Shown: positions 1 to 64,000 of the stretch, in pieces
Position numbering within the stretch: position 1 is the first letter of the stretch
How the letters are laid out: each line of letters begins with the position of its first letter
Source of the DNA: Owenia fusiformis
Taxonomy: Eukaryota > Annelida > Polychaeta > Sabellida > Oweniidae
Length of the DNA: 64,000 bases
Direction: 5' to 3'
Assembly: GCA_903813345.2 (NCBI GenBank)
Contig: CAIIXF020000008.1
Span: forward strand, 7,836,366-7,900,365
The notes under the pieces: model-generated
Told to the model about the DNA's origin: nothing
The model's database searches: none
Seen by the model: only the letters and a program-made list of their open reading frames with translations
Program-made: the position numbers and the translations under genes

Positions 1-32
1 GGGGACATAGCCAATATGGTTCGGAGGTTTAC

Positions 33-3000
33 TCAGGTGTTTGTCGTCAACTTCGTCAATGGTTGATCGTTCAGTAGAACTAGCTACTAACAAAACACAT
101 ACGGAGCTGTTAAAGTGTGGGACGTTCCGAAAGTATTAACAAAACTGATTCTGTTTAGCTGCACGAAGTTTATTCAATGTTCATTTAGTCTCATTTACAA
201 TAAATGTCAATAAAAGTACTCCCGCGTGAGTTTTAACAATCCGCTCAATAGTGCGTTCAAAATTCTAGATAGGTCTCTTAAATCATCGTTTAACAATTCT
301 GAAACCATATAAGGATGAACATGAATAATTAGTAGTGCAGATAAACAAAATGTGGTTCAGCATATAAATGTAAACAATATGTTAGCTATAATCAATTTTA
401 CAAAGCAACCAATATACTTATAAAACTAGCATGTAAGCTTTGTTTTACCAGCATGTTAAATAACAATTCTAGCATGCGATGTTTAGAAAATAGTTGAAAA
501 TATTACAATTCTTAAGCGTGACTTACTTGTAGAGCTTGGGACAATGAATGTTGTGGTAGACAGCATACCCCAGCGTATATCACCATATTCTTCATCAGGG
601 CTAAGTGGGTATATCTGAAACATAGTCAAATAAATAACCAGGTATATACAATAAACAGCATCATATCAATGGTAAAAGAATGAAAAATAATTCCATTCTA
701 AATGTCATACCAGTATTCATTCTTTGATTCTACCATTATGGTATGGTACCCATTGCATATGGTTTATTGGTGTCTTGGTTTATTCTGTTTCCAAATACAT
801 ATCATTACCTGAAAACCATAGAGGATATCCGTATTATTAACGCTAAATGATGTTGTCGTTATATACCCAGGCACAGCCTTCCTGTCTTCAACAATTGCAA
901 TTATTTCAAATATTGGATTATTTGTATCCAGAGGACCCCATTGTAAGGCGTATTCCTTTATATAGGGGAATGTCCCGAGGTCTGGCTCTCCCCAGTGTAC
1001 AGTAACGGGGTTACCTTGGGAAGCGTCAATTATAACATGTTTCACTGCTCCTGGACGTTTTGTTGCTGAAATACACAAAAAGCAGCATTACTATAGGCGC
1101 AGGTTTGGTTTCACCGCAATATAATTTGTTACAAAAAGAAACAATACTTAACAAGGAATGAAGCTACAAAAGTCATAGTTCTCATCATATTTGTGTCTAT
1201 ATTCTATGTTTTTTCTGCAAAAAAATTCTTAGACGTTTCTTTCGCTTATTGTGTTCTGACTACTCATTCCGTTTTAGAATATTTATTGAGCAACCATTTC
1301 AAAATATTCCTTTTCAATTATTCAATTTTAGAATAATTTTGCTCGATATATTTTTAAAAAAATCACAATCTGACAAGAAAACTAAATGTTTTATATTTAT
1401 GCAATGCATGCGTTCACATCCCACCTTGAATCTTAAATTACTTCATTATGGGATAATATATAAATAACTGTATAATATATAATATTGATATAATATATTT
1501 GAGATGATAAGAATAAATTGGTGGGCCAATTTTACATGTTGCTTACAATTTTTTCATATTTTATAGCTCTGTACTTACGTCTCGGTGGGCATATAAATCC
1601 AGGAATACCCGAGCAGTCTGCAAATAATATATTGAACATAGTTAATTGTATGTTTGATAAGTTAAGTGTGCTTAAGAGATTCACCAGAAGTGAATTGACG
1701 CAATAAATGATAATTAAGATGTGATTTAAAGGAATATTCCTTGCCAGACCCTTTCTCTCTTGATATGGTAGCTATAATCATATATATAGTTTCCATATTT
1801 AGCAAAACATGGGAAAATGTTTTAATATGGTCAATATTGATCATTTAAAAATCTAGTGCTTATTTCCAGTGAGCTGCCATCTTTTAAGATTTCTTGCAGG
1901 AAGTGATGTCATCAACTCTCAACTTCTATAACCTTGCCCATAACAGTATAGGAAAGTAGCACAAAATCACTTCTAGACAAGTGATCATTACTTTCTGTGC
2001 AAAAATATTTTCAGGGCTTGTCAACTTAGAATAAAAGAAGAGATTTTCAGAAGGATTAAATAAGATACAAAGTTGAAAAAGAATATTTAGCTGGTTTTGT
2101 AATTCTTCATAGCTCCTCACCTAATGCTATATGCAAAGTTGAGAGTCGATGACATCACTTCCTGTGTGAAATTTCAAAAGATGGCAGCTTACTGGAATTG
2201 AGCATCACATTTCTAAGTGATCAAATTTGACCATATCAAAACATTTTTGCGTGTTTTGCTAAACATGGCAACCATATATATGGTTATAGCTACCATATGA
2301 GGAGAGAGATGGTTTGGCAAGGAATATTCCTTTAAATGTGATCTTAAAATCTTTTTAATTCCTCTTACTTGTCAAAGGTATGTCAAATGTAAAATTGTCT
2401 CCAAATACCCCGCATCTCGATACTGGCTCAACCTGGAGTAAAAATAAATAATGGCATCAAATAGAAAGAAATATAATACACAGACTAGGTTTTGACCGTG
2501 CATAAGAAACCAAGCTATATAAAGTATCCTAGGCTACATTAGGTATCCTAGGCTATATAAGGTATCCTATCCAACATAGTCAACGTAATTCACGCAGGCC
2601 CATAGTCAGGGGGTCGACCCCATCCCCCGCCCAAAAATTACTTCAAAATCATGCAGTATTTCACCATTCTGAGCACTTTTCAAGTGATTTTTGCCATTTT
2701 CGAGCCAAACAAATGGACCCCCCTGGACGTTTTTAAAAAGTGAACCGCCTTGGTGAAGCGTTCATGGTACTTACTGTAAATCTATATGTACATAGGTATC
2801 CCAGATGAAATATTCTGATTCGAAACTGCTTTAGTGAGTCATCCTGCAATGAAAATACAACCCCATAATCTATATTCATTTCCTGATGATTCTAAAGAAA
2901 ACATGTTGGAATCAAACCTCGGGATTTGTTTCAAATCTGTTGATAATATACAATGCAAAGTGAGTCTTTCTGACAATGGGAAAAGCTTAGAGCATCCCAA

Positions 3001-6000
3001 CAAGTTTTAATTCATAGAAGCGATCCACAATACTAAAGGTAAGAAATGATGAATGTGGATTACTCATTTGCCCACTTTCTACTTACTGTTGGGTTATATA
3101 TGGGTGTGGGAGGGCCGGTGTTTCCATCTTCACAGAAATGGTTTGTAGTGGTTAACACATATCTGTCAATGTCATCTTCGAGCCAGCCTAAAATGGAGGG
3201 ATGCTAATGTTGATTTATTCTACTTTGGTAATTTATGATTTGATCACAATCATTAAAAAATATTTATGTTATATCATTAATTGTATTCTAGTATTATATA
3301 ATATAGCCAAGTGCGTCTAATATTTCCTGAATACAAAATCGCATACTATGGAATTCTATAATAATTATCTAGACTAAATCTTATCATTTCAGTTTATTAT
3401 ATACCCAATATGTAACACTAATCCTGATTGGTCAATACCTAGTCACGTGTTCCGAAATAGATTTACTATTTCCCTCGGAAAGTTATATTCCCTCAAATGT
3501 GACGTCAGCGGGAATATACATTTGAACTATTGCCCGCTGACGTCACGATTGCAACTTCTATTACCCTTGGAAACGTCTGCGCATCATCACTGCGCAGACG
3601 GCGCAGACGAAAAACAGAAAAATGGAGGATGAGCACAAACACAAATCAACTCCGTTCACCATGACAGACGTGCGTGAACGATACAATATAAGCAAGGTGG
3701 ATAAAGTTCCCTAAACTCAATACGTCTGTGTAATTTCAAGTGTTATGATAATCTATTCCGCGTGTTAAACGCGATTGAATTTGTCAAGTGAGAGTCTCAG
3801 AGGCAAACATTTCTGTTGAGCATCTGATGACGTCACAGCTTGTAATGCTAACAATCAAGGCTAACAATGGACCCGAGGAGGGGGCTTTCTAAGCCTTTTT
3901 GGCCTCCGCAGAGGAAACGGGACAAGAGTCAGTATAGGGTATATAATAAAACAAATAGTGACTGCCTAATTTCGAGCAATAGTGTAAATGATTTCCCCTT
4001 GGGAATATCCTCTACAATGTACTATTCCCTCAGCCTGCGGCTTCGGGAATAGTAAGCCTACATTGTAGAGGATATTCCCTCGGGGAAATAATTTACACTA
4101 TTGCCCTCAATGGCAGTCACTATTTGTATAATATTCACCTTCTGGTGCTTCCCACTGGACAAAAACAACAAAGTAGCTATCCTCAAACTGTATATCTCCT
4201 TTGCTTAGACTAGATATGGTATCAGGGACCGGAAGATCTGCAAAAAGTGATGCATGTCCTATAGAACTTCTAAGCATTACAATTTTTGTTTCTGAGGGGA
4301 AATCTTATCTTTAATGGTATGTCGTGAATGCATTATTTTGAGATCATATGAAAGATTGTTTGCATATTTGGTGGTCAACTATAATCACATTAGGTGTATG
4401 CCTTGTGATCAAAAAATTGTGGGGATCCATTGCAGAATAGATTTTCAAAAAGGAAAGATGTTCATATCATTTAGCTTATTTCGTCAAACAAAAAGCCATA
4501 CAAAGCAATATGAAAATAAACCTCACTGGATCTGATGACCGGTTCAGAAAATCCCTTTGTTCCAAATGCATTTACAGCAGCGACCCTATAGGAATATGCC
4601 TCACACACGTCGGGGGCTTCTTGGAAGAACTTTGTTTCCGTTGTCTAAAATAGAAAAGTCCAATATTATATATACTGTAAGAAAACACAATTCGTTTATA
4701 GCATCAAATGAAGCAACCAAAGCAATCTGAATTTTAAATACTGGGTGTGCTAAAGATTGTACCAAAATGATACTAGCAGATGTTTGTGACTGATAATATG
4801 AATTGTAATTATAAATTGTCTATCAGATGACCATATCAAAAGAATATTCCTTCATCAATCAGAGTTATTCTATGTTTGTCTCGGTAAAACTTTTTGAAAC
4901 ACCCTGTACAATTATTTGGCATTCTGTACCTTTCCCCTGCATATTTGCAAAGTCGAGGTACAAACATTTGAAATATTGTCCGGAAGTCGTCTACTTTTTC
5001 AACATTCAATGGGCTGGTACATCACTACCAAAAACAAAACTTGGGAATCCCAGGTCTGATGATATCTTGAGCTCCCTACTTACAAAATCAACAAATGTCC
5101 AGGCCATGTCTTTTTTAGCTTTGTTCTCCAATACAAATATGGGATCTCCAACTGTTGAAATGATAACCTTTTTCTCGGGTGCAGCAACTTCAGTTTCAAA
5201 TTCATGGTCATCGTTGCCCCATAGAAGCTCGACTGTATATGGTGATGCAGATGCTTGAATCGTAACATTTGGTAGGTTGGGTTGTAGTTCTGAAAGTTCA
5301 GAAATCATTATTAGTATTTGATCATTCCCTTCATAAAATAATATTGGGCCATCCAAGTATTCTCCCAAAACGAAGGATACGTTTGATCTGTTTATGCCAT
5401 TTCATGGTGGAGTACTCAAAATGCCTTAGTTTATGAAATATCTACCCTGCGCACAGAGTCAAGTCTAGCTCTCGTATAAGAAGTGAAGTCAAAAGAATGC
5501 AAAGGGTATGAAATATCACGAATTTAACTCAGAAATTGCCGTCAAAGTCCGCATCGCACGCACATATATCCGCACAAATTGCTTTCGTATAGCATCGCCT
5601 GCATAGGGTGATAATGCTTTATTTCATTATGATAGAAAGCCATTCACTGACCAAATAAGGCAGTGAGTAATGACACTTTCCCATTTTCATGATGTCATCG
5701 ACTATGTGAAAAATTGGAATTATGGCTCGAAAATGCTTCATTTTAATAGCGAGTGATTTTATATCATTTATAAACATTTTAGAATAGTTGATTTTTAGAT
5801 ACATACCTGTATCATTTCTGCTTATGTTGAAACCGCATCTGGCTATACAATCAGGATCGTTATCCTGAAATAAAATGAATGTACAAAACATCAATTGTAG
5901 TCATTCCCCTTTTCTTATCTAGAAAATACAATCATATGGATATACAATTTAAATCTGTCACATGTGTAGGGAGTCGCACTTAGGAATCCACATATTATGT

Positions 6001-9000
6001 ATGCCCTATGATAACCTGCCATTTGATTATCATATTATGAATTTAATAGATGCTATAGCTGTGATGGTAAACAACACATATTTCATGGCATTCGTAAGCC
6101 ACCAAGGCGTAAATATACAATATTTACTATATGCAAATTATTACAGGGCGAGCCAAAAAAGGTAAACCAGACAAATGGTAATAACACCGTCATTCAGCAA
6201 TGGTATATGGTCATATTTGGCACAAGTGAACCTTGTTCAATATTCAAATATGACTTTAAACAAATGCTGAATGACCGAGTTATTACAACATTAACATACA
6301 TTTGTTTGGGTTATCTTATTGGCTCATCCTGTTTATGACGAGACCTTCATATTTCAATAGATTGATATAATATGCATTAAGATACATACGCAAATAGAGC
6401 CCACCCATGAATCGCTCAGATAGGGGTCACATTCCACAGATATGCATTGTTCCAACTGAAATACATATTAAGATATGGATGAAAGCTTGACAAAACGATG
6501 TTATAATTCTTTGCATTAAGGCAAAGGAACATATTTTTGAATGAGTCTGCATTGTTCCAACTGAAATACATAAAACATATGGATGGAAACATGACAAACT
6601 GACGTAAGTTTCTTTGCATTGAGGCAAAGTAAGATATTTTTGAATGATTCATGTCTTCGATACTCTTAATCCTTAGATTATGCTGTTTTCGGCTTTCAAT
6701 TTCAACTCCCCTTGTCAGGTAATGAGTGTGTGTAGTAATGGTTGTTTACATTGGGGAATGAAAGTATCGCTAAAGTGCCTCAATCCAGGCGAAATCTGTC
6801 TCATTGAATATGATGCATATGGGTTAGAATTGTAAGTGTGATTCTCAACCATGATTCAGAAGAGAGAATATTATACAAATATTTTAGTCCATTCTCAAGG
6901 TGAGTACATTTTGAAAGTATTTATATTATTTGTTTTATTATATTACTGTCAAGCTCACCATCCTCAAAAAGGGCTGAATCACATGCCCATATAGACATGG
7001 ACATGCCCAGAGATATCTTCCAGATTAGTTTGAAATATATGAAATAAAGTTAATGACATTTAAAAATCGAGGGACTTGAAGTTCTGAACTAACAGGTGTT
7101 ACGTTGTAAGTTGTTTCAATTCAACTCATAAAAACAATTAGTGTGATATCGCCAACATGTATAAATCTGATACCAATTCTGAACTTAAAATCAAGGCTTG
7201 TATTCAACGAGACCTTGAAAGATAAGTTTTTTGGTCTTTATCTTGTACAATCAGTGATTAAAGACATCTATGTTTAATATAGTCTCATAAATGTAATTTA
7301 CAATCAGCAATACTTGTAATGACTTTATGCCTATGCTATAATGAGAAAGTACCTATAAGGAACAGGTGTATGAATGTTGCTAGTCAGAGCTAATTACAGC
7401 ATTGTAATATTGGACTTCTATTTTATGTATGATCGTTATGTTGTGGTGTGGCTTAATTTTTTATTCGATTTATGAGTGTAATTTTCTCTGTATCCAGCTT
7501 GTATATATACATGTACATGGTATGGTCTTACATTTATCTTAAGGTGTTTGAGGTATATAAAGCAGGTTTGACCCCGAGCCCTTGGGTAAACATATTTATG
7601 TCGGTCCTGCGGATAATCCCAATATCGCAAACCTCATATAGGATAAATATATTTTGGATATTATAATCAATTTAATTTAAACAATTCATTATTTATTTAT
7701 TCAAAGTAACACTTTTAGCAAATGCTCACAAAAGTTACAATGTGATTCAACATGCAACCAAAAGGCATCATTGACAGTAAGACTAGCAAAATTCAGAACA
7801 TTTTGTTTACCACTATATTCTTGTTATATCACACGAAGATAATATGTACGATATAGACTGATAGCATCACGAATGAAGATAACTATGAGAAAAACAGTCA
7901 TACATCCATATGTTGTGGGAGTGATAAAATATTATAATCCACTAAACCTATTGACTTTGACATGATTTTGTTAAGAAGTCGAACTTGAATAAGTCACATT
8001 TGTCATGTTTAAAATCTGGTCTGGAGTGCTCATTCATCCTGTTGTATCATTATTTACGTCATGAAGATTGGTGTTTCATATGATAAAGTTGATCAGGGTA
8101 TTGAATGTCACAACTTCAGTTGATCAAGGGTAAAATAAAGACAATAAAGTTCCATACATTAAGTTGACCAGAGGTACAATCAAATATCACAACTTGAGTT
8201 GATCAAGGGCACAACAGTGTTTCATACATTAAGTTGACCAGGGGCACAATCGATTGTCGCAACTGATAATTAAATTGATCAAGGGTACAATCAAATATCA
8301 TAACTTGAGTTAATCAAGGGTACAATAGTGTTTCATACATTAAGTTAACCATGGGTACAATTAAATGTCACAACATGACAACTAAGTTGATCAAGCGTAC
8401 AATCAAATGTCATAATTTATAAGTTGATTAAGGATCCAGTTAAGTTGACCAGGGGCACAATCGAATGTCACAACTTGAGTTGATCAAGGGTGAAATAAAA
8501 ATTTGACTCGTAAGGGATATTCACTGATATTCACCGAAGCCAAGAAACCAGGGGATATTGAATATTTATAGATCATTTACATTCAAAGTGAATCGCTCAA
8601 ATAATTACCCGAAGCGATCGTTTTTAAAATCGTATGTTACGCAGTTCAATTTGGGCTATGGAGAATCAACCAGTTTTACTTACCGAGCCATCCAGTGGAA
8701 CAATGACATCATCCCCCTAAAAATAAAATTGCATAAAATCAGCCAGAGTGTACATTTGATTGTGTCTTTTTATGTCATCTTCTGACTTATCATAGAGACA
8801 CCAAAGAATACTGTCTCTCAAATCGAAATTCACAAATGAATGAATGAATGAATCTGAAGAATTCATTCCCTTGTGATTATATCAAAAAAGATTGCGTCAC
8901 TACATCGCCATTAATAGAAAATTGTTGAACGATTATATATAATACCATTGTCAAAAGACTATATTTGATGATGAATGACAGAAGAGATTCAAATGATGTA

Positions 9001-9175
9001 AATCATATTTTGAAACGAATTGGTCCATACTCACTTCAAGTTGGCATCTTGATATACACTGGGCCCGGCACAGGTTGCTCTCACTGGACGGTTCCGTCAA
9101 AATAATAAATCCATCTGATGTACCTCCAAATATTGTTCCTATGCTCATCAGTATAAATCCCAAGAAAAATCGCAT
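33..9175 (-). CDS. Anosmin-1-like secreted protein (split gene; last exon uncertain)
   Basis: Exons in reading order: 9175-9035, 8716-8684, 6455-6390, 5864-5807, 5289-5084, 4644-4527, 4237-4139, 3187-3087, 2843-2775, 2432-2369, 1617-1579, 1065-809, 614-527, and a doubtful terminal exon 79-33. Phases agree at every junction. The first exon encodes a signal peptide (MRFFLGFILMSIGTIFGG) and then LCRAQCISRCQLE, like the N-terminal cysteine box of anosmin. The 6455-6390 and 5864-5807 exons hold QCISVEC and DNDPDCIARC, which look like a reduced WAP domain. Fibronectin III pieces follow: VELLWG with YSYRVAAVNAFGTKGFSEP (very close to anosmin FN3-1), then FVQWEAPEG with GWLEDDIDRYVLTT, then VTVHWGEPD with KEYALQWGP. 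Anosmin is an extracellular, heparan-sulfate-binding modulator of FGF signalling and cell migration. The model totals about 461 residues against about 680 in human, probably three FN3 domains instead of four. The small exons 8716-8684 and 1617-1579 and the terminus are the weakest calls. Confidence 0.72.
1709..2347. mobile_element. Foldback (long-TIR, MITE-like) element in anosmin-like intron
   Basis: Left arm about 1709-1925 and right arm about 2134-2347 are inverted copies with point differences. Both contain GGAATATTCC next to a TTGCCA/TGGCAA end, a GATGGCAGCT-type block and the GATGACATCACTTCCTG block. The roughly 200-bp centre is unique and non-coding. The right end lies about 20 bp from exon 2432-2369. 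No transposase is present. Confidence 0.75.
2513..2572. repeat. Short tandem repeat
   Basis: About three copies of a roughly 20-bp unit around TATCCTAGGCTA, within an intron of the anosmin-like gene. Confidence 0.6.
3499..3546. repeat. Perfect 14-bp-stem hairpin
   Basis: GTGACGTCAGCGGG at 3499-3512 is the exact reverse complement of 3533-3546, around a 20-nt loop. It lies between exons of the anosmin-like gene. The stem contains TGACGTCA, a perfect CRE palindrome, on each side. The surrounding stretch 3440-3620 has related inverted blocks (cggaaa, ggaatat, CTGCGCAGACG) and is probably one MITE. Confidence 0.65.
3949..4130. mobile_element. Hairpin MITE ending at a splice donor
   Basis: About 85-bp arms starting CAAATAGTGACTGCC and ending GGCAGTCACTATTTG surround a small CAGCCTGCGGCTTC loop. 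Arms share TTTACACTATTGC, GGGAATATCCTCTACA and ACTATTCCC. It is non-coding. The right end is about 10 nt from the GT donor (4138-4137) of the FN3 exon 4237-4139. Confidence 0.8.
6143..6332. mobile_element. MITE with mariner-like termini
   Basis: The ends read ACAGGGCGAGCCAA at left and TTGGCTCATCCTGT at right (imperfect TIRs, continuing into GGTAAACC / GGTTATC and CAAATG / CATTTG). About 190 bp, no coding capacity, in an intron of the anosmin-like gene. CAGGG-type termini resemble Tc1/mariner elements. Confidence 0.6.
6444..6653. repeat. 105-bp tandem duplication spanning an exon edge
   Basis: Two copies, 6444-6548 and 6549-6653, both begin GCATTGTTCCAACTGAAATA and both end in a TATTTTTGAATGA block. 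The first copy includes the splice acceptor and first 12 nt of the anosmin-like exon 6455-6390, so a second intact-looking acceptor lies 105 bp upstream in transcript order. Confidence 0.8.
8083..8495. repeat. Degenerate minisatellite
   Basis: Around ten irregular copies of a TTGATCAAGGGTACAAT / TTGACCAGGGGCACAAT core alternating with TGTCACAACTTGAG and GTTTCATACATTAA. Spacing is about 30-60 bp. It lies in the long intron between anosmin-like exons 8716-8684 and 6455-6390. Confidence 0.8.
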
Positions 9176-10257
9176 TGTTTTGGAGAACTACATCTCAGTG
9201 AAGTGATTCAGAAGAAGTACCTTGAAGAGTCCTTGCATCAGCGTCATTCACTTGCGCATGGAGTCCCATTGGTGTCGCCAAGTTTGAATTTCTCGTCCAA
9301 TAACGTGTAGCGCTCTCGACATACGTACGACTCCCTCGAAGTCTTTATCAACTTGTGATAGGTTAAGAAACTACACGTGACACAACTATCGAGTACTGGG
9401 TAATTGGGTATGTATTGGTTAAGATCATGGTTAAAGTGTAACATGAATTTATCATGTGAAGTAATTGTCAATGATAAGAGCTGGACCAACAATTGTTTCT
9501 TGCTTATCATGTATTAATGAAGTAATATTCTAACTGTTAAAAGTCTAACAGGTAAAACTTGATATTGAAAGTGACTCTAAAAATATGTTTTTGGGAGTGA
9601 AGATTGTCGCCGTTGTTTGGTTTCTCACGCACACCGTCTATTGCCTGTTGTTCTAACTAGACCATCCAAAGAGCATTTTTATCAAAAATACAATTTATTA
9701 AAAAGAATTCTAAATTGAAAATGTCAAAGAATATCAATCAAGTGTCGAATATCTCTAGTGGTGTAGCTGGGATAAAAAACATTTGGCGAGAAAATCAAAA
9801 AGGTGATGCAAAAGGCTAAATTTGAATAATTATATTTCTGTAAACTTTGGCGGCGCTGCCTCATGCCTAGCGACGCCTGTGCATGATCTCGTATAACTAA
9901 GTAATTCTGAGAAGGTTTGCAGTCATTTACATAAACGTATTGATCAATTTAAAGAACTTTTGCCCAACATAGTTTTTCGAGAACTGATACCTCAAAATCG
10001 GTAAGGGCAATAAAAGAACTGATAAAATATACTATTAAAGTTATTACTCAAACGAATAAGGTGTCCACACAAAATAGTATCCTTTGCAAAACAAAAAATT
10101 GAAGAAATAGTAAATTGTCAAGATTTGACCTAGATTTTTACATCTATTTCAACATTGTTTATTGATTTTGATCTAATTTCTTAAAAAGTAGTGAATTTCC
10201 TCGACTTACCCAAGAAGCTTGAACTGAAACATTAGAAGTGGTAAAAATCCTAATAGC
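9176..10257. other. Spacer upstream of the anosmin-like gene
   Basis: Probable promoter and 5' UTR side of the minus-strand anosmin-like gene. I see no convincing exon, RNA gene or clear core-promoter motif, only AT-rich unique sequence. Confidence 0.4.
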
Positions 10258-10838
10258 TAAGCCTAATCACCTTACGATAATTCTTTTTATGATAGAAGCA
10301 CCAAAATTGGCACAAGTGTAACTGAAGGCAATTGAAAAAAAATGGCTCGAGGCAGCAAGTGATCCGGAGCCTCGTTCTGAAAAAAATCCAAGATGGCCGC
10401 CAATACATATAGATTTTTAAGAAATTTGAATTATCTTTGAATTAATGTTGTATTTTAGCTCTAAACCAATTGTATTTGTTTAAGGGAATTCCAGACAGTT
10501 GCTTGTGATATAGGAACTACTTAACAATATATTTAACTATTAAAACGGGTGTTCAGCAAGGCTCAGTATTAAGCCTTGTACTATTTTATAAGCTTTTATT
10601 GAATAATACATATCAATATGAGAGTCACACATATGATTGAGAATAAATGCTGGATAGACTCTGCACTGAAGGGATTTTAAATATATTTTCTTTTGGAAAA
10701 AATCTCTAGCCATGTTAAAACATGGTATGTACATAGTCAAACGTGACATACATATAGTTAATCCTGGTCAAATACCAGTTCTTGCGGCTGACCAACCATT
10801 GTTTGCTTCCCTGAAAACCATTTTAAAATATATTATGA

Positions 10839-10987
10839 GGTTATATAATGGTTCTTTCTGTATATCGTGTTTATACTCGAGTGAGTATATGATATATTCA
10901 CAAGTGAGCGCAGCGAACGAGTGAATATATTATATTCTCACAAGAGTATAAAATGCACGATATACAGAATGAACCATTATATAATCT
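10839..10987. repeat. Nested hairpin element
   Basis: Arms about 10839-10896 and 10922-10987 pair (TTATATAATGGTTC with GAACCATTATATAA; TATATCGTG with CACGATATA) around a loop containing gagcgcagcgaacgag. It sits inside the larger TIR transposon, upstream of its pseudogene. Confidence 0.75.
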
Positions 10988-10992
10988 TATTA

Positions 10993-11336
10993 TGCCACTC
11001 TAAGTTCAATTACAGTTGATTCGAACACAATCATAACAGTTAAAAACCATAAAAATATCCCATAGCCAACTCAATAATGCTGATGTTGATCTCGAACCAT
11101 TTATGACATGGCTTGATTCTAGCAAATCATGCCGGAACCATTTATGACGTCACTTGATTCTAGGAAATCATGAACATTTTCATGATTTTTTATTCATTAG
11201 TTCCCAGAATGCACTTCTACAGTGGTATATGCTGGAGTGTATACAGAGGAGTTGTATACAATGTCGATATACCACTCTCCACTGTATATCGTTGTTATAG
11301 ACCCATGTTATACAACTGTAATTAGACTTAGAGTGG
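10993..11336. repeat. Second nested inverted-repeat element
   Basis: GCCACTCTAAGTTCAATTAC at the left is complementary, with mismatches, to TAATTAGACTTAGAGTGG near 11310-11336. Between them are a roughly 50-bp direct duplication (ACCATTTATGAC..TTGATTCTA, about 11097-11172) and a smaller palindrome at 11217-11290. Non-coding and nested in the TIR transposon. Confidence 0.55.
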
Positions 11337-11364
11337 TATAAACCCTGATACACATGGGGAATAT

Positions 11365-14315
11365 AAATACTTGATCATGTTTGGAGGTCTCCATATAATC
11401 GAAATGGCATTCCAGAAGGTGATTGGTGATTGGCTGACAGACAGCGGTTGGGTAAATGTAATTGCTCAGTCAAATACAGCATCAGTTGGTACTGCAGAGT
11501 CCTTCCTAAAGGGAAGCCATTTAACCAAGACTCGAAGAGCACGTTGGCAGCACTCCACATCCTAATGAAGAAAGCTTTCAACATATACCTAGCTGCTGGC
11601 GAACTCAGTGATGTATCTATCCTATCCCCTATCCTTTGAAGAATGGAAAAGGGAAGGGGAAGACAATTCCACCCATTTCAAATACTGGGCTATAACACAG
11701 CGCCTTGAAATGCTGTTTATGATCTTTCTTAGATCCCTGAGAAAAGCAGACTTTAAACTCTACATATCTGTTTAGACCAAGATGATGCCCTGGTTTTTTG
11801 CATTAGATCATACACACTATCCCAGATGGCTCCCAATACACCTAAGGGACATGGTCCAATTGGAGACAACTCACCCTGACCTGTATCAGCGTTTCAATGA
11901 AGGTCTCTTTACAGTTCAGAAGACACCTAGGTCATTCTCAACCATCCCTATAGACCAGGCACATGAGCAAATAATTCTCTGATTAAGGGTTCTGGTGGGG
12001 CTATAGGAATAACAGAGAATCCTACTGCAATGAAACGATGGATGATAGCTGGTCCTGCAATATCCCAGATCATCAAAGAGTTTGAAGAAGTCTCAAGTAT
12101 AGGAGACATGAAAGCCAACGAAGACTTTAGCCACCACGAGCAAACAGCAAGCATTCAACAGAAATTTAGAGATGATGTATTTGCTGTTGTGACTACTATT
12201 GATAAACTAGGCAATCCATTCCTTGTGTCAGGTGACGATGTATTTACTATTGACACAAAGGATGTTATATGTATCAGTAAGTGACACCATCAGAAGTATA
12301 GAAGACATTGGCAACCAAAGCTTCACTAAGTATACAACTGAACGTCTTGTGGAGAGAACTGAACCATTGGATACACCCATAAAACGCCACAAGATCGCAA
12401 TGTTGAGCAGCAAAATACCCAAAAGAACAAATCAGAAATCTCAAATTAAGAAATTGAGAAATGACTGTGATTTATTCTCCAAATTATACATCACATGCCA
12501 GACAAGAAACATTGATCTTGATGACTTTCTCATGCATGAGAACCAGGAGTATCCACCTTCACTGGCAAAGTATGGTGTCCTCAGAAATGGTGACAAATCA
12601 GAGCTATTTATTTGCATGGAGGATATTGCCCCTAGGGCAGGGGAAAAGGTAGGCCTGTTGCTGCTGAAATAATAGATGGTGCATGTTCAGTACACCTTCT
12701 AAAACTAACTACAGCAAAGACCTTTGAGGATTATGCCACTGATGTTTTCCTTCCCTACATCCAAGGTCAGCTGCAATATGTTGATCGCCTCGATATATTT
12801 TTGGGATGAGTACCTGACAAGGAGCCTGAAGACGATGACGAGACAAGCGTGGGAAGGGTGACAGAAGGATGACCTATCTTGGAAACACTGTGCCAAGAAA
12901 CTGGCAGTATTACTTGAGAGATGACTCCAACAAGCAAGAGATGTTTGGTATTTTAGCCTACAAACTATAAAGTCTTCCATTAGATGCATATAAACAAATT
13001 GTGACCACCATTGGTGAAAAGGTGATTTGCAATCCTGCAATTAGTGATACAAATGACTTGGAGCCATGTTCTCATGAAGAAGCAGATACCAAAATGTTTG
13101 TCCACATTGCCCATATGGCTAGAAGAGGGTTTGCCAGAATACTGATCAGATGCAATGATACTAATATAGTTGTCCTTGTCGGTATTAGCATATGGGTTGC
13201 ATTTGGAACTGGGAAAAACTAGGTATTTGGCTGCTCATGAGATGGCAAGAGCTCTTGGACCTACCAAATCTGAATGTTTCCCTGTTTTCCCTGTATTTAC
13301 TGGGTGTGATAGTACATCGTCATTCTTTGGCCATGGAAAAAAATAATGTTGGAGAGTATGGAATAAATATCCAGAAGTAACAGAAGCATTTCTCGCTTTA
13401 AAACAAACCCACATCACATAGCAGAAGAAGCTCTGTTTCTATTGGAACGTTTCACAAGCATTTTGAATTATTATTTATGGATTATGGCGATGGCTTTTTT
13501 GAATGGATGTTGACCCTTTGAAATGCCTATGGACTTGGAGACTGGATTTTATCTATCCCACATCATTTGAGACTGAATGCTCTATCTTGTATGAGTACTT
13601 GTATCTACAACTCTTTTTGATGTTATGAGTATTGGCTATCAATTTCTAATTTTTTCTTTAACATGTATTGTAATGACTTCAGTATGAATGAAATGTCCCT
13701 TGGTGTTCTGGTCTTGGATTGTGACATCGGTTCTTGAATGGTGGGGGAAAGGGGGTATTATACATTGTTTCTTTTCACGTTAGATCATGGTTTTAGGATA
13801 TATGGGGTTTGTTTTTCTTGACCGGTATGCACTTAGAGTTTGCTTTTTCTTGATGAGTTCCATTACAACTTTTGGTCCTTTCCCTTTGGCACTTGTGCTT
13901 AGATATTTGTCATTGTTCTCTATGACAGGACAAGTTCAACAACTGATATTAACTCAACCAGAAAATATCTTTTCACCAAGAAGGGAAGACAGATTGACGA
14001 GATACCTCCGACTAAGGCAGCTTTGGAGCAGCATATTAGGAGATCTGCCTTCACAGGAGGGATTGTTTGAGGCCAAATACTGGATCCTCGCCCAAGTGGT
14101 GTCCAGGATTATTTGAAGTTTGGCTCGAGGAGGATGATGATGATCACGTGTTTCCACTTTTTGGTCTACTCTTCAGCAAACGTCAATAGCATGCAGAGAA
14201 CTCATAAAGTGCCAATGCAGCAAGGGGTATCGTCCTTAGTATTGTTCATGTAAAAAAGCTGGCTGGGCAAAATGCACAGACCTTTGTAAGTGCAGTGGGC
14301 TTTGCACTGATTAGT
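11365..14315 (+). pseudogene. Decayed member of a multicopy uncharacterised family with Cys-rich C-terminus
   Basis: Plus-strand coding fragments in shifting frames read, in order: MFGGLHIIEMAFQKVIGDWL, GTAESFLKGSHLTKTRRAR, FFALDHTHYPRWLPIHLRDM, FSTIPIDQAHEQ, GGAIGITENPTAMKRWMIAG, then the open stretch 12223-12672 (HENQEYPPSLAKYGVLRNGD), an EEADTKMFVHI and IWVAFGTGK region near 13075-13215, IPPTKAALEQHIRRSAFTGG at 14005-14064, and CSCKKAGWAKCTDLCKCSG near 14240-14310. From memory this matches a family predicted repeatedly in cnidarian, mollusc, echinoderm and fish genomes. Its function is unknown to me. The tail resembles a CXC/tesmin-type metal-binding motif. At least five frameshifts, several stops and an insertion at about 13459-13906 show it is dead. 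Its place inside TIRs suggests it moves with, or was captured by, the element. Confidence 0.65.
13459..13906. other. Insertion splitting the pseudogene
   Basis: Family-like sequence stops at ERFTSI (about 13444-13461) and resumes with VLYDRTSS (about 13909-13935). The roughly 450 bp between has no similarity to the family and CATT occurs at both edges. It may be a small non-autonomous insertion or an unrecognised intron. No clean GT-AG pair was found. Confidence 0.4.
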
Positions 14316-14965
14316 GAGAGTAACAATAAAGGACAAAATATTTGAGATTTGAGAAAGATGGTGATCAAAAATGTAAAACATAGACAATTTATCAAACATA
14401 AACTGTGACAATTTATCAAACATAAATTGCCCCAGCATTGACATTTTCGCATTGTAGCACCATCTAACTGGTACTGTAACAATAACCCCCTTATTTTGGA
14501 TATGTGGCTGAATATATTCTCTTATACAAGTTGTCCAGTAGAAGTAAGAGATCTTATTATCCAATATTATGTAAGTACTCAAGTCTTTGGTCAACAATTT
14601 TTGATGAATAACAATATATGTCATTTATGAACTTAATAGTACAGGTCGTACTTCTGAACCTTGTTTTACGCCGTTTTACATTTGAAACTCAAGTTAAATG
14701 TCAGTTCATCAAAAAAGATTCATTTCAAAGCCACTTCTTGAGGTTTCTATGCAGTTTTCATTAATATGTAAGAGGATCTTGAGATTTTAATAGAAATCGA
14801 CAAAATCACAAACAGACTGGCGGCCATTTTGAATTTTTTCCAAAACGAGGCTCCGGATCACTTGCTGCCTCGAGCCATTTTTTTTCAATTACAATCAGCT
14901 ACACTTGTACCAATTTTGGTGCTTCTATCATAAAAAGAATTATTGGGAGGGTTTTTCAAGTGATT

Positions 14966-15438
14966 CAGCCTAACTATAAGGAACGAATATGTATTTCTCG
15001 GTCCTTTGGATCTAGATTTGGGTTTAAATTTAAAGATCGGTCATGGTCACCCGGGCGTAATTTCAAAATGTCCTAAGATTTTTAAAATATTTTAAATATT
15101 TTAATCAAGAACGCCACAACTTCCAAAACCCCTGACAATAAATGATATTATATAAAAACGGTGGCCATTTGAACGCAAATAAAAAACGAACATAGTTTCA
15201 CTGATCACGAAAACTAAAAACATCTCTCTCTCTCTCTCTATTACAATGACTAGATTTAAAACTAAAGGCTTGTACTCTTGGAAAAATAAAGTCACCAACG
15301 TACTATTTATGTATCATTAATGCCTGACTAAACAGGCATTGATGACTCTTGCTAATGACAGATAAAATGTAGCCACTAAGCTATATTAACCGGCAGTCAT
15401 AATGAAAATATTTAGGTCAAATATGGCTGAGCTATATA
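14966..15438. other. Inter-element spacer
   Basis: Unique AT-rich sequence with a short CT microsatellite at about 15224-15239 and a small GCCTGACTAAACAGGC hairpin near 15321. No supported exon. A 3' exon of the VWA/TSP1 gene could lie here but could not be identified. Confidence 0.35.
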
Positions 15439-16430
15439 CAGGGTGTCTCAAAAAAATGTACCCAAAAGTATATCAAGAGCACAGATAAACCAGTCAATAT
15501 TTCCAGACATTTTTCGCATGGTCATGTCATGGTCAGTTCATGGTCAAACATGAAAGTTTTCTCCCCAATACACCATTTTTATTTCAGTCTTATCTTTTTG
15601 ATGATTTGACCCTTTACTTTTTACACCACATAATCGATGTTACCTCATATTTCGATGACAGCCAGTATCCTTATTGCTACATTGTTCATCACATTTGATA
15701 ATAATTCCGGTGGAATGTTTTGGATTTCTCTTTGGATGTTGCCCTTAAGTTGTTCTAGGTCTTTTTGCTTGGAATGAGCATTAAACTCTCCTTCAAATAC
15801 CCACAGAGAAAGATGTTTGAGGATGACGATGGCAGACCAAACACAGATAATCAGGTGAATTATCGGTAAATGAGTCAGTAGTTACCTTCCAGAGTTAGGC
15901 AGGCTAGCTTGAACACCAAATGATATCCAAATGAAAACACAGTGGTCTCAAATTGATACACACAACAAGGGCTACACTAGAATCCCAACCAATGCAGTTC
16001 CTTGAACCTCTGACCTCTCTGTATAAGGAGGCTATAAGACATTGTGAGGGCCTCCCTATTAACCACATTTGACGGCCCATACTTTTTTCTATGAGGACCA
16101 TTTTTATGCTAAACCCATGTTAAGAGACCTAGAACAACTTAAGACTAGCATCCGAACAGAAATCAAAACATTCCATCAGAAATATCAAATGTGATGAACA
16201 ATGTAGTAGTAAGGATGCAGACTGTCATCGAAATATGAGGTTACATTGAATATGTTGTGTAAAAGGTAACGGGTTAAAGTATCAAAATGGCAAAACTGAA
16301 TTAAAAACTGTGTATATGGGAAAAAACTTTCATCTTTTATCTTCAAGACCATGCAAAAAATGACTGAAAATATTGGATTGGTTTGTCTATGATCTTGATA
16401 TACTTTTGGGTACATTTTTTGAGACACCCT
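15439..16430. mobile_element. Palindromic mariner derivative (two transposase 3' ends back to back)
   Basis: TIRs CAGGGTGTCTC..GTACCCAAAAGTATATCAAG and their complement bound about 990 bp, with TA at the insertion edge. The left arm, read on minus, encodes DLEQLKGNIQREIQNIP, then PPELLSNVMNNVAIRILAVI and a stop. The right arm, read on plus, encodes HFYAKPMLRDLEQLKTSI followed by RTEIKTFHQ. Both are the C-terminal end of a mariner-type transposase, pointing outward. The N-terminal two thirds and catalytic domain are absent, so it cannot transpose on its own. It lies 3' of the thrombospondin-repeat exon of the minus-strand gene. Confidence 0.8.
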
Positions 16431-16615
16431 ATATATACTTTGCTAACCGCTCCTTTTGTCCTTTATAGAGGTCCTAGAAACATACCGTGGACTATGACTA
16501 GAAGACAAGCATGTTTCAAGTGAGAAGTATTTTACAATATTAATTTGTACAATAACGCAAGCAGCAGGAGAAACAACAATCATTCAACATATTGAATCCA
16601 ATTTGAGGCACTTAC

Positions 16616-19063
16616 CAAATCCATTGCTGTTGGCGATTCCACAGTTGGCTTTTCTGCATTCCACATCTTTCGAAACTGTCTCAGATTTGTCGCATGCTCC
16701 TGGGTACCGTGGGTCTGGTAGAGCAGTACGCGTGTGTGTAAACCGTATCGATAGAGGGCGCTGAGCGGTGCCGTCTGCTGGAATGGTACTGCAATTCGGT
16801 TTAGCACACGTGATGTTCGGTGATAATTGAGACCACTGACTCCAGGTTGACCACACGCATTGTGCTACAACAAAAATTATGTTGAAATGAAAGAAAATAC
16901 TCTAAAGCATATATATCAATTGTGTACCACCATGAATGTGGGGGTGTTTTGCCCTTTTCTTTTTTTGACATTTAGTGATAGCAAAACTCTCCCCACAAAT
17001 GTTAGCCATTCGAAATCTTGTAGTTGGACAAAATGGTGGACAATTTCAAGACCTAGATATAAATGCTAATAATAATTGCCGATATGAAGCATTGTTTCCA
17101 GTAACCAATCACTCTACAGTATTACATTGGGAAAAGTGTATTGTAAAAGAAAACAAGAGAATTGGTTTGGAAAATGCTGATATAAGATCTGATTTTCATC
17201 TTCAAATCATCAAGGTGTCCAACTACACAATTTGGAATAGGTTTCAGCTGTCGGTGAGGCTTGCCTTATCAAAGTCAAAAATTTAAGAAAAAGCAAACCG
17301 AACCCACATTTATGGGGGTACAAAATTGTGATACAAGATGCCCTTGACATTTTTAACCCACGCATGTGAATCACAAATCCAGCATCTTGAACCCAGCAGC
17401 TCTAAATTTCAAAGTTGACTTAAGGCGCAATAACACCTATGACATGTCCACTTGATATACATTACATAATATTATATGATGCAACTTTGATATTATTTCT
17501 GAATGTTATTCAACCTATTTTTGTAGAAAAATAATAAATTGTCGCACTTCAGAATGAAGACCGAGCGTGCGAAGATGAACATGCACCAATGGGGTTAAAT
17601 CTCGCACGCTGAATGGAATCTCAAGGAGTTCCATGGGACCTTATCCCACAATCCCATCACTCCCATGGGGCCTCATGGAACGCCATGGATCCCATGGAGC
17701 GAGTGCTATAGACCCCACATGTCGCACGCATTAAGTCTATGGAGGTCCCAAGGTACCCCATTGATGTACGTTGGACTAAAGTACTGATTACCTGGGCATT
17801 TCGTCATCAGTATATCCTGAAATGCATTCTCAATTCCCAATGCGCTATTGGCAATACGAACGTGTTCGTGCTTTGGCTCACTAACGATTTTGTGTGCCAT
17901 AATTTCACAGTCTCTCCAAGCTGCGCCCCCTTTCACATAGTACAGTTTAACACAATTGACATAAATTTCTACATCCGCATCTTTAAGATCTTTGACATAT
18001 TGATTTAATTCATCCAACCTATTTGGAATCACAGGTCCATAAGCATGGTATACTATGATCTTTTTAGCATTTTGGCTAAGACCGTATTTAGGACTAAAGG
18101 ACACCCTTAATGCAGCTCTAAACGCCAAATCCGTCCTCCGTGGCTTCTTTGAGCAGTTTTTTGTACCGTCTGTATGCATGTACATCGTTGTGTTAATGTA
18201 ATCCACAACCTCTTCAGTTGTCGTGAAGTTTGAGAAGTAGAAATTATGGAATGATGATTTGTCATATATAGTTAACAATGAAATTCTGTTTGAGAAGGGA
18301 TGTGTGGTGTTTAGTCCCAATGATTGGACGTTGTGTATCAAGGCTTTCCTTAGTTCAGTTTTTTCACTAGGAAGTATGTTACATGTCAAGTCTGCGATTA
18401 AAACCAAATTCAATCCACAATCTGGAACAAAAAATGCACAAAATGGAAGCATGTAATATTTAATACTATAACCTTTTACTTGTACATTATACTATTACTA
18501 TAATAATGTTGATTTGTTTTGTTGTGTAGTTTTAATTTATAATACATTTCAATGTCAACAAAAACAAAAATTCCAAAATGTTGAGTTCAAAACATCTATA
18601 TTTGTTTATGAGAACAAATATTAAAGATATATTCCAGAAGTTAATTAACTAGTCTAACTAACTATAATATATTATTTCATGACAACCTGACCTTTTTAAC
18701 ATCAGGATTCGCATAAAACAGGATGTTTACATGTCATGTTTAGTAAATCGAATCCTGGAATATTTGAGTCAGTCAGCACAATAGGCAATAAAACGGTAAA
18801 TAAAAGCTGTCCTAGAGCAAAATATACACTTACTTAGCCAGGCTGAATGTACCCCCAATACAAGAGTCGCAAGACCTGAAAGAAGATATCAACATCTGTA
18901 ATCAAATCATTCTAATTAATAATAACTGGAACACCATATAGATTGAAATTACATGTATAATGCCAATGTTGGTATAATGAATGAGCATAACCTGATAACA
19001 CGATCCATACAAATAATTCATCAAAATATATGTTTACTTACATATTGTTCTGATTGTGTTCAT
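16616..19063 (-). CDS. Secreted VWA plus thrombospondin type 1 repeat protein (3' end not found)
   Basis: Exons 19063-19042, 18875-18834, 18421-17792 and 16864-16616, all joined in phase 1. The first two join to MNTIRTICLATLVLGVHSA, a clear signal peptide; an in-frame TAA lies 12 nt upstream of the ATG. The third exon (210 codons) is a von Willebrand factor A domain: LNLVLIADLTCN, the helix RRTDLAFRAALR and KKIIVYHAYG. The fourth begins AQCVWSTWSQWSQ, the tryptophan ladder of a thrombospondin repeat, with later RTAL..C..C..C cysteines. VWA plus TSR is an extracellular adhesion architecture (compare coadhesin or TRAP-like proteins). The metal-site motif DxSxS is DLTCN and the usual TDG is replaced, so the metal site is probably degenerate. 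The exon ends at a good GT donor, so more exons should follow toward lower coordinates, where transposons lie. Confidence 0.75.
17560..17735. repeat. CCATGG-rich imperfect repeat in intron
   Basis: The intron after the VWA exon contains clustered CCATGG, CCCATGG and TCGCACGC blocks on both strands. It is probably a degenerate inverted-repeat element. No coding sense is supported past the donor at 17791. Confidence 0.4.
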
Positions 19064-20629
19064 CCTTTGTGTTTAGTCGTAATAAAAGCTTATGTTGTAC
19101 ATAAAAATATATCCTTAATACAATCGGTTTATTGTTCACCATTCCTATTGTTAAAACTCTCATCCCAACCAAGTGGGTTCCCTATAGTTTTTCATAAGAA
19201 TATAAAATATGTCTCCAATTTTCTCACTCTCTATGTAATTTATAGCGTTAAATAATGTTTGTATTTTCAATTATTTTCTCATGTTCGTTTTTTCCATAGT
19301 ATTTCCAGTTTGAAAACACGATCGCTATGTTGTCTTACTCGTTGGTTTATAATAATAAACTGGTTTCACACGTAAATGACATTTAGATAAATAGACAGAA
19401 AGTGCGACTTCACCAAGGTGTATAAGCAATGAAAATCCACACACTAGACATTAATCAAACCATAGGAGTCCTGCCGTCAGATGCAATTTTACAAGAACTG
19501 GATGTTTTTCCTGGAACATTAATGTATGACACCTTCCATTTAAATGTATAATTTACTCTTCTATTGGTGTGGGCCATCTAATACTTAGAAATCATATCCG
19601 TGAAAAAATCATATCCTCGAAAAAACGCTCGAGCTATTTTCTCTACTGCCTAAAACATCACACGAAACTCTCCATGGAAGACCCGTGTATATATATAGAA
19701 CTCTCGGGCTCTTCCCTCGGCTGCATCATATACGGGATATTCTCATAAATATTTAAGAACATCTTATACTTGTACTATAATAATAATAATCTAGTTTCCC
19801 TTGATGTTGTTTCTAAAAGTTAGACCTGGAGAACAGTTATTTTTATAAAATCGTAAAACGGTCCTCAATCGAATTTTGTTCAGATCGGACATTTTTGCTG
19901 ATGTATATATATTAATCAAAAGTAACAACAATAATAGATGTTTCAAAACAAATAAATAGAAGGCAATAATGATTGATTTTGCTCCGGCAACTTGTGAGTA
20001 ATATAAACCCCATCGTGTTTGTACAAAGGCAGGTGCTCTTAAAACGCTGTATTCCAAGTAATACAATTTTACTTCCTAGAATTATCATTGGCTTTACAAT
20101 AAGTCAGTTTAACAATTTTTGTCTAGGCTTTAATATGATAAAATGGCTACAAAGGAAAGACAAAAAAGGAAAACAATGAGTCTCCAATACGACCCTAAAT
20201 ACAGATTTAAATCTAGATTTGATTTGATATATTAGATCAAATAAAAGGTTAGGATGATATCTTGTTTCTATCATTTGCTAAAAGGAGTTTAGTTTATTGT
20301 TTTAGTTTTTATGTTTTCTTTGAGCCTCGCGATGTGTTACGTTATTACAAGTTTCAGAGATAGCAGGTTTTACATAATGTTTTAGAAATCTAGATATTGC
20401 GATTATCCTGCAATGAACAAGTCTTTCTAAGATTAATTTCCATCTAAACCGTGAAATGAAGGTCTATTATTATCATTTTCATCAAATAATCAATACTATT
20501 AGTTTATGAGATATCATCCTTTGACATAGGAGTGGATAATGATAAAATGTTGACATTAATGACACTCAGTCGGCATTATAAATATTGCGTTATTTGTCTT
20601 GTAGGTTGCACTTAATACTAACAATACCT

Positions 20630-21150
20630 ACATACGAGGGTTGTTCACAAAGCTCTATTTTGGAAAATAAATTTGTATCAGACCCAATAATTGTTATCGT
20701 ATATGTGACTCGTAGTAAATCCCATTTTCCTTAAAAATTGTTGCCATTTTGAATTTGGCAGTTACCTTGAAAAAATCTTTCTTGAGTAGAGTCGTGTTCC
20801 CAAGGTACCATCATGTATCAATAATCACAGTTTATGAAAAAATGGTGGCCATTTTAAACTGAGAACTGTTTTAGAAATTCCTTTCCAAGCAGATGTTTTA
20901 ATGCGCATAATGTATGGATTGACAAAAGAACCGATGACTTCTCTATCTCTATTAAATCCTCCTTTCTCAGTTGAATGAACAACAATGTAAAATCCACACA
21001 AGAATTTTCAAACAAATGACCATTTCGAAAACAAGCTTCCAATCAGTACTTGCTTCATAAAAGGTACATTGTATAAGATCTGAACAACAATATTAGTGTT
21101 GAAGTTATCACCCAAACAGACAGACGGAGGCATTCCCTTTAACCCCATAA
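20630..21150. repeat. Diverged repeat related to the element at 44215-45612
   Basis: It contains GTTGCCATTTTGAAT and AATGGTGGCCATTTT blocks and a tail CAGACAGACGGAGGCATTCCC. That tail matches CAGACGGACGGACGGAGGCG at 45540-45559 and TTCCC beyond it. No coding capacity. Confidence 0.5.
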
Positions 21151-23751
21151 ACATTGCAAGATAATTTTTCAAAGGAACAAAAAATTGACATCCATACTGA
21201 TCAATACTACAAGTGATTTCATACTAAGGATAAGACTCCTAGCCTAAGTCGTGTCTTTCATTTTTTGAAATTTTATTAAGTTGGTGTCTCTATTTTTTGA
21301 AATTTTATTTTCAGCGGTATTTAATTGAAAAAAGATAAATAAAATATAATACCGACTTGAGCGAGACAAGGATAAGACCATTATTTCAACATCTGTGTAA
21401 TTGGCAAATGCTAAATAAAAAGGCCATTAATACATAATGGTTTGCCAGTGAAATGTGAAATAACAAATCATAAAGTGCACATACAAATAATTCATGTTTT
21501 ATTGAGTAAAATAGAATTTATTTAATATCTATAATTTGTACATTAAATCTTGTATATGCATGTTAGACTGTTTCTTACGTGGAGGAGAGGGTGGGTGACT
21601 GCTCAACCAGGGATCTGCTGTTACTAGTGGGTTACCCAATATAGGGAAACTTCATTCATTACACTTAAAGAAGGAAATAATGTCAACTCATTAATTCTTT
21701 TTTTCAAATTGAAGGATGAAATTACACAATTTTATTGGGATTCCACTAGCAGCAGAGATTCTGGGAACAAAGTCACTTCTTGATCATTTGTTCAAATACA
21801 AGGCTCCTGGCAGTGTATCAATTGAAGCTTTGTGCTTTTGCAAAGCCAACTGCAATTGCATCTCTTGTCTCCTCCTATCATTTGAGAAATGCAATCTACA
21901 ATAAGTTGATTTATTGCCATTCCACAACATTATGTGTGCTCAGTATATTGATTATACTATAAATACGTTGAGAGGAATGACTTATTTATAATAACTCAGT
22001 TGATATAAACATGTCGCTTATGGTGTCCTATAAGTTTGTGTACTGAACTACAATAAGTATGTGTACAACAGTACATATAAGTTTGAGAAATACAATATGT
22101 ATATAGGTATATGACAGCATGTGAGCCTGACACATACACAATGTTGCAATTTACCAATATTTGTGATATTTTTATTTCATTCTTTTATTAGCAAGGTAGT
22201 ATGTCACTAACTTATATTAACAGCGTCATGACCGAATGTCAATAAGTATGCGATATATCAGCATTCTATTCAATGTTTACTTGGCACACAACACAACAAA
22301 GGGACAGTCAGACATTTCATTTTAATAAACTAAACTATAAACATTTTGCTTGAAATAAAAAGTTCATTAATATTGTATTTATGGTTGACTGCTGGTCATT
22401 GTGATCTGAGATCTGACAAGATGCTTTAAGAAACCATGACAAGATGCTTTAAGACAAAATTTATCATTAAATACTCAAGACCATTGTATATGCACTCACA
22501 TTTGTGTTAGTGTTAATGCAAGTGACAGCAATGGCTTAAGAAGTTTCATTAATAAGTAGGGCTAATTTTTTGATTCCCAAGTCTCAAATGGGAAATTGGC
22601 AAATAAATATATTACAGATTGTCATAATACAGGAATACAGTTGTGTTGGTGTCACAATATATAGTCACCTAAAAGAGAACAAACACCAAAGAAATTGTGC
22701 TTTTATTCTTGAATGTAAAAGAATTGGTAATTGGTACACTATCAACCTACATGTAATAAGCTGGCTTGATAAAATACTGAATGCAAATGAATAGACATTT
22801 TTATGTTTAACAATACGAATAGTTGATCAATGGATATTGAAAGTATAGGCTGTCAAATAAGCCCCCCCCTCCCCCAAAGGATGACAACAGCGATGGATAA
22901 AACCTTATGTAACATTACATTGGAAAGAAGATCTTATTTGAAATCCTGTATAAAATACATACCTAATGCATCTTGTGTGCTTTAGTAATACCAAAATTAG
23001 ATAACCTATGAAGCTTATGACAAAGAAACAGACATCAGAAAAACCTAGCTTTCGAATGATATATAATACTAAATCATTCTAATGAACAATTTTTTTTCTG
23101 GTGTATGCTACTTGGACAATAAGCATATTGACACTTTTTAATTCAATTTACAATAGTGTATAAAAGCTACAAATAATACCTCCTCCTACATAACTATTAA
23201 ACATTGTTACTAAAATACTGTTAAAATATTAGGATAAAATGAGCCACTTAATTCTGCATGAAATCCATTGAAATATTAATTTCCTTCGTAATTGTTTTGT
23301 CATTTTCTATTGGTCCATGATGAACACAGAACCAATATACCATAGTATTCTAGCTAGCAACCATACAAATACACTGGGCTATTCCTTGAATCGTTTTGGG
23401 ATTTGAAACAGCATCACCTTATGGCTGTTCATACAAGTCCAATTCAATATGACAAATCATTAATTCCAGATTCTGACATTTGTGGCAAAAATGCTTGTTC
23501 AAACTAACCTCTGAACTTTTCACACTCGGTTTGCCAGCAAACATTATTCCTGTCTTAAATAGTAGGTTATTCTGCATATCATACTTTTCAAACTTTCTTT
23601 ACTTTATAATGAGAAAATTGGTGTACTAAAGGGATTTGATCCCATGACCCATTTTCAAGTAGTTTGCCTGCAAACTTTCATTCCGTTTCCGTCATTTCAT
23701 TCTTGGCTTTTCACCCTCACTGTCTTATCCAGTCCTCCATCAAGTGAGGTA

Positions 23752-23757
23752 TTTATT
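23752..23757 (-). promoter_or_regulatory. Candidate polyadenylation signal of poly(A) polymerase
   Basis: AATAAA on the minus strand, about 135 nt downstream of the polymerase stop codon at 23892-23894. Confidence 0.45.
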
Positions 23758-23891
23758 TCCTTCTCCTTTCCAGTACTTACACTTCTTTGTTCTTCGACTT
23801 GAGGCTATACGCTTTTTTTACTGACATAAACCAGCACATTGCTAGGTTAGTCATCATATTCACACCAATCCCTTTGCTCTGCTTCAATCCT

Positions 23892-38207
<14,316 letters not shown>

Positions 38208-38617
38208 CTTGGTGCCAGCCTTTATTCTTTTATTCAATCCTTCTTTTATCTGTTAAAATCCATAGAATTCTACAAATTTCAAAAAACAAAAGATCACGCA
38301 AAAAGGAAGTGGATCAATGCGCGTGCGTGGAGGGAAACAGCGACACCTATCCAAGGAAAAATAGGTCAACAAAAATATTTGGAACTTTTTTGCAAGTTCA
38401 CATTTAGACTCCAATTTATCTATATTTTAGGTGGTAAATGAAACAAAAGGTAATGTATATACACCCCATTATACTAAGATACTTAGAATTTAAATTTTCA
38501 GATGAAAGATGGTCTAAACTCTTATGTTATGTTAGATCTAGTAAGTGTTTATTTATGATCATGATATTTTTTCAATTTTTCCTGATTTCTGACTAAAATC
38601 TAAAATAAGATCTAGGG

Positions 38618-38753
38618 GAGATCCGTCCAACTTCAACGTATTGGGCTACTTTGTCATGGGGCTATTTCAACAATTGTCGAAATAACCTCACGGTCGAAGT
38701 AGCCCCTTGACAAAGTAACCCCATACTGTACGTCGAAGTTTGACGGATCTCTC
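38618..38753. repeat. Hairpin element
   Basis: GAGATCCGTCCAACTTC pairs with GAAGTTTGACGGATCTC, and CTACTTTGTCATGGGGCT pairs with AGCCCCTTGACAAAGTA further in. It is a roughly 135-bp foldback in the divergent intergenic region. Confidence 0.7.
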
Positions 38754-38990
38754 GTAATCAGTTCTGCAGAGTGGATTTTGTCATGAATTTGCTGCTCCAC
38801 CTATGGACCCTAGGTACATAAACACGAACCCGTCACACATACCGGTTCTGATTTTTCATTAATACTTCAAATCAGTCTAGTAACATGAGGTCGACGAGGC
38901 GATTGCCCCATTGCTTTTTTAACATCCTTTGAAAAATATTGCTCTTTCAATGATGAGATGTAGATTAAGTTGTATAACTTTTTAAAAAAT

Positions 38991-39075
38991 TTTCATAAGA
39001 TATGAGCCCCCTCTAAATATTTGGTACTTTGCTTTGCTGCACCAAATATTTAGAGAGGGCTCATATCTGATGAAA
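38991..39075. repeat. Near-perfect 35-bp-arm hairpin
   Basis: 38991-39025 (containing TATGAGCCCCCTCTAAATAT) pairs with 39041-39075 around a 15-nt loop (ACTTTGCTTTGCTGC). Another ACCAAATATTT copy lies at 39410. Probably a MITE. Confidence 0.8.
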
Positions 39076-39518
39076 ATTTCTGATTTTTTAATAAAGTCAC
39101 AAAGCAACTGTCCAGGTTTCAAGATGCAAAAATAATTTGTAAGGATAGTGTACATCTTGAACACCATTTTTCATGAATACTGAGGATGCGGTATAAAAAT
39201 AACAATTTCAAAATATATAGGTCGGGGAAAGGTTTAATGCATACTACATCGCTATACAGAATGATTGACAGTTACTATTTTCACATTTTTATTGATATTG
39301 GGTGTCAAATAGACAAATACACATAATATGTAGATATATTTGAAGACCCAAAACAACTTAGTCTCAGAAATATCACAAATTTAAATTCAAAAATGACTCA
39401 TTCCTGCTGCACCAAATATTTCCCACAAGCTCCATCTGCATAGAGGTGGTGAAAATGCATCTGAAATTATTTGATCTACTTCCAGGTCGTGAATGCTTCA
39501 ATCCACAAGTAAATCAAG

Positions 39519-41057
39519 ATGCTGGATAAAAAACAAAAGAAGAGACGTAAATACAGAGTTTTCACAAGTCTGAAAAATCGAAGAAAGCGAAATCGATACA
39601 GGACGCTCAAAGAAAATGGTGAATTTGGAAGTGAATTAGAGTTACATTTAGCTCATGCAGAGACAATCGCTAGTCGACATTCCCAATATGGGGATAAAGA
39701 AATTCCCAACCCTGATATAACAGATTTGAAATTTAACCTCGGAACATTTGGTCAGGCACCTGCACCAGAGCAGCCTAAAAAGAAAAAGAGATTTGCGAAA
39801 TTGAGAAAATGGTGGAAAAGGATCAGGGGAAACAAAAAACCACCTAAGGTCTACGGGAAATACAGGCATGCAAATGACATTGAATTTGAACCTGCTCCAG
39901 ATTTTAATGAAGTCCATAGAAGCACGGGCATTCAAGAGAAAGCCCATGATAGAACTCAAGGTGTGAAGGAAGGCTGGCATAGAGACATACATATGAATTC
40001 ACCAAAATCCCCCACAAGTCTAGGAGGTTTACAAGCATTTGATGACATCCCCTTAAGTCATGAAAAAGGGCATACTGGTATGAGAAATCCAACACACGCA
40101 CAATCCCCTATATCTACCTCAACACCAGAGCATAATTCATGGAGTGGAAAATCTGGTGAGAAAGTTAGATCGAGTAAATCGTTCACTTGTCATAAAGACT
40201 TACAAGCATTTGATGACATTCCATTACGTCATGAAAAAGCACATTCGCGACATCAATCATTCCATGCCTCAACATCATATCCAGAGCACAATTCTATGAA
40301 TGGAACATTCAATGAAAACGTCAGATCAAGTAAATCGTTTAATAGTCGACAAAATGACCCATGGTCACCTGAGCCTGTTAAGCCAAGAAATGATCCCTGG
40401 AATGACTTTGAAAATCAAAAGACTCCAAGCCCCTTTGGTATGACAACTGGAGCTCATGACAAACCAGAAATTAAAATTGAAATACATGTGAATCCAACAG
40501 AACCTGTGCAACCAGCTTATTCTCCAAACAATCCATTTGTGGATCACTCAACATTAAACTACCAGGTTTGTTAGTACATGTATTTATTTTTTTGATTTTT
40601 TAGGAACAATTTAACAATAAGAGATCAATGCAAGACTACTACATGTATTTAGAATTTGCATCAAATTTGTAAATATGTATTTTCTGTTGACTTTCATGAT
40701 ATTTTACTTGGTTCAATATATTTATGCCTTCAGGAATCACCAGTTCGTGTTAAAGTTGCAGGTCACAACACGGCACGAAATACCTTTACATACAACTATG
40801 ATCAATGGCCTACTGTGACTGAGACTCCATCTGGATCATCTGACCAATGCCCACCCAATGACAATTCCGCTGCCATTCAGTGGCCACCTAGTTTAAATTC
40901 GGCACATGATCCATATACATTTCATGCAGCAAATTTTACATCGGGGCTGATTGAGGCTCTGAGTAAGGTCTACAGTGATGGCAAAGATATACGTCCTCGT
41001 CCACCACAACTGTATAGAAACTTACAGGGGTATGAGCGCTTTGAGAGTTCCTTATGA
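39519..41057 (+). CDS. Disordered protein with DPW and NPF endocytic motifs (unrecognised family)
   Basis: Exon 1 39519-40565, exon 2 40734-41057; CAG/GAA join in frame gives 456 residues. I do not recognise the family. The N-terminus is strongly basic (MLDKKQKKRRKYRVF, later QPKKKKRFAKLRKWWKRIRG). The middle has two tandem copies of about 55 residues beginning LQAFDDIPLSHEKGH and LQAFDDIPLRHEKAH, each containing PEHNS and ending VRSSKSF. Then come DPWSPEP, DPWNDF and NPFVDHS, short linear motifs that in endocytic proteins bind AP-2 appendages (DPW/DPF) and EH domains (NPF). Exon 2 is Pro/Asn/Ser-rich and ends QGYERFESSL. No membrane segment or signal peptide. A role in clathrin-mediated trafficking is inference from motifs only. 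The ATG is preceded by an in-frame TAA. Confidence 0.8.
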
Positions 41058-41102
41058 AGCATGTGCAGTAAATATCTCTACTAGGGAGTCAACAGTCAAG
41101 TA

Positions 41103-41207
41103 CAGTAAAACTTGTTTCTGAACCTTTATATCAATGTTTTAGAACAAAGAAAGTGTGAAGATTAAAATTGGTTTAAGAAAATGTGTTCATTGAAACAAGT
41201 TTTACTT
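41103..41207. mobile_element. pogo-like MITE fragment in 3' UTR
   Basis: Ends CAGTAAAACTTGTTTCTGAA and TTCATTGAAACAAGTTTTAC are inverted copies, about 105 bp, starting 45 bp after the DPW/NPF stop codon. Related to 41931-42113 and 49282-49459. Confidence 0.55.
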
Positions 41208-41675
41208 TATTTGAGACAACAAATCCATATTCTGTATTATGGCTTGATGAATTTCATTAAACACAATGCAATATTTTCCCCTGAATATTTTTTTTGACTG
41301 GATGTAAATTTTTTTTTTAAAGTTTTATCTCTTGTCTAAAATCTAAAATGGGTGCAAACTATATTCAGCACCTGCTTTTTTGTTTCAATGCGGGGGAGAT
41401 CGTTGTACTGTTTCTTGAGTTCATGAAATTATATTGCTCTAAGGTGCTGTTCAATATATCCAGCATGCATAACTTAAATATAAAATAAAAATTCAATTAT
41501 ATTTATGTAGGCTACATATAGATTACCCATGTATATATTTTAATAAGTGCTATACTCTGAATAGTATCCATAGTCATTATTATTTAGCTAGAGATATATT
41601 TCTATTTTGTACTATTAGATTGTTGAAATGAGAACAACTTGTAACAAATTATTTTATATTATACTCCATATATTC

Positions 41676-41681
41676 AATAAA
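41676..41681 (+). promoter_or_regulatory. Candidate polyadenylation signal of DPW/NPF gene
   Basis: AATAAA about 620 nt after the stop codon, in AT-rich UTR-like sequence. Confidence 0.35.
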
Positions 41682-41930
41682 TTGTCTGTCATAATATTTT
41701 AAATGATTTTTAGAAATTCAATTAATTTTTCATAATTTGCAAAAATGTACATTACTAATTTTTACTGTGAATATTTTCATACTGTATATTTAAGTGGCTG
41801 TACTCATAGTTGTCAGTTTATATATAAAACTAATGAGACCCACTCTTTATCACTAGTATATTAATTATCAGGTGCTACATACCAGACCTTTGTAACACAA
41901 GTGACTCATTTTGTATATATAACTTATGTA

Positions 41931-42113
41931 CAGTAAAACCTGTCTAAGTGAACACCTCTCTCTAGTGAACACCTGTTTCTGGTGGACACCCTTCCTCCGC
42001 ACATACATTGTACTCCACTGACTTTTGTATAAATTATGCTCTCTTTAATGAACACCAACCAAGTGAACCTTTTTTCTCTGAAAAAAAAAGTTCAATATAC
42101 ACAGGTTTTACTG
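41931..42113. mobile_element. pogo/Tigger-like MITE
   Basis: TIRs CAGTAAAACCTGTCTAAGTG and CACAGGTTTTACTG, flanked by TA. Interior GTGAACACC repeats. About 183 bp, no coding sequence. The termini resemble pogo/Tigger ends. Confidence 0.7.
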
Positions 42114-43883
42114 TATTCAGGTACTGATCCCAGGGATCTCATGAGGATTTTTTCTAAATGAGATGCAAAATATTTATTATGGCATAATCTCGACTAAGAA
42201 TTCTCTTCAACTGGGCAAAGTATCTTTCATGATTTTTATTGCATAAAATTTCCTAAACTGAATTTGGTGCAGTGCCAAGTTTATTGAATTCTGTTAAGAT
42301 CAAAATAAAGTAAAATGAATTTTCATGTTATTTTTCGTTAAATTAACTTTAAGTTAAATTCATCATTGGGTTTATTTGTGAATTCAACATTTCAAGAAAT
42401 ATGTTTGTTTACTATTAGAATAAATGAAAGTTCCATTTCATTTTTTGAATTAGAAGGGATAGTAGACTATAGTGAAAAAAATGTGGGAGCTATTAAAATA
42501 TATTGTAGAATTCTGATATTTTTTCAAAACTTATATTTATCCTTTCTTGTCCCTTAAAAGTTATTACTTTCGAGTCATTATGTTTTTTCCAGGCTTTTTT
42601 GTCATCTCGGCATAATTTTCCCCTTAGAATCTCTTCCATTATTCTGTGTTCTGACTCCGAAATCTTTGGCATCATAAGCTAAACATTTTATTAGTTTACT
42701 AGAGCCTACGTTATATTTTGAAAAGAATGGCTTTCATGACTTCTGTTGACTGACTGACCTTGAATTAAAAAATCAAGGTGATCTTCAAAAGTACCTCATT
42801 GTGTAGCATCAATATAAATGACTGAATGTTTATAATAAAGTTGTGTCACTCATCTTCGTTCACTCAGCTTCTGTCATTCACAGTGAATGCAGTGAAGACT
42901 AGAGTGTGCGAAGATGGTGTCACTTGTGTATTCTATAAAATATCAATGTATTTAATAGTGAATGTTTTTTTAGGGAAATCATTTTTAACAATCATTCTGA
43001 ACAAATGGCTTGATGATGGATGTGAGCACATAGTGATTTTTAATGTTAAATATGATTCAAAATCAGTTTTTTGAAAAAGTTAAGCCAACGCTTTGTAATG
43101 AATATTTTTTCGAGTGGATGATGGAAGAGCGGAAGAGCACATTTATCTTCCATCATCCACTTGGAAAAATGTTCATTTCATTTTCAAAATTTATTATTAG
43201 AAATTTATTTTCCAGGGTTAACTATTATAAAGTCAGAATAAAGTGAAACATGTTATTAATTACATTTATATTATTGGTACGATATGCAATATATGCAACT
43301 TAAGTGTTAAAAAGTAAAGCATAATATATTTTTAAAGATGATCAAAAATGATTGAAATAAATAAGCATTAGTAAGCTTACTTAAACGTCTTGTGGTTTTA
43401 TTTATTTTACTTTTGTTAATCCAATGGCAAAGTGTCAAATTAAAAGATGTTTAAAAGATTAAAAGATACTTTAGAGCATTTTTTCTAACAATCTTATCAT
43501 TATCATATTTATTGGTCAAGGTAATCAACATTTGAGTATTTCATTCATAGAATTGCTTCAAATTAAAGTTAAGCAAGTGCAATGAATTCAATCTTAGTTT
43601 ATTTCATCAAATACATGTATTAAAGCATGAATGTTTATCCAAGGAAAATGAATTGTGTTAAAGTTATATGTACATTTTGTAATGATATGTTGATTATAAA
43701 TTCTAGTTAATAAGTGAAACTTCACAAAAAGTTGACCCTTTATCATTATCTGTTTGGTGTATACATAAACACAACCTTTGACCTCCATAGTGATTGCTGC
43801 ACTTCAGTAATCTTTACATGATGTATATCACTGTTGTGTATAACAAAGGTACCTCTGTCTCTAGATAGGCCTTAGACTATATC
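42114..43883. other. AT-rich spacer before the acyl-CoA ligase
   Basis: No exon or RNA recognised. There is one small hairpin at about 43115-43165 (AGTGGATGATGGAAGA with TCTTCCATCATCCACT) and one near 42850-42915 (CTTCGTTCACTC.. / ..GTGAATGCAGTG). The end should contain the ligase promoter. Confidence 0.4.
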
Positions 43884-46800
43884 ATGGTGCTTTCAAGTAT
43901 TCTTTCTGATGTAGCCATACCAGAAGACCTATCATTATCAGATTTTATATTCAACAAACTGGATGAATATGGTACCAGAGTTGCATTGGTAAGCACTGAT
44001 TTTATTTGGTATTATTTCCTTTTCTGGGTATCATTATATGTGCCTTGATATGACATGTTCATCAGAACCTTAATTATTTTCATTTTGTTCTATAATGTTT
44101 GAATTAGAACAAATTCCTCTTGATGGCAATTTGGTCAGTCAATAAACATGCAAAATAGAATGGTTTGGAAAAATCTCATTCAACATTTAATTGATTTGAA
44201 CAATGTATTCTACCATACCATGATGTAATAAATTCATATTTAAAGAACAACGGCAACGCCAAAGCGTAGCGAATCCCATCGAACATTTTTCAAAACGGGC
44301 ACCTTCATTAGACAGTGTGCCATGTTTATAATATTCACATACCAAATATGAACAAAATCGCTCTACTACTTTTCGAGTTATAGTAAAATACGTTAAAATG
44401 GTGGCCATTTTGAAAAATGGCCGCCTTCTACCAAAAGTCTCATTAGACAGTGTGCCATGCTTATCACTTACCAAATATGAACAAAATCGCTCCACTACTT
44501 TTTGAGTTATAGTAAAAAACGTTAAAATGGCGGCCATTTTGAAAAATGGCCGCCTTCTACCAAAAGTGTCATTAGACAGTGTGCCATGCTTAGGCCATAA
44601 GAAGTAAATTCTTTGTTTTGCGTCCTGGCAAAATCCAAATCATGCAAGGGTACAAGGAAAACAAACACAAACTCAAGAAAAAACACAAACTTGTTTATGG
44701 GCATATAAAGGGATGACATACCAATTTGCAGTGATTACAAACACAATATATTTAAGCATAGCTATTATTCAAGGGTATAAAATAAGAAAATACACAATGT
44801 ATGCTAAAGTAACCAATAACACTGTCAATTTTGACGCACATCAAATGTTCTGCCATTTCGTCTGATTCTGATTGCATTTTGTCTGATTGAATGAAATGCG
44901 ATGGTACTTTCAAACCCTTGTAATTGCTATTTGAATGTGTGTTTTTTCTGATTTACTCAAAATCGTGCAAGCAAGGGGACGCAAAACAAAGAATGTACTT
45001 CTTATGGCCTTATACGTATTCACGTACCAAATATGAAGAAAATCGCTCCACTACTTTTCGAATTATAGTAAAATAAGTTAAAATGGCAGCCATTTTTCAA
45101 AATGTCCGCCATTTTTCAAAATGGCCGCCTTCTACCAAAAGTGTCATTAGACAGTGTGCCATGCTTACAGTATTCACATACCAAATGTGAACAAAATCGC
45201 TCCACTACTTTTCGAGTTACAGCAAAAATCGTAAAATAACGAGTAAAGGCCGCCATTTTTCAAGATGGCTGCCATGTGCTTTTTTAATATCTACATTTCT
45301 AGCTTTATTAATGTCCTATATAATTTTTTTACATTTAAAACATATTGCTATTACAGTTTTACATATTGCACCTAAATTACTGTAAAATCGGCACTAAAAT
45401 GGCCGCCATTTTTAAATGAGCGTCCATTTTGAAAATCGGCTTTCGAGCAGAACTTCTACCCCCATAGGGTATATGTGTACAAAATATGAATAAAATCGGG
45501 CCAACGGTATTTGAGTTATTGCCCGGACGGACATACGTACAGACGGACGGACGGAGGCGTTCCCTATATCCCTCCGAACTTCGTTCGATGGGATAATAAG
45601 ACATCCAGTCAATGGAAGGGAGTGGTAAAGAAACTATGAGAAGTGATCATATACTGGTATATCTGGTATTTATTCATGTTTGTATTCTCAAAAGTCATGT
45701 TCAGTTTGCTATATTTAGGTTGATGGGCCATCAGGGAGAAGCTACAGATATTCTGAAATAAAGACACTATCTCGATGTATAGGAAGTGGACTAACTCAGC
45801 ATGGCTTTAGGCAGGGTGATGTTGTCTGCATAGTTAGTTCCAATCTCCCAGAGTATGTTCTAGCCCTGTATGGAGTTGTGTGTATAGGTGGGAAGGTGAC
45901 TACAGCCAACCCCCTCTATACTGAAGGTAAAAGAACTCAATCGAGTATTTAATTATTTACATGTATTCATTTTTCTTAGAAGTAAGATGTATTAAAGGCC
46001 CACTTTCACACCGGAATAGCCTGACTATGGTAAAGTCAGATACCGTTGTCACAAATGGCGGACATAACTGTCGCATTAAATTAAAAATTAAAAACTGTCC
46101 TTAAATAAGTTATTCTTTGAATAACTTGTCATCTGGTCTTGTTTTGTTTTGATAAAAGTTGTGGTTGCTTTTTTGACTGAAATAAATACAGACTGCTCCC
46201 CCCAATTGCTTTCCAGATAGAATGAATTTAAAGGATTGGTATCGATATGGTGAACTGAATTCAACAATGTTTTTCAGACCAATTATTGAAAACATGGTCC
46301 TTTATGTAATTTTGACTGATTGACAACAATTTAATGTGAAAATTATTTATATTTATTTTATATAAGTGTTTTTGTTAACATTTTTTTTGCTTTTAAGGAA
46401 TTGTTTTTTGTTCCTTTTCACCACTTCTTGAGAAATAAATAAAATATCTTTCCGAACCTTGTTGGAACAAAATAGCATATGCACAATTTTATTAGACCTC
46501 TCAATATTATATTTATACAAAGGATATTTTGGTTGATTTGACAAAAAGTATTCAAAAAATTAAAACAAAAAAAACAAAAATATAAAAATTAAGATAAACC
46601 TTTTATTTGTTCATTGCCCTCTGTTATTATATTAATATTTTTATTTTCCTTTTAATTGAGATATTTTGGCCTTGATACAATGTTGTTATACCCTTCATCT
46701 CATTGTACTTTTGCATAGCACCTTACATAATGTAACAATATACTAACTAAATGTTTAAATGTAGGTGAACTTATCAAGCAGCTAGAGGACTGCAAGGCAT

Positions 46801-49800
46801 CCTTTATAATCACACAGTCGGCTGTATTACCCAAAGTAACAGATGTCGCCATCAAATGCAGTTCTGTAAAGGTACAAATCACATCTCAATCCACAGATTC
46901 AGCCCATTTAACATGCATATTCTCAAATATAAAGTGCTTTATGCTTGTACAGTAGTTAATGTAGATGTAAAAGGGAAATTCAAATGGTTTGCGATATTGA
47001 CATCAATATAAATATGCCATTAAATCATGATTTTTACTTAGACTTTGGTATTGTTAAACATGTTGAAACCATTCATAGTATTCTCTTTTGCCTAGAAAGT
47101 ATTTACATTCGACAAAGCAACTGGGCATACATCCTTGGATGAGCTGATGAGATACAATGAAAAGGCTTGCCCTAAGACTGTTCATGTGGACCCAATAAAT
47201 GATGAAGTGTTAATTCCCTACTCTAGTGGAACTACAGGGTTACCCAAAGGTGTCATGCTGACTCATCACAATTTGATTTCAAATACTCTAGTCAGACAGT
47301 AAGAATTAATTCTAATAATTTAGCTTGGTATAATACCTTTTAACTTTCATTATCCGGTTTCATTAACCAGAAAATGATTACACTTTGTAACACATTGAGC
47401 CTGTAACTACAGATTTTTACTTAATTCTAAAAAATATCATTTTTTGAACCATGCCCCTCTTTGGATTTATATATAATACAAATTCAGATACATATTTTGG
47501 TACATAACTGTTCACATGTTTGTTTGTAGCAACTAACAATCAATGTGGTGAGATGCCATAATACTAATGGAGAACAATGTGTAAATAGAAGGTCCATTTA
47601 GATAACATAAAACATGATTTACACTATCGGAGGTATACTACATTTCTTATTATTTTCAGGCACCCTGGTGTATCATACGCCCCAGTACCAGATGACTGCA
47701 CTATTGCAGTGCTGCCCATGTACCATATCTATGGGATAATGGCTTACATGATCAATGGGCTTTACAGAGGACAGAAGATTGTTACAATGCCAAGATTCAA
47801 TTTGGAAATGCTTTTGAGTTTAATTGAAAAGCATAAGGTGAGACATACTCTTCATGAGAAATATTCAATGTGACATTATCTATTCCAAGGAAAGTTAAAG
47901 ATGTGAAATCATAAAGCACAATTAGCAATATTAGAAAAATATGTATGAAACATAATTAAAGCAAATTCACCTGGATATTAACAAAATATTGCTTGAAAAA
48001 AATCCAAAACATAGCCATCAGGTTTCACCTACATTTACCAGAAAGTACAAAATAACATGAAAATGTCAATGATGCATCTTCTGTAAATAGTGACATTTTT
48101 AATCTAGTGCACATATTTATCTATCGTGCCTCCCATTGCTGTGCTGATGGCGAAACATCCAAGTGTGTCCAAGTATGACTTGTCCAGCCTGCGGCTTGTT
48201 GGTTGTGGGGCTGCTCCTTTACTGGAACACCTCAGTAAACAGCTTTCTAAACGCCTGAATATTCCACCAATACGACAGGGTAAGCGTCTGTTCTTCCTTG
48301 AGCGCCATTTTGCAACTTATGTCTTTCTGATACTCTGACCATCTAGACCTAGAAAGATGTGATCTCTCATAATCATTTTACAGGGGTCACCACCTGCCAT
48401 TTGTTAAACACTGAATGCTGACTGCCTAACACCAATCTCTGAACACCAACCACCGAACACCATCCATAAAAAGTTGGGAGACTATATAACAATATGTCAC
48501 CACTTGTGGTGGTGACATAACAAAACCCCAAAAATGCAAGAGGGTCAGAAAATTGAAGGGCAACATATGAAACCTTTTATAACACATAAATCAATCAATC
48601 AACCATTTTCAATCTCATGGTAGAGGTAATTCCCTTCCAGGTTATGGTCTTACAGAAACAAGTCCAGCGACCCATGGGTCACCTTACAGTGGCTGGAAAG
48701 ATGGATCAATTGGAATACTTCTGCCAAACACACAGTGTAAGGTAAGCATGTATGTTTAATCATTATTGTGTTTCAATCAAATCTGTCTCATTTGATCTTG
48801 GTTATGAAACCCTTTACCTTTCATCAGAATGATTTCTAATCAGTAACCAAGCGGTTGTCTGTCCCAGTCCCAAATGCCTCATCACCAATTGAATGCAACA
48901 CAGAATCACAAGAATATTGCATTTTGTGGATGACCATAACAAAGCCTCATGTGCCCAAGATGTAAAAGTCAAACCTGGTTTGTTAAACTTATTTTATCAC
49001 TCCAATGTTCCAAGGTGGAACATAACTTTAATACCAATTATTAAGATGTTATGTGCACTAAACAAGTAATATACTATAACCTTTCATAAGGTAGTAGAAC
49101 CTGAAACAGAGAAAGAACTTGGTGTTAATGAGGATGGTGAGCTGTGGATTAAAGGTCCACAAGTGATGAAGGGATATTTGAACAAACCAGAGGAAACTGC
49201 AAAAGTCATTGACAGAGAGGGTTTCTTTCACACAGGTTTGTCAAATTTTGTGAATTGTTTCAATTAACATTGATAAATTATCGTGAAACCTGTAAAGTGG
49301 AACTCCTCTTAAGCTGGAACATCTCTGTTAGTTGAACACTTTTCAAAGTCCGTCCAAAGACTACCTGACCTAATGTTAAATAAACCTCTATAAGTGGAAC
49401 GCCTAAGTGGAGCACATTTTAGAGGTACCAAATGTGTTCCACTAAGACAGGTTTTACTGTATGTAGTTCCTGTTGATACTAAAGTTAAAGAAAAAAATAA
49501 GCATCACTTTTCCAATATTTAGCCTATTGTGATGTTAAAGTTACCATTCATCTACCATACATTTACATTCATTCATAAGTATAATATAATGAAATAGGCC
49601 TTTTTAGTTGATTTGTGATTTTAGGTGACATTGGACATTACGATGAAGAAGGGCATTTTTATATTGTTGATCGTCTAAAGGAACTTATCAAATACAAGGG
49701 ATATCAGGTATTTCTCATTGATATGAAGCATATAAAGGTTTTTAAAGTCTCTTAAACCATTGTTTCAACCTGGTTGTTATTTTGTATAATGTCCAGTTGT

Positions 49801-50555
49801 ATCACATGCCTTAACATTAAAATACTCATATGCATCTTTTGCTTTAAAATGATTTTTGAATGGCTCTTAGCACTGATTAGTGCCAGGAGTAAAGCCTGAC
49901 AATATTTCTGAACCATTCAAAAATTGAATATAGCCTAGTTTCTAAGAATTTATCAATTACCTAATATAGGTTTTGAAAAGTCAAACATAAAAGTTCCAGT
50001 CCACATTGAGTATATTTTTTTTGCTTGATTACAAAAGATCTTCATGGCATAATTTCCTGAGGGTAACTTCTAACTTCAACAGCTGGTTTAAAATTCATAA
50101 AACTTGATACACTTAGGTAGCCCCTGCAGAACTGGAGAACCTTCTACTGTCCCACCCCAAAGTAGCAGATGCTGCTGTAATAGGTATCCCAGATGAGGCT
50201 GCTGGTGAAATTCCCAAAGCGTTTGTTGTCATCAAACCAAATGAAACAGTTTCTGCAGAGAATGTTCTAAACTTTATTGAAAGTAAGTTTAGAAAGCATA
50301 TCACTTTTAACAAGCAAAGACCTGAATTGTGAATTATTCCATACAGTTTATCATGTTATATTAAAATTTCTCAAGTGATAAAAATCATTTTTATAAATAT
50401 CATTTTTTGTATCTTCAGAGAAGGTGTCACCACAAAAGAGACTACGGGGAGGTGTACAGTTCATAAAACAGATTCCCAAATCACCAAGTGGCAAAATTTT
50501 ACGACGTATATTGCGATCAAAATATCTTGAAATTCAAAAGAAATCAAAACTTTAG
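43884..50555 (+). CDS. Peroxisomal acyl-CoA ligase (4-coumarate-CoA ligase / luciferase-like), complete
   Basis: Exons 43884-43988, 45719-45926, 46765-46871, 47096-47298, 47660-47837, 48108-48279, 48641-48741, 49091-49235, 49625-49707, 50117-50282 and 50419-50555: 1605 nt, 534 residues, continuous frame. It is an ATP-dependent enzyme that adenylates a carboxylic acid and transfers it to coenzyme A. Signature motifs in order: [11 protein letters not shown]-loop-like [82 protein letters not shown] then [19 protein letters not shown]; and [11 protein letters not shown] with the catalytic lysine. The protein ends KKSKL: SKL is the canonical type 1 peroxisomal targeting signal, as in firefly luciferase. 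Substrate is not predictable here; a medium- or long-chain fatty or aromatic acid is the family norm. AATAAA signals follow at 50578 and 50594. Intron 1 carries a large repeat element. Confidence 0.95.
44215..45612. mobile_element. Tandem-repeat-bearing element in ligase intron 1
   Basis: About five units of roughly 120 bp share CCAAATATGAACAAAATCGC, TCCACTACTTTTCGAGTTAT, AAAATGGC(C/G)GCCATTTT and GTCATTAGACAGTGTGCCAT. The left border has GCGAATCCCATCGAAC. The right border has a GACGGACGGACGGAGGCG run and a CGAACTTCGTTCGATGGGAT hairpin. Non-coding, on neither strand a plausible gene. A separate TIR element interrupts the third unit. Confidence 0.8.
44591..45011. mobile_element. Nested TIR element
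   Basis: GGCCATAAGAAGTAAATTCT followed by TTGTTTTGCGTCC at the left is matched by GGACGCAAAACAAAGAATGT and ACTTCTTATGGCC at the right. About 420 bp, flanked by TTA on both sides. It splits a unit of the surrounding array at GTGCCATGC, so it inserted after the array formed. Confidence 0.8.
48380..48522. repeat. GTCACCAC-family intronic repeat, copy 3
   Basis: Starts GGGGTCACCACCTGCCATTT, holds TGAACACCAACCACCGAACA and AAAGTTGGGAGAC, and ends CACCACTTGTGGTGGTGACA. It lies in ligase intron 6. Confidence 0.65.
49282..49459. mobile_element. pogo-like MITE in ligase intron
   Basis: Left end CGTGAAACCTGTAAAGTGGA, right end TCCACTAAGACAGGTTTTAC then TG. Interior has repeated AGTGGAAC / GTTCCACT blocks. 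Related in termini to 41931-42113. Confidence 0.6.
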
Positions 50556-51721
50556 CAGCAGACTTTTACATTGTATGAAATAAACTAATTGTAATAAATA
50601 TAGACTGAAAAACATATCTAGGTCACATAATGTTCACATTTACTATTAATGTGATGATTCATTCAGTATTTCCGAATTTTGCCCATTAGCAATGGTATAA
50701 TTTTCCTATTCTCAATTTAACATGTTTTAAAGTGTTTCCATGCCCATCTCCCTGACATGAAATGACTGGGTGATACTCGTACTTGTTATTTTCATGAACT
50801 GTTACATACCAATTATCTTTGTGGCACTGTCCATTCATAATTAGCAATTTTTGAGGATAAATGATACCCTGCATGCTTTAGAGTGGATGTAAATATAAGC
50901 CCCATATTTTTAAATATTGATATGTCAAAACATTACAATTGTATCTATTATTATTGTAAAACATTTCATTCAATCTGTTTATTTGTAATCCATTTGTATT
51001 CTTTACAAAAAGAGTCACAATTTTATACTTGTCCAACTATACAATTCATATACATGTATTTATAAAAAATATATTTCAATCTACTGACTTAAAATACTGA
51101 AATAAACCTAAATGATACAAGTTTTGCAACATTTATTGTAACTATCTTAATGTTTATTATTAGTCCAAAAATTTCCTCTTTTTTTCCATGACTTTTTGTT
51201 GACTGTCAACCATCACAGTAGAAATGCAATTTATAATTCCTTTGGTCAAATGATTTTTGTACTACATTCACTTTAAGTGCTGTGACACAACAAGATACTC
51301 TTATTAACAATTAACAAAACATTGCATGGCAATGTACGCACCAGTCAGTAACATGTCATAACCAAATCTTGCTCAGAGGCCATTTAATGTCAATTTTCTT
51401 TTCGTAAAATTTATTTAACAAATGATTAGACCTCCTCATTTCCCTAAACATGCCTTCGTCTCATTCAAATTGAAAGCTCATGAACATTTAACTTTTAATT
51501 GTTGAGCATACCAAAAATGAGCTTTGTATCCATTCATTCAGTGGGGTCACATTGTAAAAAGGAAATATTCAAGATTTACAGAATAAAATGTATGTGTTAA
51601 CATGGCCTAATCTATAGCCTCATTCAACAAATTAATGAAAAATTCTTAATGTAAATATATATAGAAACAATCGGTGTATATTTGACCTGGTCCCCTTATC
51701 ACTTATATCACTTAAAATCAC
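50556..51721. other. Convergent 3' intergenic region
   Basis: It separates the convergent ends of the ligase (+) and the NO VEIN-like gene (-). AT-rich, no exon or RNA gene recognised. Several TTTATT (minus-strand AATAAA) sites around 51130-51415 could end the minus-strand transcript. Confidence 0.45.
50578..50599 (+). promoter_or_regulatory. Polyadenylation signals of the acyl-CoA ligase
   Basis: Two AATAAA hexamers, the first about 23 nt and the second about 38 nt after the stop codon, in a very short 3' UTR. Confidence 0.6.
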
Positions 51722-54700
51722 TTATATAAACATGCAAAGCCTCACGAGATTTTGTTGAATTTTAGAAGAGAGGTTCTGAAGACGACATAGTCTGACGCTA
51801 TCCACCTGTCCTGCATTATAAACCCGATAGAGATGATAATTTTGCTTCTGTGTGTGTGCAAACATAACTTCCCGCTGTGTTATATCAAAATAGTTTTTCT
51901 TATCTTCCTTGGTGGCCTTCACTTCAATATAAATGTCTTCATATTCAGTTGGGTTTTTTGATATGATCCTAAAGTCATATGGCCAACCAGACTCTGATTC
52001 TTCATTGCACCATTCAACTGTCCAATCAGTGTTTTCATAAGTGCTCAATAGGAACTTATGTACAAGTTTTTCTCCCCATAGTCCAATTGCAGCGGCTAGT
52101 TCCTCTGCTTCCTCCACATCTTTTATGTCTTCAGGGGCCTCTTCTTTCTGTGCTTCATTGAGATCAAGGTCTTCATAGACATCCACAGACCCAGCTTCAG
52201 TCCATTCTGGTACATCTGCAACAAACAAATTTCATATTAAAAAGGAGTTTCAACAATATTGAAAAAGTTACTTTATTAAAGCATTGGTCACATTTGCTCT
52301 ATGTACATTTGTCATAGCTTCAAAATATCAATGTAGAAAATCGTCATCATATTGCTTATCTATGTTTTATGCTGCATACTTCTCTTGATTTTGGGAAGCT
52401 ATGGCCACTGTATGGTTGCTGTAGATCAAATGTGACTGAGGCTTATTATAAGATCAGTAAGATTTATATCAAGAATAAACTACTCAGGCAGTCTGCAATT
52501 TGGAATACATGTTTAGTTGCCATGAAACCTAGCTTAAAACTTTTCTTAAAATATTATGATAATTAAAATTAAATGCAATATCTACTATGAAGATGTATAG
52601 GAACTCACCCATATGACGCATTCTCTTAGTGGGTGGTTGGAAATCCACATTGGTTGTCTCCCCAGGGGCAAGGGTATATGGTGCCTCTTGATCTTCAGAA
52701 TATGGTCTTTTTCTGCCATGATCAGGATTCCTGTTCTCTCCTGGGGTAAGCCCTTTAGATGCCTCATGATCTTGAGAATATGGTCTTTTTTCGGTCTCCC
52801 CAGGGGCAAGAGTTGAGGATGCTTCTTGATCTAGAGAATGTGATCTATTTCTATCATGCTCAGAATTCCTAGTTTCATCATTCCGATGCACATCTACAGG
52901 TTCAGACTCTTCATCTATTACTGTTTGTTTATTCTGATTTTGAGCATTGTTTAAGTTTTCCTGTTGTTCAGCATTGTTAATTGTTAGTGGGATGTACTCC
53001 TCATCCTTTGTTGTAGTTGTATTGTTTCCATTAGCACTATCATCTTCAATGTCTTCACCAACCTTTGTATTTTCTTGAATTACTGGTTCGCTGATTGTCA
53101 TATCTCCATCATTATGTTTATTAGGCATTTCACCGACTTGGGGTTGTCGAGGTGGCCACTGGGTTAATTTGGGGTCTTTTTTGGCTGCTTCTGAAAAAAT
53201 GAAACATCTATTTATTATCTTCCCTCTGAAACATAGGCCTTATATGATATCATCAAATTACTTAATCACAATCTCTTTTTTCCTTGTCTTACTGAAGCAG
53301 ACTTAAAACAATGAGTTCATTAACAGATCTATAGGACATATGCATGTTCCTTCAGATATACAGTACCATCATTAAAATTATATTTATTCCTTAAAATATT
53401 ATAACATCATATTGTTAAAGTAGTGGAAATCAATTAAAACCCTTAAATTATGATACTTTCTCCCAACAGGCCCATTGTTTCATTTAAGAAAGTGCATAGA
53501 ATAACAACAGAAACAAATGCAAAGTCACATTTATTAATTTGTATCAAATCCACTTCGCTATTTCATTACATATATTCTCTCCAAATCTCTCTATCAATCT
53601 ATCAATGAAGTAAATGTACATAGGGATTCTGAAATATTGAGTGAACATCAAATTATACAGTGATTCAATGATCACATCCAGTTTACAATTTTTTTTCTAG
53701 ATTCACGATTGGTAAAATAATTCATTTTGCAACAATGGGACATGTTGGATTTAACTTTCATAACAGCTGAGATAATATATGATATATAGGCCTACCTGTC
53801 CCATCTCGTCCCTCCATACTAGGAGCCTTAGGTGGCCAGAAGGAAACAGAGCTGGTCATTGGACGGTTTTTCCGAACTGGCTCATTTTCATCAATTTCAC
53901 CCTCTACAATAGAACATGGTATTTATACTTGCATCAACTCGGGTCATAGTTTCTAATTTCAAGTTACAGAAATATTATGGATTCATTTGATTTTTGAATA
54001 ATGAAACAAATGAAATGCAGAATAATCATTGGATAAAAACATTGTTCAAGGATTTCTCTTAAAATAATCAAATCATTAACAAATTATAGTATTGCCTCTC
54101 ACTTTCTGCTTATTATGTTTGAACACTTTACCCAATGTTTAATGATTTATTTTAGTTGTAATTAATAATATAACTTGCCTTCAGGAACCCCCTCTTCTAT
54201 AACTGGTGGCTTGACCTCCCATTTGACCTCTGACTCTGGTAAAGGGTCAAGGTCATGTCTATCAATGACCTCCTGTATTGTACAAGGCGAGGTCTGGAGG
54301 ATTGAAGGCATCAATTCAACTAAGAAGTTTCTGAAACATAAATTTCCAGGTAAAATGTGCTTTTGAAAATGTGCTTTAAATTCCCTATTGCCAGGTTACA
54401 TTTGCAAGTCAAGGATTCTTTATATTATGTATCAAGGCCATCATAATTAAGGTCGTGCAAGGTCAAAGTTATAGATTAAGTCCACTAATGATAACAATAA
54501 ATACTTTGAATTTGCTCTTATTTGAGCTGATAAACTGACTTCTGATGTGATACAGGGATAACTGCATCGCCATGTACATGATTTCCTGATGTGATTTCTG
54601 GTGAATTGTCAATTTTGAATTCGCTAATTCTATATCAGTGACTGTAGTTTTGAATCAATAAAAATATGACCAAATACAGATATTTTCCACCGCCCAAAAA

Positions 54701-57700
54701 AAGAAAAGAATCATCGTACCTTATTTCTTGCATACATGTTGCATCATCATCACTAAAGTATTTAGCGATTTCTCTGTTGATTTCAAAATATGTCTCGACA
54801 TGATCCTTTTGTACACAGAATTCAGTGTCTCTGATGCGACATTTCTCATTTTGTATAACGATGATGTCAGGTCGGTGCTTGATGGAATATACAGCCTCCA
54901 GCTTTTCAACCTGAAACATACAATCAAGTGTCAAAATGCTTTTTTATAATATGTAAAATGAAAGGAAAAGGTTGGAAAAGGTTGGAACTGGTGGTATAAA
55001 GACGCATAATGTCAAACATAGATCCAGTAAATTGTCAAAAACCTGTTGCAGAAAATTAAATGTAAGTGCATCTGTGATAGCCTGTAGCCCATTCACCTCA
55101 AACTTTGGTTTGGAGAAAGAGGCCTTCAGATATACACTATTGTTTGAGCTCTGAGATTTTCTAACTACGGCATAAATATAATGGCCTTTTTACTTACCTG
55201 TCCAAACTGCAGCCCATTTAACTTAGTTGCAATATCTTTCTCATTCAAACTGGTGTACACCTGTGAGTGGTTAGCATGCATAAATGTCTGCAGAGGGGGC
55301 ATCATCAGATGCATATAGGCCTGCAGACTTGGGCAAGGTGAGAATGATTCCGTCAAGTATTTGATCTCAACACATTCGGACAGTGTCTTTATTTGGCATG
55401 TCTTGATGAACAAGTCTAATGATTTATTTGTACTCTCTGCAATGGAAGGACACACAATGTAAATCATGAAAATAATTTTAATGCAATGATATCATATTTC
55501 ATGATACTGCCTACAAAGTTACTTGGACAGAATTGGTTTAAGGTTGAAGTACGTTTTTCAGTATAGCCATTTGGCAAGATGTATTTTAAAATATGTTATA
55601 AAAATTAAATAACCCTCCATACAAAAGATAAACAAAGCACAATTAAACCTAAATTTTCATTTCTTTTAAAGAAGTATACCTGTTTGTTTTTCACCTCGTT
55701 TCACAGGGACACTTGTCTGGTTTAAGTTTAATAGGTGGACACCTTCTTTAACACCAAACATTCTGAATTAAAAATGATTATATTTTTATACTTAAAAAAT
55801 AGACATGCAGGTAAAAATGCTAAAACATTTGCATGTAACAATTTGTCACAGATGCTGATCTAAACACGAGTCACAAAATCATCACTTCTTGGTGGGACAG
55901 AAAAATGTAATCAGAAATCAATAAATCAGGCAAAATTAAGCATGAAAATATGTTACAATTAAGTAAATGATATGGTTACTTAAAATCAGATATATTATAC
56001 TTACTTTTCTAAATTTTTATCATCTACGAGTAGAGGTGTTTCATCGAGGCACACCCAACTGTTCTTATTGGTTGGGAACACTTTTGCCCTCGCTAACTGC
56101 TGCCGGATCTGAGCACCTTGTATGACACTCACAGTTTCCGCAACATCCTCAGATATCTTCCCAGAATCCTCTGGGAGGTATATGTTGGCTATCGTTGACA
56201 TAACGGCAAGAATATCTGCCCCAGCTTTGTCAGCATTTGGCAGTTTTTTCTCGGTGATGCGTACTATGAGTTTTATATATTCATCCATAGATGGGGTTTC
56301 AGTCAAGTGAATTGTATGCATAAAGAACTCTCTGAGAATTCCATACACTGGCTGTATAGCAATTTTTGCTCTGTTATCAATTTCATTTCCATCAATTAGC
56401 AAAGGTTCATATTTAGAGAACACCCCTGAGGGATCAAACCAGTAGACTTCACGCTTCGATAAAAACTTTCCAAGAAGTTGATTGGATGAGACAGCTGTCC
56501 CCGTTGCAGGAGGATAAAATATCACTGGCCATTCCTCAAAGAATTCCTGAATTTTGATAGCGGGTAGGTTATCTTGTAAAAACCTATAGACATTCATCAT
56601 ATGGTCAACAGATGTTTTGAACAGTTGTGGCTTGCGGCAATCACCCGGCCGTAGCGACCACTTCATGAGCATTTCTTTCATAAAATCGACTGTGACATTG
56701 TATGAAATGCCCAGAAAGTGACACAATGTGCTCTCCCCTGTTACCGAAGAAACATCCAGATATGGGACATGATCACTCAAGAGTTTTTTAATCTCAGGCA
56801 ATGCAAGCCAGAGTTGTCCAGGTTTCAGTAGCATTGAAACTGATGTGCCCTTTTCTCCAGGATGAGCCTCACTCTGGGGTATAATAGCTGGTAACCATGG
56901 AAACTGTTTCAAAAAGAGGGCGAATGAAGCTTCCGTGTCTGTTATTTTAGTTCCTTCTTTATTTGTGACGTATGTCATAATGTAGCGCGAGTATAGTGTA
57001 GTCCATTCTCTATTCAACATGTCAACTAGACGTCGCATCTGGTGAATGTACGACTCTTTTTCTTGATTGTTCGAGACGAGTGCAATGATCTCATCACAGC
57101 TGTAGTCATGGATGATAAATTCGTCCTCTGTCTCAGGCCATGTATTTGACAGCTCAGCCCAATGAGAGGTTTTCTGTAAAGAATAAACGGAAAAGCATAT
57201 AGCTAAAATTTTTGCATTAATATTGCACCTTGTGCTACATTGGAAATATAATATTATTTTCATACGTGACAAAGTAGTTTGTGTCTAAACACCTCTAATT
57301 TGACCACCTTTTGATTTTAAATGCCTTTCGATTGCATTTTCTAATCTGTTATAAATAACAATGTAAAAACTGTGAACAAGTGCTAATCAAAACTATTTTT
57401 GCTGGCCAGTCCAAGTGGCCTTCAGATTAGACAGGCCTCAGGGAAATACAATTAGATCAATATTTGTCTTGCATTGGAAGCTTACAGTTATAAAGAAAAT
57501 GCGTGTAATCTCACCAAAGATGCTCTATCCAGTCTGACTTCATTTGGAGTGATGGCAAAAGAATCAATGATTCCTAGTTTTGAGAAGAATTCCCGCCATT
57601 CATGTAACTGATGAACACTTCCAGGTGTTTTGTTAATATAACCTGAGCTTAATACTGTCCACTCATATCCTGCAAAAAGAAGCACATGATCTTAATAAAA

Positions 57701-58895
57701 TACTGTCCTGTAGATATTTTAACTGCTTTAATGCTTGTCAATCTCTGGACAAGGCATTAACATGCAAAATGTCACCACCTGCCATTTTTTACAGATGCCG
57801 AATGCCAACCAAGCCGAACATCATCCACAAAAAAGTTGGAGACCACTTGTACTGTTTGTGTGATGGACTCTTTGGAAAGGTCAAGACAAAGTGAATATGC
57901 ATTTTGTTGATATAATCCCATGGATATGTGTTATACACCCCCAAAATGCAATCTGATTTTCGATGCGTTTTGGTGCCAAATTTCAGTGCCGTTCTGGCAC
58001 CAAATGAACTGACTAGTCCGGTGCCAAATTTTGGTGTCGAAAGGTTTCAGTGCCGGAATGGTGCCGGAACAGCGCCGAATTTTTGATGCCGATGGGGAAG
58101 GAAGGGCAAAGTTTTACCTGGGAAAAGTTCTTGTAGTTGGTTACTGTTGCCATAGAGTGTCGAGAAGTGGATGGTCTCCGTGGCAGGGTTAACAAGGCCC
58201 TTGTTGGTGATGATCTGTATGATTGGCTTTAACTCATCAAGGTTCACTGTACTGGAGTCTTCAAAGTAGTAGTACTTGATAAACATCACATATACCATGA
58301 GGATCTCCTCTGCTTTCTCCTGTAAACAATGGATCATGCACAATGTCTTAAAATTCAATGAACACTTTGTGTACAAATGTATATGGGAAAAAACAAGTTC
58401 ATGTGATTATCTATCATATCTGTTTAAAATCTCAACTTCACTACAGCCCACTGGAGAAAGAACTTCCACCAAAGGAAACAGACGGATGTGATTTGTGGTA
58501 TGCAGAATATGCAAGTATGTACATTTAAAAACCATCATCCATGCATCATGTCCAAATGAAAGTGATGTTAATCACGATTATTTCTGAATCTAAATTTGTA
58601 TGTAAAATGTAATGGGATGAAACAATATCTTATCATGAGCCTTATCTAAAAAGAGCCCATGTCTAAAAGTAGTCTTCAAATTCATTTCCATGCATCATGT
58701 CTGAAAAACTCACCTGCCATGCACCATGTTTGAAGATGGGTATTATATGGTGGTTAATGATGTCCCTAGGAGTGGAATCCTTGAGACCGAGCAGTTCCAA
58801 CATTCTGGCAAGCTGAGATCTAGTCACGGGGCCAAGATCATCAAATATTTTCTCATCAATTATCATCAGATCTGACACTACTACAGTAAATAGAG
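51722..58895 (-). CDS. NO VEIN-like protein, C-terminal 1184 residues (5' end outside window)
   Basis: Exons in order: 58895-58714, 58319-58118, 57669-57515, 57173-56005, 55762-55680, 55436-55198, 54910-54720, 54330-54179, 53903-53796, 53190-52609 and 52215-51722, all phase-consistent. The last exon encodes the NO VEIN C-terminal domain (DUF3883, nuclease-like fold): GLWGEKLVHKFLLSTYENTD, SGWPYDFRI, EDIYIEVKATKEDKKNYFDI, QREVMFAHTQKQNYHLYRVY then NAGQVDSVRL. The 1169-nt exon (SHWAELSNTWPETEDEFIIH; CHFLGISYNVTVDFM; YWFDPSGVFSKYEPLLIDG) and LGPVTRSQLARMLELLGLKD fit the long central region of animal and plant NOV proteins. Their usual N-terminal ATPase-like domain is not in the window. Exon 53190-52609 is low-complexity with an ~18-residue repeat (RPYSQDHEASKGLTPGE type) and a basic PPTKRMRH stretch. 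The intron after 54330-54179 uses a GC donor. Molecular function in animals is unknown; the plant protein acts in vein patterning. Confidence 0.82.
57765..57850. repeat. GTCACCAC-family intronic repeat, copy 4
   Basis: ATGTCACCACCTGCCATTTT, CCGAATGCCAACCAAGCCGA and AAAAGTTGGAGACCACTTG recur in the same order as in the copies at 27075, 31540 and 48380. It lies in an intron of the NO VEIN-like gene. An adjacent GGTGCCAAATTT.. palindromic cluster follows at 57970-58085. Confidence 0.6.
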
Positions 58896-59075
58896 CTGCA
58901 AACAAACAACACATGGGTGTCATTCAACAAAACGTTGAAGTATGATTTATTACTTTCATGGTTTTTACTTTATAATTATTACCACCTTGCCGGGCTATGG
59001 CCCTTGGTCCAATATTGCACTATATTGCCCTTTGAAATGACGTTATTGTACTAATCTCATTCATGAAATTCCTAT
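58896..59075. other. Intron 5' of the last visible NO VEIN-like exon
   Basis: It begins with a good acceptor (TTTGTTTGCAG on minus) for exon 58895-58714. Exon phase requires an upstream coding exon, so this is an intron, not a promoter. No other feature. Confidence 0.6.
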
Positions 59076-62000
59076 ATAGCGCAGTCAGATGTCCAGAAAT
59101 GAGCCCTTTATAGTTCGACTTTTTCAGGAAAGCAACAAACTTGGCACAGTTGTAGAAACACTTGATCTGAGTGGAAAATGATTTCGGGGCAAGTGATCCG
59201 GAGTGGTCTTCATGGATTTTTTAGTCTCTGACCCCAACCCCTATCAGGCGGGGAGGGGGTACATTATAAAAAATAAATAAGAATGGTTTTGAAGTAAATT
59301 GCTCTGAGCCTTGAAATTGAGACAAACCGATTGTAGAAGTGGTGTTTAGTGAGGAAAATACATTTTGACCCAATTATCTAGCGTGAATTCATATTTTAAA
59401 GGGTCAAATATGGGACATCAAGTACTGTATTTCAAGAATGTGATGTCTGATCATCTTGGAAAAATTCATACTAATAGGGGTATAGGTGTTCATCACAAAT
59501 ATAGAATATGGCTTGGGTAGCTCATGTATTTTTTGAGATAAAAATTATCGAAATTTGAATTTTTAAGCCCTTGCGACCTAGGGGTAACCTTATTCTACCT
59601 TAATAATTTTTAAGATATGCAATGTATGGGTCTCATATGAGCTCAAAATGGTGCATTGAGTCTTGTTTTGTCATATTATTCCTAATTGGATTGAAAAATT
59701 ATTGGAACTTTTCAAAAAAAAAAAAATGTCATTATCGCTTCTGAAGGGCCAGGGCCCAGGGGTAACCATATTTTACCTTGATAACTTTCAAGGTTTGTAA
59801 TATATGTATCTCAAATTAGCTCAAGATGGTGCATATAGTTCTGTTAAATCATAATACCTCCAATAAGATGTAGAAAATGATTGGGCATTTCTTAAAATTT
59901 GACATTTTCATTTTAGCTTATGATGGCCTGGGGGGGCTTATTTAATCTTGAACTTTTCTTAATTATGAGACGTATGCATCTCAAATGAGCTTAAAATTGT
60001 GTCATATACTCTTGTTTTGTCATATTATTCCTTAGGAGATGTAAAAAATAATGGAAATTTGAAAAATGACATTTTTAGCTTTTGACAGGTCAGAGGTGAT
60101 TTTATCATATATTACCATAATATAGAAGCAAAGGATGGAGTGAGTTTAGTAGCCCCGTCCCCATGACCATGCCATTGGCAGCTTGGGTCTTAAAGCATTT
60201 ATGACCCAAGCTGCAATAAACCATGCTGACCTATTTTCAACCAATCAGTGAGCTTGAAGGAACAAGTGCTAAATGCGTGTACATTAATGATGCGATTTCG
60301 TCAGAGAAAATGACCATATACGTCCTTATTTCGACAACAAACTCTGATTAGCGCGGTGAGTTCAGAGATTTATTGAAAACTGATAGAGCGAAGACGAAGC
60401 TCTCTTTTGAGAAGGAAAGTCGAATGAATGCAAAGGGTAGTAAGTCCAGTCACCTTAGCCTGATGGGGGGAGGGGGGGGGGGGGTTAAGGTGAGCTGCTT
60501 CTGTCAAGGATTCTGTAAGTGAATAATGACAGTCAATGATTGGGCACAAGAATGCCAAATGTTATTAATTTTCAAGATAAAATGATCTCAAAATGGGGAA
60601 AATAGTCTGTTTTTCACTTTATTCCTACTGAGATAATGATTAACAACAATTAGAAAACTCAGTGAGACATTTAAATCTCAATCCATTTATTCCATTTTAG
60701 CACTACCAATAGCAGTAGAATACAGATGTAACATCACATCCAATGATTGTATGAGAAATGGGGAGGATTAAACTTTGGTCATAGGCAGGTAGATATTGAT
60801 ATGTTTTCTCCCTTACCATTTGCTATCCAAATTGACTTTTTCAGTTTTTAACATCACATATATGCCAGGATAACCACATCAGAATTAAATGTAAGGAGTA
60901 TTATTCTTTCTCTTGAAGCCCATGATTGAAGCAGTCTAACTGAAAATATTGAGAAATATCCTTGAATCTGCTTCTTCTTAAGAGCAAGGGTGATGGCAGA
61001 ACCTCACTGTTGGGCTAAAACATTGCATTGCCTCCTTAATTTATGTGGTCACTATCTTCTTTCCATCCATTTCAAGGGTTTCAGTTTCCTCCTTAGACTA
61101 TCCTTGTTCCAGTTCCACAAGTCTCTCTAGTGCTATTTTAAAGTTGCAACAATTAGTGCAAAGGGGCCATTCAACGATCATGGACCAGTGTCAAAATATA
61201 TTCAAGTTTGGATATTTCATCAAGACTAACATATATGTTTATTTTTTTCCAAAGAAACCCCCTGGATGAACATTATTTCAGCTGATTCCTCTTGAGCTGT
61301 TTTCCTTCCAGGCATCAAAACTGAAACCCTGGAGGAAGATGGCAAGAAGATTGTGACCTCACAATGAGGTAATGCAATATCTTAGCCCGATAGTGAAGTA
61401 TCTGCCATCACCATCATGCCAAAGACTGCTTCTGTCATGACCTAATAAGAATCATAGTCAATGCAGTTGATTTTGATGTGGTTTAAACTGGCAGTAACTT
61501 GTGCTGAAAATGTCAATTTGGATTGCATATGGCTTATGGTGAGGGGAAATTCCTCCAGAACGTAGATATTTCAAGGCCACTTGGCCATGAACGAAGTTTA
61601 GCCCTTACCATTTTTCATACAATCTCTAGATGCATTCTGCTACTACTCTTAGTCAACTGATTTGCAGGAATAGAAGGTGTACCCAGAGGTTACGCAAGTG
61701 TTCTTAAGCTTTAAATCTTTTTTGATACCCTAAAATTAGAAGACTAGAGTCCTTATTCATTCTGATGCATTCTTAGCCACAGTTTCTATCACCACATGAA
61801 TGTGGCTGGCCTACTCCCACTGCTGATACTGAGGCCACAACATAAAATGTAGGTCATGGGGTAGATACCTGTGTCAAGAGAACAGATGCAAATGTTTGAA
61901 AGCAGATCTGATTTGCTCTGAGCTATGTAGCTGTAGGAGAGACTGTCAGAATCCATAAATTGTGACTCCTTTGATTAGGTTTTATAGATTTGGATTATAT

Positions 62001-62436
62001 ACTCAAAAATGATAATATTCAGAATCTTTACAATGCTACTACTCGTGCGTGTATGAACTGGACTTATCAAACATTTTCATATCTTAGAAAATGTTCACTT
62101 ATATAAAACTAGATAGTATTGCCATTGGTACTAGAAAGGAATAAATGGCTGTTGAGGTTCATTTTTTATAACTGTTAATCATTATTGTATATCTCAGTAG
62201 GAATAATATGACAAAACTAGACTATATTCACTATTTTGAGCTCATTTGAGTAGACAATATGACATATTATCGTATGATCTGTAAAATGAAGCCTTCTGAT
62301 TGGTCAATTCTTGTGCTGTACCAATCTGTATTGGTACTGAGAGTGTCCCCATTGATCATCTCCGTCGCAATACAGAAAATATAGGTACGGAGGGAACAAT
62401 CTCAGTAGCAATTCAGAGGATCACACGATAAAAACA

Positions 62437-62573
62437 TTATTGAATGATTTGAAGTGCAATACAGGATATATTCTGTCTCGATATTCTGTATTGGCACTCG
62501 ACTTCGTCTCGTTCCAATACGGAATTTCTCGAACAGAATATATCCTGTATTGCACTTCAAATCATTCAATAAC
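62437..62573. repeat. Long perfect-like hairpin inside the foldback element
   Basis: ATTGAATGATTTGAAGTGCA followed by ATACAGGATATATTCTGT pairs with the complementary ACAGAATATATCCTGTAT and TGCACTTCAAATCATTCAAT. The loop contains GCACTCGACTTCGTCTCG. It is probably a nested MITE. Confidence 0.85.
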
Positions 62574-62687
62574 TTATATCTTTGTTTAAATTTTTAAGGT
62601 AAAATTAGGTCATTCCTGACCTATCATAAACTACACTACCAACATGACCAATCTCAAACTGCATCAAACAGCATGGTTTCATAAACA

Positions 62688-62860
62688 GTGCTGTAAATAC
62701 AGTACTGAACACAGCTGTTTTCTAAAATAGTACTGAGCTGTAAAAACAGTACTGTACTACGCTGTCCAAAACAGATGGTGTTAGAATAGCATTGTACATT
62801 GCTATATAGTGCAGTACTCTGACTGCACTGTTCAGTACTGTTTACAGCGCTGCAAGAAGA
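62688..62860. repeat. ACAGTACTG / CAGTACTG cluster
   Basis: At least seven copies of (A)CAGTACTG or one-base variants within 170 bp, alternating with ACAGC(T)G. Each core (AGTACT) is itself palindromic. Non-coding. Confidence 0.6.
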
Positions 62861-64000
62861 TGTTGCGGATTGGGGGTGTAATATGAAAATGTAATTTTCT
62901 TATAATTTCCAATCATTTTTTCACTCCTTGGGAATGATATGATAAAACAGGACTAAATATACCATCTTAAGCTCATTTGAGGTGACTTATGTCTCATATT
63001 TAGAAAATTATTAAGGTAAAATAAGGTTACCCAAGGGCCATCAAGAGCTTAAGTGAAAATTTTGATTTTTTAGATATAACCCATCATTTTCTATATCTTA
63101 TTGGAAGAAGTATGATAAAACAGAACTATATGCAACATCTTGAGCTAATTTGAGATGCATATATTACATATCTGGGAAATTATTAGGGTAAAATATGGTT
63201 ACCCCTGGCCCTTTAGAACCGAAAATGAAAATTTGATTTTTTTTTTATTTCCAATACTTTTTTTACATCTAATTAGGAATAATATGACAAAACAATACTT
63301 AATGCAACATTTAGAATTCATATGAGGCCCAAACATCGCGTATCTTAAAAATTATTAAGGTAAAATAAGGTCACCCCTAGGCCGCAAGGGCTTTAATATC
63401 CAAATTTCGATAATTTATTTCTCAAAGAATACATGAGCTACACAAGCCATATATCATATGAGGGATTAACACCTATATCTCTATTAGTATGAATTTTTTC
63501 AGGATGATCAGACATCACATTCTTGAAATACAGTACTTGATGTCCTATATTTGACCCTTTGAAAGATGAATTCACGCTAGATAATTGGGTTAAAATGTAT
63601 TTTCCTTCCTAAACACCACTTCTAAAATAGGTTTTTCTCAATTTCCAGGCTCAAAGCAATGACCAAATGAAGTCATTTAAAGAAATATACTTTACAACTA
63701 TTTTTATTTATTTTATTATAATATACCCCCTCCCCGCCTGATAGGGGTGGGGGTCAGAGGCTTAAAATCCATGAAGACCACTCCGAATCACTTGCCCCGA
63801 AATCATTTTTCATTCAGATCATATGTTTCTACAACTGTGCCAAGTTTGTTGCTTTCCTGAAAAAGTCGAACTACCAAAGGGACATCTGACTGCGCTAATA
63901 CAAAAGTCAAGCAGGGATCCTACTATCATAATATCATTGTGGGGTGTGATTTTGTTGCTCAGTTTTGTGACACTATTTAGTCTTTACCATTTGACAATTC

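Follow-up and report, generated by a model that had tools for sequence, protein, structure and literature searches.

The described transposons with which this locus compares most closely are those of the Academ group, and in particular the AcademX lineage, which was reportedly defined in Kojima 2020. The domain catalogued in Pfam as DUF6589 is presumably the core of the Academ transposase. Academ is listed among the DDE superfamilies in PMC10294476 and PMC9587614, the first of which gives 5565 bp as the mean length of Academ elements in a curated library from molluscs, and AcademX is described in PMC10045372 as combining an element-encoded nuclease with target-site duplications of 3 or 4 bp. 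The 64-kb window, by which we mean the whole stretch of Owenia fusiformis DNA that was analyzed, holds two elements that are likely to be dead, diverged transposons of the Academ superfamily, AcademX type, the comparison with AcademX being one of description only.

The best borders of element 1 are 10254-14976, with TAA on either side and termini of the form TAG...CTA, the left end beginning TAGCTAAGCC. Across 133 ungapped nucleotides the two ends are 91% complementary (10270-10402 against 14818-14950), and a gapped alignment of 10248-10433 with 14982-14788 scores 229, the maximum among 200 shuffles being 42; the inverted ends are genuine, their pairing far exceeding what chance gives. A first-pass annotation had described inverted ends of about 150 bp around 10258-14965 that enclose a decayed gene. 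Ends and gene are both borne out and the locus was right, the borders first given lying slightly inside the best ones. The gene, of a family that we take to be multicopy animal proteins without assigned function, is recognizable from about 11380 to 14311 in three frames with several stops, and its FFALDHTHYPRWLPIHLRDM segment and cysteine tail fall within 10258-14965. The features of element 1 are as follows.

10251-10253, no strand: left target-site duplication TAA, from flanking-repeat comparison
10254-10433, plus strand: left inverted end, conserved well to about 10402, from alignment of the ends
10355-10369, plus strand: GCAAGTGATCCGGAG in the left end, a 15-mer found in each of the four ends of the two elements, with one mismatch in one of them
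11380-12281, plus strand: gene part 1 (GGLHIIEM ... FFALDHTHYPRWLPIHLRDM ... NNSLIKGSGGAIGITENP) in broken frames, matching the C-terminal half of Pfam DUF6589 below threshold
12271-12806, plus strand: gene part 2, the middle region (VSVSDTIRSIEDIGNQ ... DRLDIFLG)
12842-13453, plus strand: gene part 3, with FEN/XPG-like motif order (HEEAD, DTN, GCD...GHGKK), without profile support
13454-13923, plus strand: about 470 bp separating gene part 3 from part 4, in which no family-like coding was seen; an intron, an insertion or decay may account for it
13924-14108, plus strand: gene part 4 (DRTSSTTDINSTRKYLFTKKGRQ ... GGIV*GQILDPRPS)
14189-14311, plus strand: cysteine-rich (CXC) tail of the gene, with one internal stop
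14788-14976, minus strand: right inverted end, with the 15-mer at 14851-14865
14977-14979, no strand: right target-site duplication TAA, from flanking-repeat comparison

As element 1 has no recognizable 5' half of the gene, the complete enzyme is missing, on top of the broken frames.

Element 2 occupies 59077-63897 of the same window, with inverted ends of about 1 kb and the TAG...CTA termini of element 1, and the two elements measure 4.7-4.8 kb. When element 1 was masked, the top match of a frameshift-tolerant search on each strand was element 2, with scores of 100 (minus strand) and 80 (plus strand) that end at query residues 651 and 659; among 130 shuffled queries none reached 100 and four reached 80. 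The similarity of the two cysteine tails by themselves was equaled in 20 of 2000 shuffles. The features of element 2 are as follows.

59074-59076, no strand: left target-site duplication ATA
59077-60075, plus strand: left inverted end of about 1 kb, with the 15-mer at 59189-59203
60674-61087, minus strand: broken family fragment (ETLEMDGKKIVTT, EEADSRIF, NSDVVIL, IIGCDVTS)
61318-61955, plus strand: broken family fragment (ETLEEDGKKIVTS, VDFDVV, LGHERSLAL, VYPEVTQVFLSFK, cysteine tail at 61833-61955)
62886-63897, minus strand: right inverted end, with the 15-mer at 63781-63795, one mismatch
63898-63900, no strand: right target-site duplication ATA

Allowing up to three mismatches, GCAAGTGATCCGGAG occurs at four places in the 64 kb, all of them ends of elements 1 and 2, and four places were found in 0 of 100 shuffles. 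From TTGGCACA through the end of this 15-mer is 63 nt in the left ends of both elements, and the scores of all four cross-element alignments of the ends were reached by none of 1000 shuffles. In both elements the sole 3-bp flanking repeat at offsets from -6 to +6 lies exactly at the TAG terminus, equal 3-mers being found at 2.1% of random position pairs. The flanks of element 2 additionally hold one 4-bp repeat, at offset +6.

Elements 1 and 2 are dead, diverged copies of one kind of cut-and-paste transposon. The first-pass annotation had asked whether other copies of the gene are bounded by the same ends, and within the 64-kb window this holds for the only other copy found, that of element 2, which has a 3-bp duplication of its own. 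Inverted repeats in themselves are no rarity in the window, which contains many others (19 pairs of 45 nt or more, within 12 kb), and a host gene or retropseudogene could have come to be flanked by such repeats through chance or secondary insertions; this is highly improbable given that both copies have homologous ends, the same 15-mer and 3-bp duplications, and a host gene with chance repeats was rejected as contradicted by element 2.

Because the same gene family and homologous ends occur in elements 1 and 2, the data support the conclusion that the CXC-tailed gene is part of the transposon, and we infer that the gene is the transposase and not a fixed companion. It is improbable that the gene is a passenger in elements mobilized by another, unrelated transposase acting on the same ends. 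Such an arrangement would agree with both copies being broken, with a complete transposase seen in neither, and with the six frames upstream of 11380 in element 1, in which no coding was recognized by eye, but the gene family recurs in two clearly diverged elements whose ends are homologous, as expected of a gene of their own, the gene contains a weak DUF6589-like stretch, and inspection by eye recognized no other transposase-like frame in either interior.

The gene matches Pfam PF20231 (DUF6589) at 14.9 bits and E 0.011, below the 27-bit cut-off, with residues 52-242 of a 243-residue composite aligned to positions 222-398 of the 410 in the profile; for the first half of the profile no counterpart was found in element 1. 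The core segment of the gene scores 12.9 bits, also under the gathering cut-off, and of its controls, one reversed and four shuffled, none matched. DUF6589 was not found in the 829-residue composite of the gene (E up to 1), nor in single-frame pieces of it (absent in 5/5 of one set and 4/4 of another). In both elements the part of the gene in which the first catalytic D of a DDE core is expected is unrecognizable. A DDE core in the gene product is putative.

Gene part 3 contains the FEN1-derived motif order E-A-[DQ], D-x-[DN], G-x-D...G-x-G-x-K, which was present in 0 of 20000 shuffles, the pattern having been written only after the sequence had been seen. Order and spacing of the motifs are like those of FEN1/XPG nucleases (e.g. 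1a76, 1b43, 3ory), although FEN1 has E-x-E-A where element 1 reads H-E-E-A, and D-x-D where element 1 has DTN. The gene was unreported by a FEN1 profile of five chains at E up to 1000, and hhalign likewise gave no support; as the profile reported 264 of 501 controls (one reversed, 500 shuffled) at a wide-open threshold, the best at 9.0 bits, the gene performs no better than shuffled sequences. Profile and PDB searches gave no nuclease fold, the PDB matches to a baseplate protein (E 0.77) and to fibre proteins (E 0.14 or worse) being judged chance, and a structure prediction of the single-frame piece 12842-13219, with one stop read as Q, had a pLDDT of 40 and was unusable for fold comparison. 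XPG_I was found in neither of two bacterial genomes. Nuclease activity of the gene product is a prediction from the motif order.

The 3-bp duplications, the weak DUF6589-like match and the FEN/XPG-like motif order together fit the AcademX lineage as described. TAA and ATA, in two of two elements, agree with the duplications of 3 or 4 bp given in PMC10045372, inverted ends are common to AcademX and both elements here, the AcademX nuclease has its likeness in a large gene with nuclease-like motif order, without profile support, and the lengths are near the mean of the curated mollusc Academ elements in PMC10294476. In contrast to AcademX, both copies here are dead and show no recognizable N-terminal half of the gene. 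We regard the find as real but fairly ordinary, the known group Academ being most likely, and would apply the name Academ to the elements.

The suggestion in the first-pass annotation of an undescribed superfamily is thus unsupported, AcademX being fitted by description. A superfamily undescribed so far, comprising a family with its own catalytic core unrelated to Academ, is unlikely: none of the libraries searched gave a match above its curated cut-off, the PDB matches are at chance level, Pfam names DUF6589 as 'unknown function' and no mention of it was found in the literature searched, but failure to match is expected for single, broken sequences, and 3-bp duplications and nuclease-like motifs fit AcademX as PMC10045372 describes it. 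Similarly doubtful is a new superfamily or deep unnamed lineage beside Academ, in which one protein would combine a CXC tail with a FEN/XPG-like nuclease part and a divergent core resembling DUF6589, recognize a 15-bp motif conserved about 100 bp in from the termini and make 3-bp stagger cuts, the inverted ends varying between 150 bp and 1 kb in a single genome. The termini of EnSpm/CACTA begin CAC, and this group was rejected since the termini are TAG in both elements; PIF/Harbinger, the duplication of which is of type TWA, was rejected since TAA fits this type and ATA does not.

For an Academ element in its intact state, a single protein would bind the motif that the inverted ends share. Its DDE core (RNase H fold) would excise the element and join it to target DNA cut with a stagger, which would give rise to the 3-bp duplications, and the nuclease-like and cysteine-rich parts at its C terminus may process or bind DNA. 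DNA binding by the cysteine tail is putative, and GCAAGTGATCCGGAG in the ends offers a concrete candidate site for it. An animal gene family presumed to lack a function, and weakly DUF6589-like, is here linked to transposon ends that are defined and flanked by 3-bp duplications; were this true genome-wide, annotators could treat the family as transposon-derived.

Relatives were also sought elsewhere. A pattern scan of viral contigs matched one stretch, which encoded no relative, and three further protein or DNA pattern scans of these contigs gave no matches; bacterial and archaeal genome contigs gave three pattern matches, tblastn (E up to 1) detected no related frame in the gathered loci, and pattern search found no relatives in plasmids. 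PHROGs gave no match for the one protein scanned, and an NCBIfam adhesin autotransporter match (E 0.28) was taken as chance. One end of element 1 supplied a 15-mer that matched 19 viral contigs, which was judged chance, since the longest blastn match of the ends in the gathered loci (E up to 0.01) was 22 nt. A 16-mer around the shared motif matched 8 more viral contigs.

The interior of element 1 contains two further stretches.

10832-10993, no strand: palindromic stretch, at the expected position of the gene's 5' half
10990-11341, no strand: MITE-like stretch with 29-nt inverted ends

The palindromic stretch is probably a nested insertion, and the MITE-like stretch is probably nested in element 1 as well.

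The inverted ends that the first-pass annotation had placed around a decayed gene at 10258-14965 are real: they match over 133 nt without gaps at 91% complementarity, and their gapped alignment (10248-10433 against 14982-14788) scores 229, where 200 shuffles gave a maximum of 42. When offsets from -6 to +6 around the terminal TAG were each checked for a flanking repeat, the only 3-bp repeat was TAA (10251-10253 and 14977-14979), and because it abuts the termini TAG...CTA exactly, the best borders of this transposon with terminal inverted repeats, element 1, are 10254-14976. The gapped alignment overshoots them by six bases on both sides, which we take to reflect the near-palindromic duplication together with chance. 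A fold-back structure of about 1 kb (15451-16420, inverted arms of 45, 164 and 67 nt) adjoins element 1.

Three-frame reading of 11350-14400 reveals family-like coding in all three frames, with several stops. The first gene part, containing GGLHIIEM, FFALDHTHYPRWLPIHLRDM and GGAIGITENP, is followed by a middle part and then by a part with HEEAD, DTN and GCD...GHGKK; no family-like coding was seen in the next ~470 bp, and 3' of this gap come DRTSS...GQILDPRPS and the cysteine tail. Visual inspection of all six frames between the left end and 11380 revealed no recognisable coding. With its 5' half unrecognisable and its frames broken, this copy is dead on two counts. Two further features lie inside it:

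10832-10993: small inverted-repeat stretch resembling a nested insertion
10990-11341: small inverted-repeat stretch resembling a nested insertion

Listing inverted repeats with arms of at least 45 nt, spaced within 12 kb, gave 19 pairs across the window. One set, 59099-63885, surrounds translated pieces resembling the element 1 gene family, with the cysteine tail KCRSWGRYLCQENRCKCLKADLICSELCSCRRDC, VYPEVTQVFLSFK and VDFDVV on the plus strand and EEADSRIF, NSDVVIL and IIGCDVTS on the minus strand. In this second, diverged copy (element 2, 59077-63897), plain tblastn of the composite, the element 1 translation stitched across broken frames, found a single weak match (E 0.037). The pieces had been chosen by eye, and the entire window, element 1 being masked, was therefore scanned with the composite, frameshifts allowed. 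The top match on each strand fell in element 2 (minus 100, plus 80; runners-up elsewhere, plus 68 and minus 58), ending at query residues 651 (minus) and 659 (plus), the same part of the query. Shuffled queries scored at least 100 in 0/130 cases and at least 80 in 4/130 (maximum 83); the initial set of 12 peaked at 78. The plus-strand score would be weak alone but is convincing to us because it shares its place and query region with the minus-strand match. Identity to element 1 comes to 35% and 27% for the eye-stitched fragments, figures biased by the stitching, and the score of the two cysteine tails compared alone was equalled in 20 of 2000 shuffles. The inner part of element 2 (60674-61955) carries the gene region twice, head to head in opposite orientation (inverted match 61041-61087 with 61318-61364), within the inverted ends; element 2 may owe its form to an inverted internal duplication.

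The ends of element 2 run to about 1 kb (59036-60075 against 63938-62886), with 881 of 1009 aligned columns identical, gaps aside. Its termini are TAG...CTA, flanked by an ATA repeat; a 4-bp flanking repeat at offset +6, within the conserved end, we take to be chance. TAG/TAA was already noted as the element 1 candidate prior to the discovery of element 2. Position pairs drawn at random from the window carry equal 3-mers in 2.1% of cases, which makes it unlikely that chance placed a 3-bp repeat at the same terminus in both elements. The 15-mer GCAAGTGATCCGGAG, at up to 3 mismatches, is found once in each of the four element ends and at no other position in the 64 kb (mean 0.5 in shuffles; four places in 0/100), and from TTGGCACA through the end of the 15-mer is 63 nt in both left ends. 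All four cross-element end alignments reached scores found in 0/1000 shuffles. Judged by sequence, the ends are homologous; element 2 and the motif common to the ends are the useful addition. That element 1 is a transposon with the cysteine-tailed gene as its own, as first proposed, is well supported and hardly in doubt.

In a Pfam scan at E up to 10, the only match of the first gene part was DUF6589 (PF20231), which we take to correspond to the core of Academ, a known DNA transposon superfamily; at E 0.011 and 14.9 bits it lies under the cut-off of 27, and it covers profile positions 222-398 of 410. The core segment alone gave 12.9 bits (E 0.043); reversed (n=1) and shuffled (n=4) core segments and four single-frame gene pieces gave no DUF6589 match, and an earlier Pfam scan at E up to 1 returned none for the 829-residue composite or five single-frame pieces. 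AcademX, the lineage proposed for both elements, encodes an XPG-type nuclease. The third gene part fits a FEN1-derived motif order present in 5/5 FEN1 chains and 0/20000 shuffles, a pattern composed from FEN1 sequences after the element 1 sequence had been seen. HMMER with a five-chain FEN1 profile left the gene unreported with E allowed as high as 1000 (best shuffled control, 9.0 bits), hhalign against FEN1 gave a probability of 0.5%, searches of PDB and Pfam for a nuclease fold found nothing relevant, and a structure model of one gene piece was useless. Since HMMER, hhalign, PDB and Pfam lent no support, it is the motifs alone that suggest a nuclease.

Duplications in Academ are, according to PMC10045372, 9 or 10 bp in AcademH and 3 or 4 bp in AcademX, a difference that seems tied to the encoded helicase and nuclease. 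PMC10294476, using DDE profiles, describes Academ amplification in bivalves and a mollusc library that includes 100 curated Academ elements (mean 5565 bp); Academ is listed with superfamilies having a DDD/E transposase in PMC9587614. The elements here resemble AcademX in their 3-bp duplications, nuclease-like part and length of 4.7-4.8 kb. We regard the cysteine-tailed gene as very probably the transposase and assignment of element 1 to Academ/AcademX as likely. The undescribed superfamily once envisaged is improbable, as the element fits AcademX; element 1 is a sound observation whose explanation is probably ordinary.

Elsewhere in the window lie the following:

1714-2347: inverted repeat, arms of 212 nt, 85% complementary, spacing 210 nt
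17706-18491 (minus): probable host-gene segment with a von Willebrand factor A domain (E 2.8e-05)
32183-32569: mariner-like fragment, an open frame encoding an HTH_48 domain of the Mos1 type (E 4.5e-07)
35282-36679 and 36688-37491: adjacent inverted-repeat structures, arms up to 227 nt, 74-95% complementarity
51722-52231 (minus): probable host-gene segment with a NOV_C (NO VEIN C-terminal) domain (E 1e-20)
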